From: Hydractinia symbiolongicarpus
Lineage: Eukaryota > Cnidaria > Hydrozoa > Anthoathecata > Hydractiniidae
DNA: 64,000 bases
Direction: 5' to 3'
Assembly: GCF_029227915.1 (NCBI RefSeq)
Contig: NC_079887.1
Coordinates: 21,261,650-21,325,649, forward strand
The position numbers and the translations under genes were made by a program. Every line of letters starts with the position of its first letter. Position 1 is the first letter of the stretch. A model generated the notes under the pieces. That model was not told the origin of the DNA. It searched no databases and saw only the letters and a program-made list of their open reading frames with translations. Shown here one piece after another: positions 1 through 64,000 of the stretch.

Positions 1-1429
1 TTTTACATTGTTTATACAACAGCATTCCTAATTTTCCTCACATGGTAGGAGTTGACCTGCAGCTGTGGTAAAAGCACTTGCCTGGGTGCCTGCACTGTGG
101 AGTGAACCACAGACCTTGTTATTTTAAAGGGAACTCTATAATTACTAGGCCATAGACACTTGAAATAATGTTTTCCACATTATATCATCAATGCAAAGTA
201 TAAGGGATGGTCGAATTTCAATTTTAATTGCCATGACTGACATATATAACAAAGATTTACAAATATGCCTTTATTCTGGTATCAGTACAGTACCAATAGA
301 ACAAAATTCCAACATGATATCTGATGACCTATTTTTTCAAAAAAAATTATGATCTTAAGCAGGCCATAAAATTTGTGGGTAATGATTGTTCTGTTACGCC
401 ATTTCACCCTAACCGTGAAATAAATGGCATGAACAATTTTTTCACTACCCTAGTGTATTAATATTTTACGTATATAATTTTACGATTTACTTGTAACAGT
501 TGTTTTTTTTATTTGTCAACCTTGTTCATGCTGCCATGTTTGTTATTAATAGTAATCAAGATAATTTTACATGAAGGACATCAATAGTGTGACACAAATT
601 ATACCAACCTTGCCCCAGCCAGGGACTGCAGCTGGAACTGGCAGTACCCAAAAACCTTTGACCTCCTTAAGCTTTTATCAATGGGAAAAATAGCATATGC
701 TATAGACAAGTTTGCCAAACACCACTAGGATGAAATGTCAACAGGAATTTGGTGACCAGGTAGTGATGCAACATTTGCGTGACAGAAGTCAGACAATTGT
801 TAGAATACATATTTTTTTGCAGTTACAAAGATTAAAACAAGTTACCTGCTATATTATCAGTATTTTCATTTATCATTACCCCATTATTGTAGATCATTTA
901 AAAACGTTTATATTGCCAGTAAAAAGCAACACTTTTCTGATTACTAAATATGAAACAGTAAGTTACCTGTCCTGAGCTTTTTGAACCTTTCATCCCCAAG
1001 TTCTCATCTATGTTAGATGACTTCACCATGCATAATTCTATATAAAGATGTTTCAGGGTGCTTGTCAGGATTTGAAAATTATTGAATTCTCTCGAAAATA
1101 TTTCTGTTTAGTTTACGTTGTCTTATAGTAACTTGTTTTATTTGCATGTCTTTGATACTCCATTTTCTGGAATGTTTGGTAATGCTATTTTGAGTCTTTT
1201 TATGTTTGACTCGAGTTTCCCTTAATTTGTGCATGTGTTCAAAGACTTTGAAATATGGAAAATATTACTGCAAAAGAACGTGAAACTAGCCATGAAAATG
1301 GGAAAAAACCTTGAAACGTTAAAAAGTGGTAAAATTTTTGCAGACATCCTTGCTTTGATACATGTGTAGGTAAATTGTTTTTTGTCAAATGAACAGCATA
1401 AGATTGTATGTTTTTTTCAATTATTGTAG
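1..1429. other. Region before the first recognised exon
   Basis: No coding exon can be supported here. The first recognised exon of the phosphatase gene starts at 1430 with the last base of a split codon, so at least one upstream coding exon must exist. It may be a short exon hidden here or lie before the window. I looked for an ATG followed by a donor in the right phase; the ATG near 1300 with a donor near 1332 has the wrong phase. Apart from the SINE-like relic at 60-165 I see only AT-rich sequence. Confidence 0.5.
60..165 (-). repeat. tRNA-derived SINE relic (Pol III A/B-box head)
   Basis: Read on the minus strand, 152-141 gives TGGCCTAGTAAT, close to the tRNA A box TRGCNNAGYNGG. About 33 bases later, 108-99 gives GGTTCACTCC inside a TGTGG/CCACA stem, which matches a B box (GGTTCGANTCC) with one base lost and resembles a T-arm. 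Order and spacing fit the 5' head of a tRNA-derived SINE. It is too degenerate in the anticodon arm and acceptor stem to be a working tRNA gene. The 3' tail was not delimited. Confidence 0.5.
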
Positions 1430-4400
1430 GTTTGTGGTATCATCTTGGAATGTTCATGGGCTTCCACCTAAAAATGATAATTTAGACGAGTGGTTGCACT
1501 TACTGGAAGATCATCATGACAAATTAGCAGATGTCTATGTTATTGGGTGTGTAAATTGAAAATCTCTTTTCACTTTGAAAAAAAAGGTTAGGGTTCTAAC
1601 CTTAACAGTGGATATATTTGTTGTGTTTGTTTGAGGTAAATCCTGTTTAACATTTTAGCATTCAAGAAATTCCATCAAGTCCACCATCACTTCTCCTTGA
1701 CTACTACATTCGAAATGATCCTTGGACCAAGAGACTACTTTTGTTTCTTAGTACGAAGGGAATTGTTATGGTGAGCATATAATTTTTCATAAAAAAAATT
1801 GCATACCCTGCTGAGATATTGAATTATAACAACACATACTATTGGGTGTTAGTTTTTCTAAATATTTAAAATTCTAACCCTGGAAATTTGGTTTCTGTAA
1901 ATATATTGACTTTCCCATAAAATAGATATGGTATGTTTATTGATATAAAAATTGCAGTTGTACAAGGCTATTCATAGTTTAAAATTATAGAAAACTTTGT
2001 TTTTTTTAAAAAATGTTAGGTCTTTCATTGCTTAAAATTGGAAAAAACTTTGGCATATTGACAAAATGTTTGTACAAAAGCTCCTGGCATATTTAATAAA
2101 AAATTCTGTAGCCTTGCTCAGGGTGAGCATTGTTACAGGATGGGACTTTCAAAGGTTTTAGCTTTTTAGAATTTGGAAAAAGCTTTGCTTGTTGTGATTT
2201 TATGATTGACATACCATCTTGAAGTATAAATAAATTGCATTGTAAGTTTTTACCATCTAAGGCATTTTCTCTCTAACTTTTAGGTTGATTCTGTTCGAAT
2301 GATGGGTTTGCTACTGTTGGTAGCAACGAAGCCACGCCATTTACCACACATACGAGAAATCCGAACCACATACACACGAACAGGTTTCTATGGATTATTA
2401 GTAAGTCAGTCATGCTTAATTAACACCATATTTTTAAACAGGAAATCGTTTTTCTCTGATCTTGGTGTTAAATATATTGTGTTCTCTTGTGTAGGGAACC
2501 AAGGGAGCTGTGAGCATTAGATTTGATCTTTATAATGAATCGTTTTGTTTTGTAAATAACCATTTTGTTGCTGGTGATCAGTATAGCCTCCAACGGAATG
2601 ATGTAAGATTTTATTTTTTAATTTGGTGTGTCTGTTATGCTGATTAGCCCAATAAAATATGAAAGTGTAAACAACTTTTATAATTATTGCATAACATATT
2701 ATTGTCTTTTTTACAGCACTTCCAAGCTGTCATCTCAAAAACTCTTTTTCCTAATTGCGAATCAGCATTGATTACAGATAACAGGTGAATCATTTGTTTA
2801 GTATGTCAAAGGTATCTGAGTGGAAAAGCATAAAATAAAATAGTTAGTTTGAATTAAGTATATAGTTGAATATTTATCATAGCACATCCGTATTTCATTC
2901 TCAACAGAGAATACTTCACCCCGATCAGACCTCTGATCATGACGGGTGAGTATAATGCATGTAAGTCATATTGAAGAAGAACTACTTTGTTTATCACTAA
3001 CATACTGCCAAGCAGTGAGCAGGATTCGATCCGCGGTCCCCAAAACTGGGAGCCGCAGACGAACCCACTCAATATGACTTACACGCATTATACTCGCCCG
3101 TCATGATCAGAGGTCTGATTGGGGTGAAGCATTCTCTGTTGAGAATGAAATACAGATGTGCTATGATAAATATTTACCTATATGTATACCCACCATCTGG
3201 ATAAACTATCTGAGTTCATCACTAACATATTGCCGCACGTAGTGTAGTGGGTTCATCTGCGGCTCCCGATTCTGGGGACCGCGGATCGAATCCCGCTCAC
3301 TGCTTGACAGTATGTTAGTGATAACAAAGTAGTTCTTCTTCAATTTCACTTAAGTAGTTGTTTACATAGATCATGTCTCAACATAAATCAGCAAATTTCA
3401 TCGTAACCGCATAATTCACGTTTACCTATTAATCCTAGGGCTTAAAATATCCCTCTGAAAATTATGAAGTATACACGGTGTAGTGACAATAAATGTTACT
3501 TTATTGCAATAAATTTAAAAAAAAAATTGAAACAACTAGAGGGTTTTGAAGCAATAAAAAAATTAACAACATCTCCAATCATTTGAAGAAAATTGTTTTG
3601 TTTTTTTGCTATTTTTTTTTTGCCATTGTAACAATAAATTACCATGGCAACATTTGTTAGGACATGTCAAATGTTTTAATAATCCTGGTTAAAATAGAAA
3701 CTTGCAAAATCCTAATCAACAAAACGTTTTTTTTTGGAAGTTATAAAAACTTGAGACAACATTTTAAAACATAGCAGTTGTCCCTGCTGCTGAAAAAACC
3801 TTTAATCTATAACTGGCTATTCATTTTATTTCATGTAACATTTTAATGTCAACTTTCATACTAACACAAAGAATCAGATATTTATATTGGAGTTATACGA
3901 CGATTGTACAGTAGTAAATCTTTCTGTTGATCCTCTGCTTAATCTGCTGTTTTCCGCAATCACATTTTCTTTTGGTTCATGAATTTTAAAATTGTTTTTT
4001 AAGATATGTCATTATGCTTGGTGATTTCAACTACCGTATAGATGACTTAGAAATATCTAATATAAAAGAACTAGTCAATAAACAAGACTTTGAAGCTCTT
4101 CTCGCAAATGATCAGGTTTGTTATTTTCGGCTGCTTGTAGAATATTTTATAAACAACTGTGTTTTTAAGGCTGTTTTTACTTTTTGATGGAATATCAACA
4201 GTTGTTGTTCTTCATGTCAGCACTCAACAATTGTCAACCTAAATACCAACTTGTTAACTAAAACTCTTCAGCGGTATTGGTAAATTTTTCAGCTATAATT
4301 AATTTTTTAGTTTGAACGTCAATTGAACATGGGAGGTTTTTAATCTCAATTTCTGGAGAAATTTTGCTGTTGGATTTTCCACGGGCTAACGACTAGTATA

Positions 4401-7400
4401 ATAAGTTTACTGAAGTGAACAAGCATGTGACATTTTCATGTTGGTATTATTTTTTCTATCTAAAATAAGTTGAACTAAAAAGGTTGAGCGATGAGTAGAA
4501 TTTGAATAGAACATAGGAATATCCATTTGCATGCTTTTTTAGCAGTTAATATTAATATTACTTGTAAACAAGTAAAGCAAAAGTGTCTTGTGACATTTCA
4601 AGTGCAATGCATTAATCTTTTAGCTTCACTTGCCCAGGGCAGAACATTTCCTTTGAAATGTCATTCAAGACTTCCAATATTAATACCAGTAATACCATAA
4701 TCGCCTATAACTTCGCCAGGATTGATACTAGAGAAGGTTATACATGCTATTAAGCTTTTAAGAAACATCATTTATCTGTACGCTTCTTTGATAACATTTC
4801 TGACAAGCATTGTTAATTTCTCTATCATAAAACTTACTTTCTACACCTTAGAAACTGAGGCTGCTACTTTTGCTATTTCTCTCAAGCCCACTATTTGCAT
4901 GTGATCTACACTGTATCTTAAATTGATCTGCTTTTCATCGGAAATTGTCTTTAGTATTCATATCCTTTTTCCAATTTATATTTGATAGCACCAATTATTT
5001 TGTTGTTTGTGTCATAACTTGTTCATGTGACAATGTGCTCAGTTGAGCATCTTCAAAATGTTGCCTTCCTTTTTGCCAAATTGTTACGGATTATAATATT
5101 TACTAGCGATAATGAAAATTTTTAAAATAATTATTTTCGACTAAATACGAAATTGTATATATATGGTGGGTGCTGTGTTTTAATAAACATTTTCAAATTA
5201 TTTCTGAGAGTGTAAATGTGAAGACCATGATCCACCAACTTAACAAGTTTTTAATTAACTTGCTGTCATAAAGGTTTTTTTCTTATATTAATAAGCTTTG
5301 ATACAGATGTAGTTATGCTGGTTATCCTTCCATGACAAATTACCAGTGATAACTTTCGTTGTAATGCGATTTATAAGTTCTCAACGAAGGTAACTCGTTA
5401 ATAAATCAATATAGATTGAACAGCATTCAAAAAACTTTGATGCTTTCTCTGTTTTATTCTTAGCATCTAGAAGATTCCTGCCGTATTTAGATCAAATAAT
5501 TACTTGCTTTTTCCAGAACTTCTTGTTTTAGATCTAAGGGAAGTTCAAATCTGATTTACTTTTTGGAAGGTTGCGTTTGATGCTATGACCTGTGAAACAT
5601 AAAAAACCCAACACCAGTCACTAGAACGAAAAACATGTTTGCAACAATGTTGATAGTGAAAAGGATGTTCAAACTAAAATGAGAATAAAATGTAAATTAT
5701 AATTGATGGCAATTTGAAAACTGGCAAGTGTTTTGAAGGAAAAAGATAGAAAAGATAGGAAAGCTCGTGAAGGAAGCCTGTGAGCTTGTCATAAAATGTA
5801 GCTCCACAAGCAAAAATGAATTTATGCAATGCATTACTGTAGGGTGCATTTATATCACATTCAGGGAGTATTCTTTGATCTAATAAATTGTAAACGTAAT
5901 TTAAAACACATATGCATGGTCGTCCAGCTTTTTTGTTTTTCTTTTAGTAATATTTCGACCTCCTTATTGTAAACGTAGTTTCTGCAGATAATTCACTTGT
6001 CTTTAAGGATTCTATATGTTCCTAAGTTAATTTTTTAAAATTTTTAAACATCTTCTATAAACATTGATTAAAATTGTGGTATGAATGTCTCTGATGGGGA
6101 GGTATTTCTTAAATCACGTTTCGCTCTTTTTAGCTATGTAAAAACAAAAATGATGAAAAGTGTTTTGTCGGATATAATGAGTACAAGATCACGTTTCCAC
6201 CCACCTATAAATACGACCTCAACACAAATGATTTTGATACCAGGTATGTGATATATTAAATAAAATTTCAAAAACTTTTACGGACCAATTTTATCTTTTT
6301 AAAACAAAACACAAAGTTCTGATAGCTAGAAAAAAAGTGAATTTTGAAAAGGTCTTATAATACTAGAAAATAACGAGACGAGAATATTGGAATTCAAAAT
6401 GCTACCACCTATAAAATTAGAAATTTATCTCAATTGTAAAAGAATTGTACCAGATATTTGTTACACTATACAAATTCAATGGTAAAAAATATGAATCACA
6501 TGCAATAAGCAGGACTTCTAAATAGTAAATGTGTCTAGATGTTGTTTGTCTTCTGAAATGGCTGGCAGAGTTGGATTATATTCGTTTTATGATAGATAAA
6601 ATGTGTAACTTATTAGCTAATTTTGTTCTTTTCACTGTCAGCTTTTCTTCAATTTATATGAAATTGTGACCTGATTTAAACATTTAGACGACAATAGAGC
6701 AAAAAAATACTTAAAAAATTTACATAATATACCAAAGCGTGCACCAAGCAGATAATAAATTAGATTTTTTATTTGAAAAACAAGCCTAATGCTTTAAATA
6801 TAAAAAACTTGATGTTCGAAAAAAAAGTGTTTTTACTAGAACTAAGTTACTTAAAATAATTTATTCAACCAAAAAAAATTCATGTTAAAATGCTTTTATT
6901 ATGACAAACTACACGATCTGTGAAGCAGTTCTTCTCCTCTCTTACAACCTGACTGGAAGAAGACATCTATTTGTAGAATTAGGTAGGCATTGTGGAAACA
7001 CACCTTTATATCCGGCAGAGGCAACAAAGAAGGCGATTTGTTTCAATGTTTATTAGTTCTTTGATTGCAATATTAATGGTGATCGCCTTTTTTGTTGTCT
7101 GATAACCCAACACCATGTGTTTTCTACCTATAATGTCTTCTGTATAGTAAAATAATTCTTCAACACGAGGTCTTGGCAAATGCATTTTCCTTATATTCTA
7201 GTTTGAAAGGTCGTTTACCAGCTTATACAGATAGGATATTATGGCAAGAAGAAACCAAAGAAGTGTTAAGTATGGAACAAACAACATATACAAGTCATAT
7301 GTCGTACTCGAGTAGTGACCATAAGCCGATAAGTGGAGAAATGATTGTTCAAATTCCGGTAAGAATTAAATCCTGTGCTTTTTTTATATCAATTTATTTC

Positions 7401-10400
7401 TGTGACCCTAAGTGGTAAATGAAATCCAAGTGAAGTAGAAAATTCTGCATGGCTAGCCTGCAATTCCCGTGGAGTAATTCACTTGAAAATACGAACAGAT
7501 TAAAAGATTTAAAATATTTTTACTATATCATCAATTACGCGTCAATGAACAAATTTTTCTTTCTTAAGAATTTCAAAACGGGTAAGTTGGGCCGAATTTG
7601 GGGAATTTGACTATTTTTTGCCTTGGATGGTCCTATTTATCCACGCAGAAGAAAATGTTAATTTTTCCGAACCTTTTCCAATTTATTTGGGCGTTGACTT
7701 ATAAGTGCAATCTGATGTCTTTAATATGTCACTGATTTAAATAAGGCCTTTAACGTAGAATAGCGTATTTTTTCTGTGCCGCCATGATTTCTAAGACCTA
7801 ACTATCGGATGTAAAAAAAAGAAACCAATGATTATTATTCTGTGGCCTCACTGTGCACGCAGACATACATAAGTCAAATGTATAGATATAGATAAAATAA
7901 GAATACATTGATTTAAAATGTATATGTTCGATTCACATTGTTTGTTCACTTTCCACGATCTCCAATCAAGAAATCTACTGTGAACTTGCTTGTCCCATAA
8001 CTTGCACCTCTTTTGGTAACATTGACCTGTGTTTCTATCATTCTTCAGGAATAGAAATTTTTACATGATATTTTGAGGTTATAATCCCCCCCACCTCTCT
8101 GTAAAGTTCTTGAAATGTCCTTACCTCTTACAAACCTATTTTCTTTACTATTCCAAACTTGATTCAAAATATGTTCAAATCATCCTCATGATGAACAAAC
8201 AGATGTTGTCAATACCATGTTGATCAAACAGTAAAAAACGCACTACATGTGAATCAAAAAATAGATTGTTAAAAAAATATATGGAACGATCAAATGCGTT
8301 GCAAATAAAACTAAGATTGGTGGAAAGAACAATTAGGCGTGGCGTAAAAATTAATGAGTTCCGTTAAAACAAATTTCATACAAAACAAAATTAAGTTTCG
8401 AATGTAAAATCATAAAATAGAAGAATTAAATATGATATTTTATTTGCAGCCTTTTGCAGGCATATAACCTTTAGTTTAAACCACATGGTATCCAGACATG
8501 TTTCAGGCCGTTCTAAAGAATTTAAATCAATCTATGTTAAGTCCTTCACCCAATACCTACCACACTTTTCTCAGTGACAAATTAACTTGAGAAATTTTTG
8601 TACATACAGCCAGGCCAATAATTAGGGGTGTAGAATACCCGTTTATAGGGATGTGCATTTATTGTGATGGTACACATCAATGCCACTGATTTTTACATCT
8701 AAAATCGATTTTTTTAGGCAATGCTTTCAGAGTCTCCTGTTGTTGAGTTCAGATTTGATGATTCGTACATTCCATGGACATCGGAAGAGGTTAGTCAACT
8801 CTAATTTGGTGAACTATCTTTTCAAATCGAATCAAAATAATAGTCCTAATGTAAAAATGTTAAGGAGAACCTGGAAAAGCAATGGATAATATAATGGTAT
8901 TTACTCCGAGTAACTAATTTTTGGTAATGCATTTTTCTTGCTATGATAAAACTGCAGTGTGGAAAGATATAAGATTGTTTACAGTAATAAAAAAGTTGAT
9001 ATGACTAACGCCCTGAAGCATTGAGTTACAATTGCAATCCTCCAGTAGCTATCAAGAACTTTCATTGTAAAAAAGTTTTGCCAATATGGAAAAAAAATTA
9101 ATTACGCAAGTTTCTTGCTCTGTAAAAACCTGTACCTAAATATATACATAAAAACATTTATTTGGCTATAAATACCAAAATATAAAAATAAATATAAGAA
9201 AAGAATATAAATGTAACTTATTAGTAATATAGCCATGTATAAGAAAACTTAATTAACTTTTTTTGGCCAGTTGGTGTTGCAACCATTTATATTGTCATCT
9301 TTATCATTTGACTGAAACTTGCACAACTTGTAAGAAAAAGTGTAAACAAAAAGAGCGATAATAGGACACATAACACTCGTTATAATTGCTTTAGCAAAGT
9401 GTTTCCCTGTAAAAAAATGTTTATTTTTATTTCAAAGAATTTTTTAGAATATCCAGCGTCCACTAGAAAATATTTATTTTACTGCTTTTGTGTGGACAAA
9501 AAATTTTAACATCGCATTAATATCAGAGCAGATTTTATTGTAGACAGTTGTCTGTGTACACTTGGATGCAGTCAAGAAATGCACATTTCAGTGGAATGTT
9601 TCCACTGAAATGTGCATAAGTCGGAAAATATAGGGATCACCTAAAGGTTTTGAAACATTTTTTAAAATCTGCTGCTGGTATAATTGTCTCAGTATCTCGC
9701 GAAATTCGTATCATTAGGTAAAACTACAAGATGGTTCACAATGAAAATCATATACATTATCAATCTTTGTATCAACGATGTAAAAAGATCTTTTGGGAGC
9801 TATAATTTGACGTAAATAGGAGTAAAACAAACAAATTAGCAGTGACAAATTAGCGTCATAAAATGCAAAAAAAAATAGCATTGCAGGTTAATTTTTTTGG
9901 CAACTGGTGTCACACTTTATGTGGTATCTTGATTCGTTAAGTAGGTGGTTAAATACTGCTTTAAAATGACTTGTAGATTCCAGATTCTGTGTTATCGTTA
10001 CTAAATAGAGAAGAAGTGTCGTGGATCGGTTTTTTTTTCCGCGAGCGTGAACAAATTGAAAAAAAGAAAGTTCTCCTTATTTTCCAGCTCGTGTTAACAT
10101 TGTGAAGTTGGCTTTGCAGTTTCTAAAAGAAAATAAGGGAAGTACCATCTATGTTTGGGGGCAAATAAACCCCGTGCAAATGTTTTGTAAATCATTCTGA
10201 AACATACCATTGTAAGAGGAATTTATTTACCTTTGGGATGACTTTATTTCAAGACTAAATTTTTTTAAATTTGATGACGTCATATTTTTATCCGCGTTGT
10301 ATTCTAGTGAGCTAAAAATCGTTGTTCTAACTTTTATGACAATACAATGTCTCTTTAATCACTTTTAGAGAGAGAGGGTTTTTTTATGCAACGATATTAT

Positions 10401-13400
10401 ATACGCGATTAAAAGGCATGTACAGGAATATCTTATCATGGTTGCGGTTACATATTTGCTGCAAAGTTCCTCCCTGATTAATCCAATTTCCCGATTTTTT
10501 TTTTATCTACCGAAATGCCCTCGTGATAATCTATGATTTTAAATTATATAGACAGTTGTTTGTTTGTTGGTGATATTAAAACATACAGCCTTAATCAACT
10601 AAATCTCTGCAGTAGCAACAGCAGCAGCAGCTACGTCACTTTCGCAAACACGTGAAGTAAACAACAGCGTGAAAAAGTATTAGGCGCGCATTCTAAGGTG
10701 TGCGCATGATGAAACAACTCGTATTACGAAACAACTCGCATTACGAAACAACTCGCATTACGAAGCAACTCGCATTACGAAGCAACTCGCATTACAAAAC
10801 AACAACTCTTTACAACTCGCATTACGAAGCAACTGGCATTACCAAGCAACTCGCATTACGAAACAACTGGCATGGCGGCCTCAAAGTTTTGGAAAAGAGC
10901 TATGATTGTAAACAAACAATCAAAAATTCGTTGTAAACATTCACCAGTGAACATTTACGTGTAGATCTTTTTGGGTGTATTTTTCATGGTATATGCCACT
11001 TCATATTCAAGAAAGCGTGATAAGCTTAAAAAAATTGGAATATAGGTTACCAAATAAACGATAGATCGAAATAACAACACAAAAAATTATCAGAAATTTG
11101 ATTACTGTGCGCCCTCTTTTTTATATTTCAACTAATATTTAGCTATTGAAGTTGGATATAAATCTTTAAGGATTGTTCTTGTTCTAATTTTTACACGTGT
11201 TTAAAATCTTTGTGTAAAAACATTTCAACCTTTTAAATCTTTCGCACACAAATTTCTATAGTCTCGTCTATCTTTGTTTCAATTAATTATCACACTAAAA
11301 ACTAGACAAATTTTCAGACAGATTTCCAGACAATGGTTGAAAGAGATCTAAGTTTGTCTCAATTTTAACCAATCAAATTCACGTAATTTTTAAATCTTTC
11401 TTCTGATTGGCTAAGGATTTGTCTGGCGTGCGTTTATGTTGTTGTAAAGCTCTGGTGATTGACGCATGTGCAGTAATGAAATTAGAGAAAAACAGACATA
11501 TCCACTAATGATGCAGTTCTTCGATTCCGTGTGACGTCATCACCATTTATTGTGGGCAAAACTTTTCCCCATTTAGTAAAGCCTTTTTCTTTGTTTTTTT
11601 TTGGGGAGAGCTAGGCGAAAAAAATTTAAACAGAAATTTTGTTTATATCAATACAGCTTGTATATAGCTACATGTCGTTTTTTATTATTTAGCATTTCTC
11701 CTGCAGGAATTATCTCTAGATATACACCTGCATTGGTTTTCAAATGACCAATTTATCCGTTAAGCAATCTTTACCATGTTGATGGCGTAGGTTATCGATA
11801 TTAGCGAGGAAGTAATGTTTGCATCGGTCTGTCTCTTTTGCAAACAACAGGATTTCTGGAAGAAAATTGAAAATCAACAGGCCGCAAACAATTTCTTTTG
11901 CGTCACAACTGGCTGTGTTTTTTGATTGGCTGCATGCTATTGTGTTTTACTCACGTGGTCAAAATTTAGGAAACTTTGTTATTCAAATTGTTTTGTGCAT
12001 GGTTTTACTCACGCAAGCAAATATCATAGTCGCCAATATTGTTTTTGCAAAGATCAGATGTGGCCACGCATGTAAACACAAATTTTTGATAAAATGACTT
12101 CCTTCCACTGCTTCCTTCCACTGTTTAATATGAATCTAAGATTTTTTCTGAAAACGATTGTTTACATCAATAGTTTGAAGAACTAGGTGGATAGAAAATG
12201 TTAAAATTTGCACAAAACTTTTCATCACCATGGTGCTGGCTTTCACCTCTACATCTAACTAAATGTTGCTGCAGTTAACATCTTTTGCGTTTGTTGAAAA
12301 AATGCGCTACTGGATTGCTATTTTGAATTTTTTGGCTTTAAATCTATAGCTCAACATCTATAGATATACATGTATCATGTTTACATTGGAAAGTCATCAT
12401 TGCGACTTTTATTTGCGCTAATTTCACTACGAACGTGAGTGACTGTAGCGGCGTCCAAGAAAAGTACCTAATTTTACCTTTATATGCTTTACAATATTGA
12501 AGGTCGTTTATTTTGAAATTCAGTTGCTTTTGGTGGAAATAAAACATTGGTGTCTAACCTGTACAAGCCTTTTATAGTCTCTGGCATGACTCTGCCGGTG
12601 TGTGTATCCAAGACCTTCTGCACTTAAAAATAACGATCTAACAGAAGTCTTCCAGTGGGTTTTGTTTAACTTGTTTAATTTTGCTGAAAAAATACTCAAA
12701 CTTCCACGGCAAGGACGCCATCTTTCTCTCTCCAACAAGACTTTTTTATTTAATTTTAAGTTACATTGATGCAGGACACCACGTTTTTTTAAAGTGTGTT
12801 TTGAGAAAATCGTGGCGTACACAGGATTTGGGCTTTACCCTGGATAAGTTTCGGGTGTCCAGCCTAGCTGCGCTGTCTCTATCTATATCTATATCTCTAT
12901 ATCTATCTTCTCAGGTGGTTTTTAAGATTCCGCCTTCGCTGTTGAAATCAATAAGCCTCTCCTCTAAACTCTTTTTATACGTTTATAAATGAAAATAACA
13001 ATCCTAAGTTCACGAAATTCATACAGACCTTTTTGGTGTGATGTGTGGCTGGTATTATATTCAGGTGCAATTGATACAGCCTTATTGATACAGCCTAGTT
13101 GGTACAACTTAAAAACTTTCTTCAATAGAAATTTCTACATTTTGGCAAATTCATTCGGTTGTAACAACGTTAAATTTCACAGTCAGTATTTTCTTTCCTA
13201 TCAACTGTCAAAGTTGAATGAATTTTTCTTAGGATGGTATCTGCATATTTTACGTGAAAGGATATGAAACATCAAGCTGGGATTGGATTGGTTTGTATGC
13301 GGTAAGTTGCTATGGTAACTGTTATATGATTGGTAGAATAATTTCAAAGGTTTATTAGTTTCTGTTTTTGACAGATTGTAGTGACATCAACTTATCATCA

Positions 13401-16014
13401 TGATTGTGTAAAAAAGCTATAACTTCTAATTTGATCGACAGTCAGCACTACAGGATGCAAATTTACATTTTAAACTTCTCCTTCTCTGGTAGAAACTTTT
13501 CCACGTACTTTAAAGCACCCTTCGCCACATCTTTATTTGTCTAAATGTTGATTCGAGTTTTCCACTAGTCTTAAGTCTGTTCTCTTGTAACTGGTCTGCG
13601 TTTTATAAGATATTTATAAACTTCGAAAAAACTTTAGAAAGTCCCGAATTTTTTGCGTATACAGACGTTTTGGGAAAAATAATCTGTAACCAAAAAAATA
13701 ATTTCTTTGATATTTTTTGTCGATTTGTTCAAATAAAAAGATATGGTTGTGAATTTGAGATAATCATTGACAAATGAAAGTCTTACATGGTCTGTTTTTA
13801 TATATTTGAAGATTCATCTAAATATGTATGTGTAAAACGATAAATTTTTATGCAAGATTTGAACTGATGCTAGGTTTTACAGGGCTATATACCAAATTGT
13901 TTTAAAAGATCAAACAGCATTTCTCTGAATCTTTTCAAAACTTATAATAAAGTCATGTGCGTGGGCAATATTTCTTTTGCTAAATATTTAATGTTTGAGA
14001 ACAAGTATATGGCGTTTCTTCGTAGCGAAAATTAATTTTCACGATATTTTATATTTTTTTAAAAATGAGTTAACTATCTCGAGCAGTAATTCTTGCGAAG
14101 TAACAAAGTCCTGAAAATAAAATTTCGCGAATTTTGAAAAAAAAGAATGTAAAAACATTTATACTGTCTCCAAAACTTCTTTTCTGTGGGAATTTACGTA
14201 ATTCTTTTCTAGAAGAAAATATTATTGTAAAGGGTTTTTCAAAAAGAAAAAAAATATAAATTTTATAAAGAATAATTTTCCGCAAATTTTGCGCATAGTG
14301 AGTTGTTCTAATAATTTTTGCGGGAACTAATTTACGCGATATTGTCACCAGCTTAAAAAAGTTAATTCCCTTCAGAAGGTTGTGAAAAAGAAATTGTTGT
14401 GTATAACGTGGAAAAAATTATAAACGTCTCAAGATTTATTTTTAATTCAACGTACTTTTAAAAAACCCCAGTACGTTCCTTCATTGCACAACAGATGTTC
14501 ACTAATATTAGTATTATGACTCATGTTTTTGACGTTTTTTAATGTTTACATCTTGTTAATCTGCACCGGAAAATTTCTTCTTCATTCGAAAACATGTTTT
14601 CTTAAATAAATCATGCTGTAAGCCTCTTTGAAATTTTCCTGTTTCTAAAGCGCACTCAACAGGAACCACGCAAAAAAGAGTTTTGACCTTCTCGTTGTAA
14701 AAATTCCTTTTTAAATCATTCGTATCCTTTACCCTTTCACATCTCCAACACACCTTCGGTCGTGTAAATTACTATGAATTCGTGTAGCGTGCGCACTAAT
14801 AAACCATGATTTTCATACCTGAAGCATTCATGTTAATTTGCTGACATTAAAGAATTTCTTTTATGAGAAAGTAGCACTGTGACGTCATCGTTGTTAAGTC
14901 AGCCATGCTGCGTTTAATACGACGTTAAACATGGCAGACATTTCATTTGATCTCTGTAAAAACACGCGTGTATGTACGATCACGCGAAGTGTGGATATGT
15001 TTGTATCTGCTCTTGGTTTTCTGCAAATATTTTGATTCGCATGAATGTGTGAACACTAATCAAAATGTCATTTTTACAATGAGAATAAATATTTTCCCTG
15101 GACAAGCAAATCAAACCGTAAATAGAGATTTATTTTAAAGATTTTGGTTTCAGGTTTGCTTTTTTAATAATGTATTCTATCACCTGCTATCACCGAATTT
15201 CAACTATTACTACATGTTGATAAATTTCCATACGAAGACACAAGTAGCTATTTGAGTAAAAACAATGTTTCTTTATGAAATACTGACAAATTCCAGTCCA
15301 GTCAAATTTCAACTTAAACCTATTGTTATTCTAGCTGGATTTTAAGAGTCCGAAAGATTATTACACGTATGAATGGTCTGTGTCTGGCGCAGATGCGACA
15401 GGGACTGACGGTTGTATGGTATTATTTGATGATGTACCTGAAGAGCACGGCTACTATATGTTTGGCTACTGGAGCAGAAAAATGGAATGTGTTTTAGGGT
15501 TTAGCGAACCATTTCATGTGAGTTCTTTTATTGCTTCTTTGGGCTGACACAGCATCCGAATGTGATTAAAGTCAAAACGTCTCATCACAAATTCTCATTT
15601 GGCAAAAGAAACTCTGGAAATAGATAGTGGAAGATACTACGCTCCTTCCCAATTTTTTTTAATTCAATAATTTATGAATTGCTTCGTAGACGGGAAGAAC
15701 GACCACACTTAGCCGTCAATTCCCCAGAAGTAGGTTGTTCTGAAAAGTGCTGCCATGTTTTAGCAAGAGAATGAATTGAGCTATCTGGCCGTACCAAACG
15801 TGAACCGTCTAATTATTTTCTTTAGCCACCATTGACAAACGTGATTTTTGATTAAAATTTAGAATTCTTGTTCAGCATTTATTTTATTTTCGTTCAGGTT
15901 GCTCCTGTTCCAGAGCCAGATGAGCCGCAGCAAATTACAGTTGAGAATCCACCCGAAGCTGATAGCGTACCACAAGTAGAGATAAATCAAGAATTAACAT
16001 CCGAGCAGGCTTAA
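1430..16014 (+). CDS. INPP5K-like: Inositol polyphosphate 5-phosphatase with SKICH domain (INPP5K/INPP5J-like)
   Basis: Predicted to remove the 5-phosphate from PI(4,5)P2, PI(3,4,5)P3 and soluble inositol phosphates. Coding exons by splice phase: 1430-1546, 1659-1770, 2284-2400, 2495-2602, 2717-2784, 4004-4115, 6134-6243, 7202-7358, 8718-8789, 13233-13301, 15335-15517, 15898-16014, stop 16012-16014. All introns are GT-AG and all phases join. About 446 residues are visible, close to vertebrate INPP5K (about 450); only a short N-terminus is missing. Motifs in order: SSWNVHGLPP, IQEIP, TGFYGLLGTKGAVSI, catalytic GDFNYRIDD, FPPTYKYD, PAYTDRILW and SSDHKPISGEM, all diagnostic of the family; the SKICH domain follows. 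The C-terminal 35 residues are acidic and proline-rich and unrecognised. INPP5K and INPP5J share this architecture; length favours INPP5K. No disruption was seen, so the gene looks functional. Confidence 0.9.
2872..3345. repeat. Two tRNA-derived SINE copies in opposite orientation, intronic
   Basis: Segment A (about 2872-2965) is repeated as its reverse complement at about 3071-3172, and segment B (about 2966-3070) as its reverse complement at about 3216-3345, giving the order A-B-A'-B'. B' on the plus strand starts like a tRNA: 3240-3251 TAGTGTAGTGGG fits the A box and 3283-3293 GGATCGAATCC fits the B box with one mismatch, followed by CCGCTCACTGC. B carries the same B box on the minus strand (3032-3022) but its A-box end is cut at about 3070. 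These are SINEs with a tRNA head (B) and a unique body (A). They lie in the intron between the exons ending at 2784 and starting at 4004. Confidence 0.75.
4582..4680. repeat. Fold-back repeat in intron
   Basis: The arm around 4592-4610 (GTCTTGTGACATTTCAA) is the inverted partner of the stretch around 4652-4671 (TTGAAATGTCATTCAAGAC) with a 2-base indel. Flanking TTAATATTA on one side and TATTAATA on the other extends the symmetry. It looks like a small MITE or decayed foldback element in the phosphatase intron 4116-6133. Confidence 0.4.
7013..7100. repeat. Short MITE-like fold-back element
   Basis: CAACAAAGAAGGCGAT (7022-7037) pairs with ATCGCCTTTTTTGTTG (7082-7097) with one mismatch across a loop of about 45 bases. 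The outer bases CAGAGG and TCTGAT extend the pairing loosely. It sits about 100 bases before the acceptor of the exon at 7202. Confidence 0.45.
9579..9617. repeat. Perfect 17-bp hairpin in intron
   Basis: ATGCACATTTCAGTGGA (9579-9595) and its exact reverse complement (9601-9617) are separated by 5 bases (ATGTT). No flanking terminal repeat of a known element was recognised. Confidence 0.7.
10711..10875. repeat. 17-bp tandem repeat (about 9 units) in intron
   Basis: The unit GAAACAACTCGCATTAC recurs about nine times head to tail, with variants such as GAAGCAACTCGCATTAC and CAAGCAACTCGCATTAC and one disordered stretch near 10795-10825. The open frame across it is a product of the repeat, not a gene. 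Confidence 0.85.
12874..12911. repeat. CTATAT microsatellite
   Basis: Imperfect run of CTATAT/CTCTAT units in the long intron before the exon at 13233. Confidence 0.7.
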
Positions 16015-17290
16015 ATACACAAAATACATATTAAAGTCATTTATTTATTGCTGCGCTAAGCAGCGTTTATAGTGGTTACGCATGCGCATTACCGTTTTTA
16101 TTAGATAAAAATTAAACAAAACTCCAATGGCTTTTATGAAGACACACGTCAATGAAATCAATCGTTTTATTGGAACAGAGGAACATTACTTGTTGTGCAT
16201 TAATGTAGCTGTATGTGGAAATATTTATTTGGCATTTCAGAAGTTTTGCAATCTTCGTATATGAGTGCGTTGTTGATTTTAAATGCGCATATCGCCTTTG
16301 TTTTGTGTGTATACTTTGCAGTTTTCTTCTTGTATCTGTGTGTAATTATGCGCACACTAGCTATATTTTGTGTATGTTTTTGTGTATGTTTTTGTTACGT
16401 GACCAAAACAATCCCAAGAAACAGGATATGGTATTTTCGAAGTCACGTTCGCATCGAGAAATTTAGTAAAAGCATAATTTCGTGAGCAAGAAACTAATAT
16501 TTGTTGCTGTGGTCACGAAAGTTTATCACTGAAACTCGAAATGTTTGTGACAACGCTCCACAACGCACGTCTTTTTTGATGACAATTGCCAACCTTGAAC
16601 ACAAAGTAAAAAGTCAGTTTTTCAATGAAGTCATGAAAACCTGATAAAGGGAAGAGAATAAACTCAAACATTTTGTTTTCTCTTGTGTGTCACGGCAGCC
16701 AGTCATTGCTATGGTTGCTACATTTTTAACTATGTCCTTATATCAGATCCTCCGAAGCAGTTTTATAAAGATCTAAAAAATTCAGCAAATTTTGGAACAA
16801 CTTTAATAGGATTTCGATATTTTGCTTTACCAATTGCAAGTCCTAGTTGGAACACTTTCTTTTTGATTTCCATTGTTTTACCTCTGCTGCTGTTAAGAAA
16901 CAAATTACAAATTACCCTGTAGCTTTACTTTATTGTACAAATCTATACATGAATAGACGTAAGGCATGTGCATGCAAGATAAGAGTACGCCACACCACAT
17001 CAATAATAATTTTTTAGAGTAAGAATCCGGTTTCTTTTATATCAAATTCAATAACCCTATTCAAGGAATAAAAGAAGTTGTCAGAAATACTAAAAGAAAC
17101 ATTCAGTTAGGAAAGTTGGCAAAATTTTAAAACAAATTATTTGTGTGTTGATTTTTTTTACTTTTATACTATGTTGGTGTTATGTGAGATTTCGTTTTTG
17201 TTTTCATATCAGCACGTGGCTTGTTGTTTTCGTGTCCGAATTTATTGAAGTATTTATTTATCATGGAATGGAAAATAAATAAATATTATA
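16015..17290 (+). other. Probable 3' UTR and polyadenylation region of the INPP5K-like gene
   Basis: Follows the stop at 16012-16014. The best polyadenylation signals are overlapping AATAAA copies at 17274-17279 and 17278-17283. An ATTAAA at 16030-16035 is too close to the stop to be likely. Small open frames here (16213-16485 and 16683-16922) resemble no family and are hydrophobic by composition. The 3' end is inferred only. Confidence 0.35.
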
Positions 17291-20200
17291 ACTCCTTTGT
17301 CTCAACTTGTGGGTTTTTTTTTGTATTCTGCTTTATATGACTCCCCTTTCAAAGGCTTGGTTTCCAATAAGAGCCCTACTTGTTGCGCAACAATTCACGC
17401 GCCTCTGTGCTGTACAAAGCGTAACTCCTGCTGTGTAGTAGGTATCAATGTCTTGCCATGAAGACAACAGGGTAAGCCGTGTAGATGGTCTGTACATTCA
17501 AGACACAACTCACATTGATAACAGCGTTTGGAATTCTATAGTAGTAATTACGTGGTGCGATTTCAAATTAATTTTTTTTTCGCTTTTTTATTTGTCTGAG
17601 CAATTTAGCTACTAACCAATAAAAAGTTGGCAAAAATAGCCGGTAAAAAATACTAATCGGCAAATATCTTACTACCTTTCGCAACATTTAGCTATTTACT
17701 TTTTACTGAAAAGAAAATAATGAAACCAGTATATACCAGTGTCAGCTAAAAGCCTTTAAGCATCCTCAAGTCTGCAAAAACTATTAGAAAAATTATAAAA
17801 GATCACTAAGTTGATCACTTTAGCACATAGCGGATGATTTTGAGATGAAATAGAATGCTATGAATGCTGTTAATGCTATGGGGACTGGAAAGTATGATTT
17901 TATTTTTCGGCATTGCATTGATGGTAGCACACATTATACATAGCAGACATTGGTCGACAAATTTATAACCATCTTAGACAGTTTTGGAAGATAATATTTA
18001 TCTTATGGCTTTTTCAGGTATAACGTACCTATGCAAAATTATTGGAATGGTTTTTGGGCTAACTAGGTGGTGGTATTTTGCAGACCAGAATATGTAAAAA
18101 ATGAATATGAAAATAAGGGTTTATAAATATGGAATTTACATTCCAACTTGGCGAAACCGGCCTAAACTTGATATTTTTTGCTGATGTTAGAATTTCTTAA
18201 TGCAATCTTCAAAGATAAAAAAGTTTTTGAAAAATAATGTAGTTTTTAACGTAGAACCAGGCCAATATGGCGTCATAGAAGTGATTAAAAGGAAAAACAC
18301 AACCATTAAGGTTAAATTTGTGCGAAACGAATGCTTTTTTATATTTTATAATGGTTTGAGAATAACTTATTTGGTAGTGAAAGATAAGCTTTAAAACAAG
18401 ACGTGATTTCGTATGTTAAGATTCACAATCTCGTTTCCAGTGCTCGCCACTCACACTACAAGTACGCAAGAAAATAATACTCAGAAAGTTGTTCTACAAT
18501 ATCAAAGACAAGTCTCTCCTTCAAAAGCTTAGTATGAAGCGCTGACACAAATTTTCATTCTTCAAACATTTTTTTCCTCTTGTCGTCCATAATAATACAT
18601 AACAAATAAATACGAAATGATGTTTTTCATATCTTAAAGCATCTGCTGACATACAATATCTTGATACAAAGTTAAGATTAATCTCATTCTTCTATTGATG
18701 GTAAGATTACATACAAGTCTGCATGTGGCGGACATGTCATATAGCGGACACGTGTACATAACGGACGGTTACTAAGCTGATGAATTACAACATCTATTAT
18801 ATAAAAACTCGGTCAATCATTTTAGTGTGTGCATAAAATTTATACATTTTTATGTGCTAAAACTTATCTCTTTACAGAGCAAACAATTTTTTAAATACGA
18901 TTTTTATAATCTGCTGAATACAAAGTTTATCCACGTGAATAATCAGTGATGATGTTATTCTCTGTAAAAAGACCAAATTTTATCTTCTTTGTTTTGTAAA
19001 TATACCAGTCGTCTAACGATAGAAAATCTTTCTGAGGGCCGACGAGATTTTTCTTACCTCCAGAAAATCGGGCAAGTAACGCTTCTGGCTGGTTACTTCT
19101 GTTGTTTTCTGACCGCATAACACTTCCCTTTTTCAGTGTTTCGAGTGAATATTTTACTCACTTATTCAAACATCATTAATAATTCCCCGAATGTGTTACT
19201 CACCAAAAAGCTCTGAAAACTCTGTTTGTTTACAACGGTCATTAAAATTTAAAATATTGGCATTTGTTTGTGTCTACAGCTTTGCAAGAGAGACAAATGC
19301 ATACAATTATTATACTGTATAGTGATCTCTCTCATCTCTTACTTATAAGAGACCAGGAAATTTAACTGTATTTAATTAACCCCCGGATGAAGGGTGGTGG
19401 CGACGAATCGATTTGAAATTATGTCTTTTTATCGTTGGTGACATACTGTAATATATACACTCCTCTTATCGCAGAGTTAAGTCTAGCTAGAAATCATTAA
19501 AAGAATAAAATTCATTGTAATTTATATCCATTGATTTCTTTTGACTCGCGAATGTTTGCTGCGCGGTAGATTTTCCTTTAAATCGCAAGAAAATATGTAT
19601 GGAAATTAATTCATATACCGAAAACACGAAATTATTAAAATCTGAACGAGATAGTTTTAACTGGTTGTCAACCAGTTGCTAGGACTGTTACTGGAACACA
19701 AATCGTCCCCAGGACTCTTCTACGCCTATTGTATCCTGACAGACGATGAGGAAAGAGGAAGAAGAAGAAGAGGATCAGCTAAAATGTTTTATTTCCTACA
19801 AAAACGTGGAATGGGTACCGCAACCTAAAGACAACTGCAGTAAAGAAATTAAGGAGTGGGTGTAAATTAAATACTGTGCGTGATGCTAAAGCATAAATTA
19901 AATAAACAAAGATCTGTTTGTTTGCCAGGAAAAACAATTTGCTTAATTCTACTCCTTGTTTACACAAAAAAGATTGGATTGTGTTTGAAGTTGCAAACTC
20001 TCTTTTGTTGTTATAAGATATAAATAAAAAACCCTTTAAAACCTACTCCTGACAGTCGGAACAGAATTTTTTACAGAACACACCATACTTTTTAACTCCA
20101 ACTAATTTTCAAGGTCCCTTACGAACTCTACGTTATAAAGGTTACTGAAGGCAAGTTTTCACTCAAACGAATGCAGTCGAATCGATCGACGTTGATGGAT

Positions 20201-23200
20201 TCAACCACATTCGTTTAAGTGTAAACCCGCCTTAACGGAAAAAAGACAAGAAAATTATTTCGCTAATAAAAAATTTCACATTTCCACAGAACAAACCAAC
20301 GCATGTTGGTGGCGTATTTTCATAACTTTCGCGTAAAATAAACTTTTGTTGTCAAGAACGAAACAGCGAAACCAGATGAAGTGTACATCGCAGAGAATTT
20401 TTCTGTTAAAGCATAAACATTGAAGAAATGATTCAGGATCAGACATCATTGTGTTTGGAATTCTCTTCTCTACGTTACTCCAAGAAATTAAATTCTTTAT
20501 TGCGGCGGTCGTAATTAGAAGCCATATTTAATTAGCACAACCTATTTTCCATACCTCTTTGGATTGAAATAACAAGATGAGAGACAGCTCTTACGCAATT
20601 TTTTTCTTTTTGGAATTTTATCAATTTAGATAACAGTATAATCACATGTAAACGAGACAAGCCACACGATTGAAATAAGTAATCAAGGAAGGCACAACTG
20701 TTTCGTCTGATACGTTAAAGAAAAATTCTATGTTATAGCTTTTCTGAATTTTTCTTTTTATAAGAAAAAAAAAGAAATTTGGCTCGCCTGAAGTGTTTTT
20801 ATTTTTTTCATATGTTTAGACTGAGCTTGTTCTTATTTTATTATAATTTAATCATATTTTTTTATTTTTTAGCACATCACAACTTTTTGCAAACTGAAAT
20901 CTTAGTGCAAGTTTTCACACATTTGATTCTGCAAAAATGTCTGCCTTAAAAAATGTATATCTTCGCCACGGTTGTTGTGTTGTTTTAGAAAAAAAAAGAA
21001 AAAAACTTAAAAATCTCAGCCTTGCCATTGTTCCTCTTATTTCGTTTTACTCAATTTCTTTTTACAGCAAAATTTCTTTCTATTATTTTTTGTTGTTATT
21101 TTTTTAGTCATTCCTACTTTTTTAGTTTTTTTTTATCCTTCCACATTCCTTTATTTCTTAAACTTAGGCAATGGTAAAAAAACATTCGAAGAGGAAAGGA
21201 GTTTTAGCCTTATGTACCCAAAAATATGATAAAAATAAAAAATAAATAAAAGAGACTGAAAACAATTAACTGCAAAATGAATGTGAAGAAATTTATGAAA
21301 CAATAAAACTACAAAAAATTGATATCATACAGCTCTACTATCACTGTCAATAACATAGTTCCTTTAACCTTCACAAAATATTTATATGTATTATATAATT
21401 ATAATATAAGAAAAAAGAATTATAATTAAAAAATAGAAGTATTAAAAAATTGAAAAAAAATTTATGAACGGAAAAATGTAAAATACAATTTGTACGTATG
21501 ATTACCATATACCAACAATCTTCCAATAAATGTTTAAAATAATTTTAATTTTAAAAAATATTTCAACATTCACAAATTTATTGATTTTACCGCATAGCAA
21601 CCAAATTTTTTCCTGTCTGATAATCAAACCTCAAATTTACAAACATAGTCAAACATACCTGTACTTATTTATTCACCTTCATGTAAACAAAACCTGAAAA
21701 CTCACAAATAAAGCCAGCTACACCAGTCCTGTTTTAATAGATACAGAATTCTGTGGATGCGAGGCGACATTATGAACAAAGGTAAAACAATTTCAGTTCA
21801 AATCATTTTCCATTTTCTAGTCAGGGGAAAAATTATACAGAAATTAAGTTGTAATAAATAATTCATTCTTTGATCTTTCTCTTCACCAATCTGACATATT
21901 CTTCCTCATAGCAAGCCTCCTTCAAAACAAAAATAGCTACTTGATCCCTGATGCATCTATAGATAGCTGAAATTTACCCATAGATTTAAAAATATTTTTA
22001 ATTCTCCCTTTTTTGATCAAATCTTGACAATTTTCTTTGCTTTTTCTAATTCTGCTAAATTTCTTTATTTTTTTGGCAACAATACCTCACCAAGTAGGCT
22101 GTTGACCTGAAAGAAATCTGGCATAAATATGAGCAACATGGCGCCCTATAAATTATAAAAAAATAACAGCTTTTTGTAGTTTTACATTCTAAATTGTAAG
22201 TTGTCACCTATTTATGTAAAACGTTTTACAATTTATGAGACATTTATATCATGAATTGTAAAAAAAGCACTAACAGATTCATCAAGACATGTAACAAATA
22301 AAAAAGATTTAAAACGAACATTAATTTAAGATATTATAAAAGAACTTCAAGGTGACACAAAATCAAAGATACACTTACCTCAAACATTAAATAAATTAAT
22401 TGACATTCTACACTATTCATATATTGTAGCTATTTCCGAGATTTTTTGTGAATTTTATACTGGTTTAAGTTTCTACATAAATTTTTTTGCTCTTTGTTCT
22501 TAAACAATGACAGTCACACAAAACGCCTTTCATGTAATTTATTTCAAATTATATTTCAGTGACCTCAACAATAAAGGCACTCAAACATTTTTAAAAATGC
22601 TGCCACGATTGCGTTTGCGCAGTTATTCACCAGCAGATAGATTACTGTGCCTGCATCGATTTTTCTCAGCAAGTAAAAAAAGAAATATGTGACAGGACTC
22701 ATTACACACTTATTTTTTATATTTAATTTAATTTTTCTCTACTTTCTTTTCTTTCCAATATTTGTAACATTGTTTATTTCTTGATACTGTAGTGGAGGTC
22801 AACTGACGCAATTAGTCCAAAGTTTCTTGGGCTCGAACAACTTAGTTTTAAAATCCTCATAAATTTGCAAATAAGTTTTTTTGTAAGAAAAAAATGTCTA
22901 CGAGTACATTTAAATTTTTGTGAGTATAAAAATACACAATAAGAAAGTTATGAAAAAGCCCCAGTACTAAAAACTTTTTAAGCAACTCGCTAATTTCTTA
23001 ATCCATATTTCTTCAAAAATTGTTTCGACCATAAAAAATTGAAAAATAAAGTTCTAAGCAAATTTAGATACGCTGTTTAAGTATCTTTTATCGCGAAATG
23101 AGAGTTTAAAATTGAAAACCCTACTTGAAAAATACTCCTAATGTGACAGCATCACTTGTTCTATTATGTTTGGAATAATGTATTAAGAAAATTAAACTAA

Positions 23201-24673
23201 AAATTATTCTTATAAACTATTTAACACATTTGTTTTTGATTTTCTTAAACGTTGACATTATAGAAAGTAAGTAAGAATTTCAAACAATAAATTATAAATA
23301 CCGTTCTTCTAGATTTCAAGAAATTGTATTTTCATTGTGTTTTTCTGAGGAAATTCTCCATGCCACTGTGTGTGACAGTACAAAAACTGTAAATTATTGT
23401 GTTATTGTGTTTAGAACTTCATGTAATCAGTCAGGTATAGTTTTGGATTGATACAGGCTAGAATAGATATTAAGAATCACTGACAAAATAAGATAAAGAA
23501 ATATACCACTACACAACAATAAAAAAGGCTTCTTTGACATCATTATTTAAAAACATATGTTAATTTTGCTGATGTTTTTACATGTACATTCTCTCATCTC
23601 TGCTTGTTTGAATTTTCTTCTTCTTACCACTTTTTTACATAAAAAAATAACTTTACCTTTTTTTTGGAGAAAAAAGGGCGTCTCCCTGAAAAAAGGTTTT
23701 ATCGTAAAAATATCGATGCGTGTGTAGTTTCTGTCAAGTGTGGCGTATACGCAGTAAAACGTCAGTCTTTTTTTTGAAGGTTGTCAGTAAGGCGATTGGA
23801 CTTTTGTAACATCCTGATCACTTTGCTGCAGTTGATTTTATAATTGGTATGTTAAGCACTTCATTTTTATTTAAAGTAAAATTTCTTAAATATGCTTCTG
23901 CTGGCGGTGCATTCGTTTTCATAGATTTCGTGCTTCTGTCAAAGTGAAAGTTTATTGGACTTTATTTGGGTGAATTAATTGCATGCCTCCTTTGAAAGAG
24001 CTGTTGGTAGCAATACACTATTTTCGATTGGATTATAACATATAACCATAGTTGTAAATGTTGGGGCAGGGTAATTCGTGATAACTCTGTTTAACTTTAG
24101 GAATCTTCAATTTTGGCGCCAATTTTACAAAGATTGCGAATATGTTATATTTTCAAACTTACAATTACATCATATGATTTTATTTGGAAAGTAAATGCTT
24201 AAAAAGTTTATTTACGAAGATATTTTAAATGTACAAAAGCTCTGTACAAAAACATTATGTACAGAAAAAATCTTTTTTGTTTTCTATTCATCACTTTCGT
24301 TTACGCAGATTAAAACCTGGTTGTGTTCATTTTCATAACAATACAATCCCAGTTAGTTTACTTTGACTTTCAAAAGAGCACTTGATAACCAGACAGTTTT
24401 TAAATCTTCTTCCAGACATCAATTTACCGCCGTAGCCAATCAAAATCTTTACCGTTGTTCGTTAATGTGCCTAACGTTAAATATAAGTGCCCGTTTGTTA
24501 TTGCATCTTTTGTAACTGCTGGACCGACTCTAATTCCACGTGTCTGTTTTATATCAGACTTACTTCAGTACAGAAATGTTTATTATGGTGTAGTTTTTAA
24601 CGCAGAAGTAATTTAGTTGTAGTATATAAGATAGTATTTTTTAGATGGTCTCGTGAGAGTTAGAAAAATAATT
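17290..24673. other. Intergenic, AT-rich, no supported gene
   Basis: No family motif appears in any frame. A 20-codon open start on the minus strand with a GTAAG donor (19118-19058) is noted as a finding only. One fold-back element lies at 20143-20236. The stretch 20760-22100 is very AT-rich with A/T runs. The last few hundred bases before 24674 should hold the 5' UTR and promoter of the Musashi-like gene; no clear TATA or initiator could be singled out against the AT-rich background. Confidence 0.4.
20143..20236. repeat. MITE-like fold-back element (about 94 bp)
   Basis: The left end (CACTCAAACGAATGCAG near 20160-20176) and the right end (CCACATTCGTTTAAGTG near 20205-20221) are imperfect reverse complements, and the symmetry continues outward through AAGGCAAGTTTT and AAACCCGCCTTAA. 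Nearly the whole element is arms. No internal coding capacity. Confidence 0.6.
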
Positions 24674-27600
24674 ATGGACGATGATGGACAACCTGGAGTG
24701 GATTTAAATCCCATGGAACCAGACCCAGGGTAATCTTATTGCGTAAAATGTTCGCTTGTTTAATTTGTTGCGTCTTTTATTACTCTACTTGTTAAAAATT
24801 TCAAATTACCCGTGATATTTTTCTTTCTTGGTTCTTTATATATATATTGCATCTTATTTCTAAATTGTTTTTCTTTAGTAAAATGTTCATCGGAGGATTG
24901 CACAGCCAAACAACTGCAGGTTACATTTTAAAAGTTTTAATTTCCCGCGTTTTCGAAACCAATTATGATCGGAATTTCGCAGTAACTATATGAGACGGAA
25001 AAGAAAAGAATCTATAGAAACAAGGGCAAAAAATAATATTTTCAAATGTTCGAAGTAAAAGTTTTGGATTCCTCTTCCGGTTAAACTCAGGAGGAAGCGT
25101 TTTCATCTCATTTGAGTGAAACCGAAACTGTTCTTCTTTGAATTTTCGTTACCTAAATTTATTTAGACAGTTTACAAAGATATTTCGAACAGTTTGGAGA
25201 AGTCAAAGAGTGTGTTGTAATGCGCGATGCCGTAACTAAACGATCAAGGTTAATATTCTTGTTTTTCATACATTTATAAGAAAGTTTTTGGAGTTTGGGA
25301 AGATATGCGGCAAGTGAGACTGTTTATTAAATTGCAGTCATGCTGCAGAGTACATAGCTTGGGTTGTTTAACGCGCCTACAAACAAGATCTTAGGGTCAA
25401 TGGAACTATTCTCAAAACACCAGTTTAATATGGTGCGAATTTTTTCTTATTAATTTTAACTTAAATCCTTACTACAAAGTCGCCCAAACAAAATGCCCTG
25501 TTCAAAGCCAAAAGCGTCGTAAAAAAATTCTATTAATTGCCCTAAACATTTTCGTTTTTTAGAGGTTTCGGCTTTGTTAGATTTGTGGATGCAAGTACAG
25601 TGGAGCTGGTTCAAAATGCTTCCCCACATAATGTAGATGGAAAAAAGGTTTACTAATAATAATTTTATAGATCGTCGTTACTTAGTCCAGTAAAAGTAAT
25701 TCCGTGACCTGCGCTAACTTCGGAACATAACAGTGTGAATATGAAAAGATGATGTTTAAGTTCGTTTTTGTTTAGATCGACCCTAAACGCGCCATTCCGA
25801 AAAGACCACCTCCTGGCCAAAATCAGGTATTATTGAAAATGTTTTTATAAAATAGATCGAACCTAGAGCAAATACACATCGACGCCGATTTTTGCGTGCG
25901 GAATTTTTTTTTCCCTTTCTTTTTCACTGTATGCGTTCTATACGGTCTAGTCAAAACAAATATGGCGCTTGTGAACATGCGCACGTGGATAAAAACGGTC
26001 ATTTTTCGTCCAGAATCATGTAAAGCAAAGAATTATGTACGCTGATGATGCAGTATGAAATACTTAAAAAATGGAATTTGTTCTGCTTTTTAAGAAAACA
26101 AAGGAAAGTTTGTAAATGCATTTTTTTAATGCTTTATTAAGTAAACTAAGATAAATTTTGTTAGGGAAATATTCAGAACAGTCATACGCGACCACTCTTT
26201 TTGTCAAATTTCAGTTGTTCTGTTATAATGATAAAATTTAAATGGCAATTGGAAACAAAGTCAGGTCTTATATATCAAGCTAGCATTCTGGCATTGTAAA
26301 ACTAATTTAAAAGGTATTTATAGTAAAAAAAATTATTAAGATTGCAGGGCATTTCAGGCTTATATTGAGTTAAAAATGTATTTGAGAATAAAGGAGGATT
26401 GGTTATCACTTCTGTTTACAGTCGAAGAAAAGCAAGTATGATCCAAAAAAATATGTTTTCCATGATAATTCTTAAGTAAGGAAGTTGAATTACAGGAACT
26501 GAGTTTAGTCTTTTGTTTACTTGAGTTTGATCTTTTGAACCAAACCTTTAAGTATTTGTATATTTTTCAGTATGTTTTTGTAAAATATTTTTTCCAAACA
26601 AATTTGAAAAGAAAACATTGCATGCTTTGTTGTTCTAATCTTATGTTTCTAGATCAAATATTTTAAAATCTTAGTTCAATTCATTTATAGTGAATCTATT
26701 TAAATAAATTAGGAACTATGAAAATTGGTTACCCGAGGTTTGTGTTTTCTAGAATCGCAGAAGTTTTGCCATATTTTCTGTCTTAAAAGATGCATTTCAC
26801 CATTCCTGGAAAGAAAGAAAACCGCTAAGATTTTGAATATTACTCTTTGGTATATATTGTACTAAGTTTGTTTTTCATTACAAGCTATTCTCAGCCTTAT
26901 TGTTCTTATAAAATTATTCTTAGAAAAGGCGAGCAGTATTCAGGAAATGTTAATTTATTAAATTCAAAACAAAAAATCTGATAGGCCTTCTAGATTATTT
27001 TTTTTTAAAAAAAAAACAGAACTCTGAAAAACATGGAAGTATTTATATGAAAAGTAAGCTTTACTTCAGTTTTCCTTTATTTTGAAAAAAAAAATAAAAA
27101 AAAAAAAAAAAAAATTTTAGATCTGTATGTTTTATACCCATTTATAAAATTTAGTTGCACATATAATCTGTGTTCCTTTATAAGCGAGTAACACATTCAT
27201 TTAAACCTAAACTTTCACTCAGGGGAGAAGAATAACCTAGCCTAGCCCTCATAGAAACAAACTTTTTAAAACAGCCACGGTCAAACTCTTGTATTGTCTG
27301 TTTTGTGCAGTGATTTCCATTCCATTGCATCAAAATAAATCTAGTACCGTAACCTGTGTTGAAGTGGTGGCCACCTGACCCTATAGCATTTGTGTGAAAA
27401 ATGCATGGGAGTTAATTGTGGCCCAGGTAGAAAGATGGTTCTCTTATAGAGGTGACTTAGGCAATTTGACATTCGATCAAAGCTTAATAAAGTAGTTTTT
27501 AGGCCAAAAAACTGATTGACACAGGAAGTTAAATTTTGAGTACAAATATTCTATATTATTATTTTCTCTTTTTAGTTTAAAAAAGTGTTTGTTGGTGGTT

Positions 27601-30600
27601 TGCCTCCAGATATCAATGCACAAGAGCTGACAGAATATTTTGAAGCTTTCGGCAAGGTATATATTTGATTTGCGAATATAAAATTATATAATGGCTAACC
27701 CTGTTTTGTTACTTTCCCTCAAAGTATACTGACTCCCTAAAGATTACTGTATAGCCATACACAATGATTTCACAAAATGTATTTCTAATATTTATAAAAT
27801 TTGAATTTTATCTGCATATTTTAATAATAAAAAAAAAACAATAATGAGTTATATAATGGATGTCTGGTGGTTTTGTAAAATATTGGCAGTATAGTTAAAA
27901 CCTAATTAACTAAAAAGTTTTGTGGTGTAATAATGAGCTATGTTTCATTCTGACAATTTTAAAAAACATCCATTGTTCTTTTAATTTGAAAAGTTTTAAT
28001 TAGCTGGTTATGGTTACCTGTTGGTTTACATGAATATGTGCATATTTTTAACATGTACACAGTTTATAAGAATAAATTTTACATAAAATATCAAGCTGAA
28101 AGTTGATGTTTTTGTTAGTTAGAGCACTGTAAAGAAACCATAACTATGGTAGCTTGGTTAAATCATTTTGAGTGTGGGGCATATTGGGAGGGGTTAATAA
28201 TGATAAATTCACAGCTTGTAAGTCCAAGGACCTAATCAAGTAATTAAAGTAGCTAAGAGTTCCATGATACTATCTACATTAATTTTTATATCAGAGAAAA
28301 AAAATTGTTTAAAAATCAGATTTAATTCCTGAGATATTAACGTTTTAAAACAGTGCACAAAATAAAATTACACGTTGACAAGTTTATTCTACCTCCTCTA
28401 ACGCAGTAATATCAGTGAGACTAAAATTGACATTTAAAGTTTGGGTGAAAGAAAGTTTGAAATTTAAACTTCATTGTTTCCATGATTATTCATATATTCA
28501 TATATATTCATATTACTCAACCAACTCAAATCTCACTTAACTTCCTACGAAATTGTTTAAACAAACTATAACATTTTTGTAAATGGTATTGTTGTAAATA
28601 GCAATTTGATTCCAGTCTAGATATTGAATTAGCTTATGAATTAACATAAAGGTTGATTTTGTACACTTACAGGTTACTGAAGTTTTGTTGATGCATGATA
28701 AAAATACTAAAAGATTAAGAGGTAAGAAAGGTTCCTTTTTATCTTTTAATCAATCAAAGTATTTTTTCTGGGAAATTAACTCACTTAAATATATATATTT
28801 TACTTGCAAGACATCCTAATAATACACTACATTAATCATTTGCAAGGTTATTACAATGCACTTATAAATTTGTGTGGCCCAAAAATAACTTGGAATTGAG
28901 TGAAAATAACTAAATTCATTTTCCAATAAGATGACTGCCTAATACATTGTAGTTGTAAAATGGGCTCTTATAACGAATTGTTTAAGTATGATAATTCTTG
29001 TTTTATTCGTCAGGGTGGCCACTTATCCTAAAAAACCTCAAACCTCCCAGAAATGGAATACACTCCTAAAAAACATCGTTAAAACCCTAGAAAAATAATT
29101 TTTTGGAATCAATTTTTATTTGAGATCAGGTCTTTTTAGTTATCAGGTTATGGGAGCTGTTTTCATCAAACCTTTTTTTAGCAAAGTTACCCTGAAAAAT
29201 GCTCTGAAAATTTCAGTCCTGGGATTTAGGATCTAAAAGTGAGAAGCCGCCCAAAATCGCAATGTTTAGGCACTCCTCAATACTTAGATGCTTTAAGCAC
29301 AATGTCACGAGGGCTTTATTTAACTTTATACTAGCAGTTCTTTTAACCCTGAACGATTTTTAAAATTGTGAGGCTTGGTGATGATTTTGAAAAAAACATT
29401 TGATATAGAGATTTAATAGTGATACTGATGCACACTATTATCCTTTATGAAATAGTCTACCACTTTTCTTGTTTGTGCGATATTAATCTCTAGACTGTCA
29501 GATACAGAAAACTGAGACAATGCAATAAGTTTCGCAAACTAAATTAAATTTGTATTGCTGTTTTGCTGTTAATTGGATTTTCAATATTGCTTTTAAAAAA
29601 TAATGTATTAAATTTTATATATTTTTAACTTTTATGTCATGCAGCTGCAACCTTCCTTATTAACACTAATAAAATGACTTAATGTCTATTAAAAACAAAA
29701 AGGTTGTAGAAGGATCTTTTACTTTCGTCATAAGGCGATCTTGTATTGTAATACCTTTAATGTCTTTGACACAAATTGCATTAAACAATTGATGTATTGC
29801 ATATTTAAGTTTTATCAATATGACATCTTCATTATCATTAATTGATGACAGGACGTTTTAAAACATTTGTCATGACATCTGTTTGTGTGTGCATAAAAGA
29901 GTTGAATGATATGTAATTTGTAGTTATCATAACTGATTTAACATAAATTTATGTTTATTTATAAAAGTTTTAAAAGTTGTAAAATCGATTTCTGACAGAA
30001 TAATTTGGAGTAGTTGTGGGTCTCATTTTGTGATTTATAGCCTTATGTTCGAATTTTCACTAAACCCGACAAAGTTGTCAGCACCAATTTTTTGCATTTC
30101 ACTAGAATTAAATATGACTTCCAAAACCACAAAATTTAGTTTCTGTTAAATTTAGTAATGTTCATGCACAACCTTGGTAAAAATATGTGTAGACAAAACC
30201 ATAAATTTTGATGCTTCTCCCAATAGTAATTATGTAGGCTGTATCTTTGTTAGATTTCCATATTTTGAAGTTGTCAAAGTTCACATGTCAAATTTCACAG
30301 CAGAGTAAAGGACTCAGGTTATTTCGTTAGATCAACCCTATCTTTATGCATATATCAAAGTAGCCATTCAAAGCTGTAAAATGTTCAACATTAATTGCTT
30401 TCAGCAGAAGAAAATTATCAATTTGAAAAAAAATGTATCCAATCAGGAAAGTGATTGGAATATCCTAAGAATTCAACACTTTTAACGGTTTCATTAACAG
30501 GCATCCCACAAAGGAAGGGTGAGGTCAACTTGGGGACTTTTGACTATCTTTGAGAAATAGAAACCTACTTGGTAGAGAATGTCAATAAATTTGAAGTCAA

Positions 30601-33600
30601 TAATATTATGCGTTTAGGCGAAAACGTACATGTGCAAAAATTAACCTAAAATTTGACATATTTTGTTGTTTTTAACTAAATTTGTGAAATGAAATGAGTT
30701 GAAAATTTACATTTACATATTATTTCAGTAGACTCTAGAGCATAGAATTTCATGGATAGTCTAATCTAAAAAAATCTAAAACATTGGAACATGATAAGTT
30801 TAAAAACAGTTTCTAAACTCCATTTTACTTATTTACAATAACTGTTAGCTTTAATTTCATCAAAAGTTTATGAGATGTATGCTGACAACTGAAAAAATTG
30901 AACTTTTTTAAGTGATTTGTATTTTAATAATCATAATTAAGAAATTTAAATGTAGTTTTTGTTATTTTTATAGAGTTCAAAAGATAAAAACTACATGTGA
31001 GTTTGTGCGAATACAAAATTTAAAATTTGATGCTGAAACAGCAGGGTGTGATAATAAGAGGGGTGCAAAAAATTAGGGAACTGGGTTAGATTAAGAGGTG
31101 GGTCAATTTTGATTATAGATCACTGATAATCCTATATTCTATATATAATTCAAACACACAGAGAATATTTAGATTTTACATTTCTATAACCTTTTTCTCT
31201 CTAGGTTAAAATAACATTGGCCAGGAACATAATTTTTTTTTTGTTTATGTAGGTTTTGGTTTCATAACATTTGAATCAGATGCTTCTGGAAAGCATGTAT
31301 GTGAAACAGGATTTCACAAGCTGAAAGGCAAAAATGTAAGTACTAAGATCATATAGTTGCTCAACAAGCAGAAATGATTTTATTGCAATCTGTGTGCTGT
31401 AGTAACATAAAAGATAGAAGTATTGAAAATTTGACACAAACAAAAAACATTCCTGACGTTATTTTCTCTTTTTTATCTCACAAATTAAGGTTTCTAGTTT
31501 TCTTATATTCTGCCTTAGCAGTACTAGCAGATATAATCAATTCAGTTTATGCTCCTTTCATTTATGGTCTGTAAAAGAAAACAGTGCAGGTTGATTTGCA
31601 AGCCGAAGGTTAATTTGCATAGTCTCAATATACTAAAGTATTGGAGGCAGTATGCTTGTTTTTATAATTTAACTTCCTCTCATCAGTATTTTTCCTAATC
31701 ATTGACTGAAATATTTCTTTGCATTTCCCTGCCATTGTGCAGGTATATTTTTGTTATTTTTTACTGCAAACAAGAAAAATACAGCTCAGCCAGACAAACT
31801 TTTTGTGGAATTGGGGTAGCGAATAATGGCTCGGCTAGTTTATCATTTCTCAGAATTGGGCGAGTCTTTGCGTGAGGAAAAGCGATTGCTCTTGTTGTAT
31901 CGATAGGCCTTGGATGTATAAAAATATTCTTTTCTTACAGGTTGAATGTAAAAGAGCCCAACCAAAAGAAGCAATGATGCTGCAGGGAAAAGGACGTGGT
32001 TTCGTAGGTATTGATTAATTTTGATAATGCAAAGTTACTTTAACTTTCCCAAGTACAGCTACTATATAAGTGATTTGATACATGCGTGTAATGCTAAACC
32101 AACTGTTTCTTAAAGATGTTTTGATGTAAATTTCCTTAAGATGCAAACAAGAAAACAAAAATAAAGTGGTTAAAATATCAGTGTTTAAGAGTATAGTCCT
32201 TATTTTCTAAAATGTCAATGCTTATCCTTGTTGTAATCTCCTTGTTCTAGTCAATCTTGCTCCGTTTCCATTTGGAAGGGGATATCCCAATGGATTAGGA
32301 ACTAGTCCAGTTGGATATGGATTTACAGGTATGAAATTGCACTCCCTTTTTTTTGTTTTTATGTGTAACTTCACACGAAACCACTTCAGAGTCAAGCTCT
32401 CTTTACTCTTCGACATGAAGGGCTCTAAAATGTCTTTAAGATTTTTTTTTTACTTTGCTTTGTAGATTTTGTTTTTTGTTTGGTTTAGTCACTTACTGTA
32501 TTTTCGTAATTGTTGTTAGATTCTGTTGCATGTATAGTTCACCAGGAAAATAGTTTTATAATTTGTCTATATTTTCAACTTGATTTCTACTTGTATGTTT
32601 TATTAAGATTGGACTGTAAACCCTCAGCTATATCAACAATTAGCAAGTAAGTTCATCATATTTTTGTGTTGTATAAATATTCACGTATTCGTTTTTCATA
32701 ATTTCATAATTATTTTATAGATGTTATGCAATATAGTCGAGGCCGAGGTAAGGAGAATCAAAAAACTATCTGCAATTTTTCATTACACCCCCAATAATTC
32801 TGCTAACATGAACTGTTACTATGTACAACATTGGGAAAATGACCTATTTTTTAATTCACATAGGGGTATTTTAGTAAATAGCTAATACTAAATTTTCACA
32901 AAACTATCTTCAGTGCGTTAAAAGAAAAGAAAGAAGAAGAGTATGGTTGTGTTAAAGAGCGAAAAACATTAATTTAAAGGAAGAAACTTTCGCGTATCAA
33001 AACTATATAACCTTCGCAGTTGAGCAACTGTTTTGCGCGTCTGGCGGAAGAAACTATTCCGCGAAAGTTTTAAACATAAAAAAATAGAAGATATTTTTGT
33101 GTACTGAAATAAATTTTATAAAAAATGATCAAAAATATAATTTTGTTGAATCTTCAAGCACTTGAATTCAAACTTTGTGAATATGGCTAACTGAGATAAA
33201 AGTTATTCAGTACTTCTTTAATCTCCTGGTATTTTACTATTAACGCAATGTTACCTTTAGGTGGCTTCGCTAACAATTACGCATCACAAGGCTTTTTAAA
33301 CATGCCTGATCATAGACGCTCGTACACAGAATATGGTAACGTCCAAACAGCAGCTAACGCTGTCCTAACGCAAGAGCCTACTAGTGTGACTGCATCTAAT
33401 GTTGTTTCAGCTGATAACATTCATGCAGAATATGATCAGCACAATGTCTACAGTAACGGTGAGTGTTCTCCATTGTTTACCTAATATTTTAAAGATATAT
33501 TAGAGTCTCTGTTATTTTACATCTTTGTTTATAACGAGGGCTCTGCTAGTTTATAAATCATAATCAGAGAGTTGTGTTTTTGAGTAGATTACTTAAACAC

Positions 33601-34499
33601 TCAATATTGGTGCATTTCATTACTTTGCCTGCTTGAAAACTCCGTTCAGGTGGATTCAGTAACTTACTAGGGTTGCAAGGATGAAATGGAGGCAAATGCT
33701 TTGCGTGTGTTTTTGCCCATTAGTGGAAATATTTTCTTCGGAAATGATGACGGCATAATAGTTAACTCTGATTTTAGCGGAGACACATTTGCAAGAAAAA
33801 GAAGCTGTTTCTCTTAAAAATTATGCTGCCTATTTTTGCGATAGGATTAAATCAGTTTTCGATTTAAATTTTTTTTTGTAAAAATTGTCAATTCAGGGAA
33901 AAGTCGCTGAAAGGAATTAACAAAACAAAAGATTGTTGTTTAAAATCATAAATTTCGTTTTAATGGATAACCCGCTGCACCTGTTTGCGATAAAAGGTTT
34001 AAAAATTTGTTCTTTTGAATTTCTGATGAATTCATACCTGCAATAACTACTTCAGTCACGCAGTCATCTTAAATAATTTTAATCACCTGCGCAATGTGCG
34101 TTAGAATAGTACTGAATTTGAAATAATCAATATTTGGACATCCGTTTCTCTTTGTTGAAACAAACTTTTAAGTCAGCCAGTTTGGTTAATGGAACGTCAA
34201 AATCGTATATAAGTATATAAGTTGTAATGGTAATAATGGTAACATTCCCTTTGCAACAGGTGTACTGTTTGTTTTTAGTTCAGCTAAATCAGTATGGTTC
34301 TCAACAAAACCCAGTTGTCACACCTGCGTCGCCTTTAACGCAAGCATTCACACAAACCACTTCACCGCGTCTTGATGTCAGTTACATGAATGCGTCATCT
34401 CGTACAGGAATTGCACCTGAACATTTATTTCACAATGGTCACACAGCTGCGTCACCGCAGGGGCCGTTTGGCCATGGGATGTCGCAGGTAGCTTGGTAA
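24674..34499 (+). CDS. MSI-like: Musashi-family RNA-binding protein (two RRMs)
   Basis: Predicted translational regulator binding short UAG-type motifs in mRNA 3' UTRs; Musashi proteins act in stem and neural progenitor cells. Coding exons: 24674-24729 (ATG 24674), 24879-24919, 25167-25248, 25563-25647, 25776-25826, 27576-27656, 28673-28721, 31253-31335, 31941-32007, 32251-32328, 32608-32646, 32721-32747, 33261-33458, 34279-34499 (stop 34497-34499). All splice phases agree; total 385 residues against about 330-360 in vertebrate Musashi. RRM1 has RNP2 MFIGGL and RNP1 [11 protein letters not shown]2 has RNP2 KVFVGGL and RNP1 RGFGFITF. The sequence after RRM2, [13 protein letters not shown], is characteristic of Musashi rather than DAZAP1 or hnRNP A/B. 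The first exon encodes an acidic start (MDDDGQ). If the donor at 34488 is used instead, the protein ends in a different exon (36158-36217) and has 401 residues. Confidence 0.9.
24879..25826 (+). other. RRM1 exons of the Musashi-like gene
   Basis: Five exons (the last is the linker 25776-25826) encode RRM1: [13 protein letters not shown], then [35 protein letters not shown], and the linker [17 protein letters not shown]. The second exon is only 41 bases. The aromatic RNP residues (Phe of MFIGGL and both Phe of GFGFV) are present, so RNA binding should be intact. Confidence 0.9.
27576..32007 (+). other. RRM2 exons of the Musashi-like gene
   Basis: Four exons: [20 protein letters not shown] and FEAFGK (27576-27656), [16 protein letters not shown] (28673-28721), [16 protein letters not shown] to the end of 31253-31335, and [20 protein letters not shown] (31941-32007). 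RNP motifs are complete. Introns here are 1.0, 2.5 and 0.6 kb and show no recognisable genes. Confidence 0.9.
32251..34499 (+). other. Low-complexity C-terminal exons of the Musashi-like gene
   Basis: Exons 32251-32328, 32608-32646, 32721-32747 (27 bases, a micro-exon), 33261-33458 and 34279-34499 encode a Gly/Tyr/Asn/Gln/Ala/Ser-rich tail without a folded domain, as in other Musashi proteins. The micro-exon and its neighbour are multiples of three in matching phase, so they could be skipped without breaking the frame. Confidence 0.75.
32984..33070. repeat. Fold-back repeat in Musashi-like intron
   Basis: AAACTTTCGCG (32984-32994) and CGCGAAAGTTT (33060-33070) are perfect inverted arms, and the internal GCGGAAGAAACTATTCCGC forms a second small hairpin. 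It resembles a short MITE in the intron 32748-33260. Confidence 0.5.
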
Positions 34500-34759
34500 T
34501 TTTTTTCTGTATATAAAACATACCGAATATCGTCTAGCCAGTAGTTATACTGAAATCACCTAATTGTGTTCATAGATAGCATTGCGACATTGAAGAATCG
34601 CATACAGCCTTTCCTTGAGAGGTAAGACTTTCAGTAATAGTCTCTGAGTTGTGTGTAGCTCATTTGATGAATTGTCTAAACGAAAGATTAACAGATTTTT
34701 ATTTGCCGTCAGATATTTATTGTAGATTTTTTGCAGTAAAAAATAAGGACAGAAATATT

Positions 34760-34930
34760 TAAAATTGTAAACAGTGATCTGTCGAAATATTCAGTTTTAA
34801 ACGTCGGTTTGTCGAAACATCGGTTGTTAAAATTCACTTTGACGAAACATGGGGTGGTAAAAATCGATCTAACGAAACATCGATTGTTAAACGTATCCGT
34901 TTTCAAACGTATCAATTGTCAACAAAACAT
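34760..34930. repeat. Degenerate ~30-bp tandem repeat
   Basis: Five to six diverged units of about 30 bases containing GACGAAACAT, CGGTTGTTAAA or CGATTGTTAAA. The minus-strand open frame (34915-34709) is a 10-residue repeat made by it (FNNRCF, FTTPCF, FKTEYF) and is not taken as a gene. Confidence 0.65.
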
Positions 34931-35246
34931 CGCGTGAAATACAGTTTCATGTGCGTGCAAAATTGCACCTTTTGATGTTTTTGTCAATATGTTCATGAGC
35001 TGATTGATAACAAAACTACAATGTATGTTATGGATCATATTATATATTCCGTAAAATTTACAACCAACTGTTCCAAAGCCTTATGACTACTCCAGAGTAC
35101 CGAATAATCGTAGCCCCCCTCACCCCTCCATTTTTACTTTTTTTATTTTTTACCACCCAACCCACGTTTATGCCACACTCCACCCCCCGTTTCGTAATTT
35201 ATTGAGATGAGCTAAGTTTTGTATAGTTTTGCCGATAATGAAATTA

Positions 35247-35850
35247 TAGACTAGTGATATACGACAGACTGTTTTAGACTAGTCATATCATACGACAGAC
35301 TGTTTTAGACTAGTGATATCATACGACAGACTGTTTTAGATTAGTGATATCGTACGACAGACTATTTTAGACTAGTCATATGATACGACAGACCATTTTA
35401 GACTAGTCATATCATACGACAGACTATTTTAGACTAGTCATATAATACGACAGACTATTTTAGACTAGTGATATCATACGACAGACTGTTTTAGACTAGT
35501 CATATGATACGACAGACTGTTTTAGACTAGTCATATACGACAGACCATTTTAGACTAGTCATATACGACAGACTATTTTAGACTAGTCATATAGGACAGA
35601 CTACTTTAGACCAGTGATATACGACAGACTGTTTTAGACTAGTCATATGATACGACAGACTGTTTTAGACTAGTCATATGATACGACAGACTATTTTAGA
35701 CTAGTCATATCATACGACAGACTGTTTTAGACTAGTCATATGATACGACAGACTATTTTAGACTAGTCATATGATACGACAGACTATTTTAGACTAGTCA
35801 TATCATACGACAGACTATTTTAGACTATTCATATCATACGACAAACTATT
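35247..35850. repeat. 32-bp minisatellite, about 20 copies
   Basis: Unit of about 32 bases: TAGACTAGTCATATGATACG followed by ACAGACTATTTT. The heptamer CGACAGA or a close variant occurs 20 times. Copies vary at TCATATGAT/TGATATCAT/TCATAT and at GTTTT/ATTTT/CATTTT, and a few lack four bases. Each unit contains the palindrome GACTAGTC, often with CATATG. It lies downstream of the read-through stop of the Musashi-like gene, or inside its last intron. Confidence 0.95.
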
Positions 35851-36217
35851 TCATGCAGCAAATCGCCCTGCTAGTCTTCTGGTGACCCCGTGTTTATATT
35901 ACTTTCTGTATTTACTTTTGTCTAGACAGCATGTGTCGGCTTTCCTTGATGTTGCAAGGTAGATATTATTTTCGGCTCAAATTTTTAAAAACATAGATTA
36001 TTATTTAAAAAATCTGGCCTCCATACCTGTTTTCAAGTTTCTACAAAGATCGACGGCCTGTTAATAACATTCTTTTCATAACAATAAGAAGCCGAATATT
36101 GGTGAAATCCATTGCAAAAGTATTTTGCGTTTTCATTTTATATTTGCACTTTTACAGAGTAGCATGCCGTTGTATGAAGATGAAACGTCGCTAGAGAAAA
36201 ATATAGCGTATGCATAA

Positions 36218-39200
36218 AAAAGTTGTCTGCCATGATTCTATATAAGTTATGAAAATTGTTATTGGTATCTAATAAGTAGACATTGATAGAAATGAGTGAA
36301 AACAGGGTTGCGACTTTGTCAGCAGGAGAAGAAGCTTTTGTACTAGATCTTCACAAATTATGACAATCAGACTCCTGCAGTTTTAAACGAGTCAATGTTG
36401 TTGACATCTATATTTTGAGGTTTAAGTCTTCGTGACGTCATTAGGCGTAATTTTTTGTTGGAAGAGGTTTTTGTCACTTTCGTTTGCCATTCTAGTTTGA
36501 TGTGATGTTTAAGAACATGCTGTATCTGGTCACTTGAAATATGTTATTTGGTTAATTTCTTGAGAGTTGACGCCGCACTATTGTGTTGGCAGGTTTAAGT
36601 CTTGATGTATCCTAGTTAACTAAGCTTTCTTTGAGTATATTAAACTCAGTTTCTCTCGAACTAAATTTTTCCCAACTTAACCATTCCGATTTCTTGACGG
36701 TAAAAAAATTATGCTTAGTCTCCTGACTATAATCTTGATATGCATTCATAGATATTTATATTGCGTTTATACTTTTTGCGAAAGACGAGTTGATTTCTTA
36801 CGAAAGAGCTTGGGAAAGTTGGCCAGCAATTTCTTTTAAAAATTTTTATCTGTTCTCAGATTTCAGACTTGAACAAATGTATTTTTTTTATCTAGATATT
36901 GGCAAGCTATGGCGCCTACCTGGCGGTAGTAAAATGGTTGTTTTTAATCAAAATTATTCGTGTTAGTGCTGTGTATGTACATGTAAACTTCAAAGAAGAA
37001 CTATTTTATGACAAACTGTTTTTAAAGCTCCTGTTTCCTCTACTCAAAGGTGGAGAGCTCGTAAAGACTTTGATATATATGATTGACTGTTATTTTAATT
37101 AAATACTACTATTTTAACTATTTTATTTTATTTTATTTTGGAATTTCATTAAACTTTTTTTTTAACAAGTTGGCCAGCCAACTTAATGTCATTGAAAAAC
37201 GTTTAAATCTGGAGGAGAACAGGGAATTAGTATTAAAAAACCAGGTGAGATGAGAATACTAGCGTCTAATCTACTGGTGCTGATGTAAATCTGGAGTGTT
37301 AAGAAACTCAGGCTGTGTCCTGGGTAAAAACAGCAAGAAAGAGACTAATCCATTCCAGGGATTGGATCGTCACTCTGTTTGAGAAGAAAAAGCTTTTAAC
37401 TGTTTAACTTAGAACACGATAAAAAAAACTTCGAATATTTGGTTTTTATTGGACCTACGAAATTTTACGGAATTTATGAGAAAATAAAAGATGTTCTTAA
37501 ACAGCCTACGTATTATGAAAGAATGTGGTAGAATAATTAAAACCAAAAAAACTTTTCATGGTTTGGTCTCGCTAGTAAAGACCTTAAACAGAGCCTTGCA
37601 TTCAAGTTGTTCGTTGCTAAGGTAAAATCAGGTTATGTTGTTATGCTGTGAAGTTTTGTTCCTTCACAAACCATTCACAAGTTTTTAATATGTTTTTCCC
37701 TCCAGTTGTTGTTATTGTTGTGACGTCATGTAGATAGAAAATTCAGTGACATCAAATGTCAGTATAGTTTTTTTTTTTTTTTACAGAAGTAACCGTGCAT
37801 GTCGTTTGTGTTTCTTGGAAACACCAAAGCTACACCAGTGATAATTTTTTCTTTCAATTTTTTTAAATTCGAGCGTTTAACAAAATATAATTTGTCAATA
37901 TTAGTGGCTGTTGAAACTGTTACAGCTTTTAATGCATGCATGGTACGACTGTAGGTACCCGTGGAACCACATCGCTATTCGAGTATAAAGTCAAGCTGAC
38001 AATTGTTCTGCATGTAATGCCACTAGTTTCTACTAAAATGTTTTACTAGTGCGGATATAGATGCGGTTTCACTTCTTATGTTTAGAGTAAATTATGTTTG
38101 GTCCCTGTGAACTTGTGGCGTTGTACGAATACAAAATTTATTAAAACAAGACGGCTAATATTTTAAACCTATAACTAATTTTTATATTTTAACCACTTGA
38201 AAAAAATTGAAAATGCTTCGCTGTGGTGTGTGTTACTAGCTTTTTAAAGAATGAGTAGATGAAATAACGCGACTGTAAAGAGGGTTACAATCGGAATAAA
38301 GGTTTTTACGAAGATTAATTTTAATAACGATAGGATAATTTTTATTTTTCACCGTTAGACGGAGCGATCTACTAACGAACATTTTAACCATTTCAGTAAT
38401 GTTTAGGTTATTTTTGAAAATCATCTCAATATTTGTTAGTTACGACGTAATATTTCATGTTGTATGTTCTATCATGATACAATTCCAGTTAAGACCATTC
38501 TTTAGTGCTTGTATCATTACACAACTCCCTGTCCATGCGCAGAAGCTGTCTTTATTAAGAATTTTGCGACTTTTTCCTTTTTAAATTTCTGAGTTGCGGT
38601 GTTCAGTTCAACCAGTTATGTATTTTTTTTAGCTTTAATTTGCATACCCAAATTGTAGGATGGATTTCATTTTAGTACCTGGCAGTGTAATGTATTCTTC
38701 ATATCTGACGTTTTTATTGGCTTATATCGATCACGTGAGCGGGCGCTTTTTTCTGTAGCGACCGGCTAAATGTACACACAAAAAAGTAAACAAACATTCT
38801 TGAAATAGATTGAAGTTTTGAACTAATTAATTTAAGCTTTTGGCAGTACGTAAAAAAATAGATCAATTTATATTGGACCAAGAGTCTCTAAAATCGAGTA
38901 TATATGCTACGACGCAATACCTTCAGTAAGTTTTGTTAAAGCCGTAAAAATAGAGCCTTCCTAAAAAGCTATAAAGTAGCAAGAACCTTACCGTCTTGCC
39001 AAATGTCTCACACCTTAAGTTCTTTAAACAAGGATAAAAGAAATCCAGTCTCCACATTTTTTTTTATATATTTCTGGTTAATTTTAACAATTGCTCGTTT
39101 AATTTCACAGCATACACAAACACTCAACTAACGGCAAATTTTAGAACTTTCAGAATAGAACTAAAAGGAATGTCATTATTGTGTTCTAAAAGAAATTCTT

Positions 39201-41226
39201 TTCCTTAGGTTGATCGAACGTTTATATCGTTAGAAGGCATGGTTTCTACACACACACAAGCATGTTGAATTTTATTTTTCGTCAAAATGCCAATGCTTTT
39301 GTGACTTCAGATCTACTTTGGCTATAGATTACTTTAATTCCTATGTTTTATCAGGCTACCAAGTACTACATGGCTTATAAACAGTTTAGCCGGGCTATAC
39401 GGGAAAACAGCAAGCTCGGTTTTCACAATCTCGGTCGCTATTTTTCTGTAGCGTCCGGTTAAACGGTTTATAAGCTATTAAGAGTCCCTAATTGTCATGC
39501 AATATCTCCTTGCCGATTCGTTTTTCAGAAGTCATACGGCTATTGTTGTTGATTCACACTTTTTATGGTAATGGACACCGACCATAAAATTTCAAGATTT
39601 TATTTAATCCGTTTTTGAATAGGGGTCAGGTGGCGCCTAGAACTAGACAATTTTTTTTGGTGCCATTTTATAGCCTAGCCATAGGGTTTTTAAAAAATAT
39701 GGCAGTGTTTACCCAGAGGATTAAAGCTATAGAGCTCTCCGTCGCAGAGGCTTTGATAATTTCAGTATACAAAATGTGACCTATTTTTAGTGTCATAGCC
39801 TGTACTTCTGTGCATTTTCAAGCCAGAAAGGCCCTGTCAATTGTTACTCAAAGAATTTATCCTGGCCTATTCCATTTTTCTGGTTACTGTCCTCCACTAG
39901 GCCTAAAAATAACATTTTTGCGGTAAATTCACATATCCAATTAAATGTTATATATATCACTGAGAATTTTAGCAGAGTCAAATGAATGAGTTGCGGCGTG
40001 ATGTGATGTTTTGATTTTGCATCTAGAACCACGGACATGCGCATAGGCAAAAATATAAACAGACTGCGACGATCAAAAATATAAAGTAAGGAAAAAAAAC
40101 ACTGATGCTAAGATTGGTAAACTCTAGCTATTGTCCATATGCCCCTCATTCTCATCGCGCATTTATGGGAGACATGTTTTTCTAAAAAGGAATTAATTTT
40201 GAATCTGTAAAGAATAACGCTCTTCAGCGACTCGCATACGGATTTTGACGCGTGCAGTCCGAGTCTAGGTTTTGATCTTCACAATTTGGCGATCATGCAA
40301 CCTCGCTCCCCGCATCTGATCTCCTTTTTTTATTAAGTAGGAAAGATGAACTTGGCCCTGGCAGAGGTCTCGTCACGCGACTGCGCAGTTTTGCTGAGTG
40401 TAATATCTAACGAGACTTAAAAACATTATAACATGTTTCGGTCTATCATTTATATTTGATATAAATAAAATATAAAAATCTAGCAATTATAAATACTCTA
40501 TGTTAATTACAATAATTATAAAAAATTACAATGTAAAAGATGAGAAAAAAATGTAGAGAAAAAATATGGAGAAAAGAGAGGCGAGAAAAAACACAGATAA
40601 ATAGAGAAGAAAGGTGCCAAGTGAGCAATTTGAGAATTAGAACTAGCCTTTTTCGATTAGATATGACGGGCCATAATAATATAAGCTGAGAAACATGAAT
40701 CCTTTAAATATGTTTAAAGATATATGAATTAATGTCCCTTTTGATGTGTTAGTCACGGTCGTTAAGTTCCGCCTGTACACGGGAAATTCAGTCTGCGCAT
40801 GCGCAACCTCTTAAAAATTGCGAAATCAAAATGTTCCGTAGCGATGATGACGTCATAATATCGACATACATTACTTAACATTCCAAAATACATAGCCTGG
40901 TGCTAAAATATTGTTAACCTTATATTTTATTATAATAAGTGCGGCCAAGTCTCTTTATAAATACCGAAAACCACCGGTTTAATTTTGTTGTAGCAACGTA
41001 AACAAAAGGGTTCTAAATGTGACAAATTTTCAGAACTTTTCTATATTCTAACAAAATTTTCATAAAAAAATAAAAATTTTTATCCATTAAAGTATATGAA
41101 TTTATTTACGGTTACGAGTTGTTATGTGTTGCGGATAATTATGCAATAATTATCACGTGGCAGAGCTTTTAAAAGAGAAGTAACGCAAGAGATCCTCACA
41201 CGTCGATAGCAACTTGAGCGACCAGG
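36218..41226. other. Intergenic or 3' flank, no supported gene
   Basis: No conserved protein motif in any frame. The stretch probably includes the 3' UTR of the Musashi-like gene, but no polyadenylation site is convincing (an ATTAAA lies near 37098). The open frame 36899-37102 follows an acceptor-like TTTATCTAG but resembles nothing known. A MITE lies at 39372-39476 and a partial relative of its right half at about 38738-38775. The palindrome TGACGTCA occurs at 36433, 37721 and 40848. Confidence 0.4.
39372..39476. repeat. MITE with 22-bp terminal inverted repeats
   Basis: GGCTTATAAACAGTTTAGCC at the left end pairs with GGTTAAACGGTTTATAAGCT at the right end (39455-39476), 22 bp with about three mismatches. 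The 61-base core holds a small hairpin CGCTATTTTTCTGTAGCG. A related core and right half (GGGCGCTTTTTTCTGTAGCG) occurs at about 38743-38762. Confidence 0.6.
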
Positions 41227-41584
41227 ATGTCAACTACTTCTTCATCAGATTTTATCAGAATGGCACGCCCACTTTAACAGGCAGAACTTGAAAATTCTAT
41301 GGAAATACCGCTTGTGACACAATGTGACATATCAGTCATAAACGACCAATTGCAAGAGCAACAGCAGAATTCCCCTAAGGAAATGACGGCTGATGACACG
41401 TTTTCACTCATGAAATCGTACATGGATAAGAGGTTTTCTTCTTTACAACGGGAAATGGCTGACCAAACAGCTCCTTCGCAACCTAAGAAGAGAAAAATTA
41501 CTATGAAATTTAAATACGCGTCTAACGAGAAAAATAGATATGGACGATAAAATCGACCAAGCGATCTCCCTGGTGAGAGAAGGA
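41227..41584 (+). pseudogene. Degenerate retroelement ORF1 (gag-like; DIRS-type suspected)
   Basis: From ATG 41227 one frame reads MSTTSSSDFIRMARPL, a stop (41275-41277), then about 90 open codons to 41550 with a glutamine-rich coiled-coil-like part (NDQLQEQQQN), MKSYMDKRFSSLQREM and a basic end (KKRKITMKFKYASNEK). After a frameshift near 41530 the reading continues as MDDKIDQAISLVREG. The basic patch followed by FK.K..NEK and a D-x-I-x-x-A helix resembles ORF1 proteins of DIRS-like retrotransposons in aquatic animals; this is an impression from memory, not an alignment. The first part is preceded by no identified LTR. Confidence 0.35.
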
Positions 41585-42412
41585 TACTAATTAATAACTG
41601 ATCTTCGTCATCCTTGTTCTCAGAAATTTTTATTGCTTTTCTTTCTAAAAAGGCAAAAATTTCTGGGATCAAGGGTGCCATCTCTTTTCGATTCGGTATT
41701 TCCTTCCAAAACATCTTCGTTAAACGCCTTTTTATTTTTTATTTATCTTTATTTATTCATTTTTATTTATTTGACAAATGTTTTACAAGAATGGCCATTT
41801 CAGACATTATAAAGCCTGTTATCAACATGGGTCCTTGAAATAAATAGGATAAAAAATATTAGTGACAATAAAACAAGAAAATGTTAATGTACAATAACGG
41901 TCAGTATAAATATATAAACAACAGAAAACACACAGACAAGACGCTAAAAATCAAAATGCCACACTAAAAAAAAAGAGTTGATCAAGACAAAAAACAAAGA
42001 AAAACAAACAAAAAGCCATAAAAAAAGACTAAATACGCAGATAATATTCTCTCACTTGCGACTTAAAAATATTGTATGATTCACATTTTCTAATGTCCAA
42101 CGGGAGTGTATTGTAAATATATGCTCCAGTGTAAATATTTATACAGGATATTTATACAGGATATGTGTAATTCAGTTATAAAAAACTGCTATAAATATGT
42201 GTACTGTTTAAAATATAAAAGTAATGATTCAAAAATAAATTATATATATTAAAAACTATGGAAATAAAAGGTAACGATTTGATACCTTCTCCAAAAGAGA
42301 TAGATAGAATGTGAAAAAATAAAATTATGTTGAAAACTGATACGAGACCAAAGCTGTTAAAAAAAATAAAAAAATTGGGAACCTCCGTAAAAAATATTAG
42401 CTAAATAATAAT

Positions 42413-43440
42413 CTAATATACGAAATCTTTGATCTTTTGATTAAATTCCTTCACAGTTGTTGCTTTTCGCATATCTAGTAGCAAACTTTTATATATTTTC
42501 GCTCCCATATAACAAAAACTCCCTCGTGCTACTTCCAATTTGATTTTTCGAATCTTCAGCAAACAATTTTGGTTTCTCGTGCATTTGGAGTGAGAATTTA
42601 CTTCAAAGTATTTTTTCATGTTACTACATGTTTCACCGGCAATGCATTTCTTAACCGTTTTACAAGCATGTCGCAAAATAACAGTGTAAGTTGATTTGAT
42701 GTTTGCGTTTTTGGTTATCTGTTTTGCACGGCTGTCCAGAGAATTCAATTTATTTATTTCATTTCTTGAGAAGTCCAAATTTACAATACTATTGAAAACT
42801 ACCAGTGGTATAACCATAGTGTTGTAAATTGTTGTCTGTTGTTGTCAAAATCTGTATAAATGACGATTTTTTTCCACTACCAAATTACATCACCTCTGTT
42901 TTACCCTTCTTCAAATTTATAACTAGATCGTTATTTGCGAGATATGTCGATATATTTTTAAAGTTCATTATGGAAAGCATTTTCAATATCCTGTACGGAC
43001 TTGTGCGCAACATACAACACGGTGTCATCAGCAAATTTCACTGTTTTGCTCCTACGTAGGGCTGATTTAAAATAGTTGAAGTAAATCAAAAACAATAAGA
43101 GTCATAAAATGGAGCCATGTGGAACACCGCATGCTATATTTAAAACGTTGGATTTTGAATTTTTAGCGACTTGTTGCTTCCAATTGAAAAGGTACTCGGT
43201 GAACCAATTTAACTCATTGTCGTGAATCTTAAAAGATGGTAGCTTTAATAGCAGAATACTGTGGCCGTCTGATTTGTCTAAAGCCTTCGACACTGTGTCG
43301 AAGGCTTTAGACAAATCAATAAGGGGTACCCTAACTAAATATTCACGATCAATTTCGGAACGAATGCTGTGAAGGAACACTGTAGCTGCAATATCTATCG
43401 ATCTCTTACGAATTTTGAATTGTTCAAGTATTGTATTTTC
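42413..43440 (-). pseudogene. Jockey/CR1-like non-LTR reverse transcriptase, decayed
   Basis: Read from right to left: RT motif A LIDLSKAFDTV (about 43310-43280), then HSILLLKLPSFKI, NELNWFTEYLFNWKQQV, motif B GVPHGSIL (ending 43102) and, after a stop, LLFLIYFNYF and the catalytic motif FADDTVLYV (FADD codons 43035-43024), then STYLANNDLVINLKKGKTE. A deletion removes the middle of the thumb, and the C-terminal part (42817-42413) follows with NEINKLNSLDSRAKQI and ARGSFCYMGAKIYKSL. At least three stops or frameshifts and the deletion make it dead. The 5' end with the endonuclease is absent. A perfect palindrome (43271-43317) interrupts motif A. Confidence 0.8.
43271..43317. repeat. Perfect 23-bp inverted repeat inside the reverse transcriptase
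   Basis: GATTTGTCTAAAGCCTTCGA (43271-43290) plus CAC, one central T (43294), then the exact reverse complement up to 43317. It falls on the codons of RT motif A on the minus strand, so that SKAFDTV is followed by SKALDKS before the normal HSILL. Confidence 0.95.
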
Positions 43441-43799
43441 AGTTTATATAAGCATATAATTTTTTTTCATAATTTTTTTAGGAGGGACCCTATGCTTGAT
43501 TATTTCTCAAAAAAACAAACTACCTAAGTAAAAATTTAGGGCTTCATTTTTTAAATCACAATAGAATAGAATCGTGAAAATTAGTTTTTTTTAAAAAAAA
43601 GAATTTAAGAAAAATCCCTTATTTTGATTGTTTGCTTGAAGTCCAATGGGGTTTTCAGATAATAAAAATAATGACTTTCAGCAAAGTTAATTATTTTGAA
43701 ATTACTGTCGTTATACTTGATGGAGTTAATATAGTAGATATACACTTACATGTTCATTTAAATACTCCCTCATTTAAAATCCAGCCTCATTCGAAGGGA

Positions 43800-44395
43800 T
43801 CAGCCCAAAACTAGTTCAACATGTCTCAAACCAAGACTTGAAGATAAACACGTAGCTAAAATGACCCATTGCCATCCAATCGCCTCACATTGCGGTCCAT
43901 TTTATAAGAAATCAATTGAACAAATAAACTATCTAGTGCCTCTTCGTCTTCTTCCATCACTGCTTGTTTAAAAAGCCTGACTTGGTCATACGTAACGGAT
44001 ATTACAAATCTTCATTTGAAGGAGTGGTCAATTTCAGTTCCAATTCCAAAGAAAATAGATATTGTAAATTCATCCTACATGCTTTGATTAAGTTATGGAT
44101 AATAGCAGTTTCTTTAAATTTGTTTCGGGTTAAAAATCTCTAAAAATGCTTTTGAACTCTGTAGTATCTAGTTATTCAGAAATTTACTACTACGAGGGGA
44201 AAAATTTTTGCAGGAAGAAATTTTCGCAATTTCGGAAAAATGTAACTTTTAAGTAAAGTAATTTTTAAGAGCAAATTCAGCAGCAAATTCAAACATTGTA
44301 TGGAGATCGGATTCGTCCTCTAACCATCCACATGCTTTCTCTCGAATGCATTTGTCAAAGTTTTTTGATCGTCTGCTAGCAACTTTGTTTGAATC
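43800..44395 (-). pseudogene. Unrecognised coding relic
   Basis: On the minus strand 44395-44245 reads about 50 open codons (LDSNKVASRRSKNFDKCIRE, then KACGWLEDESDLHTMFEF). The biased, hydrophilic composition looks like real protein. Further on (44080-43830) are shorter pieces such as LELKLTTPSNEDL and WMAMGHF with stops between. I cannot assign a family; given the surroundings it is probably part of a transposon. Confidence 0.3.
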
Positions 44396-44999
44396 TAGGT
44401 CCCTCACCTTCGTCTAAACTGCGACAAAATCAACGCAATTATTGACTCACCCTTCCACATTCATAGCCGAGCATCATTTTTACTTTTTTGTAGCCGCTTT
44501 TCACAGTTTTTTTACAATAATTTTGCTAATGGTTCTGGTTTAAAATGAGTGCTATCGGTGACGCTTCCATCACACAAATAGCAGTTTTCTTTTTAACTGA
44601 ACAACAATACAAGCTTCCATTGCTTCTAGCTTGTGTCTTCGACTGTTTGATAGAGCTTTTTTATGACATGATCCTCTTTCTATTATTATTGTTAACTATT
44701 GTGTATTGATTTAACTATTGTTAAATCATTTTCTACAAAAATCATCAACGCGATGCTTTCTCATCAACTAAACTTAAAACACTATTATTTTCTCTAAAAT
44801 TTGCAAACTCGGCAAGAGATGTTTTTATTGGTTTGTTAGTTTGACCTACTACCTTTCAGATTTACAACAGATAATACATTTACTCAGATTCCGAAGAAAA
44901 GTTTCAAGTATCTTTAGATGTCTAAAAAATCTCTAAAAAACAAACTGTGGTGAACTATGGAACGCCAATGCTGCCTTCTGTGAAATCATTTTTGATAGA

Positions 45000-45210
45000 T
45001 CAATGCGATTGCACGCGAAAAAAGGCTATTCCATTACTCGATAAGCTTGTTCGATTGTCGGTAAATAAGTAATTCGATTATTGATAAATTTGGTTGATCA
45101 TGCGATAAACTTATTTGAATATGGGAAAACTTATTCGATAAAACTTCCTTCAATAAAATGCCTTCAATAAAAACTCACTCGATAAAAATTCATTTCATAA
45201 ATCGACTCAA
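45000..45210. repeat. Degenerate short repeats of ATTCGATAAA type
   Basis: Loose repetition of ACTTATTCGATAAA, TTCGATTGTC, GCGATAAACTTATT, ACTCGATAAAAATTC and similar units over about 200 bases. It abuts the integrase-core relic that follows. Confidence 0.5.
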
Positions 45211-45399
45211 CAGTTTTCGCGACTGTGGTGGCGAATAATAAAGAGGGCGAACAGAAATTTAGAAAGAATGCTTAGGAAAAGTTAAGTCTTTTAAAATATC
45301 AAAATCAGTTGTCTGTAAAGGAAACCCTGGTATTACAGAAAGATATGTGATGAGAGCGTATAAAATTTGGTTTTCAACTTCAGAAGTCACGTTCTATAT

Positions 45400-45990
45400 T
45401 TCATATTTCAAAAGTTTTACTGAAACTTTGATTAATGAAGGATTTACTGTCCGAGAAATAGCGGCGATATTATGTGTATCAAAAAGAATAATAAACGTTG
45501 CAGTAAACACAGATTGAGTATGAGGGACTTCACTATATTAACTCTGAACTTACAATTTTATTTCCCTTTTTTTGTCGAGGTTATGTTAAGGGAACTACTT
45601 AAAAATAACTGACTGTACGTGCAGCAGTTTCGATTAAGGGATAGCATCCATTGAATGAGTAAAGTTGGTGTTAATGCAAGAAAAACAGGAGATTGAGAAG
45701 AAGCGTATACTATGTACAAGGATCAAATCACCGGTGGCACATAGACCCTGATCACAAACTTATTCGTTGGAATTTCATTAATTTTGGTATCATAGATGGT
45801 TTCCGCAGGTTGCCAATTATTTTTCGAGTTTTATGCAAGACTTAACAAGGTTTAGACTCCCAGTAGAGAGCAGTCAGATCAATGCTGGGAAGATGTCACA
45901 GTTGTCGATTTCATGATTAGGACACGTGGTATTGGTAGGGAAAGCATGGTAACTGGTGCGTCAACATACAAACAAAATGGGTACTTTCAA
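45400..45990 (+). pseudogene. DDE integrase-core element relic (HIDGNHKL type)
   Basis: Pieces in shifting frames match a known animal family of zinc-free DDE integrase-core proteins. They are a helix-turn-helix TLINEGFTVREIAAILCVSK (about 45424-45483), the first catalytic Asp block WHIDPDHKLIRW with IIDGFRRLP (about 45735-45820), and the second block RSDQCWEDV, FMIRTRGIGRESM and TGAS (about 45870-45965). The third catalytic block (normally NQRIE) is degraded to YKQN. Many stops and frameshifts are present. In the family these proteins are thought to be transposases; this copy is dead. Confidence 0.6.
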
Positions 45991-46230
45991 TGATATTGAA
46001 CTAACATAGTAATAAAAGCTTAGTAAGTGAAGAGACGCATGGTCAATACACTGAGTGCGAACTATAAGAACATCTCGGTGTGAGAGATATAATTAACGAC
46101 TAGAATGAAACAAACCCAAGACCAATCTACGAATCACCAACACGCACAATAAACGATCCTTAAACAAGTTTCATTAGTAACTTTTTTCAATGGTAAACTG
46201 TAGATTACCAGCTTCAATATTAATCTACAG

Positions 46231-47081
46231 TTTGCCGTAGACACTTTTGAAAACAAAGTACCACACTTCCTAGATATAGAAATTGCACCTGATGGTCTGT
46301 CAATTTTCCGAAAAGACACCAACACCGGCTTGTATACTAATTACAACAGCTATACACCTTGGAATTACCGTAAAACTTGGAAACGAAGCTGAGTTAATCG
46401 TGCAGCTAAAAACTGTTTTCCTAGTAAATTGAAAGTTGAAATTTACCCGATCAAAAGATTTGCGTCATGGAACAATTTTCCACGTCATGCTGTTTACAAC
46501 GCCATTAAATATTCACAAAGAACGCGTCAAAAAGATAAAAAAACAAATGATGAAACTCCTGTTACCACGTTTTGACTCCGCATTCAATACGCTGGCCCTG
46601 TTGGTGAAAAACTACTATCGAACTTAAAACAGAAGATAAAGCATTGTTTTAAAAATAACACTAAAATCAAATTCAAATTACGTACTCGACACAAAAGATC
46701 GCTTTTTACACGAATATAAAAGACCCTACTCCGTTAAAATACAAGCCAAACAAGTTCACTTTTCCTGGTTGATGCTTCATGAATCGGTAAAACAGAACGC
46801 TATCTATACCAAAGATGTAAAGAACGCACCACCACCAAGGAGAGTGCTGTTTACAACCATATGTCGGAGTGCTCTGCTTTGTTATATCTAACACTTTCTT
46901 TACGCTTGGCTTGTCTTGGAATGGTGATACTAACGTAGAAACTGTTAATAACAATACAACAGTTATTGATTCAAGTGATAACAGGTCAACATTGTTAACA
47001 AAAGAAGCATTGTATATAGAACAAGAAAAACCTTTACCTAACAATGGTTTGAAAGCGTCAAGAGATTTATACTCATTTTAA
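46231..47081 (+). pseudogene. Penelope-like element relic (RT C-terminus and GIY-YIG nuclease)
   Basis: 46231-46380 reads FAVDTFENKVPHFLDIEI, FRKDTNTGLYTNYNSYTPW, a signature of Penelope-like reverse transcriptases. Then come RAAKNCFPSKLKVEIYPIKR, FASWNNFPR, and after a frameshift IGKTERYLYQRCKE with SAVYNHMSEC, the core of the GIY-YIG endonuclease. The last part (about 46911-47081) ends LLTKEALYIEQEKPLPNNGL and ASRDLYSF with a stop, like the C-terminus of such elements. Several stops and at least one frameshift are present. The upstream RT catalytic core was not found. Confidence 0.7.
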
Positions 47082-47329
47082 ACGATTTCTTATTGTATAT
47101 ATATAAGATTTTTTAATTACCATTTTAATTACTTTCAAAATTTCTCTTTTGAGAAGAAAAAAGAAAAACTGAACTTTTTTGTAACATTTTATTCTGCTAA
47201 AAGATGGGTTGGATGTAACACGGATATGGTGCCCATCGTTTCCATAAGGAATTTTTATTTTTATTTTTTGTTACTTATTCTATTTTTATTTTTTAATGTT
47301 TAATATCAGTTTTATTTGGAAATAGAACT

Positions 47330-50300
47330 GAAATAAGATGCAATATGGAACTGCTGGATCCCAAATGCTCTATTAGGCTTAATGTTCCTAAAGAATCCCT
47401 AGATGCCCACAAATCTTCCGTGTTAGTTGATCCCTGATATGAGATACTGCTTTTGACTCTTCCTGGTTTGCCTAATGCTCTTCTTTTCAACCTTTTCCAA
47501 TCTTGTTTGAAGAATTCCTACATTCGTGTTCAGTGGAGGGTCGCTTTAGAAGTTTATATCCTTAAAACAAGCCTCCATCTCCATCATCCATTAAGGACTT
47601 TCGGCCAATAGCTCTCCTCTATGTGGAAGGAAAACTTTTTTTTTCAGTCTTGTGTCAAAGCGCCTAGAAAACCACATTATTCAGAAAAACCCCTTTATTA
47701 ACAAATCCATTCAAAAAGGATGTATGGAAAAAGTTCCCGGTTGCTGGGAGCATATGTCTCTTGTCTGGGCTGCTCTGAGAAACGCCAAGTCTAGAAAAAA
47801 TACACTATCTGCAATATGGCTTGATGTGGCGAATGCGTATCCCACTTTACCGCTTAAACTCATTTTCATGCCCTTCGTCGCTATGGTGTTTCAGAGTCAT
47901 GGGTAAGGCTTATTAACACCTACTGTGGCAGCCTCTGGAGCAAGTCATTCTCTTTTACAGCCTCATCCAGCTGGCACCAACACTTTAGAGGTATTTTTAT
48001 TGGATGTACATTATCAATCATACTATTTTTGGCAGCTATAAATGTAATCATTGAATATGTGTGCGCCGAAGAAAAGGTAAAAAGTTGTGTTCCGCCTGGC
48101 GATTCAGACCATCCTCCGGTTAAGGCCTTTATGGATGACATATTTTTAATGTCTTCAAGTGTCCCTTAAACTAAAAACTTGTTGGATCGTTGTGTAACAG
48201 CCCTTCATTGGGCTGGAATGTGCTTTAGACCTTCAAAATCACGAAGCATTGTTATAGCTAATGGAAAAGTTTTAGATCAGTCTCCTTTTTGTGTCCTGCA
48301 AGAGCCAATCCCATCTATTCACGCAAACCCAGTTGAGTTTCTTGGCCGGACGATAAATTCAACATTGTCAGATTCAGCTGTTGTCCAACAGGTTATTGTT
48401 AACGCTGTAGAGCAAGTCAAACTCATAGATAAGTCTTCCCATAGAGGCATTCACAAAGTGTGGTTTTTGCATCATCTTCTAATTCCCCGAATACGACGGC
48501 CTTCTTTAATTTACGAAGTTCCGATATCTCGTATTGTTTTACTAGAACAAAAGTTTTCTTTCTTCATAAGAAAGTGGCTGAGACTCCATCACTCTATTTC
48601 TAAAATAAGTTTGTATTCCGCTTCACCGCCATGCCCGTTACCTTTAAAAAGTCTATCCTCTGTACTAAAATCTGCTAAGATCAGCGGTCATCTTCTCCTC
48701 TGAGATTCGGCTGATCCTCTAGTCTCAGACTCTCCTCCAGACTGGAAGGTAGATCAAACAGTAAAATCAGCAGAGAGTCAACTCGAGTTCAAGAAAATAC
48801 TTGGTTTCCACCAGTTTGGTAGAGCAGGCTTGGGACTGGTAAGCCATAAGAGTGTCCCAGCAATTGGTACCCATTCTTACCGCAAACTTGTATCAGATGT
48901 TGTGCAGGATAATGAGGAAGACATCTATTATGCTCGAGCCGTTCAGCTTCATGTCCAAGGTAACTGGACTAAATAGTGCTCGTTTATTAAATACGATCTT
49001 TCTTGGAAGAACATACTGTCTCTGCCGCAAAGTTTATCTTCGTTTTGCATCGGCGCAACCTATGACACGCTTCCTCCTACAAATCTTGTCAAGTGGGGAA
49101 TTCAAAATGACAAAAGTTGCACCCTATGTAAAAAACCCTCTTGTAACGTGTCCCACATTTTAGGCGCTTGTAAATTAGCCCTTTCACAAGGTAGATTCAC
49201 GTACCGCCACGATACTGTTCTATGTGTGTTAGTGACAGCCATTCAGAAGTTCTTATCCGATTATGAGCCAGCAAAACCGTCTAGATGTCATAAAATATCC
49301 TTTGTTCCAGCTGGTAAACGTCTTCCCACCAAAAGGCGTTCAAAAATTCAAGGTATCCTTCACCTGGCCTCTGATTGGAGATTATTGTCAGACTTAGATT
49401 CAACCTTAATAGTACCACCTTATCTTGCTGTAACGCAACTTCGTCCGGACATACTTTTAACTTCTGCCATGACCAAAACTGTAATTATCCTTTGAATTAA
49501 CTTGCCCATGCGAAGAGAACATGGAGACTTGGAATGGAGTTAAGGTTGATAAATACTCGTCACTTTGTTCCGTCATGAGATTAAACAATTGGTCTGTGCA
49601 TTTCTTTGCTGTTGAAGTAGGAGCTAAAGGATTTTGTTCCGAAACAGTTAGTCTGCCCCGTCGCCTCAGCTTTTCTAACATGTCTGTGCGTTCCACTCGG
49701 AAATCCCTTACTGAGTCATCTATGCGATCGTCGTTTTACATCTGGCTATCTCGAGATTCTTTGTCTTGGATTCATCCTGGTAGGGATCCACAGCATACCG
49801 CTCAATTGATACCAACTGTCTCAAAGAAATCATCCAAGTCACAAGCAACTTCGACCACTAGCTTTAAGGACACGAATCCCCAGGGAGTAACATAGAGCTC
49901 CACTACCTTGCCTGCACAAGAATCACTAGGCAGCAACAGCGGCTTGCTAAATTTGGGCAACACATGTTACATCAATTCCATCTTGCAATGTTTTTATGTG
50001 TTACCTGCAGTCGCCACAGCCATCTCTGCAAATGATTCCAATATGCCGATAGGTAAAAGTTTTGTAAGTATTCTACGCAAACTATCCTCCTCCAAGGTTC
50101 CAGTGAACACTTCTTCATTTCTAAATGCATTAAAAGGCCATGTTTCTAATGCAAGGGGTGCTGCTTTTAATCCGTTCTCTCAGCAACATGCCCTAGAGAT
50201 TCTTGAGTATCTCATACCAGAGTTGTCCTTAGCCTTTCCTTTCTTTGGTAGATTATTCAACACTCGTGTGAAAATCTGCACTACTTGCAGCGCTTGCAAT

Positions 50301-50801
50301 AATATTAGCACCTCTAAGCAAGTAAGTCCATTTCTTCAACTGCCCTTGACATTGACTGTACAATCTTCAATAGATAACTTTTTGGAGAGCGAAGAATTGT
50401 CAGGTGTCAACTCGTACTTCTGTCACTACTGCAATAGTTACCAAACTGCAACAGTTGAAAAAGAGGTCGCAGAGTGCAGTTCAATTTTGGTTCTGCAATT
50501 AAAGCGCTTTGCCTATAACAAAGGTCATGTGTCTAAGGTTTGTTCGCCTGTCACATCTTACCCGGGCACCGTTTCTATACCTATCACTGTAGACAGTGAA
50601 GTCTCCTGTCGCAAGCACTACAACTTAAGGGCTGTAATTAACCACTACGGAAATTTGTACAATGGCCATTACACTACTATTGCTTATAACCAAGTGCATG
50701 GTAAGTGGTTTTATTGCAACGACAGAGCAGTGGTCCCTTGCAAACAAAGCTTGCTTAATGGTGTACAACCTTACATCCTTTTCCTTAAAGAGGTTAGGTA
50801 A
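47330..50801 (+). pseudogene. RLE-type non-LTR retrotransposon ORF: RT, zinc knuckle, endonuclease, then USP domain
   Basis: One long protein can be followed. N-terminal RT part: VALEVYIPK and DFRPIALLYVEGKLFF (about 47540-47640), motif A IWLDVANAYPT (about 47815), WHQHFRGIFIGCTLSIILFL and catalytic AFMDD (48125-48139). Thumb: FRPSKSRSIVI, FLGRTINSTLSD and GIHKVWFLHHLLIPRIR. Then knuckle CTLCKKPSCNVSHILGAC, endonuclease signature RPDILL...VIILELTCP (49442-49510) and VEVGAKGF, and finally the USP domain. Breaks: frameshifts near 47640 and 47870, TAA 48167, TGA 48701, TAG 48974, one extra T at 49491-49493, TAG 49893. No 5' ORF or promoter seen, so the copy looks 5' truncated. The order RT, C2HC, PD-ExT nuclease is that of early-branching, site-specific type non-LTR elements; the USP extension is unusual. 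Confidence 0.8.
49908..50801 (+). CDS. Ubiquitin-specific protease (USP/UCH) domain carried by the retrotransposon
   Basis: 297 open codons coding for a complete USP fold, a cysteine protease removing ubiquitin. Cys box GLLNLGNTCYINSILQCF with catalytic Cys codon 49965-49967; zinc ribbon CTTCSAC and YFCHYCN (two CxxC pairs); VLQLKRF; His box GNLYNGHYTTIAYN with catalytic His codon 50667-50669; KWFYCNDRAVV with the third catalytic residue at 50721-50723. It ends PYILFLKEVR. The open frame begins at a TTG, not an ATG, and is in the same frame as the endonuclease part upstream, separated only by TAG 49893-49895. I therefore read it as the C-terminal domain of the retrotransposon protein, not an independent gene. 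All expected catalytic and zinc residues are present, in contrast to the decayed RT. A captured, processed host USP fragment is the alternative. Confidence 0.85.
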   Translation: MPAQESLGSNSGLLNLGNTCYINSILQCFYVLPAVATAISANDSNMPIGKSFVSILRKLSSSKVPVNTSSFLNALKGHVSNARGAAFNPFSQQHALEILEYLIPELSLAFPFFGRLFNTRVKICTTCSACNNISTSKQVSPFLQLPLTLTVQSSIDNFLESEELSGVNSYFCHYCNSYQTATVEKEVAECSSILVLQLKRFAYNKGHVSKVCSPVTSYPGTVSIPITVDSEVSCRKHYNLRAVINHYGNLYNGHYTTIAYNQVHGKWFYCNDRAVVPCKQSLLNGVQPYILFLKEVR

Positions 50802-50835
50802 ATTGCAGTCAGCACCACAACTTCCGGCTTATGTC

Positions 50836-51236
50836 AGCAAGGGGGTTTGACTATTCTTTTTTTCTTTTTTTTTTCTTTTTTTTTTGTAGTCTTTGGAGAG
50901 TGACGACTCCACTTACTACCCCAGTCAAAATAAAATCGAAAAACAAAAAAAATTACGCCAGCAAGGGGGTTTGACTGTACCAGGTCCTATCTTTGGAGAG
51001 TGACGACTCCACTTATTACCCCAGTCAAAAATAAAACAAAATCAAATAAAAATTAAGTTAGCAAGGGGGTTTGATCATAGTAGGTCTTGTCTTTGGAGAG
51101 TGACGACTCCACTTATTATACCAGGTAAAAAAAACAAAAAAAATATTGGCAGGGGGGTTTGATCACACATGATCTTGTCTTTGGAGAGTAACGACTCCAC
51201 TTATTACATGAGTTAAAAACAAAGAGTAGCACAGTT
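50836..51236 (+). repeat. Four tandem ~90-124-bp repeats in the element's 3' UTR
   Basis: Monomers start at about 50836, 50960, 51060 and 51150 with AGCAAGGGGGTTTGA (the last begins CAGGGGGGTTTGA). Each contains CTTTGGAGAGTGACGACTCC followed by ACTTATTA and an A-rich spacer. GAGT-GACG-ACTC is a 4-bp hairpin with a tetraloop, kept in all four copies (GAGT-AACG-ACTC in the last). The repeats start 35 bases after the USP stop. Repeated, structured 3' UTRs are common in non-LTR retrotransposons, where reverse transcriptase recognises them. Confidence 0.85.
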
Positions 51237-51239
51237 GAA

Positions 51240-51320
51240 CAGAAACTTTATTTACACCCACCGTCCCTGTAGACAAGATACTTCAGTGCAGCTTGCTGTA
51301 TTGTAAACCTTTTATTGATG
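51240..51320. repeat. Block shared with 59862-59940
   Basis: TTTATTTACACCCACCGTCC, CTGTAGACAAGATACTTCAG and TGCAGCTTGCTGTATTGTAAAC here match TTTATTTACAACCACCGTCC, CTGTAGACAAGATGTTTAG and TGCAGCTTGCCGTATTGTAAAC at 59862-59926. The two blocks are 8.6 kb apart in the same orientation. Confidence 0.85.
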
Positions 51321-51569
51321 ACAGTTGACAAAGAAACTTCATGTATCAATATTGGAGCTCTTAGGGTCTAGTAAATTTTTGCCAGCCTGATAGGGATGTA
51401 TTATATCGAACGAAATTTGACTCGACCCTGCCATGATGATAAAATGAAATGAAATATATTTCCAGCCTAAAATAAAAAATAAGATACAAAATCTACCGTT
51501 AGAAAAATATCGTTCGTGACAATAAGAAAGCAAATAAATGTTACTTTACTACGGAGGCCAAGGAGTGCC

Positions 51570-51872
51570 AATCCGAATTTCTCGTTAAATCCGAGTTTCA
51601 TGTTAAATCCGTATTTCAAAATTACAGAATCAACATTTCAAAGTTCAAATCCGCATTTCAATGATCAAATCCGGATTTCGAAGTTCAATTCCATATTTCA
51701 ATGTTTAAATACATTTTTTATAGTATAAATCCGCATTTCAATGATCAAATCCGCATTTCAAATTTGCAATCTTCATTAAAGTTCAAATCCGCATTTCAAA
51801 GTTCAAATCCGCATTTCAAAGTTCAAATCCGCATTTCAAAGTTTAAATCCGCACTTCAAAGTTCACATTTTA
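51570..51872. repeat. 20-bp satellite repeat
   Basis: About fifteen units of AAATCCGCATTTCAAAGTTC. The last four at about 51783-51862 are nearly identical; the left ones are diverged and some are disordered. The array ends about 60 bases before the start of the integrase-core pseudogene. The open frames across it are repeat artefacts. Confidence 0.9.
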
Positions 51873-51932
51873 AAATCGCTATATTATAATCATATGGCCT
51901 AATGGGGAAGGTGACTGTGAGATAATTCAGAA

Positions 51933-53148
51933 ATGTTTTGCCATCATTGCGGAAAAGAATTAGGAAAGGATGACTTGTTTTGTGGTAGTTGTGGTACTAT
52001 AAGGAAAGGAAATAATTGTATTGAGTCGTGTTCAGAACAGCAGCTTATAACAACATGTTTACAACGTGGAATCCCATACGAAGAAATTATTTAAATTTTG
52101 AAAAAGCAAAATTCTATCGTAATGAGTCTTCGCACATTTAAAAGACGTTTACAAAGTTGCGATTTAAGTAAATCTGATTACAGTAAATTCAATCAACCTA
52201 ACAATCTCATTCATTCTGAGCTTCAGAAATCAGGTCCTTCGTCACAAATTGGTTATCGTAGTATATGGAATAAACTGAGGACAACGTATGGGTTAAATAT
52301 TCCACGGGATACTTTAATGAACATACTTAGAGAGCTTGATCCGGATGGCTGTAAAAAAGGAAGTGTCGAAGATTAGACAGGCGAGTTTATCGTTCTGATG
52401 GACCTACTACTACATGGTATACGGACGGGTATGATAAACTAAAGCCGTACGGCTTCCTAATACATGGCTGTGTAGATGGGTTTTCCAGAAATAATTTGTG
52501 GTTAAGGGTAGTAAGGTCAAATAATGCTTCAGCTCTACTTGCAAGTCTATTCATTCAAGCAATTCAGACCTTAGAATATCGTCCTAAAAGCGTTCAAATC
52601 GACTGTGGTTTTGAGAACGCAAAATTAGCAGCTTTACAGTGTGCGCTAGCTGACAAATTAGAATTTCATAGCTATGGCTCATCTCATTCAAATCAACGAA
52701 TTGAAAACTTTTGGAGTCATTTTTGAAGGGGCTACTTAAATTGGGTAATAAATTTTTTCAAAGAAATAGTATCAACTAGACGTCTCAAACTAGTCCATCA
52801 TGTTTATACGGAATGTTTGCTTTGTGTTCTCGAAATCTCTGCAACAGGAACTAGACACAATGTCGGAGGAATGGAATAATCATCAAATTAGAGCATCGAA
52901 ATTTGCTCAAGTTTCCGGAATTCCAGATCACCTCTTTAATTTCCCCGAAATAAATGGATTTGAAAGGATTTGAAAACCAAGGAATTAAAGTTGATTGCGA
53001 AGACATTAGGCATTTATTAGAAGAGGTTGACATACATAAAGAAGCATTAAATTTCGACGACCATTATTTGCATACTTCTCGCATTACAAAGGAAAATTTG
53101 TTATATCCATCAAAGAGTTGGCAAAATGCTTTACATATTTTTTTGTAA
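51933..53148 (+). pseudogene. Zinc-ribbon plus DDE integrase-core transposase-like gene, decayed
   Basis: From ATG 51933 the frame reads a zinc ribbon (MFCHHCGKELGKDDLFCGSC), then EQQLITTCLQRGIPYEEI and a stop (TAA 52092-52094). Next come MSLRTFKRRLQS, GYRSIWNKLRTTYGLNIPRD and LRELDPDG, then a one-base deletion in the A run near 52356. The catalytic core continues: WYTDGYDKLKPYGF (first Asp) with HGCVDGFSRNNLWLRV, QIDCGFENAKLA (second Asp), and SNQRIENFWSHF (Glu), followed by TGA 52724-52726. After more shifts near 52830 and 52965, LDTMSEEWNNHQIRASKF, GIPDHLFNFPEINGF and a C-terminal part reach a stop at 53148. This is an animal integrase-core family (retroviral-integrase fold) often found as single-exon transposon genes. 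The D-D-E residues are all still visible although the frame is broken four or five times. Confidence 0.75.
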
Positions 53149-53706
53149 TCATTGAACGCTGTGAATGTTAAGAAGATATTACCTTGTAACGATATACTGT
53201 TGTTGTTTAGGTGCATTCACTAGTGAAATTTGAACAAACCACTTTGGCTGTAAAAAGTAATTTGTTAGTGGGGTAGAAAATTAGAACATACTAAATTTTT
53301 TATTCCACTTGGAAATATTTTTTTCTTTATCGCAGTGTTTTTATCCTCTATCTATCTGTATATATATAAAAAAATAATAAAAATAAAAGTAAAGAATAAA
53401 CTAATGTGAGATATGCCGTCATTTTTTTTAAAGTCCAAGGTAAACAATATTTACATTCACTTCTGAGCAAAAGATTAAAACTAGCTACTAGTTAGGGAAA
53501 AATTTAAACAAAACAAGCATAACAGAAACGAATTTTTTAATCTTAGTTAAAATTACGTTAACTACCATGATAACATATTTGTTTAGGCTCAATCCATATA
53601 TAACCAAATAAAAAAGCACTATAAGTAAAAACTTACCCTATTAAAATATATCCAATATATAGATGACAAAAAGATTTGCAACAAAACAGAAAAAGAAAAT
53701 AACATT
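53149..53706. other. AT-rich spacer, nothing recognised
   Basis: No open frame with family similarity, no clear repeat. It separates the plus-strand integrase relic from the minus-strand E3-like fragment. Confidence 0.5.
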
Positions 53707-54670
53707 TCAGTCCCTAAGATCTTCCAAAACCAAAGTCCATTGAAATTGCACCAATAATATTCTGCCATCTTTTTCTTCGCAATCTATGTGCGTGGGAAAT
53801 GTGACATGTGTGTCCACTTCAGCTTCTCCAATGAATATTATGTTGTATAGGCAGCCAGGCTCGTTCCATTTTTTATTGAAGAAGGACACAAAATCAGCAA
53901 AACTATGCTCTTCGTACATGTATTGAAAGGTCGGTGTTACGACTGATCTTTGCTTACTGTAATGCTGAGTGGATTTTAATTAAAACATCCTCGTCTTTTA
54001 ATATAGGGTTTTCTGTTTGTTCCTCTTCCATTCCTGTATTCAAATTTTGATTCTCATCTTCGGAATAAAATACTTTCTGTTCTCGTAATACATGCATTTA
54101 CATGTTGCTCAATAGATGAAGCAGGGTGTTGTTTATTACAAACTGGGCATAACACTCCAGCTGTTTACTTCCATGCAAAAAATCTGAGAATATACTATCA
54201 ATGTTATCTGAAATGTTGGGTAAAAGATCGTCAAACAGATTTTCATTACAAGTATCCACAGATGGTGATGCTTGTGTTGATTTAGTTGGCAACAATGGTT
54301 TATTTTCAATTGCGTCGACTACATTACTTATAGATGATAAACTTTGTTGAGCATCATTTACTTTATCATCATAGAAGGATGCAGCAAGGTGTAAATATAG
54401 ATCAATTTTCGAAAATGGTTTTGCAAGTTCAGTTTTATACTTTTCCACGGTAAATAGGACAATGGATTCAGGAATAGTAATAACTTTTTTTTAGTCAGAA
54501 TATAGCAGAACATAGGTATCTAAACCACAAAAAAATTGGTCATGGTTCGAATGTTTATTAACTGTTTCAGCCAGTACCTTACTAGCAGCAAATGATTTTA
54601 GTACTTTAACGGGCAGTCTGCTACCTCGTACAATTGCTAAACCATTGCTGGACTCAGAAATAATGCCAAC
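53707..54670 (-). pseudogene. G2E3/HECT-type E3 ubiquitin ligase-like fragment
   Basis: Read right to left: GLAIVRGSRLPVKVLKSF, AETVNKHSNHDQFFCGLDTY, VLLYSD, stop, KKVITIPES, then 116 open codons (54448-54098) beginning VEKYKTELAKPFSKIDLYLH and continuing with an acidic Ser/Asp-rich linker. After a stop come ENPILKDEDVLIKIHSAL and, from 53919, YEEHSFADFVSFFNKKW, IIFIGEAEVDT. The first block matches the ubiquitin-like N-terminal region of many cnidarian G2/M-phase E3-ligase-like proteins. The last matches the beginning of a HECT domain (F-x-G-E-x-x-x-D), after which homology stops, so the catalytic Cys lobe is missing. Two stops plus truncation indicate a pseudogene. Assignment is from memory of the family pattern. 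Confidence 0.5.
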
Positions 54671-54894
54671 ATTATTAACAACATGCTCCTATTTGGCGTT
54701 TTTTATAGGAATTTTCTTTTTTTATCCTTCTTTGTGTTATCGCCATTGCTTGTTGTGCTTGTTTTTGGCATTTTTTGTTGGGAAAAAATTTCTCTTGCTT
54801 ATTGTATTAAGTTGTTACTACCTTATATATAAATGGTTGGCAAATATACCAAAGCTCTAATTAGCATTGTCCTTTACTAACTCTTTTTGTCAGT

Positions 54895-54939
54895 TCGAAT
54901 CTCTATCACTATCGCTGTTAGATAGTGATAGAGATTCGA
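54895..54939. repeat. Perfect 19-bp hairpin
   Basis: TCGAATCTCTATCACTATC (54895-54913), 7-base loop GCTGTTA, then the exact reverse complement (54921-54939). On the minus strand the right arm lies in a coding relic reading DAVVNELVAKYRISIT, which stops at the hairpin. Confidence 0.9.
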
Positions 54940-56010
54940 TATTTTGCGACCAATTCATTCACAACTGCATCAGTTTTACTTGCATTACGAGTATCTGCTT
55001 CCTTAATTAATGTACTTTCTGTTATAAAATCTTATGCCGCCACACGTTGAAATGGATGCTTTGTCGCTGCTGAGGGCTAAAAGGTTACTTAAAATTTTTA
55101 TCAAAAAACTTAAAATTAGTTGGTGTTAAATCTGGAAACGACTCAATTGAAACGAACTAAAATGTAATGATTTATATTATTGTCCATTGTCCATTTGTTT
55201 TTGACGTAAGGAAGTAACAAATTTTATTCAGGTAAATTGCAAGAAGCTGCGATGCAAAGGTAATTTTTCTTTGACAACAGTCAAAGTGATTCTACCATTA
55301 CTTATCTCCTTCAAAAAATATGTTTTGATGACATCCTCCAGAGACACTTATCCTCCAGAGCAGAAAATGTGACTGCCTGTTGCCTCAGAGTGACACAAAA
55401 GTTTGTCAACTGCTGCTTCTTGTCTCCATGTCTTGCGAACTAGCGTTCAGGCGTGATCGCAATAAACCTTTTCCGCTAGCTTTATTCCAAAATAAATTCA
55501 GCTGACATTTCCATTCAAGGTGACCTTTTATTTCTGCTCCCGCTAGTAAAACACATTGTTGGCAGAACCTTTTTCGTTGTCAAGCCCTTCAAACTTATTT
55601 TGGAAAAGTTGAAAGAATACAGACGCTTCTCTATATAGGTCTAAATTGAAGCAAATTGTTGCTGGTCACGATGTAGCTATGGTTTTGTGGCTAAAAACAC
55701 TAACAATATTCCATTTTTCGCTCATAAACTCTTTAGTTTTTTTGTTAGCAAAAGCACCCATCCTTGCTTTGTTATCCAAGCAGAGATAAGTTAGTATACA
55801 ATCTCCAACAGAGATAAACTGATTCAATGATAGAACTTTGTCAGTGGCCAACACTTCTCTAATATTCCTTCACCAATGGGATACATAGGTCGAATGATCC
55901 AATGTGTTGACCTCTTCAGCTGTTATGAACTGATCCAACTGCTCCGAATATTTCATCCATTTGTCACCTTTGGTCTTTTTCTGTACTCCGCAATACAGTT
56001 CTCCATAAGA
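54940..56010 (-). pseudogene. Tyrosine-recombinase-like element relic
   Basis: Read right to left: KWMKYSEQLDQFITAEE (about 55960), VLATDKVLSLNQFISVGDCI, LTYLCLDNKARMGAFANKK (55854-55720, with the Arg-x-Gly of box I), WNIVSVFSHKTIATS, stop, PATICFNLDLY. Then KLAEKVYCDHARTLVRKTW, AAVDKLLCHSEATGSHIF (about 55500-55370; Cys-His-Ser replaces the usual box II His-x-x-Arg surroundings), SLEDVIKTYFLKEISNGRI and VVKEKLPLH, and finally SKTDAVVNELVAKYRI ending at the hairpin. The order box I, HKT..xPA, CHSxAT follows the recombinase-like domains common in cnidarian and fish repeats (Crypton- or DIRS-type). Several stops are present. The catalytic Tyr is not identified. Confidence 0.5.
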
Positions 56011-57110
56011 CCATCATGTGTAGACAGTCTTTGACAAAATCTTTAAAAAGTACAGGTGTATCACAAAATGTTGTGAAAATAAAGTAGCCTATTATTTTTT
56101 ATATCCATTTGGTCAAAAAGGACCGGATACGTACGAAGAGTTGATGGTGTCAATGAAAGTGGCTGGTGTCTTGCGGAAGGCAGGGAATGCTTACTCGAAG
56201 GATCGCACCTCGTGTTTCCAGGTGTTTCTTTCCATACAGCCGAAATCTATAAGCTTTCCGGTAAACCCTCTAAAGGAGAGAATACAAAATTTCTCTAGTG
56301 AAACCTCTTTTTTTTTTATTAAACTCTCCGTCTTAAACGCTAAATTTAATTATACGCTCACCATCAGGGCTAACCAGCCACAATCTATATTTATCAAAAT
56401 ATGACTCATTCTTTCCTCTTCATCTTTACTTCCGTCAATATCTTCAGTTCTGCGATCTAAAAGCAAAAGACTTTGAAAGTTAAAGTGTGTACTTTTTATA
56501 CATACGTAAAATAAAGTAGAGCCTGTTCTACCAACATTAAGCATATAAAATAAAAACTGTGCTATTTTTTCCCGATAAGATTAATTACTTTACAGAAAAA
56601 AATGCCTCAAGCACATATTTGTGAATACTAAAATATTGAATGGCTAAAATAATATAATGCTATAAATTTTTCTAATTAAAAAAGTTTTTACGGCTGAAAT
56701 GATTTAACTATTTACCAATTTACCTACGGAATATTTTTTTGTGGAAAATTTACAAGAAGGACAAACCACCATTCTGATAAATATTTAATAGTTTCTTCTA
56801 AATAAAAATTGCCCAAATAATTTTTCCTTCGAAAGAAAATTCTGCTTAGTGTTAAGGTTAATAAAGTTATTAAATATAAAAATCCTGTCTAAATGTTACA
56901 TGGAAAACATGTACAAAATAAATGTTGTATTTTTATTTATACACGTCAAGCTCCAATAAATGCCCAATCCTTAACCCTTTTTTATATTATAGAGGATATT
57001 GTCCAAGAACCACCACTGCCTGTTTAAAAAGAATGGATTTTCACCAACAAACTTGCTTATTCCACTGCAAATGATCTCAGTAAAATCAGTGTGAGGTCTT
57101 CTTTTGTATG
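56011..57110. other. No supported gene
   Basis: AT-rich DNA without recognisable protein motifs. Small open frames at 56141-56404 (plus) and 56544-56350 (minus) overlap each other and resemble no family. Confidence 0.4.
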
Positions 57111-57366
57111 GCTGGCAGATGAATCCAATGTTTAGTCAACTGACCCTTTAATGCAATTACCCAAAACCAAGCAGGCTTTGCCCAATGTTGAGACCAAGGG
57201 TGTTTCATCTCGCCAAAACGAGCCATATAAAAAGGTTAGCCAAAATAAAAATGACACTCAATCAATTAGTGTCTATAAAAACATCGTTTTTTTAAACAAA
57301 GGCAACACTTGTTACGCCAACGCTATTTTGCAAGTATTAATTACCATTCCAACACTCTGGTGCTAG
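57001..57366 (+). pseudogene. Second USP-domain fragment (Cys box only)
   Basis: The frame around 57000-57140 reads KISVRSSFVWLADESN, then a stop, then 71 open codons (57151-57366) of polar linker ending in VFLNKGNTCYANAILQVL and TIPTLW, then TAG. GNTCYANAILQVL is the catalytic-Cys helix of a USP. Homology ends within the next few residues, so the zinc ribbon and His box are absent. The protein upstream is a linker unlike the endonuclease part preceding the USP at 49908, so this is a different USP lineage or a different host element. Confidence 0.6.
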
Positions 57367-59500
57367 AGTGGGTCAATCATTTCACTTCTCACCTATTACG
57401 AGGTCTATTTCGGTTAACATGGTGAAGCTAAAAGAATAGTTATAGGTCCAAGTTGGACAGTACTCAATTGTTATGTGTCACCAAACAGTTTCTTCTTGCC
57501 TTTTGCCTAGTGTACATAAAAGCACTTTTTTTTGCCTAGTGTACATAAAATTTTATCAAATTATTGCAGTCCAGATTTGTATTGACGTTTTAGGGTTATA
57601 TTAATGTCGTTACTAACATCATTGTTCAAATAACAAGCTCATAAACATTGATTGAAAGCAAAAAATGTTTTTTTTTGCATAAGCGTCAGATGAAAAATAA
57701 ATTCGTCCGATTTCATTAACATCTCTGCTTAACCTAATCTCTGACAGTGCACTTTTAAAAGTAATATTTTTGGTTTACTTGTTAATTGTAAATAGAAAGT
57801 AGGATTAGATTATTTCTTTAACTCCAGTGCGTCTTACTTCAAGAAGAAAGTAATTAGCATGACAGTGAATATCAACCCTTCATTTTTTAAACACGCAAAA
57901 CAGCGTATGTTAACAAATCTCCAATTAACAAAGTTAATAATTTTCTTACTAGTTTTACTTTTCCTTTTTTTTTGCTAACGTTTTGCGAAAAACAATCTTT
58001 ATCGCTGCTATCATCCGAATTCACAGGCAACATATGTTTGGCACCTTTGAAATTCGTCATTTTACCATTCCACATGGTCCTGTTTTCCTCTTCATATTTA
58101 CTGCTTTCGCTGCATTACTTGTCGCACTACCTTTACTTGAACCATTTTAGCAGTAAATTCCTGATGAGAAATTGACTGTTTGGGAGCAGCCGAACAAACA
58201 CGTTTGAGCAGCCCAGCACAGAGAAATATTTTTCTGTAAAGCCGAGCTTTAGTTTTCCCTTCCTCATTTGCCAATCATTTTAATTTGTTAATTAAACTGA
58301 TTTCACTTTTGTAACTTTTAGCACTCTCTTCTGTTATGTGATGTACGCGAACAAGATAAACAACTAAATTAGTTTTCTCTTGAAAGCAGATTGGACACTT
58401 AAACACTTTTTGTTTTCGTTTTTGTGGCCCTAACGACTATTAGTTACGCTAGTTTCTAATATTAACTAAAACAAAGGTGAATTCCTTTCCTTTATTGCTT
58501 CAGGTAGATTTCCACTCCGAATTAACTGACACAATCTGTCTGCTACGTTCAAATCCTTTAATATTAAGTACTTTATAAATATTCTTAACAGATAAATAAC
58601 ATATCAGTAGCAAATAAAGCAAATGAAATAAAAATACAGATTTGATAAAGGAAATGGTTTTGTTATTACCTTTCTGGTAGTACTTTCTTGTCGTTTCACT
58701 CTTGTTTTCATTGGCGTCTTTGGAAACCGGTTATCCTGAAAAACATATGTAAAACATTTAAACATTGTGGTGTATTAGTGCTCTCGCGCTCTTTGTTGAA
58801 ATGTCGTTACCCCTTGAAAGTTCCACGAGAGATCGCCGTTTTACATAATTTCCACATTTTTATTTCGCGCACCCTTGCCCTGCCTGTTAGAACGTAGTAA
58901 GAAAATTTGCTACGATGGGGTTATTACTATGATTATAACAAGTATTATAATATAGATTATTTTGTTAGTAACATGGAAAAACAGAAACATTGTAAATCTT
59001 TGATAAAATATCACCACAGTTTGGCGCCAAAAGAAATAGATAATGAGAACCTCTAAAATGACCTCAAATTGCTTTATTTTTAGGTGCGTGTTTTCCATTG
59101 CTAAGTACGAAAATAGCACAGCAATTTTTTAACAGAGATAAAAAAGAATATTACGTATACAACCAGCTTAGTTCCATTACAAAGCATCACGATCAGTGTA
59201 ACATAGGAAAGAGCGTTGTCCGAATCTTGCTTTTCTTGGTTATTTAGTACCTTTGACAGTGTAACCCTTTGCGGTCTAATTGTAAACATGGTTAATCTGA
59301 GTCATAATTCACACAAGCAAAAGTTTTCAAAATCATATATAAAGATAGAGTCGATAAATGTAGATACAATTCGCAATTTTCTATGATAGTGAGTTTGTAA
59401 TTAAAGTTAACAACAAGTGCGTATATGTAAAGACAAACTACCCGGGTAGATGTATTAATATGTCCTCCTTTTCAATGACATAATTTTACAAAACCTGTTA
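57367..59500. other. No supported gene; contains one block repeated near 59775
   Basis: AT-rich and without family motifs. About 57431-57467 (AGAATAGTTATAGGTC ... ACAGTACTCA) resembles 59774-59810 (GGAATAGTTATTGGTC ... ACAGTACTCA), about 30 of 37 bases identical by eye. Confidence 0.4.
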
Positions 59501-59509
59501 ACGCTTCTG

Positions 59510-59942
59510 CCACCTACCTTTTACGCCAGTTTAGTAAGGTGCCCAATACTAACTTGGCCTTCAAGCTTGACAACCCTACTGTCCTTGGTCAAAATATCTA
59601 CAGCCTGGTTCCATCAGGACAACCTCCTGTGTAAGGCTAAGTGTTGGAGCCTGTAACACATGGAAAGCTACAGCCAGAGTTACAAGTTCTGGCGCAGAGA
59701 TCTGTAACCACTCCCGTTTATATTGTTAGCTCTGTCGGGTGTAGTATTGTTTGAGAAAATTATTTTCTCAAGGAATAGTTATTGGTCTATGTAGCACAGT
59801 ACTCATGCTTGTAAGAAGCAAGAAAGTGTATTCAGCACCTTTTTCTGTGAGCCTAATCCCAGTTTTATTTACAACCACCGTCCCTGTAGACAAGATGTTT
59901 AGTGCAGCTTGCCGTATTGTAAACTTTATTCATTATTTGTGA
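59510..59942 (+). pseudogene. Unrecognised element fragment sharing its end with the USP retrotransposon flank
   Basis: Open pieces read ATYLLRQFSKVPNTNLAF, KLDNPTVLGQNIYSLVPSGQ and, after stops, LFSQGIVIGLCSTVL, SAPFSVSLIPVLFTTTVP. The pieces are protein-like but I recognise no family. The last 65 bases are the block also found at 51240-51310, and about 59774-59810 repeats 57431-57467. It is probably the 3' part of an element that includes the USP fragment at 57151, or a sister of it. Confidence 0.35.
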
Positions 59943-59984
59943 TGTCAATAGATTGCATGGATTAAAGAACATTTTGATGACAGA

Positions 59985-60110
59985 AGAGGATTCCAGGGCC
60001 TCCTGATGACCACTTAGTGGATCTCGGATTAGAGGTGCCCCGCCTGGAATCCTGACACCCCTTGGTTGAGCCTTTGGGGCGAAACCGTTTGGTGTCAAGT
60101 TTGGGAATGT
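59985..60110. other. GC-rich, strongly foldable block
   Basis: AGGATTCCAGGGC (about 59987) pairs with GCCTGGAATCCT (60039-60050). CCACTTAGTGG is an inner hairpin, and GGGCCTC...GAGGTGCCC another. TGACACC (60050-60056) pairs with GGTGTCA (about 60091-60097). The composition stands out from the AT-rich surroundings. It may be a structured RNA or the end of an element; no known class fits. The minus-strand open frame across it (60224-59865) is not supported as a gene. Confidence 0.4.
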
Positions 60111-60585
60111 GCAATCTGTGTGTGTGGTTTTTTTTGTGTCTAAATGAACTGTGTTGTGGGATCCGTCGTGGTACATCTGGCCTACGTTATCGTTATCGCC
60201 ATAATATAGGTGCCCGCATTGCATTTATGTGCCTAAATGCGATGTCCCCTTAACTTGTGTTTAAAGTGTGTACTATTTTGTTTATGTGTGTTGTGGGGTC
60301 ATGTGTATTCTGTGCGTCTTCGGTTGCGGGGACTAATTATACACACTCAATATCCACACTCGTTGTGGGACGTGTGTAAAATAATGACAATGTGTTTTAG
60401 GGACTATTTGGCTTTTGATAATTTTATCGATAATACCATGGTCTGCAGCTTAAAAAATGTGTATCAAAGAGAACATTATGGAATCAGTTCTGCTGTATTT
60501 CCAGAAAGTAGTTTGTCCAATCTAAAGTCATTTAAACCTGTGTTCGGTCGTCAAAATACCAGGGCTGTGTTGCAACATGCGATAC

Positions 60586-60897
60586 TGTTTACATGTTTTA
60601 GGCGGGATGAAATCTCATCCAGGGGTGAGTTTATCCTGGTCAAATTGACCAAGATAAAATTTCAACCCGGGATGATACTACGCTCAAATCTCCATGTAAA
60701 CAGAAAAAATATTTCATCCCGGGATGAACATACGTTTATTTTTGAATTTTATGCCAATGATTTTATATAATTTCATCCCGGCATGAAAATACTTAAAACT
60801 CGCCCCAGAATGAAATAGATATAACAAAAAAAGTTTCATCCCGGGACAAAACTGATCTCGGGATTAAATTTCATTTCGCCTACATGTAAACGTAGTC
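60586..60897. repeat. MITE with CATCCCGGGATG palindromes
   Basis: The left end GTTTACATGTTTTAGGCGGG and ATGAAAT is the inverted partner of ATTTCATTTCGCCTACATGT and AAAC at the right end (about 60868-60892). Inside, TTCATCCCGGGATGAA and variants (CCCGGGATGA, TTTCATCCCGGCATGAAA, TTTCATCCCGGGACAAAA) recur five to six times in both directions. A 177-codon open frame (60237-60770) runs into it and is not a gene. Confidence 0.75.
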
Positions 60898-63225
60898 TTA
60901 ATCTGATTTTTCATTTGAGTAACATGCAACTGTTTCAAACTGAGAAAATATTCGCCTCGAAGATAAAACCTATGACACCATGTTCATACGAGCTACTATT
61001 AACAAAATAAAATGTATCACAGTGTTTCCAACTATCGTAAAAAAAAAGACTGTAAAAAACCAGGAGCCATCTTTCCCTTACAATGTCACTTAACCCCTCG
61101 TTTCGTCTTTGTCTTGTGATTCCGAATAAAATCCTTCACATTCGTCCATTTCCTTCTTCTTAAAACGGGATGCGTTTCGATCAACTTTAAACATTCAGCT
61201 TTTCCAGGCAATTTTTCAGATCTATATAATAATACGCCAGTTCCGTGTGTCTGTGACAGGCAAAGTGGATGTGTTCATTTTTCTTTGATGTTGTCGAAAA
61301 ATACATGTCTATTACGTCAAATTTTCTGACGTTACAGCGCGACGTCAATAATACTACTTTAACGTCAATATCCTATATTAAAATAATGAAGCCATTATAG
61401 TGCATCTAAAACTTTGAGGGCAAATAACTTGGAAACGAGGTGGTGACGTCAATGATTTTTCACCGCGTGCGTAACTAGGGACCATTTAGGACCAATTTGG
61501 GTAATTTTCCCAAACCTGGGTCCCCGAATCCGTTTCGGAATGGACGGGTTAATTACGTCATCAAAAATCTTTAAACCCTAATCATGATCCTATACATTTT
61601 CTTAATCAGTGCTTCAAGATCTATACGATGAAGGCAACAGGGATATAAATTTCTGAAAATTTTTTTTTGTGTTTTAACGGGCTATTGCTGACGTCAGCAA
61701 AATCCATTAAAGCTCCAAATTCTTAAAGTTTTTACCGCGTTTTTTTTCTTCAATTTTTTTGCATAATTAATGTGTCCCCTGGTGCGTAACTAATGTATTT
61801 GTACTAAAATTCAAAATGCTAGATAAAGATGTTAAGCATGAATGGCCAGCTATAGACCCAGTTAAGTCTCCCCAGTTTAAGTGTATTTAACTGGGTGTCT
61901 TAGCTACTGTTATCTGATAGCTAATGTTAGCTTTAAGGCTCCCATCCCAAGCTTCTTAGCTAGCTCTAACCTATCTGTTATTTTTTGAAGACGAATTATG
62001 ATGTAACAAGTTAGCAAATCTTTCTTGAACTTTTAGGATGGTGTGACTCATTGTTATGCTCATAGAGTATAATGTTTTTTACATTACCTGTGAACTTTAC
62101 AAAGGGGACCACAATATGAAAAGTGGAACGAATTTTATAGAATTTAAAGTGTGTGTTAAGTTATTTTTATTGTTTTGTTTCTGACATCCCGTTAAATATG
62201 CCAGGTTTTTTTACAGGGTTTTTTTACATTCGATTGGAAATTTACGTTGGTTTATGACTTTGGGTTAAAAAAAATTATGAGAGGATGGTATGATTAAGTC
62301 AGTTTATATTGTTTGTGTTGCAAAATGCTGTTTTTTAAAATTTTGTGTACATTTTTGTGGAAATAAAACACATGCAATATATACTGAATGAACAAATTTT
62401 TGTAGAATCGGACTTCACTGTAAGCTGTTGTATAAGCCGATGTCTTTATATTTCGTAACATAAACTATTGTTGGGGAGAACTAACTGTATGTGATGTAAT
62501 ATTTGGTGGATGAAAATTCCAGGTTTCACGGTTTTGTATTTCTTGAGAATTTTACAAAATTTTGTAGGGATATATAAATGTTTGCTGATGATAAAAAAAT
62601 TACTTAATGTTCTGACTGAAACTGTTTTTGTTCTTTATATTTTCTAATCTAACGGGCGAGGACTGTATACACTGAAATTACTGATTTTTTTAAATTTTGA
62701 TGTGTTTTATAACCTTTTTGTGGAAGATTAATGGGTATTGGCAATATGCGATATGCTGAATGAAATTATTTTTGTTGATTTAGATGTGTTTCTCAAAAAC
62801 CAATCTGTTTTACATTTTGTGTAAACTTTTGTTTACGAACCGTATACAATGTTTCCAAAATAATGAGCCTTTTTTATTCAAGTTTATTCTTTGCTTATTG
62901 ATTTTTTGACCTTTAGGTTCAAAATTGTTGGTAAAGGGCAGTACGGATTATCGCGTTATTTCTGACATTGTTATTATCCGTGTTGTGACTGTCAGTGTTG
63001 TAACTGTCGGTGTTCTTACTGTCGGTTTTGTGAGTATTGCTGTTCTTTTTTATTTTGTGTAAAATTTGTGTGGAGGATTTAATGCGATTTGACATTTAAT
63101 ATTTGGTGTAAAATTTTAAGAACATTTTTTTTGTATATGGACTGCTGGTGGCAGCAAAACATCTAAAGCAACCTATTTTTTCATTGGCCTTTTTCCTAAG
63201 TGGATTTTTCCACGGGCCTTATCGA
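60898..63225. other. No supported gene
   Basis: AT-rich with several TGACGTCA-type sites (61444, 61689) and half sites between 61310 and 61560. A short imperfect triplication of GACTGTCAGTGTTGTAA type lies at 62987-63035. No protein motifs. The last 30 bases (about 63197-63225) resemble a stretch at 4374-4400. Confidence 0.4.
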
Positions 63226-64000
63226 CTAGTAAATTAATAATGACCAGCGGATTCTGGGAATTAACACATGGTGTAAAAACCAAACCTTATGGACCCCTTT
63301 ATGAAAGGACCTGTCTATAGCCATAAGTTTGTCTTCAGCATCATTTAGAAATTCTTGTAATGCAGCAGAATCAGACAAGGATGAGTTAATGGTTTTGCCT
63401 AAAAACATAATTGGATTAGAATAAATGGATGAAATTTTTTCGCTGCCAACTTTAAACGGTGAACTTTGGACGACTTTTCCCTTATCAATAACAATGCTGC
63501 GTGATTTAGAAGGCCTAAACGACATGCCTATCCAATCAAGAGTTGTTGTACACCTGTTTAATAAATTTTAAGTACTTGGAATTGACGTGGACATTAAGAA
63601 TATATCATCCATAAAAGCTTTTATTGGGGGTTGGTCGGGGATTTTGTTTTTATTACCTTCAGTATCAATAAGGCTGGGGGTAACACACACGTACTCAATA
63701 ATAACGTTTATAGCTGCAAGAAATAGTATAATGAAAAGTGTACAGCCGATAAAAATTCCCCTACAGTGTTGATGCCAACTGGATGGAGCAGAAGCCGAAA
63801 AAGACTTACTCCACAGGCTGTCGTAGTATAGCTGTATGAGCCCTATCCAGGATTCTGGTACACAATAGCGTCTGAGAGCCATAAAAATCAGCTTGTGCGG
63901 AACTGAGGGGTACGCATTAGCAATATCAAGCCATGTGGCTGAAAGTGAAGTATGTTGTGCCTTCGCATTCTTAAGTGTGGACCAAACATGAGACATGTGT
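63226..64000 (-). pseudogene. Second copy of the RLE-type reverse transcriptase (partial, runs off the edge)
   Basis: On the minus strand from the window end: MSHVWSTLKNAKAQ, motif A TWLDIANAYPSVPHKLIFMA, LRRYCVPESWIGLIQLYYDS, WHQHCRGIFIGCTLFIILFL, catalytic AFMDDIFLMSTSIPST, stop (TAA), then after about 40 bases MSFRPSKSRSIVIDKGKV, FLGKTINSSLSDSAA and GVHKVWFLHHVLIPRIRW. It ends abruptly at LLIY near 63226, about where the copy at 47330 continues with EVPIS. The two copies are clearly the same family but diverged and carry different stop codons. No endonuclease or USP part is present here, so the association of USP with the family cannot be tested with this copy. Confidence 0.8.

Follow-up and report, generated by a model that had tools for sequence, protein, structure and literature searches.

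In the hydrozoan Hydractinia symbiolongicarpus and in many other sources, a lineage of non-LTR retrotransposons carries a reverse transcriptase (RT), a restriction-like endonuclease (RLE) and a ubiquitin-specific protease (USP) in a single protein, as is evident from the domain order of 78 proteins, the correlated divergence of RT and USP, the conservation of the functional residues, the predicted USP fold of the copy described here and the presence of several copies of the lineage in Hydractinia. The analysis started from a 64,000 nt stretch of contig NC_079887.1 (hereafter the window; all positions refer to it), in which a sequence-only reading had proposed such an element.

Copies in the Hydractinia window

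The window contains one long copy of the element and parts of two others, with the following features.

47348..51240, +: decayed, 5′-truncated RT-RLE-USP non-LTR retrotransposon copy (tblastn of P0026 and P0002, family profiles and 3′ tail; 3′ border approximate)
47560..48169, +: reverse transcriptase remains over three frames (profile matches in frames 1, 3 and 2), FMDD at ~48128-48139
48170..48976, +: RT C-terminal or connecting part with in-frame stops at 48701-48703 and 48974-48976 (ORFs; profile match 47864-49513)
49118..49171, +: C2HC zinc knuckle (CTLCKKPSCNVSHILGAC); zf-RVT 2.9e-5, below cut-off, with the columns conserved in 66 USP-labelled relatives
49172..49754, +: restriction-like endonuclease (RPD...ELT...K..KY), frameshift near 49490 (profile in frame 2 to 49513, in frame 3 at 49485-49754)
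49755..49940, +: RLE-USP linker, ~62 aa, in-frame TAG at 49893-49895 (ORFs, family linker lengths)
49941..50792, +: USP (peptidase C19) domain with Cys 49965-49967, His 50667-50669, Asn 50718-50720 and four zinc-ribbon Cys
50799..50801, +: stop codon of the USP reading frame (ORF list, sequence)
50802..51240, +: 3′ tail with ~3.3 tandem copies of a 100-bp unit (50890-51207), hairpin in 4 units
57061..57369, +: second, more decayed copy, in which a single frame with one stop covers the C-terminal part of the RLE, the linker and the Cys box of the USP (USP profile 8.2e-10 at 57289-57369)
63226..63999, −: third copy, of which just the RT part is present, continuing past the window end (profile 3.8e-105; 66% identical to the main copy in DNA)

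The proposed succession of RT, C2HC knuckle, RLE and complete USP was recovered in that order within 47560-50792 by profiles and individual residues. With the RT/RLE profile (105 relatives), the main copy matched at 47864-49513 in frame 2 (2.6e-206), at 47637-47870 in frame 3 (1.3e-38), at 47560-47661 in frame 1 (8e-10) and at 49485-49754 in frame 3 (3.9e-28), while Pfam gave weak matches for RVT_1 (0.017, piece 47858-48166) and zf-RVT, both below the curated cut-offs. The copy is dead, as its RT is broken up among three frames and interrupted by stops, and in the alignment it lacks a stretch of the RT that is present in P0026. Homology begins at ~47315-47348, corresponding to residue 212 of P0026 (1051 aa, Hydractinia) and residue 230 of P0002 (1435 aa), and the copy is therefore 5′-truncated. 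The sequence-only reading had placed the USP in the frame of the endonuclease; this holds for the C-terminal part of the RLE only, because a frameshift separates RPD (frame 2) from ELT (frame 3) within the signature that we read from the window sequence at ~49442-49502, and the TAG of the linker intervenes as well. The tandem 3′ repeats are real, and an 18-nt hairpin (TGGAG-N8-CTCCA) occurs in each of 4 units, but the tail as a whole folded no better than its shuffles (z +0.98). No Rfam family matched between 44000 and 54000, and no tRNA was found within the 64-kb window.

The junction between RLE and USP is not confined to the main copy. The second copy matched P0167 (1.7e-15) and P0122 (2.1e-14) across this junction in blastp, and fusions of the C-terminal end of the RLE with the USP are also found in three Hydractinia gene models (P0226, P0228 and P0229), so the possibility raised at the outset that the USP was a lone insertion does not hold. 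The other origin considered there, a host USP gene, fails as well, since the best listed host protein, Hydra USP8 (P0035), matched at 2.5e-20 with 23% identity versus 6.5e-100 for P0001. For annotators this is a warning that Hydractinia "ubiquitin carboxyl-terminal hydrolase" genes labelled "17-like", "20-like" and "50" are pieces of retrotransposons.

Architecture and history of the lineage

Relatives were drawn from the best 120 of 655 and the best 120 of 210 search matches. The multiple RT-RLE-USP proteins that the sequence-only reading had called for exist: RT, RLE and USP are present in that order in 78 of 224 proteins, 58 of them near-complete. The USP follows the RLE in all 86 proteins that have both, separated by a linker with a median length of 64 aa (range 40-461, n=86), and in the model of P0236 the linker residues 202-238 have a pLDDT <50. 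In the 66 USP-labelled relatives, the C, C, H and C of the knuckle are kept in 66, 64, 66 and 66, the RLE columns P, D, E, K and Y in 65, 66, 66, 66 and 66, and the RT Asp at three sites in 66 of 66. The A3 profile (12 relatives) aligned with the RT region of three R2 chains (1.1e-32, 2.3e-32 and 6.5e-30). Judged by sequence, the combination of an R2-kind RT, a C2HC knuckle and a PD-(D/E)xK-like endonuclease assigns the lineage to the RLE-type non-LTR retrotransposons of the R2/HERO/NeSL kind. No Ulp1 domain (PF02902) was detected in P0002, P0128 or P0030, in which Pfam at E ≤0.01 returned UCH, UCH_1, RVT_1 and zf-RVT; Helitron-type replication or PIF1 helicase domains were likewise absent from these three and were seen in P0039 alone among 7 proteins scanned. 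Scans with the 12-protein alignment confirmed no relative in viral contigs (6 stretches) or prokaryote contigs (47 stretches).

The expectation that the USP tree would track the RT tree was supported. Identities of RT+RLE and USP correlate (r 0.84, 0/999 in a Mantel test uncorrected for the shared ancestry of subclades) and the USP carriers fall within one RT clade, but the nearest neighbour is the same for both parts in only 27 of 59 cases, and the same clade contains a USP-less subclade. The median family identity is 0.27 for the USP versus 0.48 for RT+RLE, with pairwise USP identities as low as 0.18. For the RT tree, proteins with <330 of the 391 RT positions were left out; the label USP covers rows having just the start of the domain plus P0154, P0186 and P0194, labelled by eye, and the label "none" denotes a protein end ≤60 aa past a complete RLE, P0135 included. 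The three proteins labelled by eye had been missed by the P0002 probe. P0135 itself falls within the USP clade; its end lies 44 aa past the RLE, and it may be cut short. One clade of 12 rows is without any USP, and the domain is thus dispensable for copying as such. In a second RT tree, including 10 members of the USP-less outgroup, a topology that keeps the USP carriers together and shuts out the USP-less rows was rejected (p-AU 0.00025), which requires either gain plus loss or two gains of the USP.

In the 163-row USP tree, from which 10 retrotransposon rows under 70% filled were dropped, the window USP belongs to a starred 21-row set made up of retrotransposon USPs alone. Taking as host USPs all 84 rows with a USP match and without an RLE, P0039 excepted, 83 of the 84 group apart from the retrotransposon USPs; a starred branch puts 15 of the 78 retrotransposon USPs on its host side, adjoining the host group. 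A second tree had 51 rows hand-picked to span the first (25 of the 78 retrotransposon rows, 25 of the 84 without RLE, and P0039), and in it 2 of 25 retrotransposon USPs (P0172 and P0185) stood among the host USPs. With these 51 rows, having all retrotransposon USPs on one side was not rejected (p-AU 0.48), and the Helitron USP (P0039) gave p-AU 0.48 when constrained with the retrotransposon USPs and 0.27 when constrained apart.

Predicted activity and possible roles of the USP

USPs form the largest class of deubiquitinases. The catalytic Cys and His are kept in 77 of 77 rows each (76 relatives and the window), the third residue is Asn or Asp in 71 of 77 (Ser in 6) and the zinc Cys are kept in 76-77 of 77; since only rows with a USP match over both ends were chosen, strongly decayed USPs are outside these counts. 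The window USP has the catalytic set C/H/N, deviates at one near-invariant Asp, retains the zinc ribbon and is confidently predicted to adopt the USP fold. In fold searches the general USPs USP2, USP21 and USP46 ranked first, and when the PDB was searched with the model of P0236 covering RLE and USP, the best 50 rows were all USPs, a result that bears on the USP fold alone. Human USP2, USP21, USP46, USP8 and USP15 have the fold and the catalytic boxes in common with the retrotransposon USP, but they are host enzymes and only ~20-30% identical in structure alignments. Deubiquitinase activity is predicted for the domain, and an aromatic residue next to the His on its C-terminal side (78 of 78) is consistent with cleavage of ubiquitin conjugates.

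The explanation that we favour, at about even odds, is that the C-terminal USP, predicted to be active, frees the protein-RNA complex of the element itself from ubiquitin and so lets it escape proteasomal destruction. The element protein would bind its own RNA in cis and be tagged with ubiquitin by host ligases; the tethered USP would remove the tag, and the complex would persist long enough for nicking of the target and priming of cDNA, copying presumably proceeding by target-primed reverse transcription as in R2. Two assumptions enter here: that ubiquitin, not some other modifier, is what the USP cuts, and that it does so on the complex of the element itself; the USP may instead act on histones, on repair proteins or on SUMO-like modifiers. 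Because a USP-less clade is nested in the lineage, the activity would be accessory, and our guess is that the need for it depends on the host.

A different use of the same activity, possible although we tend to doubt it, is that the substrates of the USP are chromatin or repair factors where the element inserts, and that removal of ubiquitin there would keep the nick accessible and unrecognised as damage. The place of the USP behind the RLE in 86 of 86 proteins and the median linker of 64 aa would position it at the cut, and a repair-related action of ULP1 and OTU domains in transposition is proposed in the Ginger paper, in the part cited here (PMC2836005); however, the SAGA histone deubiquitinase was absent from the best 50 fold rows, though it matched in sequence (8.4e-19), and the USP-less clade manages without the domain. 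A combination appears doubtful to us, namely that the USP was captured once from a cell, stayed active despite deep divergence and is used at the nick on nucleosomes or repair factors as well as on the element's own complex, the same stock of USPs having also passed to or from a Helitron (P0039); if true, the endonuclease-tethered USP would let the element edit the ubiquitin signal at the insertion site by itself. Unlikely, too, is a weapon acting in trans, which would strip host restriction or signalling factors of ubiquitin throughout the cell as viral deubiquitinases do. An arms race could yield the faster divergence of the USP relative to RT+RLE, and other transposons have recruited unrelated ubiquitin-system proteases, as reported in the sections cited of PMC9741609 and PMC2836005; but relaxed constraint also yields faster divergence, and a domain at the C-terminus of a protein that combines several enzymes and presumably prefers to act in cis would be inefficient in trans.

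We regard it as very improbable that the element carries the USP as a mere passenger, captured once from a host and drifting since: several Hydractinia models, like the window copy, appear broken and the USP is missing from one clade, but drift would not have kept the catalytic and zinc residues at USP identities down to 0.18. An artefact can practically be dismissed, in spite of the frameshift inside the RLE, the stop between RLE and USP and the NCBI gene models of separate RT and USP genes in Hydractinia, as a host USP gene beside an RT is ruled out by the second window junction, the three Hydractinia junction models and the correlated divergence, an assembly chimera by the 58 near-complete three-domain proteins, and an ordinary host USP gene by the joining of RLE to USP in 86 proteins and the grouping of the window USP.

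Comparison with known elements

The order RT, zinc knuckle, RLE is that of R2, with which the RT region of the lineage aligns (R2Tg ORF 9dou, E 2.3e-32; others 9nl2 and 9nl3). To our knowledge R2 proteins lack a USP, and the lineage differs from them by ~280 aa of USP beyond the linker. The USP-less outgroup (P0197-P0224, including P0216 and P0218 of Branchiostoma belcheri), which forms the outgroup clade of the first RT tree and for which HERO is a likely name, is 37-41% identical to P0002 in the RT and shows the order RT-knuckle-RLE, but 26 of its 28 members end 2-18 aa past the RLE without a USP, and P0204 and P0216 gave no RLE match. The lineage leads to a testable claim, namely that retrotransposition is held back by ubiquitin to such a degree that elements bring their own remedy; the nested USP-less clade offers a natural control.

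Among the matches listed for open-licence PMC texts, with Repbase Reports outside this scope, we found no description of a USP in a non-LTR retrotransposon. NeSL and Utopia-1_TSP are also RLE non-LTR elements with a protease for ubiquitin-like modifiers in their protein, but there, according to the part of PMC4640811 cited, it is of the Ulp1 class and N-terminal, whereas here it is a USP (C19) and C-terminal after the RLE. Helitrons and Helentrons likewise encode a deubiquitinase-class domain with a proposed protective role, yet they are rolling-circle DNA transposons with VTD/OTU rather than USP domains in the sections cited of PMC9741609. Ginger1 has a C-terminal OTU or Ulp1, thus a ubiquitin-pathway protease on a transposition enzyme as here, and Trichomonas XP_001314237.1 combines transposase_11 with Peptidase C19, the class found here; both are, however, DNA transposases, and in the text cited C19 is named for this one protein and for no retrotransposon (PMC2836005). 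Unrelated ubiquitin-system proteases have thus been acquired by mobile elements several times, including Ulp1, OTU, VTD and, with a transposase, one C19, as far as the cited parts of these sources go (PMC9741609, PMC4640811 and PMC2836005). The broad and deeply diverged USP-carrying lineage lengthens this list among the relatives of R2, an element now discussed for gene insertion in the portion cited of PMC13188248.

Domain architecture and copies in Hydractinia

The 224 listed relatives are the union of the best 120 of 655 and the best 120 of 210 matches from two protein searches, with domain presence scored using pieces of the 1435 aa relative P0002 as probes. RT was detected in 131 of them, RLE in 133 and USP in 171. 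All three domains were present in 78 proteins of 650-2,151 aa, always in the order RT, RLE, USP (78/78), and all were near-complete in 58 (1,085-2,151 aa, median 1,447); in proteins with RLE and USP, the USP lies behind the RLE (86/86). In these proteins, which come from many sources, the architecture recurs as the sequence-only reading had asked, and we are practically certain that it is a real single-protein arrangement. Pfam scans of P0002 and two other relatives, P0128 and P0030, found UCH and RVT_1, with zf-RVT under the cut-off and no Ulp1. The RT of the lineage aligns with that of the R2 element R2Tg (2.3e-32). Two RT-USP proteins, P0142 and P0191, are recorded as 'MAG: Pseudomonadales bacterium'; our guess is that eukaryotic sequence may have ended up in a bacterial bin.

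Besides the main copy, the window holds two more:

57061-57369, + strand: second, more decayed remnant, spanning the RLE-linker-USP junction as in the first copy
63226-63999, - strand: RT part of a third copy (family profile 3.8e-105), cut by the window end

The remnant matches the USP profile (8.2e-10) and, by blastp across the RLE-USP junction, the relatives P0167 (1.7e-15) and P0122 (2.1e-14); the third copy is 66% identical to the first in DNA. A USP-only protein search returned 45 proteins, four of which are H. symbiolongicarpus gene models.

Hydractinia gene models matching the USP query (identity; share of query; annotation as ubiquitin carboxyl-terminal hydrolase)
P0226: 93%; 71%; 17-like protein 6
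P0228: 87%; 60%; 50
P0227: 81%; 83%; 20-like
P0229: 67%; 89%; 50

P0226 starts within the RLE, immediately ahead of ELTCPCEEN and followed by the USP, and P0228 and P0229 start in the last part of the RLE, upstream of the USP. The recurrence of the junction in the remnant and in these models speaks against a lone insertion at the main copy, and by sequence the four annotated hydrolase genes are pieces of an RT-RLE-USP retrotransposon. Three of the four are on contigs equal in length to those of RT models (P0227/P0026, P0229/P0029 and P0226/P0134), which suggests that each pair may share a chromosome. P0134 was rejected as the missing half of P0226, since with 40% identity to the window copy's reading it is only distantly related.

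A 54-base repeat (91% identical) occurs at 51247-51300, directly past the element's 3' tail, and at 59864-59916, and could be a dispersed repeat serving as insertion site. Close downstream of the main copy lies an integrase-core protein fragment (52355-52726, +; Pfam rva_4, 3.3e-19). An array of a 31-bp unit at 35259-35851 (19.5 copies, 92% matches) has no relation to the USP element.

Possible gain, loss and origin of the USP domain

A quick RT+RLE tree of 116 rows separated an outgroup clade, whose 28 rows all lack the USP (26 ending shortly after the RLE, 2 cut), from an 88-row clade (SH-aLRT 100) with 66 USP rows, a label that also covers rows with just the beginning of a USP, 13 USP-less and 9 cut rows. 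Twelve of these 13 form a single nested clade, while the thirteenth, P0135, is placed among USP rows. The pattern recurred (support 100/100) in a careful tree built from 44 selected rows, and for these rows placing all USP rows on one side was rejected (p-AU 0.00025). By parsimony, one gain plus one loss would take the fewest steps, a number of changes that two gains would equal. In line with the idea that the USP phylogeny tracks the RT tree, RT+RLE and USP identities correlate across 59 proteins (Pearson 0.84, Spearman 0.75; 0 of 999 permutations), though both parts have the same nearest neighbour in only 27/59.

In the quick USP tree (163 rows), 83/84 rows without RLE group together, separate from the retrotransposon USPs; the starred branch has 63 retrotransposon rows and the Helitron protein P0039 on one side, and 15 retrotransposon rows lie across it, adjoining the host group. 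The careful tree (51 rows) united 23/25 retrotransposon USPs with P0039 (98/99) and placed the remaining two, P0172 and P0185, with host USPs. The topology with all retrotransposon USPs on one side was not rejected (p-AU 0.48, 51 rows), so a single capture is possible. P0039 (1866 aa, on a 6261-base contig) combines Helitron_like_N and PIF1 with a C-terminal USP (UCH 3e-33), which sits on a long branch nested within the retrotransposon USPs in both trees; this tentative placement would make USP exchange between mobile-element classes possible.

Predicted activity and role

Among 77 rows with a USP match covering both ends (76 relatives and the window copy), the catalytic Cys and His are invariant (77/77 each), the third residue is N/D in 71 and S in 6, and the zinc Cys are kept in 76, 77, 77 and 77. 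An aromatic residue follows the catalytic His in 78/78, a position tested for binding ubiquitin Gly-75 and keeping larger side chains out (PMC7391069). In the RLE columns P occurs in 65/66 and D, E, K and Y in 66/66 each; the RT Asp columns are at 66/66. In the predicted structure of the relative P0236 (pLDDT 81.8, pTM 0.56), most of the RLE lies at pLDDT 78-92 and most of the USP above 84; between them residues 202-238 stay below 50, as a flexible tether would look in such a model. Deubiquitinase activity is predicted for intact members, and we consider it likely. Ser occupies the third catalytic site in P0146, P0147, P0156, P0159, P0160 and P0179; P0146, P0147 and P0156-P0159 are long forms (1,818-2,151 aa) whose RLE-USP linkers exceed 100 aa. 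The long-form or Ser-bearing rows are perhaps subgroups of altered catalysis.

The USP would strip ubiquitin off the element's own complex and so would postpone its degradation. Physical fusion, the ubiquitin-system proteases of other transposons and the like proposal for the Helitron VTD by its authors (PMC9741609) point to such protection in cis, which we tentatively put forward as the main role, at somewhat less than an even chance. For Ginger elements an effect on DNA repair was proposed instead by the authors (PMC2836005), and the placement of the USP behind the RLE would be consistent with that as well. The nested clade without USP says that the activity is accessory. The joint statement of protection of the own complex by a predicted active deubiquitinase of an RT-RLE-USP lineage, with room in its wording, is evenly balanced between right and wrong.

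Comparison with known elements

The sequence-only reading knew of no USP-class domain in a retrotransposon, and in agreement no description of one in a non-LTR retrotransposon was found in the open-licence PMC literature, among the matches listed and the parts of those texts available. Ulp1 proteases are described there for NeSL/Utopia retrotransposons (PMC4640811), OTU/VTD domains for Helitrons (PMC9741609), deubiquitinase-like domains for a fish Helitron2 (a title cited in PMC7599744), and OTU/Ulp1 for Ginger1 along with one transposase_11 + C19 protein of Trichomonas (PMC2836005). A transposon with a ubiquitin-system protease is a known kind; what appears new is the USP enzyme class in a retrotransposon, the position of the USP and the lineage itself.
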